From an uncultured Marinoscillum sp. (GTDB lineage: Bacteria; Bacteroidota; Bacteroidia; Cytophagales; MED-G16): a DNA stretch of 64,000 bases. The notes beneath the pieces were generated by a model. The model saw only the letters and a list, made by a program, of their open reading frames with translations. It made no database searches and had not been told where the DNA came from. The stretch is taken from positions 1-64,000 of the forward strand of contig CACOMW010000001.1 in NCBI GenBank assembly GCA_902628365.1, given 5' to 3'. Shown here one piece after another: positions 1-64,000 of this stretch (position 1 is the stretch's first letter; each line of letters starts with the position of its first letter). The translations under genes and the position numbers were made by a program.

Positions 1-1026
1 AATATAAGCCCTAAAAATCTTTATAGTACACCAAAAAAAGTAAAAATTTCAAAATCTGGAACGATTAAGATATCCCTTGAAAATGAAATTTCTCCTATAG
101 AGCCTATAAAAGATTCTAAGTACATAAAACATGTCAAAATAAAAAGTGAAATGCTTTCAAAGTTTTGGGGAAGAGATATGTTTTTACAAGCTAATGTTCT
201 TGTTCCTCATAATTTTAATAAAAACTCAAAGGTTAAATACCCATTAATGATTTTTCATGGACACTTTCCAAATACATTTAGAGGATTTAGAACTGAACCT
301 CCAGCTGCACCAAAAAAAGATACTATATATAATTCAAGATTTGGAATTACGGGGTACAAATATATCCAAGAAAAAGAAGCATATGATCTATATAAAAATT
401 GGATTAGTGATGATTTTCCTAGATTTATTGCAATTGAAATTCAACATCAAAATCCATATTATGATGATTCTTATGCTGTTAATTCAGCAAATTTAGGTCC
501 ATACGGAGATGCTATCACATATGAGTTAATCCCCCATGTAGAAAATTTATTTAATGGTGTTGGAGAAGGATGGGGAAGGTTTCTATATGGTGGTTCAACA
601 GGTGGTTGGGAAGCATTAGCAGTTCAGGTTTTTTATCCAAGTGAATATAATGGCTGTTTTGCAGCATGTCCAGACCCTATTGATTTTAGAGCTTTTACAG
701 TAGTTAATATTTATGAGGATGAAAATGCATATTATCATAAAAGTGATTATAAGAAAACTTTAAGAGCTGGAATGAGAGATGGTAAGGGAATTATAAAATC
801 TCACCTTATAGATATGAATCATAGAGAAATGGTTTTAGGCTCAAAAGGAAGATCAGGAGATCAATGGGATATCTGGCAAGCAGTATTTTCTCCTGCAGGA
901 GATGACGGGTACCCGAAACCTATATGGGATAAAAAAACAGGAAAAATTGATAAATATGTTGCAGAATATTGGAAAGAAAATTATGATCTAAGCTATATTT
1001 TAGAAAGAGATGAAGAATGGGGTTGA
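1..1026 (+). CDS. Putative alpha/beta-hydrolase (esterase-like) protein, 5' end outside window; 3' end possibly truncated
   Basis: Frame 1 is open from base 1 to the TGA at 1024-1026, so the listed ATG at 151 is probably internal. 'YGGSTGGWEALA' resembles a nucleophile elbow (GxSxGG). Confidence 0.6.
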   Translation, partial: NISPKNLYSTPKKVKISKSGTIKISLENEISPIEPIKDSKYIKHVKIKSEMLSKFWGRDMFLQANVLVPHNFNKNSKVKYPLMIFHGHFPNTFRGFRTEPPAAPKKDTIYNSRFGITGYKYIQEKEAYDLYKNWISDDFPRFIAIEIQHQNPYYDDSYAVNSANLGPYGDAITYELIPHVENLFNGVGEGWGRFLYGGSTGGWEALAVQVFYPSEYNGCFAACPDPIDFRAFTVVNIYEDENAYYHKSDYKKTLRAGMRDGKGIIKSHLIDMNHREMVLGSKGRSGDQWDIWQAVFSPAGDDGYPKPIWDKKTGKIDKYVAEYWKENYDLSYILERDEEWG

Positions 1027-1107
1027 CGATGGATTTTGGAAAATATATGACAGAAACGGAAAATTGGATAAAGAATTATATTTTAAAAATGGTTTGCGAG
1101 TTGGAAT

Positions 1108-1599
1108 CTAATCTTCAGTAACTGTTAATATATTATCTTCAACTTTTGCTGTTAAAGATTTTAAATCTTGACCAGCTGCTGGTCCTGAAACAAAACTACC
1201 ATCATTTTTGAATATTGAATCATGACAGGTGCAGGTAAAATTATTATTAGTATAAGCCCAACTAGTTCTACATTGTGCATGAGGACAGATACTTGAAAAT
1301 GCCCTAATAATGTCTGATCCTACATTAACTAAAAGTAATGCACCTTCATCAAACCTTTTCCATCCACCCGTATTTTTTAAAATTTTAAAATTATTATGAT
1401 TTAAATCAATTTTGATATTAGTGCTATCTATATTATACCCATTCTCCCAGCTATCTTCATCTTCATTTTTATTTTCATCATCAACTGGAGTTATATCCTC
1501 AACTTTTTCTGAACAGCTTATAAAAAATGACGAACCTAATGTTGCAAACAAAGCGGATGAACTTGCTGTTTTTAAAAATTTTCTCCTGTTTTTAATCAT
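1108..1599 (-). CDS. Rieske [2Fe-2S] domain lipoprotein with Tat-like signal
   Basis: CPH...CTCH cluster motif; N-terminal RRKFLK twin-arginine motif and a hydrophobic stretch ending in ISC (lipobox-like). Confidence 0.75.
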   Translation of the reverse strand: MIKNRRKFLKTASSSALFATLGSSFFISCSEKVEDITPVDDENKNEDEDSWENGYNIDSTNIKIDLNHNNFKILKNTGGWKRFDEGALLLVNVGSDIIRAFSSICPHAQCRTSWAYTNNNFTCTCHDSIFKNDGSFVSGPAAGQDLKSLTAKVEDNILTVTED

Positions 1600-1655
1600 A
1601 GTTATATGTAAAACTAATAATTAAATATAATGTTACTATCAATCTAAATATTTTA

Positions 1656-3863
1656 TTATAAGCTTAGTAAATATTGGAATTTAATAAAAATTTGAGAATT
1701 ATCTACTAAATAGTTTTTATTGTTATTTGTTAAATTTTGATTTCCACCTATGTAGAAAATTGTAAATGGATTTGGTGTATATTCAAATAAAGGTTGAATA
1801 AATAAATAATCATTAAAATCATTTAATTCTATGACCAATCTTATTCCAAGAGAATTTGTAAATTGATATTTTGAATCTGCTCTGTATATAAACCCATTAT
1901 AATAAAATTCATTTTTATCCATATATTTTAATCTAGAAAAATCAATAGAGTTAGCAATTGAAAAGCTATTATTTATTTGAAGTCGTATTCTTGAAAAAAA
2001 ATTTAGTTCTTTACCAATTTCTGGATTATCTGAATTAAAAGCTATATCTCTCCCAATTCCAAAATTGGATGTAATGGATAAAATTTCATTTGGATTACTA
2101 GAAAAATTTATTCTACTAGTTCCATATTTTTTATATTCTTTTCCAAGATAATTGGTTGTAAAATCAAAATCATAAATGTAGGAAATACTAGTATTTCCAA
2201 TTATCTCCGCATTTAATATAGCATCTAAACTCATAACATCTAAGTTATTATTAAAATCATATAATATATCCTTCTTGATAGCATATGATGCTCCCTTAAA
2301 AAAACCTTTATCCCAATTTTTCTTATAGGATTGATAAAATGTTAACCATTTTCTATCATTTTTTACTGCAAAACCAACATCTGCTCTATATTCAGGATTT
2401 ATACTTTTATAACCCAAGTAGGTTGTCCAGTTTTCAGTACTTCTTAAAAGGCCAATTGATACTCCAGTACCATTAAATTTTTCTCCATCAAGTTTAACAG
2501 TTTTACTATTAAATGAATCTTCAGAATCTATCCAGTTAGTATTTGGTTCTTGATTATAGTTTTTTAATATGTCAAATGAAACCCTTATATTTTTTGATAA
2601 TTGAAATAAACCATCTAATCCAAAAATATTACCATATCCACCACCTTTATAATATCTGCTAGTTGATAGAAACCCAATTTTTGAACCGCCTTTTAATAAT
2701 CTTTGATATCTAAATACATTTATTAAACTTTTACCTCCTTCTCCAAAATATGATCTATCATTACCAGCAATCAAATATGGTGAATCATTATCAATAGAAG
2801 AAAGAAAAAATACTCTTGAGTTTGTACCTTGATTTAAGATTTTGAGAGCATATAATGGATTATTTATTGACCTAGAATAAAATGGTTGTAAATCATCAGA
2901 GTTTATATTTAGAATATCAGTCCCTTTATTAAAGAAAGGTCTTTTTTCAGGATAGCTTAATGAATAAGCTGAGTTAGCATCAATTTTAGTTACATCAGAT
3001 TCAACTTGAGAAAAATCTGGATTAATCGTTAATTCAATAGATAAATTTTTTGATAATTCTGCATTAATACCTATTCCAAGGTTAGTTTTTATTTTACCAT
3101 ATTCTACTATATTTGAATTTTGATTATAACTACCGCTTACATTACTTGAAACATATGGTAACAAATTAATTTTTTTTTTTATTATAATATCATTAAATAT
3201 TATTTCATCTTCTAGTTGACAAGTTGAGCAGTTATTATCTCTATCAACCTTTCCAGACTGAAGAAAATAATCTTTATATTTTCGCCATAATCCAAATTTC
3301 CATTTCTGATTTTTTCCATTAGGAAATGGTATTGAAGAAAATGGGATTTTCATTTCAATATAATATCTATTTCCTTTGATTGCTCCAACTGATTCATATT
3401 CTAAATCATAAGAAATTTGATATCGTTTTTCTTCATCTACTTCATTTAAAACTCTAACATCAACTTGAGAACCATATGGGTTTGATGCAATAAATATATT
3501 ATTTCTACCATCACCATAAGTATCAATGTTAAAACCAATAACATCATCATTAAAAATTCCAAAGTCATCTCTTTTCCTAACAGATGCTCTTACATTTTCT
3601 TTAGTTTCTGCGTCAAAAGCTAAATAAATAAATTTATCTGAGTAATATATATAACCTAAAGTCTTTACAATTGGTTCAATATTGTATCCTGGTTCAACTT
3701 CAAAATCAAAATCAACTTTTGTGGCATTCTCCCATTCTTTATCATTTAAAACTCCATCTAAAATTATTTTATCATCTGACACTTTGGTGGGTATATAAGT
3801 GTCTTGTCCGAATAAATTAGTTAGATGAAAAAATATAAAAAAAGAAAGTAAATACGGCTTCAT
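1656..3863 (-). CDS. DUF5916-type protein: CBM9-like N-terminal domain plus outer-membrane beta-barrel
   Basis: 'KIILDGVLNDKEWENA' CBM9-like start, signal peptide, 'YPEKRPFF' and 'INPDFSQVESD' motifs typical of the family. Confidence 0.75.
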   Translation of the reverse strand: MKPYLLSFFIFFHLTNLFGQDTYIPTKVSDDKIILDGVLNDKEWENATKVDFDFEVEPGYNIEPIVKTLGYIYYSDKFIYLAFDAETKENVRASVRKRDDFGIFNDDVIGFNIDTYGDGRNNIFIASNPYGSQVDVRVLNEVDEEKRYQISYDLEYESVGAIKGNRYYIEMKIPFSSIPFPNGKNQKWKFGLWRKYKDYFLQSGKVDRDNNCSTCQLEDEIIFNDIIIKKKINLLPYVSSNVSGSYNQNSNIVEYGKIKTNLGIGINAELSKNLSIELTINPDFSQVESDVTKIDANSAYSLSYPEKRPFFNKGTDILNINSDDLQPFYSRSINNPLYALKILNQGTNSRVFFLSSIDNDSPYLIAGNDRSYFGEGGKSLINVFRYQRLLKGGSKIGFLSTSRYYKGGGYGNIFGLDGLFQLSKNIRVSFDILKNYNQEPNTNWIDSEDSFNSKTVKLDGEKFNGTGVSIGLLRSTENWTTYLGYKSINPEYRADVGFAVKNDRKWLTFYQSYKKNWDKGFFKGASYAIKKDILYDFNNNLDVMSLDAILNAEIIGNTSISYIYDFDFTTNYLGKEYKKYGTSRINFSSNPNEILSITSNFGIGRDIAFNSDNPEIGKELNFFSRIRLQINNSFSIANSIDFSRLKYMDKNEFYYNGFIYRADSKYQFTNSLGIRLVIELNDFNDYLFIQPLFEYTPNPFTIFYIGGNQNLTNNNKNYLVDNSQIFIKFQYLLSL

Positions 3864-3948
3864 TTTACAATTGCGAAGTTAAATTACCAAAATTTAATTA
3901 TTGTTCTTTTCATTCAGTTTTTTTATATTAAAAATTAAATTTGTAATT

Positions 3949-5220
3949 ATGCCAACATACTACATAACAACATTAAATATTGCTATTCCAGTATTTATAT
4001 CTCTTATTTTATTGGAAATATTTTATGCTAAATATCTTGATAGGACCTATGTTATTAGAAGTATGGATACTCTTTCTAGTTTATGTTCTGGATTAACCAA
4101 TGTTATTAGGGATGTCTTAGGGTTAACTATTATCATTTTATCTTACGACTTTATGGTAGATAATTTAGCATTATTTAAAATAAAAACTACATGGTTAACT
4201 TATGTCATAGCATTTATTGGTATTGATTTTGCAGGTTATTGGGTTCATAGAATAAACCATAGCATTAATTATTTTTGGAATCATCATATTATTCATCATA
4301 GCAGTGAGGAATTTAATTTAGCTTGTGCTTTAAGACAATCTATTTCCAATTTTTTTTCTCTTACTTTTATTTTTTTAATTCCAACTGCAATTCTTGGAAT
4401 TCCAACAGAAGTAATTACTTTTCTTGCCCCACTTCATTTATTTGCACAGTATTGGTACCATACTAGACTTATTGGTAAACTTGGTTTTTTGGAGTACATA
4501 ATCGTAACACCCTCACATCATAGAGTACATCATGCAATTAATAAAGAATATTTAGATAAAAATTTATCTCAAATATTTATAATTTGGGATAAGTTATTTG
4601 GAACATTTCAAGAAGAATTGGACGATGTTCCTCCGGTTTACGGAGTTAAAAGACCGGTAAGATCTTGGAATCCCATATATATTAATTTTGTCCATCTATT
4701 TTTATTAATTAAAGATGCTTGGAGAACAAACAATTGGATTGATAAATTTAGAATATGGTTTATGCCCACAGGATGGAGACCAAAAGATGTTGAAAAAAAA
4801 TTTCCTGTGTCTACAATAGAATCTACAAATAATTATGAAAAATATTATCCTAGTATATCCAATAATTTGCAAATATGGTCTTGGATACAATATGTGATAG
4901 TTTCATTTTTTATGATGTATTTTATTAATCATCTTCATTTAATAACATTTGTTGAAGGTATTTTTTATTCTCTTTTTTTATTTATTTTCATTTATAGTTT
5001 AACCAGCCTAATGGATCGAGATACTTATGCCTTATTTTTTGAGTTAATCAAATCTATTTTAGGACTTTTTATAATAATTTTTTTTGGAGATTGGTTTCTT
5101 ATCAGTGATTATTTTAGTTCTGCAACGTTTATAATACAAACATATTTCATTAGTTCATTACTAATTGTATTCTACTTTTCTTATTTTGAAAAAAATCAAT
5201 TGAGCTACTCTAAAGAATAA
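3949..5220 (+). CDS. Sterol desaturase / fatty acid hydroxylase family membrane protein
   Basis: Histidine boxes HRINH, HHIIHHS, HHRVHH with multiple TM segments; ATG at 3949 preferred over the upstream start of the ORF track. Confidence 0.85.
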   Translation: MPTYYITTLNIAIPVFISLILLEIFYAKYLDRTYVIRSMDTLSSLCSGLTNVIRDVLGLTIIILSYDFMVDNLALFKIKTTWLTYVIAFIGIDFAGYWVHRINHSINYFWNHHIIHHSSEEFNLACALRQSISNFFSLTFIFLIPTAILGIPTEVITFLAPLHLFAQYWYHTRLIGKLGFLEYIIVTPSHHRVHHAINKEYLDKNLSQIFIIWDKLFGTFQEELDDVPPVYGVKRPVRSWNPIYINFVHLFLLIKDAWRTNNWIDKFRIWFMPTGWRPKDVEKKFPVSTIESTNNYEKYYPSISNNLQIWSWIQYVIVSFFMMYFINHLHLITFVEGIFYSLFLFIFIYSLTSLMDRDTYALFFELIKSILGLFIIIFFGDWFLISDYFSSATFIIQTYFISSLLIVFYFSYFEKNQLSYSKE

Positions 5221-5221
5221 T

Positions 5222-6844
5222 TTATTTTTCATCCATGAAAGGGTATCTGTAATTTTTTGGGCTTTCAAATAATTCTTTAATTGTTCTTGGTGAAACCCAT
5301 CTAATTAAATTAAGATATGATCCAGCTTTATCGTTTGTTCCAGATGCTCTACCACCTCCAAATGGTTGTTGTCCAACAACAGCACCAGTTGGTTTATCGT
5401 TAATATAAAAGTTACCGGCTGAATGTTCTAGTTTTGTTTTTGCAAGCTCAATTGCATTTTTATCTTTTGCAAAAATTGCACCGGTTAGGGCATAAGGAGA
5501 TGTTTCATTTACTAAATTGAGTGTTTCTTCGTACTTGTCTTTATCATAAATATATATAGTAACTACTGGTCCAAAAATCTCTTCACACATTAATTTACTT
5601 TTTGGATTTGTAGATAAAAAAATTGTTGGTTCGATAAAATATCCATTGGACTTATCATAATTTCCTCCAATTACTAATTCATGCTCATTATCATTTTTAG
5701 CAAAATCTATATATGAAGAAATATTATCAAATGCTTTTTCATCTATTACTGCATTAACAAAATTTGTAAAATCTTCAGGGGTTCCCATTTTTAAACTTGA
5801 TACATCTTTAATAAGATTTTTTTTAATTTCATTCCATAAATTATTTGGTAGGTATATTCTAGAAGGTGCACTACATTTTTGTCCTTGAAATTCAAAACCT
5901 CCTCGTAATATAGCAGTTGAAATTGCTAAAGGGTCAGAAGACTTATGAGCAATTATAAAATCTTTTCCTCCTGTTTCTCCAACTATTCTTGGATAAGATT
6001 TATACTTTTTTATGTTTTCACCTATTATTTTCCAAAAGTTTTGAAATACACCTGTACTTCCTGTAAAATGAATACCTCCAAAGTCTCTATGATTAAATAT
6101 TATATTTCCAGCAGTTTTTCCATCAGTATGAATTAAATTGATTACACCATCTGGAAGCCCAGCTTCTTTAAATACTTTCATTATTACATTTGCAGAATAA
6201 ATTTGAGTACTTGATGCTTTCCATACTACTGTATTTCCCATCAAAGCAACACTTGAACAAAGGTTTCCTGCAATTGATGTAAAATTGAATGGGCTTAAAG
6301 CAAAAATGAATCCTTCTAATGGTCTATATGATAGAGAGTTTTTCATTCCATTAGGAGAAATTGGTTGATCCTCATGAATTTTTTTCATGTAATAAGGGTT
6401 AAATCTTAAAAAATCAATTAATTCACATGCTGCATCAATTTCTGCTTGAAATACATTTTTTGATTGCCCCAGCATAGTTGTAGCATTTATTTCAGATCGA
6501 TATGGCCCTGCAAATAATTCGGCTGCTTTAATAAAAATTTTTGCTCTTTTTTCAGGTCCAATTTTATTCCAATTCTCTTTAGCATTCATGGCAGCTTTTA
6601 TAGCACTTTTCACATGAGATTCATCTCCCTTATTATAAAATCCTAAAGTATGATTGTGATCATGAGGGGTTGAAATTCTTATTTTATTATCAGTTCTTAT
6701 TTCTTTACCACCAATGAACATAGGTATATCTATCTTTTTATTTTTTAACTCTTCAATTTTCTTTTTTAATTCAACTTTCTCTTTTGATTTAGATTTATAT
6801 TCTAAAACAGGTTCATTAATAGGAATTTCATTTAGATTTTTCAT
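5222..6844 (-). CDS. pruA: L-glutamate gamma-semialdehyde dehydrogenase
   Basis: Aldehyde dehydrogenase motifs VGETGGKD and GGFEFQGQKCSAPSR, C-terminal PFGGGRASGTNDKAGS. Confidence 0.9.
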   Translation of the reverse strand: MKNLNEIPINEPVLEYKSKSKEKVELKKKIEELKNKKIDIPMFIGGKEIRTDNKIRISTPHDHNHTLGFYNKGDESHVKSAIKAAMNAKENWNKIGPEKRAKIFIKAAELFAGPYRSEINATTMLGQSKNVFQAEIDAACELIDFLRFNPYYMKKIHEDQPISPNGMKNSLSYRPLEGFIFALSPFNFTSIAGNLCSSVALMGNTVVWKASSTQIYSANVIMKVFKEAGLPDGVINLIHTDGKTAGNIIFNHRDFGGIHFTGSTGVFQNFWKIIGENIKKYKSYPRIVGETGGKDFIIAHKSSDPLAISTAILRGGFEFQGQKCSAPSRIYLPNNLWNEIKKNLIKDVSSLKMGTPEDFTNFVNAVIDEKAFDNISSYIDFAKNDNEHELVIGGNYDKSNGYFIEPTIFLSTNPKSKLMCEEIFGPVVTIYIYDKDKYEETLNLVNETSPYALTGAIFAKDKNAIELAKTKLEHSAGNFYINDKPTGAVVGQQPFGGGRASGTNDKAGSYLNLIRWVSPRTIKELFESPKNYRYPFMDEK

Positions 6845-6852
6845 ATTTCCAG

Positions 6853-7233
6853 TTATTTATTTTTTAATATTTCAAGTTTATTTTTTGATAATTCTCTGTT
6901 TGAATTCATAATATCATAAATCTCTAAATCTTTTTCTAGTTGTTTATCTTTTTCAAGTAATTTAAATATTTGGTCTATTAAATCTAAAGCTTCTTCTCTT
7001 ATTGAATAAAAAATGAACTGATTAACATATTTCATATTTAATAAATTTGCATTTTTTAGGTAATTAACATGTCTTGAGGTTTTTGTTTGAGTAAAATTTA
7101 AAATTAGTTCTAAATCTGCAATACAAGATTCTTTTCTATTATATAAAATATTCATTATTCTAATTCTTGAAATGTCAGAAAATGATCTGAAAACCTTACT
7201 TCCATAATCGACGTTAAAATTTTTTAATCTCAT
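6853..7233 (-). CDS. ArsR-family winged-helix transcriptional regulator
   Basis: ArsR-like HTH 'SDISRIRIMNILYNRKESCIADLELILNFTQTKTSRHVNYLKNANLL'. Confidence 0.8.
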   Translation of the reverse strand: MRLKNFNVDYGSKVFRSFSDISRIRIMNILYNRKESCIADLELILNFTQTKTSRHVNYLKNANLLNMKYVNQFIFYSIREEALDLIDQIFKLLEKDKQLEKDLEIYDIMNSNRELSKNKLEILKNK

Positions 7234-7334
7234 AGTTAATAATAGTTAATAAATGCATCTTTTATGAAAACAAAATAATATTTAAGTAATTTAGCGATGA
7301 AATAATTATTAATTATAAAAATTTTTCAATTTTA

Positions 7335-7973
7335 ATGTTGTTCAAAAAACTTGTTTACTTAATAGCCATTTTCTTTCTTTTTAGTCATTTTACTTTCTCT
7401 CAAGGTGAAAAAAAGATCATACAGATGTCTGGTGTTGTTGTTGGCGCTGATAGCATCTCAGGAGTTGGTGGGGTTCATATATATGTGCCTAAAGCAGGAA
7501 GAGGAACAACCTCTAACCCTTATGGGTACTTTACCATGCCGGTTTTAGAAGATGACAGTTTAATTATTAGTGCTGTTGGTTATCAAAAACAAAATTTGAT
7601 TGTACCTGGAGACAAGGGTGAATCAATCTCTTTAATTATAGAGTTAAAACCTGATACAACGATACTTCCTGAATTAGAAATCTTTCCGTATCCAACAGAA
7701 GAATTATTCAAAAAAGCTGTTTTAGCTTTAGAATTACCAAACAGGAGAGACCTAGAAAATTTAGATAAATCATTAAATAAACAACTTTTGAGGGAAATGT
7801 ATATGAATGAACCAATGAGTGCAAATATGAACTATAAGTATTTTATGGATCAACAAATGCTTGCTACATCTAATAAATATCAATTACCATCAAACCCGTT
7901 GTTGAATCCATTTGCTTGGGCTAGATTTATAAAAGCTATTAAAAGAGGAGACTTCAAGAAAAAAAATAATTAA
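7335..7973 (+). CDS. Carboxypeptidase-like regulatory-domain secreted protein
   Basis: Signal peptide; 'GVVVGADSISGVGGVHIYVPKAGRGTTSNPYGYFTMPVLEDDSLIISAVGY' CarboxypepD_reg-like. Confidence 0.75.
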   Translation: MLFKKLVYLIAIFFLFSHFTFSQGEKKIIQMSGVVVGADSISGVGGVHIYVPKAGRGTTSNPYGYFTMPVLEDDSLIISAVGYQKQNLIVPGDKGESISLIIELKPDTTILPELEIFPYPTEELFKKAVLALELPNRRDLENLDKSLNKQLLREMYMNEPMSANMNYKYFMDQQMLATSNKYQLPSNPLLNPFAWARFIKAIKRGDFKKKNN

Positions 7974-7982
7974 ATACAATTG

Positions 7983-8054
7983 TAGCCTCGACAGGAGTCG
8001 AACCTGTATCTAGAGTTTAGGAAACTCCTATTCTATCCATTGAACTACGAGGCC
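7983..8054 (-). tRNA. tRNA-Arg (anticodon CCU)
   Basis: Cloverleaf on the minus strand: acceptor GGCCTCG/CGAGGCT, D-stem GTTC/GAAT, anticodon stem GGAGT-TTCCTAA-ACTCT, T-arm ACAGG-TTCGACT-CCTGT. Confidence 0.93.
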
Positions 8055-8157
8055 AATATAAGAGCAAATGTAGTTTTTGATAAAATAAAATTAATATTAA
8101 TTTAATATTTAATTTGGAGGATAATTATTTCATGGTGATATTTGAATTTTATCAGAT

Positions 8158-9567
8158 ATGACTGAAGAATTTAAAAAACGTCAAGAAAAGTTAAGGAAAT
8201 TAGTTTTAGATTTTGAAATGAATTTAAGCCAGAATAAAAAGGTTTATTATGATTCAGAATATTATGAAAAAATTGTTAAATGGTATATTGATAATCATAA
8301 ATTTAAGAAAGGTTTAGATGCTGCTAATTTTGCTATATTTCAACATTCTTATTCATCAGATTTATTGTTCCTGAAAGCTAATATTTTAGTAGCTATGCAA
8401 AAATTTAAGGAGTCATTAGAAATGCTTGATAAAGCTTATCTTTTAAATCCAACAGATGAAAATATTTTTATTTTAAAAGGACAAGTTTTTGTTATATTAG
8501 GAAGGATAAAAAAAGCTTTGAAAGTCTTTAAAAGTGCAATTCGATTTTCTTCAAATAAGGACGAATTGTATTACCAAATAGGATTGGCGTATAAATCTTC
8601 AGAAAGATATAAAAAAGCTTTAAAATACTTTAAAAAAGCTGTGAACTCAAATATATCACATGAAAATGCACTCAATGATTTGGCAGAATGCTTTAATATT
8701 TTAGGAGACAGCAAGAAAAGCATAAAATTTTATAAAAAGTTTATAGATCAAGACCCATATTCTGAATTTGCTTGGTTTAATCTTGCCAAAGTATATTATA
8801 ATTTAAAAAAATATAATAAATCGATAAAAGCATATGAATATTCAATTACAATAAATGATGAGTTTTCATCAGCATATTTAGGTCTGGGAGAAGCATATAA
8901 AAAAATGAAAAAATTCAAGAAAGCAACAAAAATATTTGAAACAATTTATGAATTAGATGGTCCTGGGTTTGATATATATTATCATTTAGGTAATATTTAT
9001 TTTTTGAGAAATGAATATGATATTTCAATCAAATTTTTTCAAAAGGCATTAAAAGAAAAGGAATATCATGTGAAATCTTTGATTGGAATTGGAAAAAGCC
9101 TATCATCTATTGAAAAATGGCATGAAGCTATTCATTACTTTAGAAAAGCTATAAGCATTGAAGGAGATAATATTATTTGTTTAAAATTTTTGGCAAAAGC
9201 TGAATTCGAAATTGGTAATATAATTTCTAGTAAAGAACTTTTCAATGAAGCATTGAAACTGAATAAAAATGATAAAGATATATATCTAGATTATTCATTT
9301 GTTTATTATAGCAATGATAATTTTGAAAGATCTATCGAAATAATAGAAAATGGTATAAACGAATTACCTAAGGAATCTATTTTATATTATAGATTAGTAA
9401 TTTATTTATTAAAAGCTGGTAGGTATAAAGAATCTATTTCAGTTTTAGAAAGTGCTTTATCTATTAATTTTAATAATCATTATATTTTATTTGAGTTTTT
9501 ACCTGAATTAAATGAAAATTCAGCATTTTACAGAATAATAAATCAGTTTAAAGAAAATAGATTATGA
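8158..9567 (+). CDS. Tetratricopeptide-repeat protein
   Basis: Multiple consecutive TPR motifs (e.g. 'AWFNLAKVYYNLKKYNKSIKAYEYSITIN'). Confidence 0.85.
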   Translation: MTEEFKKRQEKLRKLVLDFEMNLSQNKKVYYDSEYYEKIVKWYIDNHKFKKGLDAANFAIFQHSYSSDLLFLKANILVAMQKFKESLEMLDKAYLLNPTDENIFILKGQVFVILGRIKKALKVFKSAIRFSSNKDELYYQIGLAYKSSERYKKALKYFKKAVNSNISHENALNDLAECFNILGDSKKSIKFYKKFIDQDPYSEFAWFNLAKVYYNLKKYNKSIKAYEYSITINDEFSSAYLGLGEAYKKMKKFKKATKIFETIYELDGPGFDIYYHLGNIYFLRNEYDISIKFFQKALKEKEYHVKSLIGIGKSLSSIEKWHEAIHYFRKAISIEGDNIICLKFLAKAEFEIGNIISSKELFNEALKLNKNDKDIYLDYSFVYYSNDNFERSIEIIENGINELPKESILYYRLVIYLLKAGRYKESISVLESALSINFNNHYILFEFLPELNENSAFYRIINQFKENRL

Positions 9568-10322
9568 TGAATTATCACTTAAAAAACTTACCTGAAAGAA
9601 CTAAGAAAACTCGTGATAAAGGTTTAACAATGGTGATAGATAAAGGATCAAGTATAAATGAATGTAAAAATTTAATTGAATCCTCAGGTGAGTTTATTGA
9701 TCTTGTAAAATTTGGTTGGTCTACTTCTTTGTTAACCAAGGATTTAGTTAAAAAAATTAATATGTTCAAAAAAGTTGAGATATCAGTTTATTTTGGTGGA
9801 ACTTTATTTGAAGCTTTTGTTGCAAGAGATCAATTTGAAGATTATATCGATGTTTTAAAAAAGTATAATTTGAAATATGCTGAAGTATCTGATGGTTCAA
9901 TTGAAATTCCTCATAAGAAAAAATGTGAATATATTTCTGAATTATCTAAACATGTTACTGTCTTATCAGAGGTTGGGTCTAAAGATACAAGAAAAATAAT
10001 TCCTCCTTATAAATGGATTAGGCAAATGAGAAATGAATTAGAGGCTGGATCATGGAAAGTTATTGGTGAAGCAAGAGATTCTGGCAATGTAGGTCTTTTT
10101 AGACATTCTGGAGAGGTGAGACAAGGCTTAGTTGAGGAGATTTTAACTGAAATTCCTTCAGAGAAAATTATATGGGAAGCACCACAAAAAGCTCAACAAG
10201 TTTGGTTTGTACAGTTGTCTGGTCCCAACGTTAATCTTGGAAATATTTCAGGAAATGAGGTAATATCTTTGGAGACAATAAGATTAGGTCTTAGGGGGGA
10301 CACTTTCCATCAATATTTATAA
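9564..10322 (+). CDS. comA: Phosphosulfolactate synthase family protein (ComA-like)
   Basis: 'RTKKTRDKGLTMVIDKG', 'VKFGWSTS', 'YFGGTLFEAF', 'GEARDSGNVGLF', 'IIWEAPQKAQQVWFV' motifs. Confidence 0.85.
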   Translation: MMNYHLKNLPERTKKTRDKGLTMVIDKGSSINECKNLIESSGEFIDLVKFGWSTSLLTKDLVKKINMFKKVEISVYFGGTLFEAFVARDQFEDYIDVLKKYNLKYAEVSDGSIEIPHKKKCEYISELSKHVTVLSEVGSKDTRKIIPPYKWIRQMRNELEAGSWKVIGEARDSGNVGLFRHSGEVRQGLVEEILTEIPSEKIIWEAPQKAQQVWFVQLSGPNVNLGNISGNEVISLETIRLGLRGDTFHQYL

Positions 10323-10349
10323 TTTAAGGATATAATTAAATAATTATAC

Positions 10350-11252
10350 TTGATTAATTTTATCAAAAACTTTAAAACTTCTCTTTTTCTAAAGGGTATG
10401 CTAATGGGTATTGCTGATTTAATTCCTGGTATATCAGGGGGAACCATTGCATTAATCACAAATATATACAAGGAGTTAATAGACACTATTAAATCTTTTA
10501 ATTTTAACATTATTTTTTTATTAATAAATTTTGAATTTAAAAAAATATACAATACTTATAATTTGAAATTTTTACTTCCATTATTAGTTGGTATTTTTTG
10601 TTCAATTTTTTTGTTTGTTTCATTTATATCAAATGCATATGAAAATTTTCCTATTCATGTTTTTTCATTATTCTTCGGTTTAGTTATTTTTTCGTCATTA
10701 TCAATTTTTCTTACTTCATTCAAAAACTCTGATTTAAGTTTTCTACTATTTTTATTTTTATTTATTGGTATTTTTTTTGGATTCTTTATAACTACACTCA
10801 ATCCTATATCATTATCAAATCATTTTTTTTCTATTTTTTTTTCAGGTATGATTGCTATTTGTGCTATGATTTTACCTGGATTATCAGGGAGTTTCATTTT
10901 ACTTATACTTGGGAAATATTTTTATATTATTGAGGCTGTTAAAACTTTAGATATTTATATTTTATTTATTTTTATAAGTGGTGCCTTAGTCGGACTTTTT
11001 TCTTTTTCTAGAATCATTTCTTTTTTCTTAAAAAAATTTTATTATAATTCATTGTTTTTTTTGGTTGGATTAATGTTAGGTTCATCTAATAAATTATGGC
11101 CTTGGAAAGTAGAAGATGATAATGTTTCACCTTTTTTTTATAGTGAATTTTTAAATGAAAATAATTATATAATGTCTTCAATAATTATTTTTATTATTTC
11201 CGGAATTATTATTTTATTATTTGAAAAACAAAAACTGAAATTCAATGATTAA
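10350..11252 (+). CDS. DUF368 family membrane protein (start uncertain; ATG at about 10398 possible)
   Basis: 'KGMLMGIADLIPGISGGTIALI' and a second 'LPGLSGSFILLILGKY', the duplicated DUF368 signature; many TM segments. Confidence 0.8.
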   Translation: MINFIKNFKTSLFLKGMLMGIADLIPGISGGTIALITNIYKELIDTIKSFNFNIIFLLINFEFKKIYNTYNLKFLLPLLVGIFCSIFLFVSFISNAYENFPIHVFSLFFGLVIFSSLSIFLTSFKNSDLSFLLFLFLFIGIFFGFFITTLNPISLSNHFFSIFFSGMIAICAMILPGLSGSFILLILGKYFYIIEAVKTLDIYILFIFISGALVGLFSFSRIISFFLKKFYYNSLFFLVGLMLGSSNKLWPWKVEDDNVSPFFYSEFLNENNYIMSSIIIFIISGIIILLFEKQKLKFND

Positions 11253-11985
11253 GTTAGGATTAATCGGATACCCTTTGGTTCACTCATTTTCAAAAAAATA
11301 TTTCAATGAAAAATTTGATAATGAAAATATAAAAAATGTTAGTTACCAAAATTATGAACTCAAAAATATAAATGAATTAAAATCTCTAATAAAAAGAAAT
11401 TCAGATCTAAGAGGTTTAAATGTTACAATTCCATATAAAGAAAAAGTGATTAAGTATTTAGATAAAATAGATGAAAAATATTTAAATATTGGCGCTGTAA
11501 ATGTGATAAAAATTATTGATAATAAATTATTTGGAATTAATACTGATTATGAAGCTTTTAAGATTACCTTAAAAGAATGGTTAGATACTGGTTTTAATTC
11601 AAAAGCTCTCATTTTGGGTACAGGTGGTTCTTCTAAATCAGTAAGTTTAGCTTTAAAAGAATTAAATATTGATCACAATTTTGTTTCGCGTAAAAAAAGA
11701 AAAAATGTTTTTTCATATGATGAACTTTTAGATATTAAAACTTTTTCTAATTATAAATTAATCATTAATACTACTCCACTGGGAATGTATCCTAAAATAA
11801 ATTTACTTCCTAATATTCCTTATAGATTAATAACAAAAAATTATTTCTTATATGATTTGGTATATAATCCTAAAACAACAAAATTTTTAGAAAAAGGTAA
11901 AAGAAGAGGTGCTAAAATAAAAAATGGACTTGAAATGCTTCATTTACAGGCAGAATTATCATGGAATTATTGGAATCAAAAATAA
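11245..11985 (+). CDS. aroE: Shikimate dehydrogenase
   Basis: 'GYPLVHSFSKKYFNEKF', 'GLNVTIPYKEKV', 'GAVNVI', 'ILGTGGSSKSV'. Confidence 0.9.
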   Translation: MIKLGLIGYPLVHSFSKKYFNEKFDNENIKNVSYQNYELKNINELKSLIKRNSDLRGLNVTIPYKEKVIKYLDKIDEKYLNIGAVNVIKIIDNKLFGINTDYEAFKITLKEWLDTGFNSKALILGTGGSSKSVSLALKELNIDHNFVSRKKRKNVFSYDELLDIKTFSNYKLIINTTPLGMYPKINLLPNIPYRLITKNYFLYDLVYNPKTTKFLEKGKRRGAKIKNGLEMLHLQAELSWNYWNQK

Positions 11986-11991
11986 ATAGTT

Positions 11992-14001
11992 TTGAAATTT
12001 AAATTAATATCAGATTTTAAGCCAACTGGAGATCAGCCGAAAGCAATCAATCAATTGGTTAAATCGATAAATAATAAAGAGAAATCTCAAGTTCTATTAG
12101 GAGTAACAGGTTCTGGTAAAACATTCACAATGGCCAATGTAATATCAAAAATCAATAGACCTACTTTAATACTCTCACATAATAAAACTCTAGCTGCTCA
12201 ACTATATGGAGAATTAAAACAATTTTTCCCCAACAATGCAATTGAATATTTCATTTCTTATTATGATTATTATCAACCTGAAGCTTATATCCCAACAACT
12301 AATGTTTATATAGAGAAAGATTTATCAATAAATGAAAACATTGAAAAAATGAGATTAAGTGCTACTTCATCTTTACTTTCAGGAAGAAAAGATGTAGTGG
12401 TAGTAGCTTCTGTTTCCTGTATTTATGGAATAGGAAATCCAGATGAATTTGGCAAGAATGTTATAAAATTAAAAGTTGGTGATAAAATTGAATTAAAAAG
12501 TTTTCTTTTTAGCTTGGTCGATATTTTATATGAAAGAAGTGAAGATGAGTTTAAAAGAGGTAGTTTTAGAATTCAAGGAGATACTGTTGACATTTATGTT
12601 GCATATGACGATTTTATTTATAGAATTATTTTTTGGGGGGACGAAATTGAATCTATTTCAAAAGTAGATCCTTTGTCAAGTAGAAAAATATCAGATCAAG
12701 ATTCACTAATTATTTATCCAGCAAATCTTTTTGTAACGAATAAAGAAATAATTGATATTGCGATAAAAGAAATTGAAGAAGATCTTCAAAATCAAATTAA
12801 TTTTTTTGAAGAAGAAGGAAGGTTTGTTGAAGCAAAAAGAATAAAGGAAAGAACAGAATTTGATTTACAAATGATAGATGAAATTGGTTACTGTTCTGGA
12901 GTTGAAAATTATTCTAGGTATTTTGATAGAAGAAAATCTGGTATGCGCCCATTTTGCTTATTAGATTATTTTCCAAGTGACTATTTGATGTTTATTGATG
13001 AAAGTCATGTGACAATACCTCAAATTAGAGCTATGTGGGGGGGAGATAGGTCTAGAAAAACAAACCTTGTTGATTATGGTTTTAGATTACCATCCGCATT
13101 GGATAATAGACCTTTAAATTTTGAAGAGTTTGAATCTATGGTTAATCAGGTTGTTTTTGTAGGAGCTACTCCTTCTGAATATGAATTAAATTCTTCAGGT
13201 GGCTCAGTAGTCGAGCAAATAATTCGTCCAACGGGTTTACTTGATCCTATTATTGATATTAGAAGTTCTAAAAATCAAATTGATGACATATTAAATGAAA
13301 TAAATGAAAGAATAATTAAAAAAGAAAGAGTGTTAATTACAACATTAACAAAAAGAATGTCTGAAGATCTTAAAAAGTTTTTTGATAATAGTAATATTAG
13401 AAGTAGATATCTCCATTCTGAGATAGATTCTCTTGAAAGGGTAAGTATATTAAGAGGTTTAAGGCTTGGGGATTTTGATGTATTAGTAGGAGTAAATTTA
13501 TTAAGAGAAGGACTTGATTTACCCGAAGTTTCTTTAGTAATTATTTTAGATGCTGACAAAGAAGGTTTCTTAAGAAATGAAAAATCCCTAATTCAAACTT
13601 CAGGAAGGGCAGCTAGACATGTAAATGGAAAAGTCATTATGTATGCTGATAAGGTAACTAAGTCGATGCAGGCAACTATTGACGAAACAAGTAGAAGAAG
13701 AAAAATACAAAAGGAATACAACAAAAAAAATAATATTAAACCAAAATCTGTCAACAAATCAAAAGAAAACATACTTGCGCAGACTGCTGTAGCTAAAAAC
13801 AAAGAAGATATTAATTTAGCTTTTGAATCAAAAATAGAATTAGATCCAATTTTGAAAGATATGCTGCCAGGTGAAATTGATAAGATTATAAAGTTAAATG
13901 AAATCAAAATGAAGAAAGCTGCAAAGGATCTTGATTTTTTTGAGGCGGCAAGGCTTAGGGATGAAATAACGGAGTTGAATTTGTTAAAAGAAAAAAATTA
14001 A
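11992..14001 (+). CDS. uvrB: UvrABC excinuclease subunit B (TTG start)
   Basis: 'GDQPKAINQLV', Walker A 'LLGVTGSGKTFT', 'YYDYYQPEAYIP', C-terminal UVR motif. Confidence 0.97.
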   Translation: MKFKLISDFKPTGDQPKAINQLVKSINNKEKSQVLLGVTGSGKTFTMANVISKINRPTLILSHNKTLAAQLYGELKQFFPNNAIEYFISYYDYYQPEAYIPTTNVYIEKDLSINENIEKMRLSATSSLLSGRKDVVVVASVSCIYGIGNPDEFGKNVIKLKVGDKIELKSFLFSLVDILYERSEDEFKRGSFRIQGDTVDIYVAYDDFIYRIIFWGDEIESISKVDPLSSRKISDQDSLIIYPANLFVTNKEIIDIAIKEIEEDLQNQINFFEEEGRFVEAKRIKERTEFDLQMIDEIGYCSGVENYSRYFDRRKSGMRPFCLLDYFPSDYLMFIDESHVTIPQIRAMWGGDRSRKTNLVDYGFRLPSALDNRPLNFEEFESMVNQVVFVGATPSEYELNSSGGSVVEQIIRPTGLLDPIIDIRSSKNQIDDILNEINERIIKKERVLITTLTKRMSEDLKKFFDNSNIRSRYLHSEIDSLERVSILRGLRLGDFDVLVGVNLLREGLDLPEVSLVIILDADKEGFLRNEKSLIQTSGRAARHVNGKVIMYADKVTKSMQATIDETSRRRKIQKEYNKKNNIKPKSVNKSKENILAQTAVAKNKEDINLAFESKIELDPILKDMLPGEIDKIIKLNEIKMKKAAKDLDFFEAARLRDEITELNLLKEKN

Positions 14002-15365
14002 ATTTTTGGTAACTCCCAATTATTATTATACTTAGGGGTGATTAAATTATTTGCCTTTTTATTTTCACCAAAATTTCCATTTTCTCTATCCCAATAAATT
14101 TTTTCTCCAGTTTTATAGGCAATATTTCCCATATGTGCATTTACTGCAACAATACTTCCTTTAGCAATATCACAGTTTAGCCCTTTTGGATTGTTGTCTT
14201 TTATACAATCAATAAAGTTTTTTGTATGTTTATCAAGAGCATTGCCGTAAGTTTTATTTACTTCAGCCCATGTTGATGTCTTTTTTGCTACGTCATCAAT
14301 AAATAAATCTCCACCATTTCTATGGTCTTTTTGTGCTATCACTTGCCATCCAACTCTATTTACGACTAAGGTGCCATGACTTCCAATAAATGCTATTCCT
14401 TCACTCAATCCATAATTTCCTCCATCGATACCATTTGCATGTTCCCATAATAATGTAAAATTATCATATTCATATATTGCTTGAAGTGTATCTGGTGTTT
14501 CTGTATCTTGATTTGGATAACCATATTTTCCACCAGATGCCATAATTGAAATTGGATCTTTTGCTTTCATACCCCATAGGGCAATATCTATTTCATGTAC
14601 TCCCCAGTCGGTCATCAATCCGCCTGCATAATCCCAATACCATCTAAAGTTAAAATGAAATCTATTTTCATTAAATTTTCTCATTGGTGCAGGGCCTAAC
14701 CACATATTATAATCAATGCCTAGAGGTGTATCTTTATCAGGCTTTTCATCAACCCATCCGTACCACCCTTGATATGCCCAAGCTTTTACTAGTCTAATTT
14801 TTCCTAATTTTCCTGTCCGCAAATAATCTATTGCTTCTTTATATTGACCTCCACTTCTTTGCCATTGACCTACTTGAACGCATTTTCCATGATATTTTGC
14901 CGATTCAAGCATAATATTCGCTTCAGTTATGGAATTAGAAATTGGTTTTTCACAATACGCATGCTTTCCTGCTTCTAAAGAATCAACCAGATTAAGACAA
15001 TGCCAATGATCGGGAGTTCCAATCACAACTGCATCAATATCTTTATTTTCTAACATTTTTCTATAATCACCATATAATTTTGGTTTTTTTCCAGTTATTT
15101 TTTCAACATCATTACTTCTATTATCAAGAACATCTCTATCTACATCACATAGTCCTATACAGTTTGCTTCACTATTTTTTAAAATAGATCTCATATTACT
15201 CCATCCCTGTCCTTTGCATCCAATTATAGAAAAATTAATTTTTTCATTTGCAGAGATATTATTTCTCATTTTTGCAATAGCTTCTAATGGCAGTCCTGCT
15301 CCAAGTATTCCACCAAGGGATAAAACTGATGAGTTTTTAACAAATTTTCTTCTTGATTCTTTCAA
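13998..15365 (-). CDS. Gfo/Idh/MocA-family oxidoreductase with Tat-like signal
   Basis: 'ESRRKFVKNSSVLSLGG' leader; 'CEKPISN', 'GTPDHWHCLN', 'DWGVHEIDIALWGM'. Confidence 0.9.
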   Translation of the reverse strand: MKESRRKFVKNSSVLSLGGILGAGLPLEAIAKMRNNISANEKINFSIIGCKGQGWSNMRSILKNSEANCIGLCDVDRDVLDNRSNDVEKITGKKPKLYGDYRKMLENKDIDAVVIGTPDHWHCLNLVDSLEAGKHAYCEKPISNSITEANIMLESAKYHGKCVQVGQWQRSGGQYKEAIDYLRTGKLGKIRLVKAWAYQGWYGWVDEKPDKDTPLGIDYNMWLGPAPMRKFNENRFHFNFRWYWDYAGGLMTDWGVHEIDIALWGMKAKDPISIMASGGKYGYPNQDTETPDTLQAIYEYDNFTLLWEHANGIDGGNYGLSEGIAFIGSHGTLVVNRVGWQVIAQKDHRNGGDLFIDDVAKKTSTWAEVNKTYGNALDKHTKNFIDCIKDNNPKGLNCDIAKGSIVAVNAHMGNIAYKTGEKIYWDRENGNFGENKKANNLITPKYNNNWELPKI

Positions 15366-15368
15366 AAG

Positions 15369-15968
15369 TTATTTAGATAAATTTTTATTTACTTCATCCC
15401 AATTTATTAGATTAAAGAAAGCATTTATATAATCTGGTCTTCTATTTTGATAATTTAAATAATAAGCATGCTCCCATACATCTATTCCTAAAATAGGAAT
15501 ACTATTTTCTTTACATACTCCTGGCATTAATGGATTATCTTGATTTGCTGAAGAGCAAACTTCTAGATTTTCTTCTGTTTTACATAGCCAAGCCCAACCT
15601 GATCCAAACCTTGTTGCGGCAGCAGTCGAGAAAGCATTTTTAAATTCATCAAAACTACCAAAATTAGAATCAATAGCTATTGCAATTTCACCACTTGGAT
15701 TTCCTCCTCCGTTTGGAGAAAGAATATTCCAAAAAAGAGAATGATTATAATGTCCCCCCCCATGATTTCTAATTGCAGGATTATCAGAATGATTTTTGCA
15801 AAGTTCTTCAAGAGATTTGTTTTCAAGTTCATTCCCTTGAATAGCATTATTCAAATTAGTTAGATATAGATTATGATGTTTTGTATGGTGAATCTCCATA
15901 GTTTTAGCATCTATATGAGGTTCTAAAGCATCATAAGCATAAGGAAGATGAGGTAATTCAAAAGCCAT
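15369..15968 (-). CDS. sodB: Superoxide dismutase [Fe/Mn]
   Basis: '[14 protein letters not shown]', '[11 protein letters not shown]', '[23 protein letters not shown]'. Confidence 0.95.
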
Positions 15969-16028
15969 TTTTCTGTATTTTAATTGTTATCATTAATTTC
16001 TTATCTAATATAAATAAATTATTTGCAT

Positions 16029-16478
16029 CTATTTTCTTATTTTCTCAAAAAATGAATTAATTAATATTTTGGAATCATTTTCAAGGATATTATCGATAAT
16101 AACTAATTTTTTATTGATAGATTCTTTTGATTTATAGATGTGCCCTCTTTCTTTATCTTGCAGTGAATACACTACTTTTTTTACTTTTGAAAGGAATATT
16201 GCTCCAGAACACATCATACATGGTTCTAGAGTAACGTATAATTCACAATCATTTAAATATTTACTTCCTAAACTATTTTGTGCTGATGTAATTGCAATCA
16301 TTTCTGCATGGGCAGTAGCATCATGGAGAGTTTCCATTTGATTATATCCCCTTGCTATAACTTTATTATTTCTGACAATTACTGCTCCTACTGGAATCTC
16401 ATCTTCTTTATATGCTTTTTTTGCTTCTTTTAATGCTTCCCTCATAAAAAATTGATGTTTTTTTGTTTCTAAGGTCAT
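16029..16478 (-). CDS. tadA: tRNA-specific adenosine deaminase
   Basis: 'HAEMIAI' and 'TLEPCMMCSGAI' deaminase zinc motifs. Confidence 0.9.
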   Translation of the reverse strand: MTLETKKHQFFMREALKEAKKAYKEDEIPVGAVIVRNNKVIARGYNQMETLHDATAHAEMIAITSAQNSLGSKYLNDCELYVTLEPCMMCSGAIFLSKVKKVVYSLQDKERGHIYKSKESINKKLVIIDNILENDSKILINSFFEKIRK

Positions 16479-16571
16479 ATAAAAACTAAATTACTAATTT
16501 CATGACAAGATTATTAAAAAATTAAATCCTTTATTTATAAAACTATTATTTTTGTTTAAACAAAAATTCAA

Positions 16572-18308
16572 ATGTTGAGATCTCATACTTGTGGAGAATT
16601 ACGAATCAGTCATGTAGGGTTAAAAGTATCGCTGTGTGGATGGGTTCAGAAAGTTAGAGATAAAGGGAAAATGATATGGATTGATTTAAGAGATAGATAT
16701 GGTGTTACCCAGCTAATCTTTGAGGAAGAATCTACACCAAATGAAATTTATAAGATGGCAAGAGAGTGTGGTAGGGAATTCGTTTTACAAGCCTCTGGAG
16801 TTGTTTCTGAGAGATCTTCGAAAAATAAAAATATTGAGACAGGAGATGTAGAAATCGTAGTTGAAAGCATGCAATATCTAAATAAATCAAAGGTTCCGCC
16901 TTTTATTATTGAAGACAAAACTGATGGAGGAGAAGAACTTAGAATGAAATATAGATATCTTGATCTTAGAAGAATTCCATTACAAAAAAATCTAAAACTA
17001 AGGCATTCTCTAATGCGAGAAACTAGAAATTATCTAGATAAAAAAGATTTTGTTGAAATAGAGACTCCTGTATTGATTAAATCAACTCCTGAAGGAGCAA
17101 GAGATTTTATTGTTCCATCTAGAATGAATCAAGGAGAATTTTATGCTCTACCACAATCTCCACAAACCTTTAAGCAATTACTCATGGTTTCTGGATTTGA
17201 TAAATATTATCAACTTGTTAAATGTTTTAGAGATGAAGATTTGAGGGCAGATAGGCAACCTGAATTTACTCAAATAGACTGCGAAATTTCTTTTGCTGAA
17301 AGGAAAGACATATTGAATACTTTTGGAGGACTTATCTCTCATTTATTTAAAAGTGTTTTGAATATTGACATAGGATCTATTCCAATTATGGAATATGATG
17401 ATGCAATAAAAAATTATGGTACAGATAAGCCAGATATAAGATTTGAGATGAAAATAAATGATGTTTCATCTATTACAAAAGGAACTGGTTTTAACGTCTT
17501 TGATTCTTCAGAAATTGTCCTAGCATTAGTTGCACAAGGGTGCAGTGAATATTCTAGAAAACAAATCGATGAACTTACTGATTTTGTATGTAAACCTCAG
17601 ATAGGAGCAAAGGGTCTTGTGTATATTAAATCTAATGAAGACGGTTCTTTTAAATCTTCAGTAGACAAATTTTTTGATCAAAAGAAATTAGCTGAGATTG
17701 CTAATCTATCTATGGCAAACAAAGGGGATCTTATTCTCATGCTTGCAGGAGAAAAAAATAGTACATATAATGCTATTGCTGAGTTAAGATTGGAGATGGG
17801 AGAAAGGTTAAACTTAAGAGATCCAAGTATATATAAGCCTTTGTGGGTAGTGAATTTTCCACTTTTACAATGGGATGAAGAATCTAAAAGGTTTCATGCG
17901 ATGCACCATCCATTTACCTCTCCTTTAGAAGATGATATAGATCTTCTTGACAAAGATCCAGCTTCTGTAAGAGCAAATGCTTATGATTTGGTAGTTAATG
18001 GAGTTGAAATAGGGGGAGGGTCTATAAGAATCTATAAAAGAGAGTTGCAAGAAAAAATGTTTAATGCTTTAGGATTTTCTGAAAAAGAAGCAAAAGAGCA
18101 ATTTGGATTTTTACTAGATGCATTTCAATATGGAACACCTCCTCATGGTGGTATAGCATTTGGTTTTGATAGAATTTGTGCTTTGTTTGGAGGACAGGAG
18201 TCAATAAGAGATTTTATTGCTTTCCCAAAAAATACTTCAGGAAGGGATGTGATGATTGACTCACCTTCTAATATTGATTCTACTCAAAGAAAAGAGCTAG
18301 GGTTATAA
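16572..18308 (+). CDS. aspS: Aspartyl-tRNA synthetase
   Basis: '[16 protein letters not shown]', '[18 protein letters not shown]', '[24 protein letters not shown]'. Confidence 0.97.
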
Positions 18309-18347
18309 GAAAAGTAATGATTTTTTCATAATTAATAAATTTCAATT

Positions 18348-19940
18348 CTAGTCCCTTTCAACGTTATCCATAAAATATTTTTCCCAACCTGGTGTTGCAG
18401 CTTTTTCTTCATCTACAATCTTTTTGGCATCTTCTAAAAGCTGTCTTGAATCAAAAATAATTCCGTCTTTTATGGTGTATTTTATACCTCCAACCCTTAT
18501 TGCTTCATTATTTTCATTAATTTTTATATCACCAGTTCCATATAAGTATTTAAGATTCTTCAACGGATTTTCTTCCATAAGAATCATATCTGCATATTTG
18601 CCAACTTCAACTGTGCCTATTTCTTTTTCCATACCTAGTGCTTCTGCTGCATGTAATGTAGCAGATCGGATAACTTCTAATGGATGAAAACCAGATTCTC
18701 TAATTAGTTCAAGTTCTTGAATATAACCAAAACCATATAAATTATACATATATCCTGAGTCTGCTCCTGCAGTAACTCTACCTCCTCTATTTTTGTATTC
18801 ATTAATAAAAGTCATCCATAGTTTATAATTTTCCTTCCATTCCAACTCCTTTTCTGTTCCCCAATCAAAATATGCTGCCCCATGAGAATCTCGACCTGGA
18901 AGAAAAAACTTAAGTAGAGTAGGGGTGGTATAATCCTTATGCCATTCAAGTCTGCTTCCTCTTGCTACATCTCTAAAAATGCTGTAAGGAACAAAAGTTA
19001 CATCTATTGTAAAATCGAGTTCTATCAATTCATTCATCACATCATTCCACTTTTTAGAATAAGGTTCTGCAGCCTGTTTCCATAGTCTTCCAGCTTCACC
19101 AAATCTATCTTGCTCATTCATATAGTTATAATTTAAAGGATAGTTTTGAACTGTTCTGTCATTAAAAAGTGCTTCAGGTAAACCATACCAATGTTCCATG
19201 GTGGTTAGCCCTAATCTTGCGGTTTGAAGAACATTCATCCATGCTACATCCATTTGTGCGTGATGGCATGCAGACCTTAAACCATATTTAGCATTTTCTT
19301 TTAATGCTGCAGAAAAAATATCTGGTCTAGCACCAAAAAATTTTATACCATCGGCACCATTTTCTGCATTTTTTCTTACCCATTCTCTTGCTTCTTCAGG
19401 TGAGTTAATTCCATTTTTTGATCCTTGTCCAAACCCAGTATAGGCAAGAATTCTTGGTGCAGTAATCTTATTTTTTTTACTGTCTTCTTTTTGTTTTAAA
19501 ACCCATTTTAATCCATTTCCACAGCTAGGGTCCCTAATTGTTGTTATTCCGTGCGCCATCCAAAGTTTATATACATAATCTGCTCTTCCCTTTGTCGTTT
19601 CTCCAATATGCCCATGCATGTCAATGAATCCCGGTAAAAGATACATGCCATGAGCATCTATTTCTTTTGCTCCTTCTTTTGCTTTAGGCCTTCTTTCTTC
19701 TTTTATTTTTAAACCTGGGTATCCAACGTTTTTTATGCTTACTATTTTATTATTCTCTACTATTACATCAACAGGGCCTGATGGTGGTGCTCCATTTCCA
19801 TTTATTAATGTGGCTCCTCTAATTATGAGTTGATCGAATGGACCTTCCCCTCTAAATCTTTCAGGTGGTTCTTTGATTTGACTAAGTAAAATATTATAAG
19901 AGAGTAATAGAATTGTGGTAAAAAATATATTGATTTTCAT
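18348..19940 (-). CDS. Secreted amidohydrolase family protein
   Basis: Signal peptide, 'LLPGFIDMHGHIGE', 'GADSGYMYNLYGFGYIQELELIRESG', 'LHAAEALGMEKEIGTVEVGKYADMILM'. Confidence 0.85.
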   Translation of the reverse strand: MKINIFFTTILLLSYNILLSQIKEPPERFRGEGPFDQLIIRGATLINGNGAPPSGPVDVIVENNKIVSIKNVGYPGLKIKEERRPKAKEGAKEIDAHGMYLLPGFIDMHGHIGETTKGRADYVYKLWMAHGITTIRDPSCGNGLKWVLKQKEDSKKNKITAPRILAYTGFGQGSKNGINSPEEAREWVRKNAENGADGIKFFGARPDIFSAALKENAKYGLRSACHHAQMDVAWMNVLQTARLGLTTMEHWYGLPEALFNDRTVQNYPLNYNYMNEQDRFGEAGRLWKQAAEPYSKKWNDVMNELIELDFTIDVTFVPYSIFRDVARGSRLEWHKDYTTPTLLKFFLPGRDSHGAAYFDWGTEKELEWKENYKLWMTFINEYKNRGGRVTAGADSGYMYNLYGFGYIQELELIRESGFHPLEVIRSATLHAAEALGMEKEIGTVEVGKYADMILMEENPLKNLKYLYGTGDIKINENNEAIRVGGIKYTIKDGIIFDSRQLLEDAKKIVDEEKAATPGWEKYFMDNVERD

Positions 19941-20044
19941 TTTTGTGTTGATTTATTTAGATGAATATAGAAAATTTAATAAAGATTACAAATTAATTTT
20001 AATTTGAAATATTATATTTAAACTTTAAAAAAAAAATATTTGAT

Positions 20045-20599
20045 ATGGCATTAACTTATTCTAAAATGTTACCATTAGCTACAAAACTTCCAAGTTTTGA
20101 TCTTCCTAATGTTATCACAGGAGATAGATTTTCTTCAAATAATTTATCTATGGAATGTGGTAAGGTTATTATGTTTATATGTAATCATTGCCCATATGTT
20201 ATCCATTATCATGATCAACTTGTGAAGTTAATTAATGAATATCTTAAAAAGAATATTGAGTTTGTTGCAATAAGTTCTAATGATGTAGAAAATTATCCTC
20301 AAGATTCTCCTGAAAATATGAAAATTCTTTTTAAAGATCTTGGTCTTACAATTCCATATCTATATGACGAATCGCAAGAGATTGCAAAAAGATATTTGGC
20401 TGAGTGTACGCCGGAATTTTATTTTTTTGATAAAAATAATTCACTAATATATCGTGGAAGAATGGATGAATCTTCTCCTCGAAATGGAATAAAGCCATCT
20501 GGTGAAGATTTAAGGTCCGCAATTGACAATTTTATTTCTAATAATGAAATTGATAATAATCAATTTCCGAGTATGGGATGCAATATAAAATGGAAATAG
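20045..20599 (+). CDS. Thioredoxin-fold (AhpC/TSA-like, redoxin) protein
   Basis: 'MFICNHCPYVIHY' CxxC site, 'PYLYDESQEIAKRYLAECTPEFYFFDKN', 'YRGRMDESSPRNG'. Confidence 0.85.
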   Translation: MALTYSKMLPLATKLPSFDLPNVITGDRFSSNNLSMECGKVIMFICNHCPYVIHYHDQLVKLINEYLKKNIEFVAISSNDVENYPQDSPENMKILFKDLGLTIPYLYDESQEIAKRYLAECTPEFYFFDKNNSLIYRGRMDESSPRNGIKPSGEDLRSAIDNFISNNEIDNNQFPSMGCNIKWK

Positions 20600-20688
20600 A
20601 ATAATCTAATATTTCTAAAATAATTAAATAAGGTATCATTTTCTTAAAAAATATCTAAATTACATTCCCTTAAATTAAAACTAAAAAT

Positions 20689-21915
20689 ATGAACGGAGAT
20701 ATTATTTCAATAAAAGACAAAAACATGGTTGTAGGTAGTAATCCTATTATACCTTTTATAGAGGGAGATGGAATAGGTGTTGATATTTGGCCAGCAAGTA
20801 AAAAAGTTATTGATCATGCAGTTGAAAAAGCTTACAAAGGTTCAAAAAAAATTAAGTGGTTAGAAGTTTTAGCAGGAGAAAAAGCATTTAATCAAACTGG
20901 TGAATGGCTTCCTCAAGAAACTCTTGATTCATTTAATAAATATTTAGTTGGAATAAAAGGTCCTCTTACTACACCTGTTGGAGGTGGAATCACTTCATTA
21001 AATGTAGCTTTAAGACAGAAGCTAGATCTTTTTGCATGCGTAAGACCTGTTAGATGGTTTGATGGTACCCCATCTCCAGTTAAAGATCCAAGTACTACTG
21101 ATATGGTCATTTTTAGAGAAAATACGGAAGATATTTATGCTGGAATAGAATTTGAAAATGGTACAAAAGAAAATGAAAAAATAAAATCTTTATTGAAGGA
21201 AAATTTTGAAGAAAGATTTAATAAAATAAGATTTCCAGAATCAAGTGGAATAGGTTTAAAACCAATTTCAGAAGATGGAACTTCAAGGTTAGTTAGATCT
21301 GCTATTGATTATGCTATTAAAAATAAAAGAGATTCAGTCACCTTTGTTCACAAGGGAAATATTATGAAATATACTGAGGGTTCTTTTAGAGACTGGGGGT
21401 ATAAAATAGCAAAAGAAGAATTTGGTGCTAAAGATTTAGATGGTGGCCCATGGCAAGAAATAAATATTGAAAATAGAAAAATAATTATTAAGGATGTTAT
21501 TGCTGATGCTTTTTTACAGCAAATTCTATTAAGACCAAAAGAATATTCTGTAGTTGCAACAATGAATCTAAATGGAGATTATATTTCAGACGCTCTAGCT
21601 GCGATAGTTGGTGGCATTGGAATAGCTCCAGGAGCAAATATAAATTATGAAACTGGTCACGCTATTTTTGAAGCTACACATGGAACCGCGCCAAAATATG
21701 CAGGAAAAAATAAGGTAAATCCAGGTTCTGTTATTTTATCTGGGGCTATGATGTTAGAGCATTTAGGATGGGTCGAAGCTAAAGATCTTATTCATAAGGG
21801 TATAACAAAATCTATATCTAGTAAAAAAGTTACTTATGACTTTGAAAGATTAATGGATGATGCCACTTTACTATCATGTTCTGAATTTGGAGAAGAAATT
21901 ATAAAAAACATGTAA
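20689..21915 (+). CDS. icd: Isocitrate dehydrogenase (NADP-type)
   Basis: '[15 protein letters not shown]', '[14 protein letters not shown]', '[19 protein letters not shown]', '[24 protein letters not shown]'. Confidence 0.93.
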
Positions 21916-21918
21916 TCT

Positions 21919-23073
21919 ATGACTAAAAAAGAAAAAATAATAGTCTTTGATACTACTCTGCGGGATGGAGAACAAGTTCCTGGGTGTCAGCTTAATTCAA
22001 AAGAAAAAGTTGAGATTGCTAAAGATCTAGAGGACCTTGGAGTGGATGTTTTAGAAGCTGGTTTTCCAATTTCAAGCCCTGGAGATTTTAATTCTATTGT
22101 AGAAATTTCTAAAAACGTAAAAAAAACTATTATTTGTGCACTTAGTAGAGCAGTTGTAATGGATATTGATATGGCCAATTTATCTCTTAAGGATGCTAAA
22201 AGAAAAAGACTTCATACTGGAATTGGTGCTTCAGATATTCATATTAAATATAAATTTAAATCTACAAGAGAGAAAGTATTAGAACAAGCTGTTTCAGCTG
22301 TAAAATATGCTAGAAAATACTTTGATGATATTGAATTTTATCCTGAAGACGCTGGAAGGGCTGATCAAGATTTTTTATCTAAAATGGTTGAAGAAGTAAT
22401 CAAAGCAGGTGTTACTGTAATAAATATAGCTGATACAACAGGGTATAATTTACCTGATATGTATGGTGAAAAAATTAAATTTTTAAAAAACAATGTTCCT
22501 AATATTGATAAAGCTACAATTTCAGTTCATTGTCATAATGATTTGGGATTAGCTACAGCTAATTCAATTGCAGGATTACAAAATGGTGCTCGACAAGTTG
22601 AAGTCACGATGAATGGTATAGGAGAAAGAGCTGGAAATACTTCTCTTGAGGAAGTAGTAATGGCTCTTCATGCTCATAAACATTTAAATTTCAGAACCGG
22701 TATAAACACAAAAAAAATTGTTCCATTAAGTAAAAAAGTTAGTAAACTAATGAATATGCCTGTGCAGAGAAATAAAGCAATAGTGGGAGCAAATGCTTTT
22801 GCGCATTCATCTGGAATACATCAAGATGGTTTTCTTAAACACAGAGAAACGTATGAAATTATAGATCCTGAAGTTGTAGGGGTTGATTCTTCTTCAATTG
22901 ACTTAACTGCCAGAAGTGGAAGAGCAGCATTATCTCATAGACTTTCTTTATTGGGTATTACACTAAGTAAAATTGAGTTGGAAACACTTTACACTAAATT
23001 TCTTGAGATGGCAGACAAAAAGAAATTAGTTCATGATGAAGATTTATATGAATTAGTTAAGAAAAAAAAATAA
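21919..23073 (+). CDS. leuA: 2-isopropylmalate synthase, catalytic-domain-only form
   Basis: '[16 protein letters not shown]', '[39 protein letters not shown]'; 384 aa. Confidence 0.92.
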
Positions 23074-23082
23074 TTCATTAAT

Positions 23083-24480
23083 ATGAATCACCCTAAAACC
23101 TTATTTGATAAAGTATGGGAAGCTCATGTAGTAGACGAAATTCCTGATGGTCCTAGTATTTTATATATTGATAAACATTTAATTCATGAGGTAACTAGTC
23201 CCCAAGCTTTTTTAGGTTTAAGAAAAAGAGGACTTAAGGTTTTTAGGCCTGAAAAAACTATTGCAACTGCTGATCACAATGTTCCGACATTAAATCAACA
23301 TTTACCAATTAAAGAAGAATTATCGAGAAATCAACTAAACCAACTTACAAAAAACTGTAAAGATTTTGGAATAGAATTATATGGACTTGGTCATAAATAT
23401 CAAGGAATAGTTCATGTTATTGGTCCAGAACTTGGAATAACTCAACCAGGGATGACTATTGTATGTGGAGATAGTCATACTTCAACTCATGGAGCATTTG
23501 GTTCCATTGCTTTTGGAATAGGTACAAGTGAGGTAGAGATGGTATTAGCATCTCAATGTTTACTTCAAAAAAAACCTAAAACCATGTTGATTGAAATAAA
23601 TGGAGAATTACAAAAAGGAGTTTATTCTAAAGATATAATATTATATATTATTTCAAAAATTTCTTCTTCAGGTGGAACAGGCTATTTTGTAGAATATTCT
23701 GGTTCTACAATTTCTTCTCTATCAATGGAAGCTAGAATGACGATTTGTAATATGAGTATTGAAATGGGTGCTAGAGGAGGTATGATTGCTCCTGATCAAA
23801 AAACTTTTGATTATGTTGAAAATAAAAAATTTTCACCTGATGGTATTGATTTTGATAATAAAGTAAAGTATTGGAAAAGTTTGGTTTCTGATAGTAATGC
23901 TAAATATGATAAGGTTTTAAAATTTGATGCTAAAGATATTGAACCCATGATAACATATGGAACAAATCCTGGAATGGGAATGAAAATAAGAGATAAAATA
24001 CCTGAATTACCAATGGAGGGATCTAAAGATTCATTTGATAAATCTTTGAACTATATGGGTTTAAAATCTGGAACTCATTTATTAAACAAAAAAATAGATT
24101 ATGTTTTTATAGGTAGTTGTACCAATTCAAGAATGGAGGATTTAAGAATAGCAGCGAAATTTATTGATGGAAAACAAAAAGCATCTGGTGTTAGTGCATG
24201 GGTAATTCCTGGTTCAAAGCAGGTTGAAAAAATGGCAAAAGAGGAAGGAATAGATAAGATTTTTAAAAATGCAGGTTTTGAATTTAGACAACCAGGTTGT
24301 TCTGCTTGTCTTGCAATGAATGATGATAAAATACCAAAAAATAAATTTTGTGTTTCCACTTCAAATAGAAATTTTGAAGGAAGACAAGGTCCAGGTTCAA
24401 GAACAATGTTAGCTAGCCCTTTAACTGCTGCTGCCACAGCAGTAAATGGATATGTAACGGATGTTAGAGATTATATTTAA
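23083..24480 (+). CDS. leuC: 3-isopropylmalate dehydratase large subunit
   Basis: '[32 protein letters not shown]', '[12 protein letters not shown]', '[10 protein letters not shown]'. Confidence 0.96.
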
Positions 24481-24482
24481 TT

Positions 24483-25073
24483 ATGGAAAAATTTAATAAT
24501 ATTTTATCTAAGGCAACACCGATTCATATTGAGAATATTGATACAGATCAAATTATACCAGCAAGATTTTTGAAAGCTGTTTCCAGAGAGGGTTTTGGAG
24601 ACAATTTATTTAGAGATTGGAGATATGACAACATGAATAATCCCATTGAAGATTTTATATTAAATAGAGCTGATAAAACAAATAAAATATTAGTGGCTGG
24701 AAGAAATTTTGGATGTGGTTCAAGTAGAGAGCATGCTGCATGGGCGATCTATGATTTTGGATTTAGGGTAGTAGTGAGTAGTTTTTTTGCAGATATATTC
24801 AATAATAATGCATTAAATAACGGTTTATTAACTATAAAATTAAATGAAAAATCTTTAAGTAAAGTTTTTGAACTAATCAGAGAAAATGAAAAAATTGAAT
24901 TTAATGTTGATTTGGAGAATCAAGTTTTTTTTACTAATAATGGATCATTCAATGAGTCATTTAGTATTAACAGTTTCAATAAAACATGCCTGATTAATGG
25001 ATATGATAGCATCGATTATTTGAATAGTAAGAAAGATTCAATATTACAGTTTGAAAAATTAAATAAATTATGA
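24483..25073 (+). CDS. leuD: 3-isopropylmalate dehydratase small subunit
   Basis: 'IDTDQIIPARFLK', 'AGRNFGCGSSREHAAWAI'. Confidence 0.95.
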   Translation: MEKFNNILSKATPIHIENIDTDQIIPARFLKAVSREGFGDNLFRDWRYDNMNNPIEDFILNRADKTNKILVAGRNFGCGSSREHAAWAIYDFGFRVVVSSFFADIFNNNALNNGLLTIKLNEKSLSKVFELIRENEKIEFNVDLENQVFFTNNGSFNESFSINSFNKTCLINGYDSIDYLNSKKDSILQFEKLNKL

Positions 25074-26140
25074 TAAAGAATATTGCTGTATTAGAAGGAG
25101 ACGGTATAGGCCCGGAGGTAATGAAAGAAGCTATAAAAGTTTTGAATATTATTTCTAAAAAAAGTTCGTTAAAATTTAGTTATTCTAATGCTCTAGTTGG
25201 GGCTTCAGCAATAAATAAAAAAGGAAATCCTTTTCCAAAAGATACAAAAGATATTTGTAAATCATCCGATGCAATTTTATTTGGCGCAATAGGGGATCCA
25301 AAATACGATAATGATCCAAAAGCTAAAATAAGGCCAGAGGATGGATTATTAGAAATGAGGAAATTTTTAGGTTTGTATGCAAATATAAGGCCTGTAAAAA
25401 CTTATAAATCTTTAATTGAATATTCTCCTTTAAAAAATAAGATTTTAAAAAATGTAGATTTTATTGTTTTCAGGGAGCTTACTGGTGGAATTTATTTTGG
25501 TAAAAAAGGAATTTTAGATGATGGTAATAAAGCATTTGATACTTGTGTTTATAATAAAAGTGAAATTGAAAGAATTGCTGTTTTAGCATTTGATGAAGCT
25601 TTGAAAAGAAACAAAAAGCTTACACTAGTAGATAAAGCTAATGTATTATCAACATCAAGATTGTGGAGAGAAGTTATTCAGAATATTTCTAAAAATTATT
25701 CAAATGTGAAAGTTGATTATTTATTTGTTGACAATGCAGCAATGAAAATAATATCTAATCCTTCTGATTTTGATGTTATTTTGACAGAGAATATGTTTGG
25801 AGATATAATTACAGATGAAGCTTCAGTAATAACTGGTTCACTTGGAATGTTACCATCTGCTTCAGTTGGAAAAGATATCAGTTTGTTTGAACCAATACAT
25901 GGTTCTTACCCGCAAGCAGCTGGAAAAAATATTGCAAATCCAATGGCAATGATTTTATCTTCAGCTATGATGATTGGTCATTCATTTAATATGAGTTTTG
26001 AAGAAAGAATTATTAATAGAGCAGTTAATGATGCTTTAAACAAAGGCATAGTTACAGAAGATATTAACAAAAATAAATTTTATAAAACCAATGAGGTTGG
26101 AGATTGGATAGCAAATAGAGTTCATCAATTGATTAACTAA
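25070..26140 (+). CDS. leuB: 3-isopropylmalate dehydrogenase
   Basis: 'VLEGDGIGPEVMKEA', 'FRELTGGIYFG', 'DNAAMKI', 'EPIHGSYPQAAGKNIANP'; start overlaps leuD stop. Confidence 0.96.
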   Translation: MIKNIAVLEGDGIGPEVMKEAIKVLNIISKKSSLKFSYSNALVGASAINKKGNPFPKDTKDICKSSDAILFGAIGDPKYDNDPKAKIRPEDGLLEMRKFLGLYANIRPVKTYKSLIEYSPLKNKILKNVDFIVFRELTGGIYFGKKGILDDGNKAFDTCVYNKSEIERIAVLAFDEALKRNKKLTLVDKANVLSTSRLWREVIQNISKNYSNVKVDYLFVDNAAMKIISNPSDFDVILTENMFGDIITDEASVITGSLGMLPSASVGKDISLFEPIHGSYPQAAGKNIANPMAMILSSAMMIGHSFNMSFEERIINRAVNDALNKGIVTEDINKNKFYKTNEVGDWIANRVHQLIN

Positions 26141-26144
26141 TTTT

Positions 26145-27641
26145 ATGCTAAAAGTTTTATCTTCATCAAACCTTAAAAGTCTTGATTTAAAGACTATTGA
26201 AAATAAGAAAATTTCCTCTTTGATGTTAATGAAAAGAGCCTGCGAGAGGTTTATAAAATGGTTTATATCAAAATTTTCTCAATCAAATAAAATACAAATT
26301 TTTTGTGGTTTTGGAAATAATGGAGGTGATGCCTTACTTATATCAAATATGCTTTATGATAGAGGATATAATGTAAAAGTTTTTATTTTAAATAATAAAG
26401 ATAAAATATCTAAAGACTGTTTGATTCAGTTAAATAATTTAAATAAGAAAATTCCTATTTATGATATAAATCAAAATATGATTTCTGAAATTAAAGATTC
26501 AGAAATTATAATAGATGGCTTATTTGGATATGGTTTATCTAGAAAGCTAGAAAATCCTTGTGGTGATTTGATGAAGCACTTAAATAATTTAAAAGGTAAA
26601 AAAATTTCTATTGATGTTCCTTCTGGCATTTCTTCTGACAAAGTTTATGGTAATGTATTTTTTAATTCTGACTATGTATTTACATTCCAAACACCTAAGT
26701 TATCTTTCTTTTTCCCTGAATATTTAAACCTTATTGGTAAAGTTGTAATAAAAGATATTGGTTTAGACAAAAATGCTTTAGATAAGCTATTGCCCTTAGC
26801 ATCAGTAATTGAAAAAAGTGATATAAAAAAAAATATAATAAGCAGAAGTTTAATTTCTCATAAGGGAACTTTTGGACACGGCCTTATTATATCAGGTAGC
26901 AAAGGTAAAATGGGAGCTTGTGTCATGTCATGTAAAGCTTCATTGAAATCTGGAATAGGCTTACTTTCAGTTTATATTCCAAAAATTGGTGAATCAATAA
27001 TTCAAACTTCAGTCCCAGAAGCAATGGTTATTACTGATAAAGAAAAAGATTATATATCTTCAATCCCTAAATTGGAAGTTTTTAATTCAATTGGTTTAGG
27101 TCCAGGAATAGGTCTTAAGAAGGATACTGAAAAAGCTATTATAAAATTAATTAAAGTAGCTAAAATACCATTGGTTGTAGATGCTGATGCAATAAATATT
27201 ATATCAAAAAATAAAAATATTTTAAAATTTCTACCTGAAGGCTCTATATTAACTCCACATCCAAAAGAATTTAAAAGATTAATGGGGACTTATAAAGATT
27301 CTAATCAAAGAATAGAATTACAAAAAAAACTTAGTAAAAAATTTAAATTAAATATTCTAATAAAAGGTCCTTTTTCTATGATGACTGATATTAATGGTAA
27401 TTTATTTATTAATTCAACCGGAAATCCAGGAATGGCAACAGGAGGAAGTGGAGATGTATTAACAGGAATTATTACTGGTTTAATTGGTAGAGGCTATAAA
27501 CCCTTTAATGCAATGATAATGGGTGTGTATATACATGGATTATCCGGGGATATTTCAAAAAAAAAATTAGGTGAAGAATCTTTAATGGCAACAGATCTAA
27601 TTGACACTTTACCAAAAGCATTCAAAAAAATAGATAATTGA
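26145..27641 (+). CDS. nnr: Bifunctional NAD(P)H-hydrate epimerase / ADP-dependent dehydratase
   Basis: N-terminal 'FCGFGNNGGDALLISNML' (YjeF_N) and C-terminal 'ILTPHPKEFKRLMG', 'NSTGNPGMATGGSGDVLTGIITGLI' (carbohydrate-kinase-like). Confidence 0.92.
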   Translation: MLKVLSSSNLKSLDLKTIENKKISSLMLMKRACERFIKWFISKFSQSNKIQIFCGFGNNGGDALLISNMLYDRGYNVKVFILNNKDKISKDCLIQLNNLNKKIPIYDINQNMISEIKDSEIIIDGLFGYGLSRKLENPCGDLMKHLNNLKGKKISIDVPSGISSDKVYGNVFFNSDYVFTFQTPKLSFFFPEYLNLIGKVVIKDIGLDKNALDKLLPLASVIEKSDIKKNIISRSLISHKGTFGHGLIISGSKGKMGACVMSCKASLKSGIGLLSVYIPKIGESIIQTSVPEAMVITDKEKDYISSIPKLEVFNSIGLGPGIGLKKDTEKAIIKLIKVAKIPLVVDADAINIISKNKNILKFLPEGSILTPHPKEFKRLMGTYKDSNQRIELQKKLSKKFKLNILIKGPFSMMTDINGNLFINSTGNPGMATGGSGDVLTGIITGLIGRGYKPFNAMIMGVYIHGLSGDISKKKLGEESLMATDLIDTLPKAFKKIDN

Positions 27642-27678
27642 TCTTTTTTATCTAATTTTATAATTAATTAATTTTTTT

Positions 27679-28005
27679 TTGATGAGAAAAATTTTTTTAT
27701 TGTTTATATCATTTTTATTTCCTGTCCTAGTAAATGCTCAGGAACTTAATAATGAATTTAAGTTTGATATTTACCCAAACCCTGCTTCTGAATTTATAAT
27801 ACTAGAATCAAACACAAAAAATATTAAAGAATTTAATTTTCAAATTCACAGTATAATAGGTAATAAAATCAATGTTTCTAGTAATATTATTTCAAATAAT
27901 AAAATTAAATTTTCAGTAAAAGAAATATCTAATGGATATTATTTTGTAATTGTAGCTAATGATAAATCGAAATATAAAAAAGCTTTGAAATTTCTCAAAA
28001 AATAA
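27679..28005 (+). CDS. Small secreted protein: signal peptide plus T9SS type-A-like C-terminal domain
   Basis: 'MRKIFLLFISFLFPVLVNAQE' leader; 'FDIYPNPASEFIILES...NGYYFVIVANDKSKYKKALKFLK' is CTD-like. Confidence 0.75.
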   Translation: MMRKIFLLFISFLFPVLVNAQELNNEFKFDIYPNPASEFIILESNTKNIKEFNFQIHSIIGNKINVSSNIISNNKIKFSVKEISNGYYFVIVANDKSKYKKALKFLKK

Positions 28006-28011
28006 TAATAT

Positions 28012-30957
28012 CTAATTTTTATAGTGTTTTTCAAATAATTCATTGTACTTGCTTGCAAGGTCATATTGACCATCTTTATTGTATGCTCTTGCTAGTGCAT
28101 TCAAAGAAACTAAATTTCTCTGAATTTGATATTTATTATTAATATTATTATTCATAAGATATTCTAACATTTGATCTGATCTTTTGCTAGTAATTTCTGC
28201 AATATTATTAGCTATTTCATCTTCACCCATTGATAAAAGCATCTCAACTTTTTGAACAGAAAAATGATCATAATTTACTGCTTTGTCAGGTATTAATTCT
28301 AAACATGTTTTTATTACATTTTTCGCTTTTTCAGTTTCTCCGTTTTTAATTAATTCTGAGGCAAGTGTATTAAATGTTGCTCTGTAATTCAATACAAACC
28401 CTCTATGATCTTCAGAATAATATGTCTTTTCATTATCTAATTCTCTCCAATAAAATTTATTGATCATATTATCATACATTATATTGGTATTAATGAAGTT
28501 TTTAGATGTATTTGGATTAACTAGAGGTAATAGTCTATAAGCAAGTCCTTCTTGAATAACATTTCTTTTGAAATTTAGATTTGTACCATTTAATGAAGTA
28601 TTATTAAAATAAATTGGTCTTTCCCAGTTGTTTGAATTAATAAAATCTAAAATTGCTAAATCTTTTTTTTCTAAACCACCTTTATTGTCTTTTAAATTTA
28701 TAATCAATCTATTAACTAAATATTTTAAAAATTGTTGAGGAATTATTTTTTTTAGATTTGGGTTGTTTGTGTCAATATCTAGATATAATGATTTGGATGG
28801 AAGAATATTATAATTACTTAAAGATGCAGGTACTTGAATTCCTTTATTTTCAGATTTTATAAGATTAAGATATGCATTTAAATTAATTGAAGCATCATTA
28901 ATTTTAGGATTATTAATATAAGGTAAATAGTCGTTAAGACCTCCCTGCTGATAGTTTTCATTTGTAAGTAGAAATTTTAGTTTTTCTGATTTATTTTTTT
29001 TGCTTCTCATTTGGTCAATATACCAATCTGTATTAAAATAACTTAAAACAATAACTCTTACATCAGTACGAAAACCTTCTACTTCTTGTACATACCATAA
29101 AGGAAATGTATCGTTATCACCTCCGGTGAATAATATTGAATTTGGAGCACATGATGCAAGTAAATTTTTAGCAGAATCGACAGATAAATATCTATTTGAT
29201 CGGTCATGATCATCCCAATTTTCAATACATAAGATTATTGGACTGATTATTCCAAAAAATATAGAGATCAATAGACTGATTTTGTTGTTTTTTAAAATTG
29301 AAGAGAAAATTGAAAAAATAGATAAAACTCCAATACCAATCCAAATTGAAAATGCATAATAGGAACCTGCATAAATATAATCTCTTTCTCTTGGTTCAGA
29401 TGGTGGACTATTTAAATATATTACAAGCGCTACTCCAGTAAGAATAAATAAGGCCATTACAACTGAAAAGTTTTTTTTGTCTTTAAAGTAATGGAAAAAA
29501 AGACCCATCAAAGCTAAAATTAGTGGAATCATATAATAATTATTTCTTGCTTTGTTATTAAGAATTTCATCAGGTACATCTTTAAATTTATCATTAATAC
29601 TTAACCAATTTGCGTCTTGAATATCTGATTCCCTTCCTGAAAAATTCCACAATAGATATCTTAAATACATATGACCTATTTGATACTTAAACATGAACTC
29701 CAAATTGTCTGAAAAATTTGGTTTTTCATTTTGACTTAACCCTACAATTTCTCTATATCTTTCTTTATGATTTGGGTTTGATCCACTGTACATTCTAGGG
29801 AATATTGTTGTTCTTTTAGGATCATATACATAACTAAAACTTTTTTCTTTTATTTCATATTTTTCTTTTCCACGTTTGTAAACTATTTTTTCTTGTTTTT
29901 GATCTATCACCTCTGCGTCATAATATTGTCCGTGGAATAGAGGTCTATTCCCATACTGCTCTCTTTTTAAATAAGAGATGAAACTCAAGATATTTTCGGG
30001 ATTATTTTCATCAATTGGAGGATTAAAGCTTGACCGAATTAATACTAAAGAATATGATGAATAACCAATTAGTATAAAACTTAAGGCAATCAAAGATGTG
30101 TTTAACCAAACAATTTGTTTTTGTTGAGAATAAATAATAGAATATACTAATCCTAAAAATAAAGAAATTGAAAAAAATATTATTCCAGATCCAAATGGAA
30201 GGTTAAGACTATTTACAAAAAATATTTCAAAATTGCTTGCTAAAGTGGGCAATCCAGGAATAATTCCTACCATTATAAATCCAATTAAAAATGCACTAAT
30301 AATCAAAGTATAAAAAATTCCTAATAAGTTAATTTTCTTTGTTTTATGGAAATATATTATAAGTGCAAGTGCTGGAATAGTCACTAAATTTAATAAATGT
30401 ACACCTATTGATAAACCCATCATATAAGCTATTAATATTATCCATCTATTTTTTTTCTTTTCATCTTGAATATTTTCCCATTTTAATATAGCCCAAAAAA
30501 CAAAGGCAGTAAAAAAAGATGACATAGCATAAACTTCTGCCTCAACGGCTGAAAACCAAAATGAATCTGTAAAAGTATATGAAAGTGAACCTATGATACC
30601 TGATGAGATTACTAAAATATTACTATTATTATTATTAGTTTCAAAAATTTTTTTGGAAAAATGAGTTATTGTCCAAAACAGAAATAATATAGTAAAAGCA
30701 CTTGTTATAACACTAAGAAAATTAATTGCTAAAGATATTTTTTCAACATTTCCTAAAGCTAGGAAGGAAAAAATCCGACCTAATAATAAATAAAATGGAG
30801 CTCCTGGAGGATGCGGTACTTCTAATTTATAGGATACCGCGATGAACTCTCCACAATCCCAAAAACTTGCTGTATCTTCTACAGTTATAGCATAAACTAT
30901 AAAAGATATAGCAAACATAATCCATCCGGTTACATCATTTGTTCTCTTAAAATTCAA
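28012..30957 (-). CDS. DUF2723 family membrane protein (putative protein O-mannosyltransferase-like)
   Basis: N-terminal 'TASFWDCGEFIAVSYKLEVPHPPGAPFYLLLGRIFSFLA' signature; multi-TM; 'FTGGDNDTFPLWYVQEVEGFRTDVRVI'. Confidence 0.85.
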   Translation of the reverse strand: MNFKRTNDVTGWIMFAISFIVYAITVEDTASFWDCGEFIAVSYKLEVPHPPGAPFYLLLGRIFSFLALGNVEKISLAINFLSVITSAFTILFLFWTITHFSKKIFETNNNNSNILVISSGIIGSLSYTFTDSFWFSAVEAEVYAMSSFFTAFVFWAILKWENIQDEKKKNRWIILIAYMMGLSIGVHLLNLVTIPALALIIYFHKTKKINLLGIFYTLIISAFLIGFIMVGIIPGLPTLASNFEIFFVNSLNLPFGSGIIFFSISLFLGLVYSIIYSQQKQIVWLNTSLIALSFILIGYSSYSLVLIRSSFNPPIDENNPENILSFISYLKREQYGNRPLFHGQYYDAEVIDQKQEKIVYKRGKEKYEIKEKSFSYVYDPKRTTIFPRMYSGSNPNHKERYREIVGLSQNEKPNFSDNLEFMFKYQIGHMYLRYLLWNFSGRESDIQDANWLSINDKFKDVPDEILNNKARNNYYMIPLILALMGLFFHYFKDKKNFSVVMALFILTGVALVIYLNSPPSEPRERDYIYAGSYYAFSIWIGIGVLSIFSIFSSILKNNKISLLISIFFGIISPIILCIENWDDHDRSNRYLSVDSAKNLLASCAPNSILFTGGDNDTFPLWYVQEVEGFRTDVRVIVLSYFNTDWYIDQMRSKKNKSEKLKFLLTNENYQQGGLNDYLPYINNPKINDASINLNAYLNLIKSENKGIQVPASLSNYNILPSKSLYLDIDTNNPNLKKIIPQQFLKYLVNRLIINLKDNKGGLEKKDLAILDFINSNNWERPIYFNNTSLNGTNLNFKRNVIQEGLAYRLLPLVNPNTSKNFINTNIMYDNMINKFYWRELDNEKTYYSEDHRGFVLNYRATFNTLASELIKNGETEKAKNVIKTCLELIPDKAVNYDHFSVQKVEMLLSMGEDEIANNIAEITSKRSDQMLEYLMNNNINNKYQIQRNLVSLNALARAYNKDGQYDLASKYNELFEKHYKN

Positions 30958-31034
30958 TTTTTTTATTTATATGGACGAAAATAATACAAATTATATTAAT
31001 GATAATCTATTGTTTGACTTAATTTGCGAAAAAT

Positions 31035-32219
31035 ATGTTTTTTAGAAAATTTAAATCTTTTTTTTGCGTATTGATATTATTTTCATTCTTTTCAATAGAA
31101 AAAAATGTATATGCAGCAAAAGCTGATTATGATTCAATACCACTTTTATTAAATATTGATATACAGATAGAAACTACTGAAGCCATTAATTTAATGTATG
31201 ATTTTGAGTTTGAAAAATCAGATAAACAATTTAATTGGTTGATCCAAGAATATGGTTGGCACCCACTTCCATATTTTTTACTTGGATTAAGTACATGGTG
31301 GAAGATTGCTCCGGATTTAGATAATAAAAATTTAGACAATCAATTTTTATTTTTAATGGATACCTCGATAGTTTTATCTAAGAAAATTTATAATAACTAC
31401 AATAAAATAGAAGGGGCTTTTTTTTTAGCTGCATCATATGGATTTAAAGGAAGATTACTTTCTGAGAGAAAAAAATGGAGAAAAGCTGCTTTTTCAGGAA
31501 GAAATGCACTCAAATTTCTAAAAGAGGTAAAGGGTGAAGAAAATTTTATTCCAGAAATTTCCTTTGGAAATGGACTTTTTAATTATTATGCAATATGGGT
31601 AGCAGAGGAATATCCACTGCTAAAACCGATAATAAGATTATTTCCAAAAGGTGATAAGAAATTGGGAATTTCACAGTTGGACAATGCAGCGAAAAATTCT
31701 TTTTATACGAGGACTGAAGCACAATTTTTTTTAATGAAAATTTTATCTCAAGAGAATAATATTTCTAGGTCTTTTCAATTATCTAATTATTTGTCCGATC
31801 TCTTTCCAAATAATTCTATTTTTCATGGTGTTAACAATTCGCTTCTGTATAGATCAGGTAGATTTAACGAATGTGAGAAAGAATCATTAATTATAATTGA
31901 AAATTTTAAAAATAATAAGTATGGATATAAACATAATTTAGTAAGACAAGCTGCTTTTTTTTTAGGAGAAATATATAGTAGTAAATCAGAAATCGAACTA
32001 TCAAAAAAATATTATAATGAATCCATTGAAATGGCAAAAATTATTGATGCTGAAAAAATGGGTTATACTTTACATTCATACTTTTCTTTAGGAAAATATG
32101 CTTTTAATGAAAATGATTATTTTTCTGCAAAGAAATATTTTAATAAAGTTATCAAATTGACTAAAAGAAGTGAAAAAATAAATATTGATTCGCGAATCTT
32201 TATAAAAAAAATGAGGTAA
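31035..32219 (+). CDS. Secreted tetratricopeptide-like repeat protein
   Basis: N-terminal signal; helical repeats including 'YTLHSYFSLGKYAFNENDYFSAKKYFNKVIKL'. Confidence 0.6.
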   Translation: MFFRKFKSFFCVLILFSFFSIEKNVYAAKADYDSIPLLLNIDIQIETTEAINLMYDFEFEKSDKQFNWLIQEYGWHPLPYFLLGLSTWWKIAPDLDNKNLDNQFLFLMDTSIVLSKKIYNNYNKIEGAFFLAASYGFKGRLLSERKKWRKAAFSGRNALKFLKEVKGEENFIPEISFGNGLFNYYAIWVAEEYPLLKPIIRLFPKGDKKLGISQLDNAAKNSFYTRTEAQFFLMKILSQENNISRSFQLSNYLSDLFPNNSIFHGVNNSLLYRSGRFNECEKESLIIIENFKNNKYGYKHNLVRQAAFFLGEIYSSKSEIELSKKYYNESIEMAKIIDAEKMGYTLHSYFSLGKYAFNENDYFSAKKYFNKVIKLTKRSEKINIDSRIFIKKMR

Positions 32220-32289
32220 TTATATATTTCTTTATAGTATTATAATAATATTTGCCATTCAATAATTATATATAAAATACTTTAGTTTT

Positions 32290-32775
32290 ATGTCAAATAA
32301 AATACTGGACTCAAATCAAATAAATCAAAAAATTAAAAGACTTTCGTATGAGATATATGAGAATAATCTTGAAGAAAAAAAAATAATTTTATTTGGTATA
32401 AATGCTAACGGAAATATTTTGTCTCTTAGAATTAAAAAATATTTAGATGATCTGTTTTCAGCAAATGTAGAATCTTATAATCTCAATATAGATCATAATA
32501 CCACTGGATCTAATAATTTAAATTTTAAACAAGATCAATTGAATGAAAAAATTATAATTATCATTGATGATGTACTTAATTCAGGTAAAACAATTGCATA
32601 TTCAATTAATTTAATTTTACCCTTTTATCCAAAAAAAATAGAAGTAGCTGTTTTGGTAGATAGAAGCCACAAAAAATTCCCTATTCTTGCAAAGTATAGT
32701 GGTGTTAAATTAAATACAACAATAAATGAACATGTAAAAATAGATTTTAAAAAAAATGAAGGATATTTATTATGA
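32290..32775 (+). CDS. Phosphoribosyltransferase family protein (PyrR-like)
   Basis: PRPP-binding loop 'IIIIIDDVLNSGKTIAYSI' and 'VAVLVDRSHKKFPI'. Confidence 0.8.
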   Translation: MSNKILDSNQINQKIKRLSYEIYENNLEEKKIILFGINANGNILSLRIKKYLDDLFSANVESYNLNIDHNTTGSNNLNFKQDQLNEKIIIIIDDVLNSGKTIAYSINLILPFYPKKIEVAVLVDRSHKKFPILAKYSGVKLNTTINEHVKIDFKKNEGYLL

Positions 32776-33203
32776 TTTACTTAACTAGAAAAGAACATTT
32801 TAACGCAGCTCATAAACTATATAACCCATTGTGGTCAAAAGAAAAAAATTATCAAGTGTATGGAGATTGTTCTAATGAAAATTGGCATGGTCATAATTAT
32901 GAATTGTTAGTCACAATAAAAGGCTCAATCAATGATGATGACGGAATGGTTATTAACTTAAAACTTTTATCCAAAATAATTAATGATGAAATTATAAGTA
33001 AGGTTGATCATAAAAACTTGAATATAGATGTTCCTTTTTTAAAAAACAAAATCACATCCACAGAAAATGTTGTTGTAGAATTTTGGAATATTTTAGAGAA
33101 AAAAATTTCTTCTTTAGAAAATTATAAATGTTTTTTACACTGCGTTAAGCTTTATGAAACTCCAAAAAATTCAGTAGAATATTATGGTCCAGAGGGTAAA
33201 TAA
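32772..33203 (+). CDS. queD: 6-carboxytetrahydropterin synthase
   Basis: 'FNAAHKLYNP', 'WHGHNYELLVTIKG', 'VDHKNLN', 'TSTENVVVEFW'. Confidence 0.85.
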   Translation: MIYLTRKEHFNAAHKLYNPLWSKEKNYQVYGDCSNENWHGHNYELLVTIKGSINDDDGMVINLKLLSKIINDEIISKVDHKNLNIDVPFLKNKITSTENVVVEFWNILEKKISSLENYKCFLHCVKLYETPKNSVEYYGPEGK

Positions 33204-34290
33204 TTTTTTTTTAATTGCTGGAGAAAAATCTGGAGATCTATATGGAAGTAAATTAATTGAGGAGTTACTTAATATTAATTCAAAAGCAATTATAAATTAT
33301 TGGGGTGGTGATATGATGAAGGAAGCTGGAGGAAATCTTTTGCAGCATTATAGGTCATATAATTTTATGGGGTTTTACGAAGTATTTAAAAATTTAAATC
33401 TTTTTTTAAATAAGATAAATTTATTTAAAAAGCATTTGAACGATATAAAACCAGGTGTTGTAATTTTAATTGACTTTCCTGGTTTGAATTTAAGATTCGC
33501 AAAATATTGCAAGATAAAAGGTATGAAAGTAATTTATTTAATACCTCCAAAAGTTTGGGCATGGAATACGAATAGAATTTATCAAATCAAAAAATATGTT
33601 GATGTCACATTTTCTATATTACCATTTGAAGTGGATTTTTTTAAAAAATATGGTTTAAAAATCTTTTATTATGGTAACCCATTGTATTCAATTATAGATT
33701 GTTATAAATTCAATAAAATACCCTACAAATCCAATTTTGAAAATACAATATCACTGTTGCCTGGAAGTAGAGTTGCAGAGGTAAATAATTCAATTCCAAT
33801 TTTTAAAAAAATAATTAATTCAATGCCAGATAATTTATTTTTTGTTTCATGCGTAGACCATTTTGAAAAATCAATTTATGATCCTTTAAAATATTTAAAA
33901 AATGTAAAATTAATTTTTGGTCGAACTTATGATATGATAAAACAATCTGATGTGACAGTCACTGTTTCTGGAACTGCCAGTTTAGAAGTAGCTTTATTAA
34001 ATATTCCTCAGATGGTAGTATATAAAACTTCTTTTCTAACATATCTTATTGCTAAAATGGTTGTGAAAGTTAAATATATTTCTTTGGTTAACCTTATTTT
34101 AAATAAACCATTAATAAAAGAATTTATTCAAAAAGATTTTAATTCAAAAACAGTCAAAGATGAAATAATAAAAATACTTTCAGATAATGATTACAATAAA
34201 AAAATTAAAAAAGGATATAAAGAAATATCAAGGCTTTTAAATAAAAAAAATGTAATTTCTAAAATTGCATTACATATAATGAAAGAATAA
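33184..34290 (+). CDS. lpxB: Lipid-A-disaccharide synthase
   Basis: 'IAGEKSGDLYGSKLIEEL', 'IDFPGLNLRFAKYCK', 'PPKVWAWNTNRI', 'SLLPGSRVAEV', 'TVSGTASLEVALLNIPQMVVYK'. Confidence 0.92.
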   Translation: MVQRVNNFFLIAGEKSGDLYGSKLIEELLNINSKAIINYWGGDMMKEAGGNLLQHYRSYNFMGFYEVFKNLNLFLNKINLFKKHLNDIKPGVVILIDFPGLNLRFAKYCKIKGMKVIYLIPPKVWAWNTNRIYQIKKYVDVTFSILPFEVDFFKKYGLKIFYYGNPLYSIIDCYKFNKIPYKSNFENTISLLPGSRVAEVNNSIPIFKKIINSMPDNLFFVSCVDHFEKSIYDPLKYLKNVKLIFGRTYDMIKQSDVTVTVSGTASLEVALLNIPQMVVYKTSFLTYLIAKMVVKVKYISLVNLILNKPLIKEFIQKDFNSKTVKDEIIKILSDNDYNKKIKKGYKEISRLLNKKNVISKIALHIMKE

Positions 34291-34292
34291 AA

Positions 34293-34967
34293 TTATTTTG
34301 ACTTTCTAATCAAAATTTCATCAATTATTCCATACTTTTTAGCTTCTTCTGCTCTCATCCAATTATCACGATCAGAATCTTTTTCAATTTCACTATATTT
34401 TTTACCAGTATGATCAGATAATATTGTATATATATCTTTTCTTAGTTCTTGCATCTGTTTTAAACTGATTTCCATATCTTTTGATTGACCATGCATTCCA
34501 CCACTTGGTTGATGGATCATTATTCTAGAATGTTTTAAAGCAGATCTTTTATTTTTAGAACCTCCAGCTAGTAAAACTGCACCCATTGAAGCAGCCATAC
34601 CAGTACATATAGTTGCTACATCTGGTGATACATATTGCATTGTGTCATAAATACCTAATCCAGCATAAACAGAACCACCCGGACTATTTATATATAATAA
34701 AATGTCTTTTTTTGAATCTACTGATTCTAAAAATAATAATTGAGCTGTTATTATATTTGATATATTTTCTTCCACCTGCATTCCTAAGAAAATAATTCGA
34801 TCCATAATTAATCTTGAAAATACGTCTATTTCTCTAAAATTAGTTGGTCTTTCTTCAATTACTGCTCTAGTCATGCTTTCAACTTTTTCAACATATGAGT
34901 CAAACTGATGACCACTAGCTCTTTTATTTTTTACTACATAATCTCTAAAATCCTTTTTAATATCCAT
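34293..34967 (-). CDS. clpP: ATP-dependent Clp protease proteolytic subunit
   Basis: 'INSPGGSVYAGLGIYDTMQ', 'GMAASMGAVLLAGG', 'IMIHQPSGGMHGQ' catalytic motifs. Confidence 0.97.
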   Translation of the reverse strand: MDIKKDFRDYVVKNKRASGHQFDSYVEKVESMTRAVIEERPTNFREIDVFSRLIMDRIIFLGMQVEENISNIITAQLLFLESVDSKKDILLYINSPGGSVYAGLGIYDTMQYVSPDVATICTGMAASMGAVLLAGGSKNKRSALKHSRIMIHQPSGGMHGQSKDMEISLKQMQELRKDIYTILSDHTGKKYSEIEKDSDRDNWMRAEEAKKYGIIDEILIRKSK

Positions 34968-34995
34968 TTACTAAATTTTTAATGTTAAAGATAAA

Positions 34996-36342
34996 TTAAT
35001 TTAATTCTTTCATTGATAAAGATTTAAATTTATCAAAAGTAATATTTTTATTTGAAATTGATATTCTTTTTTTAATTGCATTCATTGCTTTATCTGATTT
35101 TATTTGATTATGTATTCTCATATAATTTTCTCCATTTTTCTGACCTAAATAATTTTTTACAAATTTATCAAGTTCTTTTTCAGGATTTTGAATTCCAGAT
35201 GAAGCTAATTGATATCTTATTTGATTTTTAGCAGTTTCTTCTATCTCATTATTTTCTACTTTAATCTTTTCATTTTCTATTATTTTATCAACAATAAATG
35301 TCCATTTTAACTCATTACAATAATTCTCATAATTTTTATTAATTATTTCATCTGATGATTTTTTATCATTATTCTTTACAATCCAACTTTTTAGAAATTC
35401 ATCTGGAATAGAGATTTTATGTTTTGTTGTAATTTGTTTTTGAATTGATCTATTTAAAAGTATATCACTTTCCCTATCATAATTTGATTTTATAGATTCT
35501 TTAATTTTATTTTCAAATTCAGTTTTATTTTTGATTTTACCTTTACCAAATACTTTATCAAATAATTCATTATTTATATTTGAAGGTTTTTGTAAAGAAA
35601 TTTTTTCAATTTGAAAATCTATTTTATCATCAAAATCATTTAGTGAATTATGGTTCGTTTGAAATATTTGATTTAACAGATTAATATTTGAATCACATAA
35701 TTTGTAAGATGAAAAAATTATCTTATTACCAATTTTTTTCTTTAAAAAACTTTTAATTTCATCTTGATTTAGTGAGTTTAAAAATAGTTTTAATTTTTGA
35801 TTTTTATATTTTTCAGAATTAACAATTTTACCTTCAACTATTGAGTCATTTTTAATTTCCTTAGTATCAATGATTGCTGGAAATTGATTTTGTAAATTTT
35901 GAATTGTTTCACTAACTATTTTTTTATCTATTTTAATATCGTATTTATTGAATTTAATTTTTTTAGAAAATGTTTCTAATTTAAACTCACTGACCATACC
36001 AATCCTAAATTTGAATTCAAAATCAGATTGTTTATCCCAATCTATTTTTTTTTCATTTGATTTTTCTGGTACTGGTTCACCTATTAGATTAATTTTTTTT
36101 TCTCTAATATAATTTGTCAATTCGTGGCTTGTCAATTTATTAATTTCTTCTATTAATATACTTTTACCATACATTTTTTTAATAAGTTGAACAGGAACTT
36201 TTCCAGGTCTAAAGCCTTTTAAATTGAGTTTTGGTTTTATTTCATTAATTCTGTTTTCAACTTTAATTAAATAGTCATTTGGAACAATATTTATTTTAAT
36301 AATTGATTCAGTTGTAGATTTTTTAGCAATTGAAATATTCAT
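34996..36342 (-). CDS. tig: Trigger factor
   Basis: 'KPKLNLKGFRPGKVPVQLIKKMYGKSI' ribosome-binding signature; true start at MNISIAKK because the longer ORF reads into tRNA-Leu. Confidence 0.88.
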   Translation of the reverse strand: MNISIAKKSTTESIIKINIVPNDYLIKVENRINEIKPKLNLKGFRPGKVPVQLIKKMYGKSILIEEINKLTSHELTNYIREKKINLIGEPVPEKSNEKKIDWDKQSDFEFKFRIGMVSEFKLETFSKKIKFNKYDIKIDKKIVSETIQNLQNQFPAIIDTKEIKNDSIVEGKIVNSEKYKNQKLKLFLNSLNQDEIKSFLKKKIGNKIIFSSYKLCDSNINLLNQIFQTNHNSLNDFDDKIDFQIEKISLQKPSNINNELFDKVFGKGKIKNKTEFENKIKESIKSNYDRESDILLNRSIQKQITTKHKISIPDEFLKSWIVKNNDKKSSDEIINKNYENYCNELKWTFIVDKIIENEKIKVENNEIEETAKNQIRYQLASSGIQNPEKELDKFVKNYLGQKNGENYMRIHNQIKSDKAMNAIKKRISISNKNITFDKFKSLSMKELN

Positions 36343-36357
36343 ATAAAAATTTAATTG

Positions 36358-36439
36358 TGCGGATGGAGGGACTCGAACCCCCATGCCTTTCGGCGCTAGA
36401 TCCTAAGTCTAGTGCGTCTACCAATTTCGCCACATCCGC
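36358..36439 (-). tRNA. tRNA-Leu (anticodon UAG)
   Basis: Acceptor GCGGATG/CATCCGC, anticodon stem-loop CTAGA-CTTAGGA-TCTAG, long variable arm CGCCGAAAGGCA, T-arm GGGGGTTCGAGTCCCTC. Confidence 0.95.
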
Positions 36440-36516
36440 TTTCATTGGTCAGCAAATGTAGAAATAAATTATTTTAATGAGAAAAATTAGATTAAATTTC
36501 AATTAGATTTTTTTAA

Positions 36517-38712
36517 ATGGAAACTAAAAATATTAGCGAAGAACTTGATAAAAAACTTATTCTGCGTGATTACAGAAAATTACTTAGGTATTCTCAATCT
36601 GTAATTAGTAAGCATGACTTAGTTCTTATTAAAAAAGCTTTTAAGATTTCTTTAGAAGCTCATAAAGATATGAGAAGAAAATCTGGAGAACCATATATCC
36701 TTCATCCTTTAGCTGTAGCTCAAATCTGTGTTAAAGAATTAGGTTTAGACTCCAAATCAATAATTTGTGCATTATTACATGATGTAGTAGAAGATACTGA
36801 TATAACTCTAAATTATTTAGAAAAAGAATTTGGAAAACCAGTATCTAAGATTTGTGATGGATTAACTAAAATTTCCGGGTTCTTCAGTCCTGAAATCTCT
36901 AAACAAGCTGAAAATTTTAAAAAAATGATTCTTACAATTTCAGATGACTTAAGAGTCATTTTAATAAAATTAGCTGATAGACTTCATAATATGAGGACAT
37001 TGGATAGTATGAATAGAAAGTCTCAAATCAAAATTGCCTCAGAAAGCATATATATTTATGCCCCTTTAGCTCATAGATTAGGCATTTTTTCAATTAAGAC
37101 TGAATTAGAAGATTTATATTTAAAATATACTAATTACAAAGATTATATTTCGATTGTAAAAAAACTTAGTTCTTCTAAAGAAAAAAGAGATAAATTCATA
37201 AAATCATTTATTAGACCAATTAAAAGAAAGACAAAAGATTTAAATAATAAAATTAAAATTTTTGGACGTCCTAAATCAATTTTTTCGATTTATAATAAAA
37301 TGAAAAAACAAGACATTACCTTCGAGGAAGTTTATGATTTATTTGCAATTAGAATTATTTTAGATTCAACATTAGTTGAAGAAAAATCTATTTGTTGGAG
37401 AATTTATTCAATTGTAACTGATTGTTATCAACCAAATCCTGATAGATTAAAAGATTGGGTATCAACTCCTAAAAGTAATGGATATGAGTCTCTTCATACT
37501 ACAGTAATGAGTAATTCTGGACAGTGGGTTGAAGTTCAAATTAGAACTAAAAGAATGGATGATATTGCAGAAAAAGGTTTTGCAGCACACTGGAAATATA
37601 AAGAAAATTCGAAAAGTGATAATAAATTAGATAAATGGATTAATAATGTTAGAGAATTCTTAGATCAAAATGATTCTAGTGCATTAGAGCTACTTGATGA
37701 TTTTAAAAGTGAACTCTATAATGATGAGGTATTTGTATTTACTCCAAAGGGAGATTTGATAACTCTTCCTTTTGATTCTACTGTTTTAGATTTTGCATTT
37801 GCAATTCATTCTGAAATAGGGCTTAAGTGTATAGGGGGAAAAATTAATCAAAAATTAGTTCCATTAAATCATATTGTGAAAAATGGTGATCAAATTAATA
37901 TTTTAACTTCTAAAAATCAAAAACCATCTGAAGATTGGTTAAATATTGTTGTAAGTTCAAAATCAAAATCAGCTATCAAGCAAAGTTTTAGTAAAGGCAA
38001 AACAAACCACTTCTCAATTGGTAAAGAAATATTAAAGAGAAAATTGAATAATTTAAAAATTGATTTTGAAAAAAATATTTCTCCGATTGCCAATTATTTT
38101 GGATATAAAAATGTTGTTGACTTTTATTTTGATATAGGTAAAGATAAAATTGATTTAAAGATTTTAAAAAATTACAAAGAATCAATTGATTTAGAAAAGA
38201 AAAAAATAAAATCAAAGTCTAATACCAAGCCAAAGAAAATTTCAAAAAAATTCAGTAAAGATAATTACATTGTATTAGATGATAGAGTTGGTTTAATGGA
38301 TTATAAATTTTCTGACTGTTGTAATCCAATACCTGGCGATGATGTTTTTGGTTTTATAACAATTAATGATGGTGTTAAAATTCATAGAACAAATTGTAAA
38401 AATTCACCTGAATTATTATCAAAATATGCTTATAGAATTTTAAAAGCAAAATGGTATTCAAAAAATGAAATTTCTTTTTTAAGTTCGCTAAAAATTAAAG
38501 GAACTGATAGAGTTGGAATTATTGATGATATTTCTAAAATTATTTCATCTGAGCTAAAAGTAAATATGAAATCAATATCAATAAATTCTAATAGTGGTGT
38601 ATTTGAAGGTAAAATACAATTATATGTAAATAACACTTCACATCTTTTAAGATTAATAAAAAAACTTGAAAAGATTAGAAATGTAATTAAAGTATCTAGA
38701 TTTGAGGAATAG
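36517..38712 (+). CDS. spoT: Bifunctional (p)ppGpp synthetase/hydrolase, RelA/SpoT family
   Basis: HD domain 'HDVVEDTDI', 'YESLHTTVM' synthetase motif, TGS and C-terminal ACT-like regions. Confidence 0.95.
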   Translation: METKNISEELDKKLILRDYRKLLRYSQSVISKHDLVLIKKAFKISLEAHKDMRRKSGEPYILHPLAVAQICVKELGLDSKSIICALLHDVVEDTDITLNYLEKEFGKPVSKICDGLTKISGFFSPEISKQAENFKKMILTISDDLRVILIKLADRLHNMRTLDSMNRKSQIKIASESIYIYAPLAHRLGIFSIKTELEDLYLKYTNYKDYISIVKKLSSSKEKRDKFIKSFIRPIKRKTKDLNNKIKIFGRPKSIFSIYNKMKKQDITFEEVYDLFAIRIILDSTLVEEKSICWRIYSIVTDCYQPNPDRLKDWVSTPKSNGYESLHTTVMSNSGQWVEVQIRTKRMDDIAEKGFAAHWKYKENSKSDNKLDKWINNVREFLDQNDSSALELLDDFKSELYNDEVFVFTPKGDLITLPFDSTVLDFAFAIHSEIGLKCIGGKINQKLVPLNHIVKNGDQINILTSKNQKPSEDWLNIVVSSKSKSAIKQSFSKGKTNHFSIGKEILKRKLNNLKIDFEKNISPIANYFGYKNVVDFYFDIGKDKIDLKILKNYKESIDLEKKKIKSKSNTKPKKISKKFSKDNYIVLDDRVGLMDYKFSDCCNPIPGDDVFGFITINDGVKIHRTNCKNSPELLSKYAYRILKAKWYSKNEISFLSSLKIKGTDRVGIIDDISKIISSELKVNMKSISINSNSGVFEGKIQLYVNNTSHLLRLIKKLEKIRNVIKVSRFEE

Positions 38713-38734
38713 AAATTTTTTAATCAACTAAGTA

Positions 38735-39178
38735 ATGAGCAACAATAAAGTAATGGATCAAATAAAAAAAATTCTTGATAATCATCTAGAATTAAAAAAA
38801 CAAAGGAAAACTCCAGAAAGGTATGCTATTTTAGAAGAGATATATAATTTTAATCATCACTTTGATGCTGATGAATTATATAATAAAATGAAAAAAAGTA
38901 AATTTAGTGTTAGTAGAGCTACAATTTATAATACACTTGACTTACTTGTAGAATTAGATCTTGTAACTAAACATATATTTAAAAATAATACTTTTAAATA
39001 TGAAAAATCTTTTGGTTACAGACAGCATGATCATTTGATTTTAGATAGTGATGAGATATTAGAGTTTTGTGATCCAAGAATACAACTAATAAAAAATTCT
39101 ATCGAAAAAATTTATGACGTAGAGATAGAAAGTCATTCTCTATATTTTTTTGGTAAGAAAAAGAAAAAATTAAAATAA
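38735..39178 (+). CDS. Fur-family transcriptional regulator
   Basis: 'KTPERYAILEEIYNFNHHFDADELYNKMKKSKFSVSRATIYNTLDLLVELDLV'. Confidence 0.88.
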   Translation: MSNNKVMDQIKKILDNHLELKKQRKTPERYAILEEIYNFNHHFDADELYNKMKKSKFSVSRATIYNTLDLLVELDLVTKHIFKNNTFKYEKSFGYRQHDHLILDSDEILEFCDPRIQLIKNSIEKIYDVEIESHSLYFFGKKKKKLK

Positions 39179-40443
39179 TGTCATTAGATGTTTTACTTGG
39201 GCTTCAGTGGGGAGATGAAGGAAAAGGAAAAGTTGTTGACTATCTTTCTAAACAGTATGATTTGGTTGCAAGATTTCAAGGGGGGCCCAATGCTGGTCAT
39301 ACTCTTGAATTTGATAATAAAAAACATGTTCTTCATCAAATTCCATCAGGTATATTTAGTAATAATTCATTGAATATTATTGGAAATGGTGTTGTACTTG
39401 ATCCTGTAATTTTTAAAAATGAGATAGAAAAAATAGAATTAAAATTTGGATTGACATTATTTGATAATCTTTTTATTTCTAATAAAGTTCAACTTATAAC
39501 TCCATCTCATAGATTTATTGATAAAATTTTAGAAAAAGAAAAAGGAGATAAAAAAATTGGTTCTACATTGAGAGGTATTGGTCCAACATATCAAGATAAG
39601 ATAGGCAGACATGGATTAAGGGTAGGTGATATTAAATATGATAATTTTAAGAATAAATATGAAAGACAGAAAGAAATGCATTCATATTTATTTAAAGACA
39701 TTAATTTAGAAGAATTTAATTCTGAAGAAAAGCAATTTTTTGATTCAATAAATTTTTTAAAAAAATTTAATTTAACAGACACGGAATACTTAATTAATAA
39801 AAATTTAAATAAAGGAAAAAGCGTTTTAGCTGAAGGTGCTCAAGGTACATTATTGGATATTGATTTTGGTAGTTATCCTTTTGTTACTTCTTCAAATACA
39901 ACTACTGCAGGGGCTTGTATAGGATTAGGTGTTTCTCCAAAAAAAGTAGAAAAAGTTTATGGTGTATTTAAGGCATATTGTACAAGAGTAGGAAAAGGAC
40001 CTTTTCCTACTGAACTATTTGATAAAGAAGGTGAGAAAATTGCTAAAAAAGGAAATGAGTTTGGTTCAACTACTGGAAGAGCAAGAAGGTGTGGTTGGTT
40101 AGATCTATTAGCACTTAAGTATGCAGTTATGTTAAATGGAGTTACAGAATTATTCATGATGAAAGCAGATGTTTTATCTGGATTTGATAAAGTTTTTTTA
40201 TGTACCAAATATTTATTTGAAGGAAAAGAAATTGATTATTTTCCATCTACTATTGGTGATTCTACTATTGAACCTATTTATGAATCATTTGATGGTTGGA
40301 AAAATGATATATCAGAATGTAAAGAAAAATCTGATTTTCCTATAGAATTAATTAATTATATTAAGTTTATAGAAAATAATCTAAAAATACCTATTAAGTT
40401 AGTTTCTGTTGGTCCAGATAGGAATCAAACTGTATTAGTATAG
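39178..40443 (+). CDS. purA: Adenylosuccinate synthetase
   Basis: 'LGLQWGDEGKGKVVDYLS', 'FQGGPNAGHTLEF', 'RGIGPTYQDKIGRHGLRVGD', 'GPFPTEL'. Confidence 0.97.
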   Translation: MSLDVLLGLQWGDEGKGKVVDYLSKQYDLVARFQGGPNAGHTLEFDNKKHVLHQIPSGIFSNNSLNIIGNGVVLDPVIFKNEIEKIELKFGLTLFDNLFISNKVQLITPSHRFIDKILEKEKGDKKIGSTLRGIGPTYQDKIGRHGLRVGDIKYDNFKNKYERQKEMHSYLFKDINLEEFNSEEKQFFDSINFLKKFNLTDTEYLINKNLNKGKSVLAEGAQGTLLDIDFGSYPFVTSSNTTTAGACIGLGVSPKKVEKVYGVFKAYCTRVGKGPFPTELFDKEGEKIAKKGNEFGSTTGRARRCGWLDLLALKYAVMLNGVTELFMMKADVLSGFDKVFLCTKYLFEGKEIDYFPSTIGDSTIEPIYESFDGWKNDISECKEKSDFPIELINYIKFIENNLKIPIKLVSVGPDRNQTVLV

Positions 40444-40473
40444 TCAAATAGAATATAACTACATTTTTTTTAT

Positions 40474-40481
40474 TATCTTTG
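40474..40481 (+). promoter_or_regulatory. Bacteroidota -7 promoter element (TATCTTTG)
   Basis: Exact match to TAnnTTTG about 114 nt upstream of the repeat-protein ATG; no convincing -33 TTG. Confidence 0.5.
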
Positions 40482-40493
40482 CCTACGTTTTTT

Positions 40494-40551
40494 AAATTAT
40501 TTTATAATCGAACTATGACTTTATTCATATAACTCCATTATAAAATAATTT
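40494..40551 (+). promoter_or_regulatory. Inverted repeat in leader of repeat-protein gene (15-bp arms)
   Basis: AAATTATTTTATAAT (40494-40508) is the exact reverse complement of ATTATAAAATAATTT (40537-40551), 28-nt loop. Confidence 0.7.
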
Positions 40552-40594
40552 TTTAAATTTTTTACAATTTAATTAATTATAAATTTTAAATATT

Positions 40595-41644
40595 ATGAAA
40601 AAAGTACATGATAAATTAAATATTTTGATTGTTTGTACTGTAGTAGCAATTGCTGCTGTAGGTTATCTTCTTATTCAGACTGGTACTATTGATCCGTCAA
40701 TGGGTGCTGGTTCAGGTATTACTAGTATTAAGAAAGCTGAGAAGTATTCTGAGAAAAATACTATTGCTGTTGAATTAGAAGGTGAGGAGATTCAGGAAGT
40801 TTTACAAAATGAAGACTTCATGAAAATGATTGCAACTCCTGAATTTGCTAAACTTGTTGAGAGTGATGAGTTTTTAAAGGTCCTTGATGATCCTGTATTC
40901 AGTATTGTTGCTGATGTTATGGGAAATGATGATTTGATGACCTCAAATGAGCAAGAACCATATACAACAAGAGACGGTAAGTCTGGAGGAGGTTCTGGAG
41001 GAGGTATTGGCGAAGATGATTTAAGACAAGGAACTTCTAGTTTATCTAATTTTAATCAAGATGGTGGAGCTGGAAGATCAATATCTTCAAGTGGTGGAAG
41101 AGAATTAGGTGACAATAGTAATAAAACTTCAGATAGTAGGGGTACTCCTGGTAAGATGTTAATGAAACTAGGAGAATTTCAAAAGTTTATGAAAGGTGCT
41201 GAATTACAAAAGTTTATGAAAGGAGCAGAATTTCAAAAGTTTATGAAGAGTGGTGCAGATTTTCAAAAATTTGCTAAAGATGCTGCTTTTCAGAAGTTTA
41301 TGAAAGGTGCTGAATTTCAGAAGTTTATGAAGGGAGCTGAATTTCAGAAGTTTATGAAAGATGCTCAACTTCAGAAGTTTATGAAAGGTGCTGATCTTCA
41401 GAAATTTGCTAAGGGAGCTGATCTTCAGAAGTTTGCTAAAGGAGCTGATTTTGCTAAATTTGCTAAAAATGGAGACTTTATGAAGTTCATGAAAGGTGCT
41501 GATTTTCAAAAATTTATGAAAAGTGGTGCTTATTCTAAATTTGCAAAAGGTTCATCTTTTCAGAAGTTTATGAAAGGAGCAGAATTTCAGAAGTTTATGA
41601 AAGGAGCTGAATTTCAAAAATTTGCTAAAGGTGCTGTAAATTAG
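40595..41644 (+). CDS. Membrane-anchored nonapeptide-repeat protein of unknown function
   Basis: N-terminal TM 'LNILIVCTVVAIAAVGYLLIQTG', Gly/Ser-rich linker, then 17 tandem GAEFQKFMK-like units. Confidence 0.9.
   Translation: MKKVHDKLNILIVCTVVAIAAVGYLLIQTGTIDPSMGAGSGITSIKKAEKYSEKNTIAVELEGEEIQEVLQNEDFMKMIATPEFAKLVESDEFLKVLDDPVFSIVADVMGNDDLMTSNEQEPYTTRDGKSGGGSGGGIGEDDLRQGTSSLSNFNQDGGAGRSISSSGGRELGDNSNKTSDSRGTPGKMLMKLGEFQKFMKGAELQKFMKGAEFQKFMKSGADFQKFAKDAAFQKFMKGAEFQKFMKGAEFQKFMKDAQLQKFMKGADLQKFAKGADLQKFAKGADFAKFAKNGDFMKFMKGADFQKFMKSGAYSKFAKGSSFQKFMKGAEFQKFMKGAEFQKFAKGAVN
40781..40915 (+). repeat. Five degenerate acidic nonapeptide units within the repeat protein
   Basis: GEEIQEVLQ / NEDFMKMIA / TPEFAKLVE / SDEFLKVLD / DPVFSIVAD: 9-residue period with the same E-F-x-K phase as the C-terminal array. 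Confidence 0.65.
41168..41629 (+). repeat. 17 tandem ~27-bp coding repeats (consensus GAEFQKFMK)
   Basis: Counted from the translation; all units are 9 aa except unit 4 (SGADFQKFAK), which has one extra residue. Confidence 0.95.
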
Positions 41645-41668
41645 TATTTACATTAATTTACATCTTAT

Positions 41669-41707
41669 AAAAAAGGAGAAAACATTAATTTTTCTCCTTT
41701 TTTTTTT
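41669..41707 (+). terminator. Intrinsic terminator after repeat-protein gene
   Basis: aaaaaaggagaaaa-cattaa-tttttctcctttttt hairpin running into a poly-T tract. Confidence 0.8.
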
Positions 41708-41730
41708 ATCTTAAACAAAAAAATTATCTA

Positions 41731-44700
41731 ATGAAAAAATTATCCATTCTATTATCGTTTATTTTCTTTTTTTATTTTAATAGTTCTTTTTCTCAAATGG
41801 ATAAATTAGAAATAGAAAATTTTGATATTGTTTCTATGGGAATTGGTGAAGCATTTGTTTTACCTCATGCAGCAAGATGTGCTCATAGTGCTCTTAATTT
41901 TCATAAAAAGTTATTTGACTACGAACCAAGAGATAAAATTCATGTTATGATTCAAGATTTTGGAGATTATGGAAATGGAGGAGCAACCTCAATTCCTAAT
42001 AACATGGTTTCAACTTGTATTTCACCAATGAATTATTCTTTTGAGTCAAGTATAGCTGGCGAAAGAGTATTTGCTATCATGAATCACGAACTTGTACATA
42101 TAGTTGCGCTAGATAATTATTCAAAAACAGATGTTTTTTATAGAAAACTTTTTGCTGGAAAAGTTAGAAATACAAACGACCATCCTGTTTCTATGTTTTA
42201 TAGCTATCTCACTAATCCAAGATATTATTCTCCTAGATGGTTCCATGAAGGTATTGCTGTATTTATTGAAACTTGGATGGATGGTGGAAAGGGAAATGCT
42301 TTAGGTAGTTATGATGAAATGTTTTTTAGAACTAGAACACTTGAAAACTCTAGGATTTATTCAGCTCAAGGATTGGAATCAGAAGGTACTTCTGCAGATT
42401 TTATGTCTAAAGCTAATTCATACTACTATGGAACAAGATTTATGAGTTATGTAGCTCACCAATATGGACCTACTAATTTAATTGAATGGATAAAAAGAAA
42501 AGATCAAAGCAAACGTGGGTTTGCATCCAATTTTAAAAACGTATTTGGTTTATCAATTAGTAAAGCTTGGGATACTTGGATTGATTTTGAACGTTCCTTT
42601 CAGGATGAAAATATTAATAGACTTAAAAAATTTCCTGTTACTCAATATGAACCTATTACTGAAAAAGTATTAGGTGGTGTTTCTCATGCATTTCATGATA
42701 AAAAAAGAAATAAAATTTATGTTGCAGTTAATTATCCTGGCAAAGTTCCTCATATTGCTAGTATTGATTTAGAAACAGGTGAGATTGATAGACTTAAAGA
42801 TGTAAAGGGACCAGCTTTATTTAATGTTGCTTCACTTACCTACGATGAAAAAAATGATCTTCTTATATATTCAACTGATAACAATGCAAATAGAGATTTA
42901 AATAGTTACAATTTAAAAACTGGTGAAACAAAATTGTTACAAAAAAATGAACATATTGGTGATTTAGCTTTTAATAAAAAAGATGAATCTTTATGGGGTA
43001 TTAGACACCTAAATGGTTACAATACAATCGTTAAGATACCAAAATATAATTCTGAGTCTCCAAATGATTATTATACAAATTGGAATCAAAAATATACATT
43101 ACCATTTGGTCATGATATTTTTGATATAGATATTTCACCTGATGGTAAAAGTTTAAGTGCAGCAGTTGCTGATTACTTTGGCAATCAATACCTTCATATA
43201 TATGATATTGAATCTTTTGATAAAGGAGGTAAAGAAGATATAGTTTATAAGGAGGTTTTTAATTTTGATGTTTCTTCACCTCAAAGTTTTCGATATACCG
43301 AAGATGGTAATTATCTTTTTGGTTCTTCTTATTATACAGGTGTGAGTAATATATGGAGAGTAGATGCAAATACTTATCAAGCAGATGATATAGATTTAAT
43401 TTCTAATGCAGTTACAGGGTATTTTCGACCTATTCAAATAGATAAAGATAGAATTTTTGCTTTTAGATATACTAGTGATGGTTTTCTTCCTGTTTACATA
43501 CCTAATAATACTGTTCTAGAAATTGAAACCATTAAATATTTAGGAAATGAAACTATCAAAAAACATCCAGAACTTAAAGAATGGAGGAATGAATTGCCTA
43601 CTCCTCAGACAGTCAATTTAGATGAAATAACTATTGAAAAAAACGGTGTTTATCTTCCTAGAAAGGAAATGAAATTAAATTATGCTTACCCAATAGTGGT
43701 AGGTTATAAAGATAATATCGGTATAGGTTACAAATTCAATTTTGAAGATCCTTTTAGCTTTAGATCATTTGATCTGTCATTTTCTTTTACGCCAAAACAA
43801 TGGAAAAATCAACTAAGTGATGGAAATGCAACAATTGATAATGACGAACAATTTCATGGTTCTTTAAATTTTTCTACAAGTAAAATTGGTGGCTTTTTAT
43901 CTGGGAGTTATGATTTCTTTGCACATTATAACAAAGACAATTTTTATGATTTATTTGGCCCCACCAAAAGATCAAGAAAAGGATTATTATTTGGTTTTAA
44001 TAATAAAAAGTCTCTGATATGGGATAATCCAAAAAACTTAGATTTAACCACTGGTTTTAGAGGTTTTTATGGTTTAGATCAATCGCCAGATTTTCAGCAA
44101 ATTGATAATTTTGATAAAGATTATGATACAAATCTATTCTATGATATTTTTTCCTCATTAACTTATAGAAATATTAGAAGATCTGTAGGTGCAGTAGATG
44201 GAGAAAAAGGGGTTAATATGTCATTAAATGCTTCATCTTCAGTTTCTGAAGGAAATTTTTATCCAACCTTTACTGGAAATTTTGATTTTGGTATACAGCT
44301 ACCAGTTAATCATACTTCTCTTTGGTTTAGAACTTCCTCAGGAAATTCATTTAGCAAAAAAGTAAATCCATTTACTAGATTTGGATTTGCAGCGTTTGGT
44401 AATAATTATATAGACTATTTATCTTCAAAAAGATATAGGGGTACTTATTCTTTTCCTGGGGTAAGCTTTGATTCAGGTAGAAATATTATTGCAAAAAACT
44501 TTTTTAAAACTACAGCTGAATTGTTGCTTCCTCCATTAAGATATAGAAAAGTAGGGTTCTTTAACTTTTTTGCATCATGGTCTCATCCAACAATTTTTGC
44601 AAGTTTTCTTACTGCAAAAGATATTAATATCTCTGGTAATGATGTTAATCAGAACTTTTATAATATAGGATTTCAATTGGATACAAGACTTGTAATGTTT

Positions 44701-44802
44701 TCTCATCTAGCAGCAACTTTATCGGTAGGTTGGGCAAAAGCATATGATTTGGATGATAGTAGCTTGGCTTATGATGAATGGATGGTTTCTTTAAAATTTT
44801 AG
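41731..44802 (+). CDS. Secreted gluzincin-like metalloprotease fused to beta-propeller-like and C-terminal barrel-like regions
   Basis: Signal peptide; HELVH zinc motif and downstream 'WFHEGIAVF'; central WD40/TolB-like segments ('DIDISPDGKSLSAAV'); C-terminal alternating beta segments. Confidence 0.7.
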   Translation: MKKLSILLSFIFFFYFNSSFSQMDKLEIENFDIVSMGIGEAFVLPHAARCAHSALNFHKKLFDYEPRDKIHVMIQDFGDYGNGGATSIPNNMVSTCISPMNYSFESSIAGERVFAIMNHELVHIVALDNYSKTDVFYRKLFAGKVRNTNDHPVSMFYSYLTNPRYYSPRWFHEGIAVFIETWMDGGKGNALGSYDEMFFRTRTLENSRIYSAQGLESEGTSADFMSKANSYYYGTRFMSYVAHQYGPTNLIEWIKRKDQSKRGFASNFKNVFGLSISKAWDTWIDFERSFQDENINRLKKFPVTQYEPITEKVLGGVSHAFHDKKRNKIYVAVNYPGKVPHIASIDLETGEIDRLKDVKGPALFNVASLTYDEKNDLLIYSTDNNANRDLNSYNLKTGETKLLQKNEHIGDLAFNKKDESLWGIRHLNGYNTIVKIPKYNSESPNDYYTNWNQKYTLPFGHDIFDIDISPDGKSLSAAVADYFGNQYLHIYDIESFDKGGKEDIVYKEVFNFDVSSPQSFRYTEDGNYLFGSSYYTGVSNIWRVDANTYQADDIDLISNAVTGYFRPIQIDKDRIFAFRYTSDGFLPVYIPNNTVLEIETIKYLGNETIKKHPELKEWRNELPTPQTVNLDEITIEKNGVYLPRKEMKLNYAYPIVVGYKDNIGIGYKFNFEDPFSFRSFDLSFSFTPKQWKNQLSDGNATIDNDEQFHGSLNFSTSKIGGFLSGSYDFFAHYNKDNFYDLFGPTKRSRKGLLFGFNNKKSLIWDNPKNLDLTTGFRGFYGLDQSPDFQQIDNFDKDYDTNLFYDIFSSLTYRNIRRSVGAVDGEKGVNMSLNASSSVSEGNFYPTFTGNFDFGIQLPVNHTSLWFRTSSGNSFSKKVNPFTRFGFAAFGNNYIDYLSSKRYRGTYSFPGVSFDSGRNIIAKNFFKTTAELLLPPLRYRKVGFFNFFASWSHPTIFASFLTAKDINISGNDVNQNFYNIGFQLDTRLVMFSHLAATLSVGWAKAYDLDDSSLAYDEWMVSLKF

Positions 44803-44806
44803 ATGA

Positions 44807-45583
44807 ATGAAAAAAATATTTTTAGATAGTATCTACGGTAGCATAATGGCTACACTTCTTTATCTTGTTTTATTCTATCCACTGGTATTAATTCATAGAT
44901 TTGATTGGTATGATATGTTGCTTGTGACTCTATCTATCTCACCTGGAATTTTTATTATGTTTTTTATTTATCATTCTGATGAATATGATAAGGAGCCAGT
45001 ATGGCTTCTTGCGACTTGCTTTATTCTTGGAGCAATCAATTTACATTTTGATGTAGATATTCTTGAGTTTGTTTTTTCATATATAAATGTTGAAAATAAT
45101 TTTTTACGAGTAGGAGGTGAAGCATTAACTGTTTCTATAACTGAAGAAATGTTAAAATTTATTGTGGTATTCTTAATTATCTTTCCAAATAAAAGTTTTG
45201 ATGAGCCATTTGATGGGATTGTTTATTCAGTATTTGTTGGTATGGGTTTTGCTACAGCAGAAAATATTACTTACGTTTTACAAGGATCTTCATCAGTTGC
45301 ATTTTTTAGAATGTTGACAGCTGTTCCAGCTCATTTTGCTTTTGCTGTTATTATGGGATATTATTTAGGTAAAGCAAAAACTTGTAAGGTTGGAAAAAAA
45401 TGGTTTTATGTATTTTTGTCGCTTTTTGTATCAATAACCATGCACGCATTTTATGATTATTTTTTGTTCTTGGATTTTGTGCCAGGTATATGGCTAGGAG
45501 GTGTTGTTACGTTAGGTGTTGCAATTCTTTTTGCTAGAATGGCAATTTTGGAGCATCTTGCTGCCTCTCCTTTTAAAAAATAA
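44807..45583 (+). CDS. PrsW-family intramembrane metalloprotease
   Basis: 'SITEEMLKF' EE motif, 'EPFDGIVYSVFVGMGFATAENITYVL', 'AVPAHFAFAVIMGYYLGKAK', multi-TM. Confidence 0.88.
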   Translation: MKKIFLDSIYGSIMATLLYLVLFYPLVLIHRFDWYDMLLVTLSISPGIFIMFFIYHSDEYDKEPVWLLATCFILGAINLHFDVDILEFVFSYINVENNFLRVGGEALTVSITEEMLKFIVVFLIIFPNKSFDEPFDGIVYSVFVGMGFATAENITYVLQGSSSVAFFRMLTAVPAHFAFAVIMGYYLGKAKTCKVGKKWFYVFLSLFVSITMHAFYDYFLFLDFVPGIWLGGVVTLGVAILFARMAILEHLAASPFKK

Positions 45584-45661
45584 ATTTTAACACGATTTAT
45601 TAAACTAATTATATAATATAAAAATATATTATATTTTTGTGCAAATATTTACTATCCGTTA

Positions 45662-46939
45662 ATGTCAATACTTTTAAAATCTATTACAGTTGTTGATTTA
45701 AATTCTAAGTATAATTCAAAAAAAGTAAATATTTTAATTAATAAAGATGGTGTTATTGATAAAATTAGTTTATCCAAAATAAATGTAAAAAATTCATCTA
45801 CTAAGGTTCTTGATTGTAAAGGGAAAATGGTTTCTCCTGGCTGGTTTGATTTTAGATCAAATTTTTGTGATCCTGGATTTGAACATAAAGAAGATTTAAT
45901 ATCAGGTTCTAACTTAGCTTCATCTTCAGGATTTACAGATATTTTATTAATGCCTAACACAAATCCTGTTTTACAATCTAAAAATGATATTTATTATATA
46001 AAAAATAAAACTGAAAACAACCTCTCAACTATTCATCCAACTGCTGCTATAACTAGAAATACAGAAGGGAATGAACTAAATGAAATTTTAGATTTAAATG
46101 AGGCAGGTGCAGTTGCATTTACTGATGGTGAAAAAGAATTACAAAATTCAGATATAATATATAAAGCATTACTATATATTAAACAGTTTGATGGTCTTTT
46201 AATAAATAAACCAAAAGATTATAGTTTATCAAGATTAGGTATTGTAAATGAAGGGTATAATAGTACTATATCTGGTTTAAAAGGCATTCCAGATATTGCC
46301 GAAGAAATAATGATAAATAGAGATTTATCAATTTTGAGATATTCAGGAGGTAGGTTACATTTTTCTGGTATATCAACCAAATCTTCAGTTGAAATAATTA
46401 GGAAAGCAAAGAAAGATGGATTAAATGTTACCTGTGATGTTTCTATTTATAATTTATTATTAGATGATAGTCAAATTATAAATTTTGATACAAATTATAA
46501 ACTGGATCCTCCTTTAAGAACAAAAGATGATATAGATGCTTTAATACTTGGACTAGAGGATGGCACCATAGATGTAATTTCTTCTTATCATCAACCTCAA
46601 AATATTGAAAATAAATCTGTTGAATTTAATAATGCTAAAAATGGAATGATTTCTCTTCAAACATTTTTTAGTAATATATTAATTTTATCCTCAAAAATTT
46701 CTTTAGAATCTTTAATTTTAAAATTTACTTCGAACCCCAGAAAAATTTTAAATATTGAAGAAAAATCTATTAAAGTTGGTTCAAATGCTTCCCTAACAAT
46801 TTTTGATATAGATGGATCATGGGATTACTCACTAGAAAATAATATATCTAAATCCTCCAATTCTCCATGGTTAAATTGGTCTTTGAAAGGTAAAATCTTT
46901 GGGGTTATAAACTCTAAAGATTCAAAATTTAATTATTAA
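45662..46939 (+). CDS. pyrC: Dihydroorotase-like protein (amidohydrolase)
   Basis: 'GKMVSPGWFDFRSNFCDPGFEHKEDLISGSNLASSSGFTDILLMPNTNPVLQ', 'DPPLRTKDD'. The usual D-x-H-x-H metal site reads DFRSNF. Confidence 0.75.
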   Translation: MSILLKSITVVDLNSKYNSKKVNILINKDGVIDKISLSKINVKNSSTKVLDCKGKMVSPGWFDFRSNFCDPGFEHKEDLISGSNLASSSGFTDILLMPNTNPVLQSKNDIYYIKNKTENNLSTIHPTAAITRNTEGNELNEILDLNEAGAVAFTDGEKELQNSDIIYKALLYIKQFDGLLINKPKDYSLSRLGIVNEGYNSTISGLKGIPDIAEEIMINRDLSILRYSGGRLHFSGISTKSSVEIIRKAKKDGLNVTCDVSIYNLLLDDSQIINFDTNYKLDPPLRTKDDIDALILGLEDGTIDVISSYHQPQNIENKSVEFNNAKNGMISLQTFFSNILILSSKISLESLILKFTSNPRKILNIEEKSIKVGSNASLTIFDIDGSWDYSLENNISKSSNSPWLNWSLKGKIFGVINSKDSKFNY

Positions 46940-46952
46940 ACTAAATTTGTAT

Positions 46953-47915
46953 ATGGATTTATCTATTGTAATTCCTGCATATAACGAAGAAGAGTCAATT
47001 CCTGAATTAATTGCTTCAATTAATGATGCAATTACCTCATCTATTATATATGAAATAATTATCATTGATGATGGAAGCTCAGATAATTCATGGAAATTTA
47101 TTAAAAATCAAGCTTCAAAGAATTCATTGATAAAGGGTATTCGGTTTATTAAAAATAATGGTAAATCAGCAGCTTTAGATATTGGATTTAAACATTCATC
47201 TGGTAAAGTGGTTATAACTATGGACGCTGATCTACAGGATGACCCACAAGAGATTTTACCCCTTTATAAAATGATTATTGATCAAGACTATGACTTAGTT
47301 TCTGGTTGGAAAAAAATTAGATTTGATCCAATTACTAAAACATTACCTTCAAAATTTTTTAATTTTATAACTAGACTTTTTTCGGGTATTAAATTAAATG
47401 ATTTTAATTGTGGTATTAAAGCATATAAAAGTTCTGTTATAAAAAATATTTCTATATATGGAGAAATGCATAGGTATATTCCTTTAATTGCAAAATGGAA
47501 TGGTTTTAATAAAATAGGAGAAAAAATAGTGAATCATAATCCAAGAAAATATGGTAAAACAAAATTCGGAATCGAAAGATTTATTAACGGATTTTTAGAT
47601 TTGATTTCTGTAAGTTTTGTTTATAAGTTTAAGAAAAAACCTATGCATTTTTTTGGAACAATGGGTGTTTTTTCTTTTTTATTTGGATTGATTGGGGCAG
47701 GTATTATAATTTATGATAAAGTTTCTAAAATATATGCAGGTGTTCCTCTTGTTGAAATTAGACCTGTAACTGACCAGCCACTCTTTTTTATCGCACTGGT
47801 ATCCATAATTATTGGTGTTCAATTATTTTTAGCAGGTTTTTTAGCAGAAATAGTTGTGAAAGTTAGTTCTAAAAATGATGACCAGATTGTTAGTGATAAG
47901 AAAGGCTTTGATTGA
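46953..47915 (+). CDS. Glycosyltransferase family 2 (polyprenyl-phosphate sugar transferase-like)
   Basis: 'SIVIPAYNEEESIPELI', 'IDDGSSDNSW', 'MDADLQDDP', C-terminal TM pair. Confidence 0.88.
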   Translation: MDLSIVIPAYNEEESIPELIASINDAITSSIIYEIIIIDDGSSDNSWKFIKNQASKNSLIKGIRFIKNNGKSAALDIGFKHSSGKVVITMDADLQDDPQEILPLYKMIIDQDYDLVSGWKKIRFDPITKTLPSKFFNFITRLFSGIKLNDFNCGIKAYKSSVIKNISIYGEMHRYIPLIAKWNGFNKIGEKIVNHNPRKYGKTKFGIERFINGFLDLISVSFVYKFKKKPMHFFGTMGVFSFLFGLIGAGIIIYDKVSKIYAGVPLVEIRPVTDQPLFFIALVSIIIGVQLFLAGFLAEIVVKVSSKNDDQIVSDKKGFD

Positions 47916-48880
47916 TGAAATTTTCGATAATTATACCTGTATTCAACAGGCCTGAAGAAATAAACGATTTAATTCAAAGTATAGTAGATCAAAAATATAG
48001 AGATATTGAAATTATAGTTATTGAAGATGGATCTTCAATAACATCAAATGATATTATAAATAGTTTTAAAAATAAAATTAATTTGCAGTATCATGAAATA
48101 TCAAATCAAGGCCCTGGCCTAGCTAGAAATCATGGTGTAAAATTTGCAAATTCAGAGTGGATAATATTTTTTGATTCTGACTGTACAATTCCCAAAAATT
48201 ATTTTTATGAAGTCGATGAGTTTTTAAAGTCAAATACAGAAGTTGATTTTTTTGGTGGCCCAGATAAATCAAATAAAAGTTTTAGCTTTTTACAAAAGGC
48301 AATTAATTATTCAATGACATCAATGTTAACAACAGGTGGTATTAGAGGTTCTAAATATACAGTTGATAAATTTTTACCAAGATCATTTAATATGGGTATG
48401 AAGAAAAAAAACTTTTTGCAGGTAGGAGGGTTTTCTTCTATGAGATTTGGTGAAGACCTGGACTTGACATATAGACTTTTATCTTCAGGAGCAAAATCAA
48501 GTATTATTAAAACCGCATATGTTTATCATAAAAGAAGAAACAATTTAATTGGATTTTTTAATCAAATTTTTTCTTCAGGTAATGCTAGAGTTAAATTAAA
48601 CCAAAAGCATAAGGGTACATTTAGATTTTTTCATTTATTACCCTCTTTATTTTTTATTTTTTTTGTTTTCATGTGTTTACTTTTACTATTTAAAATTGAT
48701 TTTAATTTCATTTTTTTAATTCAATTTATTTATGTTATCTATTTTATGTTAATATTTTTAGAATCAAGTATCTTAAACAAAAATCCATTGGTTGGTCTTT
48801 TATCAGTAATAACAACTTTTACTCAATTTTTTGCTTATGGAACAGGATATTTGAAAGCTTGGATCAAAAATTATTTATAG
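47912..48880 (+). CDS. Glycosyltransferase family 2
   Basis: 'FSIIIPVFNRPEEINDLIQSI', 'VIEDGSS', 'FFDSDCTIP', 'GEDLDLTYRL'. Confidence 0.88.
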   Translation: MMKFSIIIPVFNRPEEINDLIQSIVDQKYRDIEIIVIEDGSSITSNDIINSFKNKINLQYHEISNQGPGLARNHGVKFANSEWIIFFDSDCTIPKNYFYEVDEFLKSNTEVDFFGGPDKSNKSFSFLQKAINYSMTSMLTTGGIRGSKYTVDKFLPRSFNMGMKKKNFLQVGGFSSMRFGEDLDLTYRLLSSGAKSSIIKTAYVYHKRRNNLIGFFNQIFSSGNARVKLNQKHKGTFRFFHLLPSLFFIFFVFMCLLLLFKIDFNFIFLIQFIYVIYFMLIFLESSILNKNPLVGLLSVITTFTQFFAYGTGYLKAWIKNYL

Positions 48881-49638
48881 CAATAATATATTATCTCTTT
48901 TTCTTGTAGTCCAAAATAGTTTTTTTCTTTTTTAGAGAATGAATTAATAAAATTTGATTTTTTGACTTTCAGCCCTTGTGATAATATCCTCTTATCATAA
49001 TCCTTTCCATATTTTCTTAAATGATCTGATTGCCCATAAACTTTTTCTCTTTCTTTTTCGGATAGTATTGATTTATCTTCTATAGTTTTTTGCGGAATTG
49101 GATAATAAAATGGAACTTGAAGAATAGAAAAACCATCTTTTTTCATTACTCTATGTATTTCTTTAATTGCTTTTTTATCATCTTCAACATGTTCAAGAAC
49201 ATGATTACAAAGAATAATATCGAACGAATTATTTTGAAATGGCATGTTATGTATATCCATTTTTATTTTTGCTAAAGGGGAAAATAAATCTCCTGATACA
49301 TAATCTATATTTTTTGAATTGTTAAAAACATTAATAAAACACTGTTCAGGGGCAATATGTAAAAGTTTTATATTTTTTTTAAAAATATCAGTTTTTCTTT
49401 CAAGGAAAAGGTACAAAAGCCGATGTCTTTCAAGAGATAAACAATTTGGACATAAAGCATTTTTTCTAATTTTTCTTCCATATGGAAGAAACTTATCAAA
49501 TTTTTTTTTACAAATAGGACAAAGTACTTTTTCTCCTCTGTAAAATAATCTGATAATCAAAAAAATTGGCTTACTGATTCTTTGTAAGAAAGGTCTAGGA
49601 AATTTTTTTAATAAAAATCCAATAACTTTACTGAACAT
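48871..49638 (-). CDS. SAM-dependent methyltransferase with N-terminal zinc-ribbon-like CxxC pairs
   Basis: 'CPICKKKF...CPNCLSLERHRLL', 'FDIILCNHVLEHVEDDKKAIKEIHRVMKKDG'. Confidence 0.85.
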   Translation of the reverse strand: MFSKVIGFLLKKFPRPFLQRISKPIFLIIRLFYRGEKVLCPICKKKFDKFLPYGRKIRKNALCPNCLSLERHRLLYLFLERKTDIFKKNIKLLHIAPEQCFINVFNNSKNIDYVSGDLFSPLAKIKMDIHNMPFQNNSFDIILCNHVLEHVEDDKKAIKEIHRVMKKDGFSILQVPFYYPIPQKTIEDKSILSEKEREKVYGQSDHLRKYGKDYDKRILSQGLKVKKSNFINSFSKKEKNYFGLQEKEIIYYCYK

Positions 49639-49640
49639 TT

Positions 49641-50993
49641 TTATTGATTTTGACTATTTCCTAAATAATTTTTTGGAGATATATTTTTTAATTCCTTTTT
49701 TACTTTATTGTTCACTGGAAGTTTTTCTATAAATTCTAAATATAATTTTTTATCAATTTTTGAATTTCCTCTCGTAATTTCTTTTAGCTTTTCATATGGA
49801 TTTGGGACTTTTTCTCTTCTTAATATAGTTTGGATTGCCTCAGAAATTATTGACCAATTGTTTTCTAAATCACTTTCTATTTCTTTTTTATTAACATCTA
49901 TTTTTTCTAATCCTTTCAATAAAGAGTTTAATGCAATTTTAGTATGCGAAATTGGTACACCGATATTTCTTGAAACAGTTGAATCTGTTAAATCTCTTTG
50001 AAGTCTTGAAATTGGTAATTTATCAGAAAGAAACTGAAATATTTTATTTGCCATCATTAAATTTCCTTCACCATTTTCAAAATCTATTGGATTAACTTTA
50101 TGAGGCATTGCAGATGAACCTACCTCATTTTTATTTACTTTTTGTTTAAGATAATTTATAGATATATAGTGCCATATATCTCTAGTAAAATCAATTAAAA
50201 TTGTATTGATTCTAGATAAGCATTGAAAAATAGCTGCCATGTTATCATAATGTTCAATTTGGGTTGTTGGCTTACTTCTAATTAATCCAATTTTTTTTAA
50301 AAATTTATCTGAAAAGGAATCCCAATTAATTTTTGGATAGGATACATAATGAGCATTTAGGTTTCCCGTTGCGCCACCAAATTTACCATTATTTGGAATT
50401 TTATTCAAAGAATCTAATTGAACTTTGATTCTTTCATGATAAACCTGAAATTCTTTTCCAAAAGTGGTAGGGCTGGCTGGTTGTCCATGTGTTCTACTTA
50501 CCATAGGTATATTTTTAAATCTTTTTGACTTATTTCTTATAGATTTTAAAAGAATTTTAATTGAAGGTATAATACTGTTTTTAAGACAATCTTTTAACAT
50601 TAAAGGAACTGCTGTATTGTTTATATCCTGAGATGTAAGTCCATAATGTACAAATTCTTTGTATTCATCTATTCCTAATTTTTTGAATTTTTCTTTTAAA
50701 AAATATTCTACTGATTTCAAATCATGATTTATTTTTTCTTCAATTTTTTTTATTCTTTTTGCATCATTTATAGAAAAGTTATTTATGATTTCGCGCAAAT
50801 TTTTTATTTCACTTTTTTTAATATTTTTTAATTCGGGCAATTTAATTTCGTATAGAGCGATAAAATATTCAATTTCAACAAAAACGCGATATCTAATTAA
50901 TGCAAACTCAGAGAAATATCTAGATATATCTTCAGTACTTTTTCTATATCTTCCATCTATTGGACTTATTGCAGATAGACTTTGCATATTCAT
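49641..50993 (-). CDS. purB: Adenylosuccinate lyase
   Basis: 'LSAISPIDGRY', 'SRTHGQPASPTTFGKE', 'GSSAMPHKVNPIDFENGEGN'. Confidence 0.96.
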   Translation of the reverse strand: MNMQSLSAISPIDGRYRKSTEDISRYFSEFALIRYRVFVEIEYFIALYEIKLPELKNIKKSEIKNLREIINNFSINDAKRIKKIEEKINHDLKSVEYFLKEKFKKLGIDEYKEFVHYGLTSQDINNTAVPLMLKDCLKNSIIPSIKILLKSIRNKSKRFKNIPMVSRTHGQPASPTTFGKEFQVYHERIKVQLDSLNKIPNNGKFGGATGNLNAHYVSYPKINWDSFSDKFLKKIGLIRSKPTTQIEHYDNMAAIFQCLSRINTILIDFTRDIWHYISINYLKQKVNKNEVGSSAMPHKVNPIDFENGEGNLMMANKIFQFLSDKLPISRLQRDLTDSTVSRNIGVPISHTKIALNSLLKGLEKIDVNKKEIESDLENNWSIISEAIQTILRREKVPNPYEKLKEITRGNSKIDKKLYLEFIEKLPVNNKVKKELKNISPKNYLGNSQNQ

Positions 50994-51059
50994 AATAATG
51001 ATTTTTGCAAAAGTAAGAAATATTTAACTAAAGAGATATTTTAAAACAAATCATTAAAT

Positions 51060-51067
51060 TATATTTG
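51060..51067 (+). promoter_or_regulatory. TATATTTG -7 element upstream of ferredoxin gene
   Basis: Exact TAnnTTTG 24 nt before the ATG at 51091. Confidence 0.45.
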
Positions 51068-51090
51068 CGCGTCAACTTAAATTTATATTT

Positions 51091-51363
51091 ATGAGTACTG
51101 TTAAAGTATTAATGGATGGAAAAACTTTTCAAATGGAAGTAGATAAGGATACTACAATACTTGAAAAGGCAATGGATGAAGATATTGATATTCCATTTTC
51201 TTGTCAAAGTGGAATATGCTCATCATGCATAGGTAAATTAAATGAAGGTAAGGTTGAAATGGAAGTAAATGATGGTCTTTCTGATGAAGAATTAGAAAAT
51301 GGATACATTTTAATTTGTCAATCTTTTCCAAGATCAGAGAAAATTACTATTGAAATTGATTAG
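51091..51363 (+). CDS. 2Fe-2S ferredoxin (PaaE C-terminal-like)
   Basis: 'PFSCQSGICSSCIGKLNEGKVEMEVNDGLSDEELENGYILICQSFP'. Confidence 0.9.
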   Translation: MSTVKVLMDGKTFQMEVDKDTTILEKAMDEDIDIPFSCQSGICSSCIGKLNEGKVEMEVNDGLSDEELENGYILICQSFPRSEKITIEID

Positions 51364-51428
51364 ATTGTTTAAATAATCGATTTCATTAATATAATAAGAA
51401 CATTAATCGATTTCTTTCGTATTTAGTC

Positions 51429-51459
51429 TTGATATATATATAATAATATGATACATTTG
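51429..51459 (+). promoter_or_regulatory. Bacteroidota-type promoter of rpoD (TTG-N20-TACATTTG)
   Basis: TTG at 51429-51431, TACATTTG at 51452-51459, 36 nt before the rpoD ATG. Confidence 0.6.
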
Positions 51460-51495
51460 TCAATTGTTTAATTTCTCAAAAATACTTTATTTCTA

Positions 51496-52368
51496 ATGAG
51501 ACAACTCAAAATCACACAATCAATAACCAATAGAAGAGAGAGTCATACTCTTGAAAAATATTTTACAGAGGTGAGTGGTGTTCCTATGATTACACCCGAA
51601 GAAGAAGTTAAATTAGCTAAACAAATTAAGAAAGGTAGCCAAAGAGCATTGGATAGACTTGTTAAAGCAAACCTAAGATTTGTTGTATCAGTAGCAAAAC
51701 AATATCAGAATAGAAGTCTACCTCTAAACGATCTTATAAACGAAGGAAATCTTGGATTAATTAAAGCAGCAAAAAAGTTTGACGAGACAAAAGGTTTTAA
51801 ATTTATATCTTACGCAGTATGGTGGATTAGACAATCAATCATGCAAGCTTTAGCTGAACAATCTAGAATTGTTAGGTTGCCAATGAATAAATCGGGAGCT
51901 ATTAATCAGATTAGAAGAGCATATGCTGAATTAGAACAAAAATTTGAAAGGGAGCCCACTGAAGAAGAATTAGCAGAAAATTTAGATATTAAATCGAGTG
52001 AGGTAAGAAGCACACTGGGTGCTGAGGTTAAGCAAATGTCAATGGATGCTCCATTTGGTGAAGATGATTCTGGTTCATTGTTAGATGTTTTAGAAAATGA
52101 TGCTGAACATCCTACAGATTCTGGTCTAGTTTTTAATGATTCTTTAAAAGTTGAAACAATGAGAGCTTTGTCAACACTTACACCAAGAGAAAGAGACGTT
52201 ATTGTAATGAGTTTTGGAATTGGATTTGATAATCCTTATACCTTAGAAGAAATCGGAGATGTTATGGGATTAACTAGGGAGAGAGTAAGACAAATTAGGG
52301 AAAAAGCTTTACAAAAGTTAAGAGAGCCTGGAAAAAATATGAGACTGAAAGAATTCACTGCAAATTAG
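51496..52368 (+). CDS. rpoD: RNA polymerase primary sigma factor (short Bacteroidota form)
   Basis: '[26 protein letters not shown]', '[48 protein letters not shown]', region 4 HTH. Confidence 0.96.
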
Positions 52369-52401
52369 CTTTAATATCTTCATTCAATAAATAAAAATCT
52401 A

Positions 52402-52409
52402 TATATTTG
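52402..52409 (+). promoter_or_regulatory. TATATTTG -7 element upstream of first Asp-box paralog
   Basis: Exact TAnnTTTG 24 nt before the ATG at 52433. Confidence 0.45.
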
Positions 52410-52432
52410 ACGCGTTATAATTTATATCAAAT

Positions 52433-55400
52433 ATGAATGCATTTACTAATTTCAGACATTATTTTAAATATTTTTTTTCATTAATTCTTATTTCTGTTTT
52501 TGTTTATTCTTCACTTAAAAAAAATAATTCAGAAACCCCAAAGTATAAAGGTCCCGAAAAATTCCATAAATATAAAAGTGAAATATTAGGTGACGGTTAC
52601 TATCCTGGATATAGACAGGTGGAGCTCGATAAAATGATTTCTAGGTTAGATGTTGTAAGGTTAGGTCAAAGCAATGTTCAAGGTAGTGATAATTCTATTC
52701 GTTATGGAGCTTCTGCTGCTTCTGCTGCCACTTTCACAGAGAGAGGACCTAATAATGTTCCTGGAAGAACTAGAGCAGTTGTGGTGGATGCTGCTGATGC
52801 TACAGGAAATACATGGTATGCAGGTGCTGTGGGAGGTGGATTGTGGAAAGGGGTCTATACGAATGATAGTTCTGGTGAAATTGTTTCTTGGACAAATTTA
52901 ACACCTACAACGGTATTAAATATTGCAATTTCAACAATAGCTCAATCTGCTAATGATCCGAATATATTGTATGTGGGAACCGGTGAAGATTGGTCCTATA
53001 ATGTAGATGCAATTACTGGAGATGGTATATTTAAGGTAGACATTTCAGATCCGGCGTCTCCAATATGGACAAATATAACTCCAACTACTGGAGCAGGAAT
53101 AATTGATCCTAAATATGGTAATGTTAGTAGGGTAATAGTTGATCCTGCAAATAAAAATATAGTTTTAGCTAGTACATTAAGTAAATCAACTGGATTATCC
53201 TATATCTTTAAATCTATTGATGGAGGAACTTCATGGACGCAGGAGGCTCAGGGAGGTGGAAATATTCAACAAATTTATGCTTCTCCAAGTAATTTTAATA
53301 TTCTATATGCTGCAGTTAGGGGAAATCCAATGTTAAAATCTACAGATGCAGGTGACAATTGGGCGGCAGTTACTGACTTTTCAGTTGCAGGATATGGTCG
53401 TTATGAATTGGCTGTTTCTCATACCGATCCTAACAAAGTTTATGCTGGAGTTAGAAAATCTGGTGATCAATCTTACTTATATAGAAGTCTTGATGGTGGT
53501 ACTTCGTGGACTCATATTACAGAAAATGGTGCTTCAGGAGATGCAAGATATACAACTGATTTTTGGTTAGATGGTCAGGGGTGGTATGATAACTGTATTA
53601 CAGTAAGTCCATTAGATGATAATGTAGTGTATGCTGGTGGGGTTCAGCTTTTTAAATTTACTGTATTAGGAGATAATACAAAAAACTCTACACATTTAAC
53701 AGATGGCTATGGTGATGCCGATCCTCCAGATTTTGTAAGTAGATATAAAAATTATTATGTTCATGTAGATCATCACTTTTTAACGACAATTAATGATGGA
53801 GGCGGTAATTTTAGAATATTAAATGGCAGTGATGGTGGTATTGCTGTTTCAAATTCAGCTGCTGATCCAGGTATCAATCACAATGATTTTTTTGCATCGA
53901 CAGATGGTTATAGAACTACTCAATTTTATGGTGCTGATAAAGTAAAAGGAGTTCATGCTTATCTTGCAGGGGCTCAAGATAATGGTACATGGTATTCAGA
54001 CCCAGCTTCAAGCGCAACGAGTGGTACAAACTATACTAGAGGTGTAGGTGGAGATGGTCTTGAAGTTCTTACTCATTGGGATAATGCAGATTCGATGATG
54101 GGTGGTTATCAATATAATGGATTATATAGAAGTCTTAATGGAGGTACAAATTGGACATATATTGGAACAACCTGGTCTCCTCACAACGGTTCTGGTGGTG
54201 GGCCATTTATTAGTAGAATCTCTGGTTCTTATCAAGATTCTGATGTGGCATACGCAATTGGAGATGATGGCATTTATAAAACCAAAGATTTTGGAGCTAA
54301 TTGGCAATTGAAAATTCCACCTGATATTGGAGGTTGGAGTCCTGGAGACGTAGAAGTTTCTATGGCAAACCCTAGATTTGTATGGGCTTCAGGTTTTATC
54401 ACTGCTACAGGCAATCTTTACGTATCAAAAGATTGGGGTAATACTTTTCAAGCAATTACAAATAAACCAGGAGGAGTATCAGCAGGTGTCTCAGGTATAT
54501 ATTCTCATCCAACTGAAGATTCTACGGTTTATATTCTTTTATCTTCTTATGGAAGAGGGAAAATATTTGAATCCAAAGATTTAGGAAATTCTTGGTCTGA
54601 TATTTCAGGATTTCCATCAGGGTGGGGTGTTGGTGTCTCTGCTAGTGGTTTTCCTAATGTAGCAGTAACTAGTCTTGCTGTAATGCCTTATGACACTGAT
54701 GTAATTTGGGCTGGAACTGACATAGGAATTGTAGAAACCACGGATAGAGGCGCTAGTTGGAACTTAGTAACTAATTTTCCTCATGTTAGTGTTTGGGATA
54801 TGAAAGTTAGAGATCAAGGAGAGGTTGTATTGGCAACGCATGGAAGAGGAATATGGACAGCTACCATCCCAGACCTTGTGAGTTGGGAACCAAAAGAAAA
54901 TTTAATTACATTATCTGTTGATACTGTAAATATTACTGAAAATGGAGGTGTTGCAACATTAACTATTACTGCTGGAAAAGATGTTTCTCCAGATGGACCG
55001 ATAACAGTTAATTTAGCTGCAAGTGGTACTGCTGCTGGTTCAGAATATACGTTAAGTGCTACTTCTGTTACTCTTGATTCTACAGGTACTACGAAAACAG
55101 TTACTGTTACTGGAGTAGATGATGCAGATCAAGAGAGCGATGAAACTGTAATAGTTGATATTTCCTCTGTTGTGAATGGTAAGGAATCTGGTAGTCAACA
55201 AGTGACAATAACTGTTAAAGATGATGATGGAGATAATACTCCTCCTGTTGCAACTTTATCTATTGATAATTCTTCTATAACTGAAGATTCAGGTGTGTCC
55301 ACTATTACTGCAACTTTAGATAAAGCACCAAATTTAGGGAATGTAGTTATTTCTCTAAGCGCTGGAGGTACTGCATCTGCATCTGATTACACTTTAAGTT

Positions 55401-55849
55401 CGACTTCTATAACAATTTCATCTGGAACTACTGGTACTGCAACTGTAACTGCTGTTCAGGACTCTGATAATGAAAATGATGAAACTGTAGTTATTGATAT
55501 TTCATCAGTTAGTAATGGAACTGAGTCTGGTACGCAACAAGTAACTATTACCATTACAGACGATGATGCTGTTACGGGAATTGAAGATCAAGGATCTGAT
55601 GGCTTGATTAGTATTTATCCTAACCCTTCTTCTGGTATCTTTAACGTAAGATTTAATGATACTTGGAAAGGTAATGTGGATCTGAGAGTATTAGATATCT
55701 TTGGAAGATCACAATACATGAGAAACATTGATAATTCATCTGGTCAGCTAGAACATGAAGTGGATATTTCAAACAAATCCGATGGAGTTTTCTTTGTAGA
55801 GTTATCTCAAGAGGATAAAAGAGTCATAAAGAAGATTATTAAACAATAA
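52433..55849 (+). CDS. Secreted Asp-box (BNR/sortilin-like) propeller protein with two Calx-beta-like domains and T9SS type-A CTD (paralog 1)
   Basis: Asp-boxes (SIDGGTSWT, SLDGGTSWT, TTDRGASWN), 'VTLSVDTVNITENGG...DQESDETV' Calx-beta-like, 'ISIYPNPSSGIFNVRF...KKIIKQ' CTD. Confidence 0.88.
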   Translation: MNAFTNFRHYFKYFFSLILISVFVYSSLKKNNSETPKYKGPEKFHKYKSEILGDGYYPGYRQVELDKMISRLDVVRLGQSNVQGSDNSIRYGASAASAATFTERGPNNVPGRTRAVVVDAADATGNTWYAGAVGGGLWKGVYTNDSSGEIVSWTNLTPTTVLNIAISTIAQSANDPNILYVGTGEDWSYNVDAITGDGIFKVDISDPASPIWTNITPTTGAGIIDPKYGNVSRVIVDPANKNIVLASTLSKSTGLSYIFKSIDGGTSWTQEAQGGGNIQQIYASPSNFNILYAAVRGNPMLKSTDAGDNWAAVTDFSVAGYGRYELAVSHTDPNKVYAGVRKSGDQSYLYRSLDGGTSWTHITENGASGDARYTTDFWLDGQGWYDNCITVSPLDDNVVYAGGVQLFKFTVLGDNTKNSTHLTDGYGDADPPDFVSRYKNYYVHVDHHFLTTINDGGGNFRILNGSDGGIAVSNSAADPGINHNDFFASTDGYRTTQFYGADKVKGVHAYLAGAQDNGTWYSDPASSATSGTNYTRGVGGDGLEVLTHWDNADSMMGGYQYNGLYRSLNGGTNWTYIGTTWSPHNGSGGGPFISRISGSYQDSDVAYAIGDDGIYKTKDFGANWQLKIPPDIGGWSPGDVEVSMANPRFVWASGFITATGNLYVSKDWGNTFQAITNKPGGVSAGVSGIYSHPTEDSTVYILLSSYGRGKIFESKDLGNSWSDISGFPSGWGVGVSASGFPNVAVTSLAVMPYDTDVIWAGTDIGIVETTDRGASWNLVTNFPHVSVWDMKVRDQGEVVLATHGRGIWTATIPDLVSWEPKENLITLSVDTVNITENGGVATLTITAGKDVSPDGPITVNLAASGTAAGSEYTLSATSVTLDSTGTTKTVTVTGVDDADQESDETVIVDISSVVNGKESGSQQVTITVKDDDGDNTPPVATLSIDNSSITEDSGVSTITATLDKAPNLGNVVISLSAGGTASASDYTLSSTSITISSGTTGTATVTAVQDSDNENDETVVIDISSVSNGTESGTQQVTITITDDDAVTGIEDQGSDGLISIYPNPSSGIFNVRFNDTWKGNVDLRVLDIFGRSQYMRNIDNSSGQLEHEVDISNKSDGVFFVELSQEDKRVIKKIIKQ

Positions 55850-55912
55850 TCACTTCAATTTTACTATATAAATTAAATTATATTTTTTAGATTTATATTT
55901 TTAAACCACTTT

Positions 55913-58900
55913 ATGAAAAAATATTACTTTCTTATATCTATACTCTTTTTTTCGTTTTTAATTTTTGTGTCCTATAATCAAGAAGAGAGGCTTATTGTAG
56001 ACTCTAAGCTTGAATATTCTGATGAATTTGAAAAATACTTTAGAGACATTACTTATAATGAAACTGGATCAAATTATTATCCAGGATACAAACAGGTTGA
56101 GCTTGATAAAATGCTTGCTAGATTAAGTGGACCTACCTTAAGTGCTTCTAGTGATCAAGATAATCCTAATTTTGGAAGTTCTATAGCTGCTACTGCAACT
56201 TTTACTGAAAGAGGACCAGGGAATGTTTCAGGTAGAACAAGAGGTTTAATTGTCGATGCTGCTGATGCATCTGGAAAAACATTTTATGCTGCTAGTCCTG
56301 GCGGTGGAATATGGAAAGGAATTCATAGTGGTACTGGTGCTACAGAGAAAGTGTCTTGGACTAATCTTACATCTGCACTGCCAAATATTAATTTTAATTC
56401 TCTTGCTCAATCTCAATCAAATACAGATGTAATTTATGCTGGTTCAGGAGAAAGTCATATTGGTGGATCAGGTGGATGGGGCGATGGTATATTTAAATCA
56501 ACAGATGGAGGTAGTTCTTGGACAAATGTATCTAAAAAGTCAGGAGGAAAGGTTATTTCTAATTTTGGAACAGTTCATAGAATAATTGTTGATCCAACTA
56601 ACCCAGATATAGTAATTATTACAGCTGGAAATAATTATTACTGTAACACTTATATCTACAAGACTTCTAATGGGGGTACTTCATGGACAAAAGTCCATGA
56701 TTATAATAGCTGTCACACTTATACTCAAGTTGTAGCTGCGCCATCAGATTTTAATACTCAATATGCAGTGTCTAAAGGAAAACCATTGTTAAAATCTACT
56801 GATGCCGGAGATACATGGACAGCTACTACACCTTTTGGAATATCTGGAAGCTATGGTCGTTATGAAATAGCTGTTTCTCATACGGATCCTAATAAAGTAT
56901 ATGCTGGTATAAGAACGTCAGCTAACGGCCCTTCGTATTTATACAGAACCCTTGATGGTGGTTCTTCTTGGACGCATATTCAAGAGAATGGAACCTCAGG
57001 TGATCCCAGGTATTCAACTGACTTTTGGTTAGATAAACAAGGTTATTATGATAATTGTATTGCCTTAAACCCTTTAAATGATGATATTGTTTATGTCGGA
57101 GGCATAGACCTTTTTAAATTTACTGTTTTAGCAGATAACACAAAAAATTCAGTTCATTTAACGGATGTGTATGAAGATGTTGGATCAGATGGAATTAATA
57201 AAAAAAATGGATATGTCCATCCAGATCAACATACGATCACTACAGTATCAGATGGTGGTGGAAAGTTTAGACTTCTAGTTGGAAATGATGGTGGTTTGGC
57301 TATTTCAAATTCTTCTTCAGACCCAGGGGTTAATGAAGGAGACTGGATAGCAACTAAATATAAATGGGCATATACCAATGTTCCATATTTACCCACAGAT
57401 GTTGGTTATAGATCTACTCAATTTTATGGAGCAGACAAAGTCGTTGGCAGAAAACAATATCTTGGAGGAACTCAGGACAATGGCACTTATCTATCTCCTA
57501 AAGACTCTGTAGCGAAAGAAACTACGCCTCATGCGAGAGTTTGGTCTGGTGATGGATTTGAGGTTATTACTCACTGGGAAAATCAAGATTCAATGATGAC
57601 AGGATCTCAATATAATAGATTAGCAAGAATGACTAATGGACAATGGTTTAGTTATATTGGACAAGATACTTATGGTAATACTATAGCTCCTTTTGTAACA
57701 AGATTATCTACTTCATATCAAGACCCTGATGTTGTATATGCTGTGCATAAAGATAGTGGTGTATGGAGGTCTAAAGATTTTGGTGGTGATAGATTTAAGC
57801 TAATTGAAATTTTAAATCCCTCTCCCAATAAATATTACAGTAGAGATGTCGAAGTATCCATTGCAAACCCAAGATTTGTATGGGCAGGAGGCGCAATAAC
57901 ATCTGATTATAATTTATTTCTTTCCAAAGATTGGGGAAAAACTTTTAATCCGATTACAAAGCCTGCTGGAGTTAGCTCTTCAATTTCAGGAATTTATTCT
58001 CATCCAACGGAAGATTCTACTGTTTATATTTTATTTTCAAAACCAAAAAAATCAAAAGTATTAGAAAGTAAAGATTTAGGTGCTACTTGGACTGATATTA
58101 CTGGTTTTCCAGCAAATTTTACTGAAGGTACTTCAACTGCTGGTTTTCCCGATGTAGAAACTCATAGCCTTGTTGTAATGCCAGATTATCCAGATAATAT
58201 TTGGGTTGGAACTAATATAGGAATTGTTGAAACGACAGATCGGGGAGCAAGTTGGAATATTATACCTTATGCAACATCCAATTTCCCTCATGTAACAGTT
58301 TGGGATATGAAAATTAAAGATCAAGGAGAAATTGTCCTTGCTACTCATGGAAGAGGAATTTGGACTGCTACTGTACCATACCTTGTTAACTGGGAACCAA
58401 AAGAAAATATTGTTACCTTATCAGTTGATACAGTTAATATTATTGAGGGTCAAGATGCAAAACTAACTATTACAGCTGAAAAGGATGTTTCACCTAATGG
58501 TCCAATAACAGTTAATCTATCTGTAACTGGTACGCTTTCAGCGTCAGAATATACTTTAGGAGGTCCAAGTTATTCAATACTAGATTCTGCAAATAAGTCT
58601 AGAAATATAATAATTACAACTACTGATGATAATGATGTAGAGCCTGATGAAACAATTATTGTAGATATTTCATCTGTTGTAAATGGCAAGGAAGCAGAAA
58701 CCCCCCAACAGGTTACAATAACTGTAAAAGATAATGACGGTGCTAATTCTCCACCGGTTGTATCTCTTTCTGTAGATAAAACTTCTATAACTGAAGATTC
58801 AGGTGTATCAACTATAACGGCTACTCTAGATAAAGCTCCAAATTCAGGTGACGTAGTTGTTGCTTTAAAAGAATTTGGTGCTGGAGGCACGGCTGTAGCA

Positions 58901-59368
58901 GCTGATTATACCTTGAGTTCAAAAACTATTACAATTTCATCAGGAACTACTGGTACAGCGACAGTTACAGCTGTTCAGGATTCAGATGACGAGGACGATG
59001 AAACCGTAGTTATATCAATTGATTCTGTTGAAAATGCAACTTTATCTAGTGATACAACTGTAACCATTACCATCACAGATGATGATACGGTAACAGGAAT
59101 TGAAGATCAAGGATCTGACGGTTCGATCAGCATTTATCCTAATCCTAGTTCTGGAATCTTTAATATAAGATTTAATGATACTTGGAAAGGTAATGTGGAT
59201 CTTAGAGTATTAGATATCTTTGGAAGATCACAATATCAAAGAAATATTGATAATTCATCTGGTCAAGTAGAATATCAAGTCGATATATCAAACAAATCTA
59301 ACGGTATTTTCGTAATAGAGTTGGAAATGGATAATAAAAAGGTTATTAAAAAAGTTGTTAAACAATAA
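55913..59368 (+). CDS. Secreted Asp-box propeller protein with two Calx-beta-like domains and T9SS type-A CTD (paralog 2)
   Basis: Same architecture as paralog 1; 'STDGGSSWTN', 'TLDGGSSWTH', 'ISIYPNPSSGIFNIRF...KKVVKQ'. Confidence 0.88.
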   Translation: MKKYYFLISILFFSFLIFVSYNQEERLIVDSKLEYSDEFEKYFRDITYNETGSNYYPGYKQVELDKMLARLSGPTLSASSDQDNPNFGSSIAATATFTERGPGNVSGRTRGLIVDAADASGKTFYAASPGGGIWKGIHSGTGATEKVSWTNLTSALPNINFNSLAQSQSNTDVIYAGSGESHIGGSGGWGDGIFKSTDGGSSWTNVSKKSGGKVISNFGTVHRIIVDPTNPDIVIITAGNNYYCNTYIYKTSNGGTSWTKVHDYNSCHTYTQVVAAPSDFNTQYAVSKGKPLLKSTDAGDTWTATTPFGISGSYGRYEIAVSHTDPNKVYAGIRTSANGPSYLYRTLDGGSSWTHIQENGTSGDPRYSTDFWLDKQGYYDNCIALNPLNDDIVYVGGIDLFKFTVLADNTKNSVHLTDVYEDVGSDGINKKNGYVHPDQHTITTVSDGGGKFRLLVGNDGGLAISNSSSDPGVNEGDWIATKYKWAYTNVPYLPTDVGYRSTQFYGADKVVGRKQYLGGTQDNGTYLSPKDSVAKETTPHARVWSGDGFEVITHWENQDSMMTGSQYNRLARMTNGQWFSYIGQDTYGNTIAPFVTRLSTSYQDPDVVYAVHKDSGVWRSKDFGGDRFKLIEILNPSPNKYYSRDVEVSIANPRFVWAGGAITSDYNLFLSKDWGKTFNPITKPAGVSSSISGIYSHPTEDSTVYILFSKPKKSKVLESKDLGATWTDITGFPANFTEGTSTAGFPDVETHSLVVMPDYPDNIWVGTNIGIVETTDRGASWNIIPYATSNFPHVTVWDMKIKDQGEIVLATHGRGIWTATVPYLVNWEPKENIVTLSVDTVNIIEGQDAKLTITAEKDVSPNGPITVNLSVTGTLSASEYTLGGPSYSILDSANKSRNIIITTTDDNDVEPDETIIVDISSVVNGKEAETPQQVTITVKDNDGANSPPVVSLSVDKTSITEDSGVSTITATLDKAPNSGDVVVALKEFGAGGTAVAADYTLSSKTITISSGTTGTATVTAVQDSDDEDDETVVISIDSVENATLSSDTTVTITITDDDTVTGIEDQGSDGSISIYPNPSSGIFNIRFNDTWKGNVDLRVLDIFGRSQYQRNIDNSSGQVEYQVDISNKSNGIFVIELEMDNKKVIKKVVKQ

Positions 59369-59420
59369 TTTTTAATAATAACTTTAAAAATCCTTATATT
59401 TAAACTCATATTTACATATT

Positions 59421-62400
59421 ATGAAGAATATTTTTAGCATCTCATTAATAGTATTACTAATAATTTCATTAACTGTAACTATTTATTATTTTGAAGGTAA
59501 CATTACTAAGATTCAAGTTTCAGAAATTGTAAGAAAAGATAGTCCAGATAAATTCAAAGAATATTTTTCATCTATTAAAAAAGGAGATGAGTCAAATGAA
59601 AATCTTTATCCAATAGGATATAAAGAAAAAGAACTTTTAAAGATGAAAAAAAACTTATATAAAAAATCTTTATTACGTTCATCTATTATTCAAAAAGATA
59701 ATAATAATCCCAATTTTGGAACCTCTTCTGCTGCCACAGCAACATTTACTGAAAGAGGTCCAACTAATGTTCCTGGAAGAACAAGAGCTATTGTAGTAGA
59801 TGCAGCTGACAATACAGGAAGCACATGGTACGCTGCTGCAGTTGGAGGAGGAGTTTGGAAAACATCTGATTCTGGGACGACTTGGACTTCATTATCACAA
59901 GATTTAGAAAATATAGCTGTATCAAGTCTAGCACAATCTGCAGCTAACCCATCTATATTGTATGCTGGTACTGGAGAAAGTTGGGTTGGAAATTTTGATG
60001 CTATTGATGGTAGTGGTGTTTTCAAATCTACGAATGGAGGTTTAAATTGGTCAAATGTTTCTCCAAATACATCTGGTATAGTTGATGATAAATTCTATCA
60101 AGTGAGTAGGGTAATCGCTAGTCCTTCTAGTGCTGATATTGTTATTGCATCTACTTTGGGTCCTGATGGTTATTCGTATATATTTAAATCTTCTGATGGA
60201 GGTTCAACATGGACTGAAGCAAAAAAAAGTGCTAAAAGAATACAACAGGTTATTGCTGCACCAACAAGCTTTGATACTATTTACGCTGCAGTAAGAGGAG
60301 GTAATGCTTTAAAATCTGTTGATGCAGGGACGACATGGAATGATTTACCTATATATAGCAGCTCAGTATCAGGAAGTTTTAATCGAGCTGAAATAGCCGT
60401 GTCTCACAATACTTCTAATATTTTATATTCTGCTTTAGAAGGAATCTCTTCAAAATCTCATGTATTTGTTTCATTTGATGGTGGTTCAACATGGACTGAA
60501 GCTGCTAACGAGGATGGTACTTTAGAGCAATATCTTCAAATATTTGGTTGGTATGCAAATACTATTGCTGTTCACCCATATAATGATAGTATCTTTTATA
60601 CAGGATCTGTTGATATATATAAGTCAAAGCTAACCAATTTATTATATAAAAATACTACTCACTTAACTGATGGTTACAATGAAATTGACACATTAAATAA
60701 TGATGTTCATGTTGATCATCATTTTTTAACTATTATTAAAGATGGAGGTGGAAAATTCAGAATATTAAATGGTAATGACGGTGGTGTAGCTCTTACTAAA
60801 TCAAGTACGACTCCAGGTGAAGTTGAAGGTGATTTTATACTTGAAAGAACTTCTGGTTACAATACATCTCAAGCATATGGAGCTGATAAAGTCAAAGGGA
60901 AAAATCAATATATTAGTGGATTTCAAGACAATGGAACCTGGCTTTCGCCTTCAAGTGAAGTAGCATCATCTTCAACTGACTATTCAAAAGAAATTGGTGG
61001 AGATGGTTTTGAGGTTATAACCCATTGGAATAATCCGGATTCTATGATTGGAGGAGCTCAAGGTAATTATCTATTTAGATCTCTTGATGGTGGTTCAAAA
61101 TGGTATTATATTCCAACCGATGAAATGAGGGAATTTGGCCCATTTCTTACTAGATTATCAACCTCCTACCAAGATCCTGATGTTGTTTATGCAATAAGCC
61201 AAAAAGGCGTACATAAATCAGAAAATTTTGGGGGGTCATGGAAAACAACTGAAATTGTCGATGATTGGGGTTTTTTGGCTGGCTCGGATGTTGAGGTATC
61301 TCAAGCAAATCCAAGATTTGTTTGGGCAGGAGGGAGAATGAAAACAACAGGAACAAGTCTTCCTGGTAAGATTTTTGTTTCAAAAGACTGGGGAAAAACT
61401 TTTTTACCTACTTCAGTGTTTGAAGAAATTGGTTCTATCTCCGGCTTATATTCACATCCAACTGAGGATTCAACTGCTTATGTTCTTTTTTCAGTTTTTG
61501 GTAAAGCAAAAATTATTGAAACTAAAAATTTAGGTGCAACTTGGAATGATATTACTGGATTTCCTGCTAATAATGTGACAGGCGTGTCCTCAAATGGCTT
61601 TCCTAATGTAGGTGTATACAGTTTAGTAGTTATGCCGTTTGATAGTGATGTAATTTGGGCAGGAACTGACATTGGACTTGTAGAATCTACTGATAGAGGA
61701 GCGACATGGAATTTAGTAGATAGTAATTTACCAAATGTTAGTATTTGGGATATGAAAATAAAAGATCAAGGTGAAATCGTTATTGCAACACATGGAAGAG
61801 GTGTATGGACGGCATCAATACCTGCTTTATCTTCTTTTGTTCCAAAAACTGCCACATTACAACCAGAATTGCTTGGCTATAACCAACCAGGGCCCGAATA
61901 TAAGATCGATGTAAGAATTGACTTTAAATCAGAATTTGATTCAGTACTTTTTAAAACTGGATCAACTTTATTACACACGATTTCTACTCAAAATTCGATT
62001 GGGATTGATACTGTTAACATTACTTTTAATGATGCAGGTACATTTCCTGTTACTGCTACTGGTTATAAAAATGGTTTAAATTATTCTTCAAATACTTTGG
62101 ATATTATAATAGGTGTTACTCTCGATGTTTCAAGTGAGTATGGAACAAATTTTTCTGATATGCTAGGAAATGAGTTTACACTTGATGGGTTTACTATAAG
62201 TTCATACAGTGGTTTTTCTGGAGATATTCTTCACACTCAGCCACACCCTTATCAAAATGCTGGTTCGGGTCAATATTTAGAGTTATTTGCTACATTAAAT
62301 ACTCCAATTATTGTATCAAATTATACTCCTTCTATAAAATTTAGAGAAGTAGCTATTGTTGAAATTGGTGAAGCGGGAACTTCTTACGGTGATGCAGAAT

Positions 62401-62957
62401 TTTGGGATTATGTTATTGTAGAAGCTTCAAAATATAATCAAAATAGTTGGAAGCCTTTGGTTGATGGATATGACTCCAACGCACATTCAGATTGGTTGTC
62501 TGCATATGCTTCGGATATTTCAGCAACATCATCGATGTTAAAAGATAGAGAGATTGAATTTACTCCTACATTTTCTGTTGGTGATACCGTTAAACTTAGA
62601 TTTAGGCTATATTCTGATCCATATACTGTAGGTTGGGGATGGGCAATAGATGATTTATATGTCCAAATGGATAAGCCAGTCGTTTCTGGAGTAGAAGATG
62701 TTTCTATCAATAAAATTAATGTTTATCCAAATCCTTCTACTGGGGTATTTAATATTCAATTTAATGGTGAATTAAAAGGTGATGTAGGAATTAACGTATT
62801 TGATATATTTGGAAGAACTAAATATCAAACTATATTCAATAATAATTCTGGATATAACGCTCATAAGATTGATTTTTCTAATAACCCACAAGGTATATAT
62901 ATATTAGAATTGAATCAAAATGACAGAAAATTACATAAGAAATTAATTATAAAATAG
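59421..62957 (+). CDS. Secreted Asp-box propeller protein with a different C-terminal accessory module and T9SS type-A CTD (paralog 3)
   Basis: Shared propeller motifs ('ATFTERGPTNVPGRTRAIVVDAADNTGSTWYAAAVGGGVWKTSDSGTTWTS'), no Calx-beta-like repeats; 'GWGWAIDDLYVQ' module then 'INVYPNPSTGVFNIQF...KKLIIK'. Confidence 0.86.
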   Translation: MKNIFSISLIVLLIISLTVTIYYFEGNITKIQVSEIVRKDSPDKFKEYFSSIKKGDESNENLYPIGYKEKELLKMKKNLYKKSLLRSSIIQKDNNNPNFGTSSAATATFTERGPTNVPGRTRAIVVDAADNTGSTWYAAAVGGGVWKTSDSGTTWTSLSQDLENIAVSSLAQSAANPSILYAGTGESWVGNFDAIDGSGVFKSTNGGLNWSNVSPNTSGIVDDKFYQVSRVIASPSSADIVIASTLGPDGYSYIFKSSDGGSTWTEAKKSAKRIQQVIAAPTSFDTIYAAVRGGNALKSVDAGTTWNDLPIYSSSVSGSFNRAEIAVSHNTSNILYSALEGISSKSHVFVSFDGGSTWTEAANEDGTLEQYLQIFGWYANTIAVHPYNDSIFYTGSVDIYKSKLTNLLYKNTTHLTDGYNEIDTLNNDVHVDHHFLTIIKDGGGKFRILNGNDGGVALTKSSTTPGEVEGDFILERTSGYNTSQAYGADKVKGKNQYISGFQDNGTWLSPSSEVASSSTDYSKEIGGDGFEVITHWNNPDSMIGGAQGNYLFRSLDGGSKWYYIPTDEMREFGPFLTRLSTSYQDPDVVYAISQKGVHKSENFGGSWKTTEIVDDWGFLAGSDVEVSQANPRFVWAGGRMKTTGTSLPGKIFVSKDWGKTFLPTSVFEEIGSISGLYSHPTEDSTAYVLFSVFGKAKIIETKNLGATWNDITGFPANNVTGVSSNGFPNVGVYSLVVMPFDSDVIWAGTDIGLVESTDRGATWNLVDSNLPNVSIWDMKIKDQGEIVIATHGRGVWTASIPALSSFVPKTATLQPELLGYNQPGPEYKIDVRIDFKSEFDSVLFKTGSTLLHTISTQNSIGIDTVNITFNDAGTFPVTATGYKNGLNYSSNTLDIIIGVTLDVSSEYGTNFSDMLGNEFTLDGFTISSYSGFSGDILHTQPHPYQNAGSGQYLELFATLNTPIIVSNYTPSIKFREVAIVEIGEAGTSYGDAEFWDYVIVEASKYNQNSWKPLVDGYDSNAHSDWLSAYASDISATSSMLKDREIEFTPTFSVGDTVKLRFRLYSDPYTVGWGWAIDDLYVQMDKPVVSGVEDVSINKINVYPNPSTGVFNIQFNGELKGDVGINVFDIFGRTKYQTIFNNNSGYNAHKIDFSNNPQGIYILELNQNDRKLHKKLIIK

Positions 62958-62965
62958 TTAAAGTA

Positions 62966-63766
62966 TTATTCCTTAATTTTTATTTTCTTCTTGCTTACAT
63001 TTCTAAAAATTATGTTAATATACTCTACACCTAGTGTGAAAAATAAAGCAAAATATATATATCCCTTTGGTATGCTGTAATGAGCTGCTTCTACAATTAA
63101 ATTAAATCCTATAAGTATTAAAAATGATAGTGCTAGAATTTCTAGTGAAGGGTATCTTTCAATAATATTACTAATTTTCGATGCATAAACCATCATTACA
63201 ATTATTGATATTACTACTGCTATAATCATAAGCAAAACTTGTTCAGTAAGTCCTATTGCTGTAAGAATAGAATCTACAGAAAAAATAAAATCTATAGCAA
63301 CGATTTGCCAAACAACAGTATATAATGATGTTACTGATAATGATTTTGAGGGATTGGTATCAAAATTACTATCAATTTTATGGGTAATTTCCATTGAACT
63401 TTTTAGAATGAGAAATATTCCTCCAGCAGCAAGAATAATATCTTTCCAACTTACACTTAAATTTATTCCTGTATCAAATACGTTTTTTGTTTCAAATATA
63501 GGTTCAGTTAATCCAATAAACCATGTAAGCCCAAGTAACATAATTATTCTTAAAATCATTGCTAAAAACAAACCGATAGTTCTAATCCTTTGTCTAAACT
63601 CCTTGTCAACTTTATTTGAAACTATAGAAATAAAAATAATATTATCAACTCCTAATACAATTTCAAGAAAGGTAAGTGTAATAAGTGCAATATAGGTTTC
63701 TAATTCAAAAAATATTTCCACAATTAAATGTCTATTAAAGGATATAAAAATATTAAATTTGATCAA
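62966..63766 (-). CDS. TerC-family integral membrane protein
   Basis: 'LTFLEIVLGVDNIIFISIVSNKV', 'IVAIDFIFSVDSILTAIGLT', 'PKGYIYFALFFTLGVEYINI'. Confidence 0.92.
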   Translation of the reverse strand: MIKFNIFISFNRHLIVEIFFELETYIALITLTFLEIVLGVDNIIFISIVSNKVDKEFRQRIRTIGLFLAMILRIIMLLGLTWFIGLTEPIFETKNVFDTGINLSVSWKDIILAAGGIFLILKSSMEITHKIDSNFDTNPSKSLSVTSLYTVVWQIVAIDFIFSVDSILTAIGLTEQVLLMIIAVVISIIVMMVYASKISNIIERYPSLEILALSFLILIGFNLIVEAAHYSIPKGYIYFALFFTLGVEYINIIFRNVSKKKIKIKE

Positions 63767-63805
63767 ATTTTATAGATTTAATATTAAATATTTTATTTAA
63801 AATCA

Positions 63806-64000
63806 ATGAAAAAAATAATTAGTGTATCTAAAATATCCAGGCATTTTCAAGTAGGAAAGCAAGTCGTTAAAGCCTTAAAATCTATTTCAATTTCTATAAA
63901 TCAAAATGAGTATGTTTCATTTATGGGTCCATCGGGTTCAGGAAAATCAACTCTAATGAATATTGTAGGATGTTTAGATACTCCAACTGGTGGTGAATAT
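63806..64000 (+). CDS. ABC transporter ATP-binding protein (LolD/MacB-like), truncated by window end
   Basis: Translation MKKIISVSKISRHFQVGKQVVKALKSISISINQNEYVSFMGPSGSGKSTLMNIVGCLDTPTGGEY with Walker A. Confidence 0.9.
   Translation, partial: MKKIISVSKISRHFQVGKQVVKALKSISISINQNEYVSFMGPSGSGKSTLMNIVGCLDTPTGGEY

Follow-up and report, generated by a model that had tools for sequence, protein, structure and literature searches.

A nonapeptide-array membrane protein encoded beside a PrsW-family protease looks like an undescribed cell-envelope stress sensor of Bacteroidota

What could a membrane-anchored protein with a long array of one repeated nine-residue unit do for the cell that carries it? The window, that is, the whole stretch of 64,000 nucleotides analysed here, belongs to a 1.28-Mb, 61%-complete genome assembly, and the nearest named relative is the uncultured Marinoscillum sp. 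assembly AG-343-C10 (locus L020). The gene in question (40595..41644, forward strand, as are all features given below) encodes 349 residues from an ATG start: an N-terminal transmembrane (TM) segment, a conserved anchor, a Gly/Ser linker and an array of 17 units. The original prediction for this DNA did not consider the gene neighbourhood, which holds most of the functional information.

The TM segment (40622..40678, residues 10-28) has a hydropathy of 2.54 and is preceded by only about nine residues, which carry Lys. A single TM segment with a Lys-bearing N-terminus and a periplasmic array had been proposed, and this topology is borne out both by hydropathy and by relatives in which an anti-sigma domain, cytoplasmic by function, lies N-terminal to the same TM segment; the anti-sigma fused form thus places the array outside the inner membrane. 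A TM-proximal motif, GSGITSIKKAEKY (40709..40747, residues 39-51), follows within the most conserved segment of the family, recurs in the homologs on viral contigs and is a candidate region for PrsW recognition or cleavage. Further downstream, and overlooked originally, four degenerate nine-residue units can be read from the sequence (40808..40915, residues 72-107; NEDFMKMIA, TPEFAKLVE, SDEFLKVLD and DPVFSIVAD), and these belong to the segment best conserved among the relatives. A Gly/Ser-rich linker (40925..41167, residues 111-191), which was seen in the window's own family only, leads to the array.

The array itself (41168..41629, residues 192-345) was recovered over the span first described, with its 17 units, and the odd length of unit 4 is explained by one additional residue, Ser219, that precedes it. 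Tandem Repeats Finder reports it as the strongest tandem array of the window (period 27, 17.0 copies, 41174-41636). Unit positions 6 (K), 7 (F) and 9 (K) are the same in all 17 units; position 8 is M in 11 and A in 6, position 4 is F in 12, L in 4 and Y in 1, and position 3 is E in 7 and D in 6. At a lag of nine residues the self-identity reaches 0.35, while 2000 residue shuffles gave no more than 0.14 at any lag from 3 to 19. Between units dS is 1.34 and dN 0.24 (ratio 0.18), and in comparison with the sister genome the dN/dS of the array is 0.10. The array and anchor are under purifying selection. In the array, the synonymous sites have diverged strongly among units while the protein sequence was retained, which indicates that the array is old and selected. 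Together with the homologous arrays carried by independent assemblies, the lag-nine identity and the dS and dN values argue against fresh slippage and against an assembly artefact, which the original prediction had named as grounds for abandoning it.

The best conserved part of the family is the stretch after the TM segment and not the array. It reads GSxIxGVxKAxKY, about ten variable residues, LxGxxxQxLLQNDxFQ and then the first repeat units. Homologs occur in the window's own family (G001, G002, G005, G009 and G014) and in other families of the order (G032, twice in G105, G228 and G916), and, in a partial sampling of two other classes of Bacteroidota, in 25 of 196 genomes (class of G839) and 7 of 149 (class of G630). 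Four further order-level matches (G033, G088, G048 and G102) proved on inspection to be unrelated repeat proteins.

Long arrays contain 16-43 units, and G228 (L074) has few. The family-wide unit consensus is [SND][PAE][DES]F x [EKRQ] L [MA] x, with F at position 4 in 82% and L at position 7 in 70% of the units; since units were selected by demanding a hydrophobic residue at these two positions, only the choice of residue there is informative. The unit-final residue varies (A 29%, K 22%), and so does charge. A basic array, as originally described, holds for the window's family, with a mean of +1.1 per unit, and fails as a general property, the long arrays of other families ranging from -1.2 to +0.1. 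Compared across families, the strongly basic unit of the window is a local variant.

In different genera, the arrays of G001 (L020, residues about 239-262) and G014 (L007) share a hydrophobic insert of the GEFNFAITLGVLVAAPVIRSAFF type (hydropathy 1.9). The window, G002 and G005 lack the insert and have a 10-residue unit at its site. It is possible that the insert forms a second membrane segment or an internal sequence that fills a groove.

The structure of the array was predicted in two ways. An AlphaFold model of 13 units, based on a 12-row alignment with all rows drawn from the window and L020, has a pLDDT of 74.5 and a pTM of 0.64; of the five models two exceeded 67 and three stayed below 48. 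It consists of 13 separate helices, six to eight residues each, broken at every unit boundary. A full-length prediction from two aligned sequences is poor (pLDDT 38) and breaks the helices at the same places. Among the relatives, unit position 1 is Ser, Asn or Asp, and position 2 is Pro in 26% of the family-averaged units and in about 90% in G839 and G695; Pro at position 2 with one of these residues at position 1 is a classical helix start.

What lies next to the gene is more telling. After the array gene come, on the same strand and with gaps of 86 and 4 bases, a gene for a peptidase with propeller and barrel regions (41731..44802, 1023 aa) and a gene for a PrsW-family intramembrane protease (44807..45583, 258 aa). 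A signal peptide is recognisable by eye in the peptidase, which further has an HExxH region as well as propeller-like and Omp85-like barrel regions; the HExxH motif and a downstream Glu are near-invariant in 26 homologs, and its relatives give sub-threshold Pfam matches, in order, to a peptidase MA domain, a propeller and an Omp85-type barrel. In G002 the peptidase gene (L077:8809-12029) is split into two overlapping open frames, either by an assembly error or by a frameshift. The PrsW protein matches PF13367 with an E-value of 1.5e-32, although its 151.8 bits are below the NCBIfam equivalog cut-off for PrsW of 225 bits, and EExxK, EN and two His are near-invariant in 26 homologs. With a PF13367 protease in the same cluster and its EExxK and His residues intact, the locus fits a PrsW-linked proteolysis module. 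A terminator-like hairpin with a long T-run, a consensus match, lies between the array and peptidase genes (41669..41703) inside the otherwise co-directional cluster. In a comparison of 59 relatives, 7 have both the array protein and the peptidase, 51 have neither, and one has the peptidase only, at a contig end.

The clearest indication of function comes from the two other classes. Loci were scored with local profiles for the sigma factor, the anti-sigma factor, the anchor with array, the peptidase and PrsW. At 24 loci (L068-L071 and L124-L143) the order is ECF sigma, anti-sigma, anchor with array, peptidase and PrsW, all on one strand, and every gene missing from any of these lies beyond a contig end; the ECF sigma gene, for instance, is present in 23, and the 24th locus starts at a contig end. 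The anti-sigma domain is fused N-terminally to the TM segment, anchor and array in 17 of the 24, and is encoded by a separate adjacent gene in the other 7 (L068, L069 and L138-L142). By eye, the same five-gene layout is also found in L176-L178 and L180. Directly upstream of the sigma gene, three loci encode a short protein (L068:9997-10422, L070:12818-13234 and L071:12303-12704), whose EELFTNMVKYN motif suggests, by eye, a likeness to serine-kinase-type anti-sigma regulators.

The Cytophagales loci, including the window, have the array, peptidase and PrsW genes only, and in one copy (L072) the array gene directly adjoins PrsW and the peptidase is absent. An RsiW-like anti-sigma domain in the cytoplasm is lacking in the window protein, whose TM segment is preceded by about nine residues. 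The window locus, like the sigma loci retrieved from its family, yielded no sigma or anti-sigma gene of the module, and a search for a cognate ECF sigma in the 61%-complete genome gave an RpoD-like match only. As possible orphaned partners, the ECF sigma genes at other sites of six Cytophagales genomes were checked and rejected: they score at most 124 bits against the module sigma profile, and no module-type anti-sigma gene was found beside them.

Taken together, the array protein is probably a membrane-anchored periplasmic sensor or shield of a PrsW-type regulated intramembrane proteolysis module, and it looks like an undescribed cell-envelope stress sensor. The PrsW gene is the second one after the array gene, and the conserved order of the 24 loci, with the anti-sigma fused or adjacent, argues for this reading, as do the near-invariant catalytic residues of the PrsW and peptidase homologs, the joint occurrence of array protein and peptidase among the 59 relatives, the L072 copy and the purifying selection on array and anchor. 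The array would be a row of short amphipathic helices with a hydrophobic binding partner, which may be the membrane surface, a client of the barrel protein or unfolded outer-membrane proteins. In the unstressed cell the array would keep PrsW away from the TM-proximal segment, whose motif may be the PrsW contact. Under envelope stress it would be withdrawn or trimmed, through ligand binding or by the HExxH partner, so that the outer-membrane-type peptidase may be either the input or the trimming enzyme. PrsW would then make the first cut in the anchor. In species with the sigma factor, the anti-sigma would be destroyed after this cut and the sigma released. No sigma or anti-sigma partner was found in the window's lineage, so the effect of the cut would there be to free the array or to adjust its level, presumably with no direct transcription output.

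Three observations count against a sensor or shield. The first is the missing anti-sigma domain of the window protein, along with the sigma and anti-sigma genes not found at its locus; the second is the terminator-like hairpin between the array gene and the next. The third is that L139-L142 keep the gene order with little or no nine-residue array in the anchor protein, so the module can do without the array. Their anchor proteins have GREVGKEV-type, ERAGLERAD-type or about 12-residue repeats instead, the last in L142, and these other repeat types suggest that the extracytoplasmic part can be exchanged.

The array could also act as a periplasmic chaperone, its short helices forming a Met/Phe-rich, STI1-like groove that holds unfolded outer-membrane proteins, with the sigma link reading the occupancy of the groove. 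This idea overlaps with the sensor reading, and we regard it as possible but rather doubtful. STI1 domains are made of short helices, and TM segments bind in their Met-rich groove (PMC13083928); the C-terminus of the partner protein is barrel-like. Further, the array family resembles STI1/ubiquilin/HOP DP domains (PF17830, PF23195) in its consecutive short helices and Met-rich hydrophobic faces and, in the relatives, in its Asn/Ser-Pro unit starts and weak summed profile matches. The STI1-HOP_DP and/or UBQLN1 models give totals above the cut-off in G032, G839, G695 and G630, and neither of two reversed controls matched them. However, these whole-protein scores add up weak matches, of which hardly any passes as a single stretch, and the reversed controls matched unrelated families at E-values near 1e-8; the controls reveal that summed repeat scores are inflated, which makes the likeness insecure, and we therefore do not assign the arrays to the STI1/ubiquilin families. 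Unlike STI1 domains, the array family keeps a strict nine-residue period over 17-43 units and has no reliable single-domain match, and a Foldseek search of PDB with the moderately confident 13-unit model gave nothing at E <= 0.001 (best E 5.7).

The window protein itself has no STI1 match. The original view that it is unlike known repeats was upheld: it gave sub-threshold noise only against Pfam, NCBIfam and PDB sequences, and neither TPR nor any other catalogued repeat exceeded its Pfam or NCBIfam cut-off. PDB matches to coagulation factor V, Ebola GP2 and an antibody were discarded as low-complexity noise.

Another explanation sees PrsW as a maturation protease. By cutting the TM anchor it would set the array free as a soluble protein of the periplasm or cell surface (a chaperone, filament or scaffold), which would work with the outer-membrane peptidase and have no part in signalling. 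This would suit the Cytophagales, whose loci yielded neither a sigma nor an anti-sigma partner, and the hairpin after the array gene could permit its separate and higher expression. There is also a precedent in myxosortase, an example of surface-protein sorting by a bacterial intramembrane protease (PMC11980579). Release alone, however, leaves the fusion of anchor and array to an anti-sigma domain in 17 loci unexplained, and for the family as a whole we hold this explanation to be unlikely. It is stronger in the window's lineage, where, within the reach of the data, the sigma/anti-sigma half is missing.

The original prediction favoured one long helix with a bifacial repeat of 18 residues, a basic rod that would polymerise or bind an anionic envelope component. 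The units of the window's family are indeed amphipathic and Lys-rich, but both predicted structures break the helix at each unit, so that the AlphaFold check returned separate short helices and no continuous rod. The Pro and N-cap residues with which the units of the relatives start, the drift in unit length (about 12 in L142 in place of 9) and the lack of charge conservation across families also speak against it, and a rod now seems very improbable. Equally hard to credit is a peptide precursor cut after the unit-final Lys into many amphipathic nonapeptides with antimicrobial or signalling roles: K ends all 17 units of the window and two proteases are encoded next door, but that Lys is not conserved across the family, arrays are fused to anti-sigma domains, and no exporter was noticed in the operon.

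Anchors of this kind are also found on putative viral contigs. A scan with the anchor profile found four (L087-L090), and a second scan returned the same four; no anchor homolog was found in annotated phages. The genes (L087:5007-5423, L088:947-1288, L089:4995-5369 and L090:4206-4580) encode proteins of 114-139 aa, with a TM segment, no array and a GSAIKGVQKANKYKIEDDTEVELVGE-type segment that is almost the same as in the cellular copy of G228. In L089 the anchor gene comes after those for an endolysin-type amidase and a membrane protein, and PHROGs matches on this contig include an amidase and a ribonucleotide reductase. L088 also carries, by eye, a TonB-receptor-like gene. One possibility is that the viral anchors are decoys. 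As a tentative and rather speculative extension, the arrays may define a new class of periplasmic stress sensors: nonapeptide arrays of variable length, built of tandem short helices, would form the extracytoplasmic domain of the anti-sigma factors in Bacteroidota that have the five-gene module (ECF, PrsW and outer-membrane peptidase). Phages of these bacteria would carry anchors without an array, which may serve as decoy substrates for the host PrsW pathway or inhibit it.

PrsW is best known from Bacillus. In B. subtilis it makes the first cut in the anti-sigma RsiW (PMC3498285, PMC5358783, PMC10202637), and the SigW-RsiW-PrsW-RasP system shares with the present one an ECF sigma, a single-TM anti-sigma and PrsW as first-cut protease; in the window's relatives, too, the anti-sigma domain is N-terminal to the TM segment, and there the genes are contiguous. 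In contrast to that system, the extracytoplasmic part is here a long array of short helices with a conserved anchor, an outer-membrane-type HExxH peptidase is part of the operon in a Gram-negative Bacteroidota setting, and the window's lineage has no sigma or anti-sigma partner that could be found. The RseA-RseB-DegS-RseP (sigma-E) pathway of E. coli likewise relays envelope stress by stepwise anti-sigma proteolysis, with a periplasmic domain and outer-membrane proteins as a likely theme, but its first-cut protease is of a different family and it has no array. For the shield, the closest likeness is RsiV (B. subtilis sigma-V), where amphipathic helices after the TM segment shield the first cleavage site until a ligand binds (PMC6066255); in RsiV, however, the helices number two and signal peptidase is the cleaving enzyme, while the array family has tens of helices and PrsW encoded alongside.

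Sigma/anti-sigma/PrsW signalling is thus already known. In the open literature searched, we found neither a PrsW/anti-sigma pathway in Bacteroidota nor a description of the array sensor, its peptidase partner or the viral anchors. The loci described here provide a repeat family that has no Pfam model of its own and a defined module of five genes that comes with the presumed substrate of PrsW, together with genomes in which the pathway can be directly tested. Further, the anchors on viral contigs suggest that this pathway may matter during infection.
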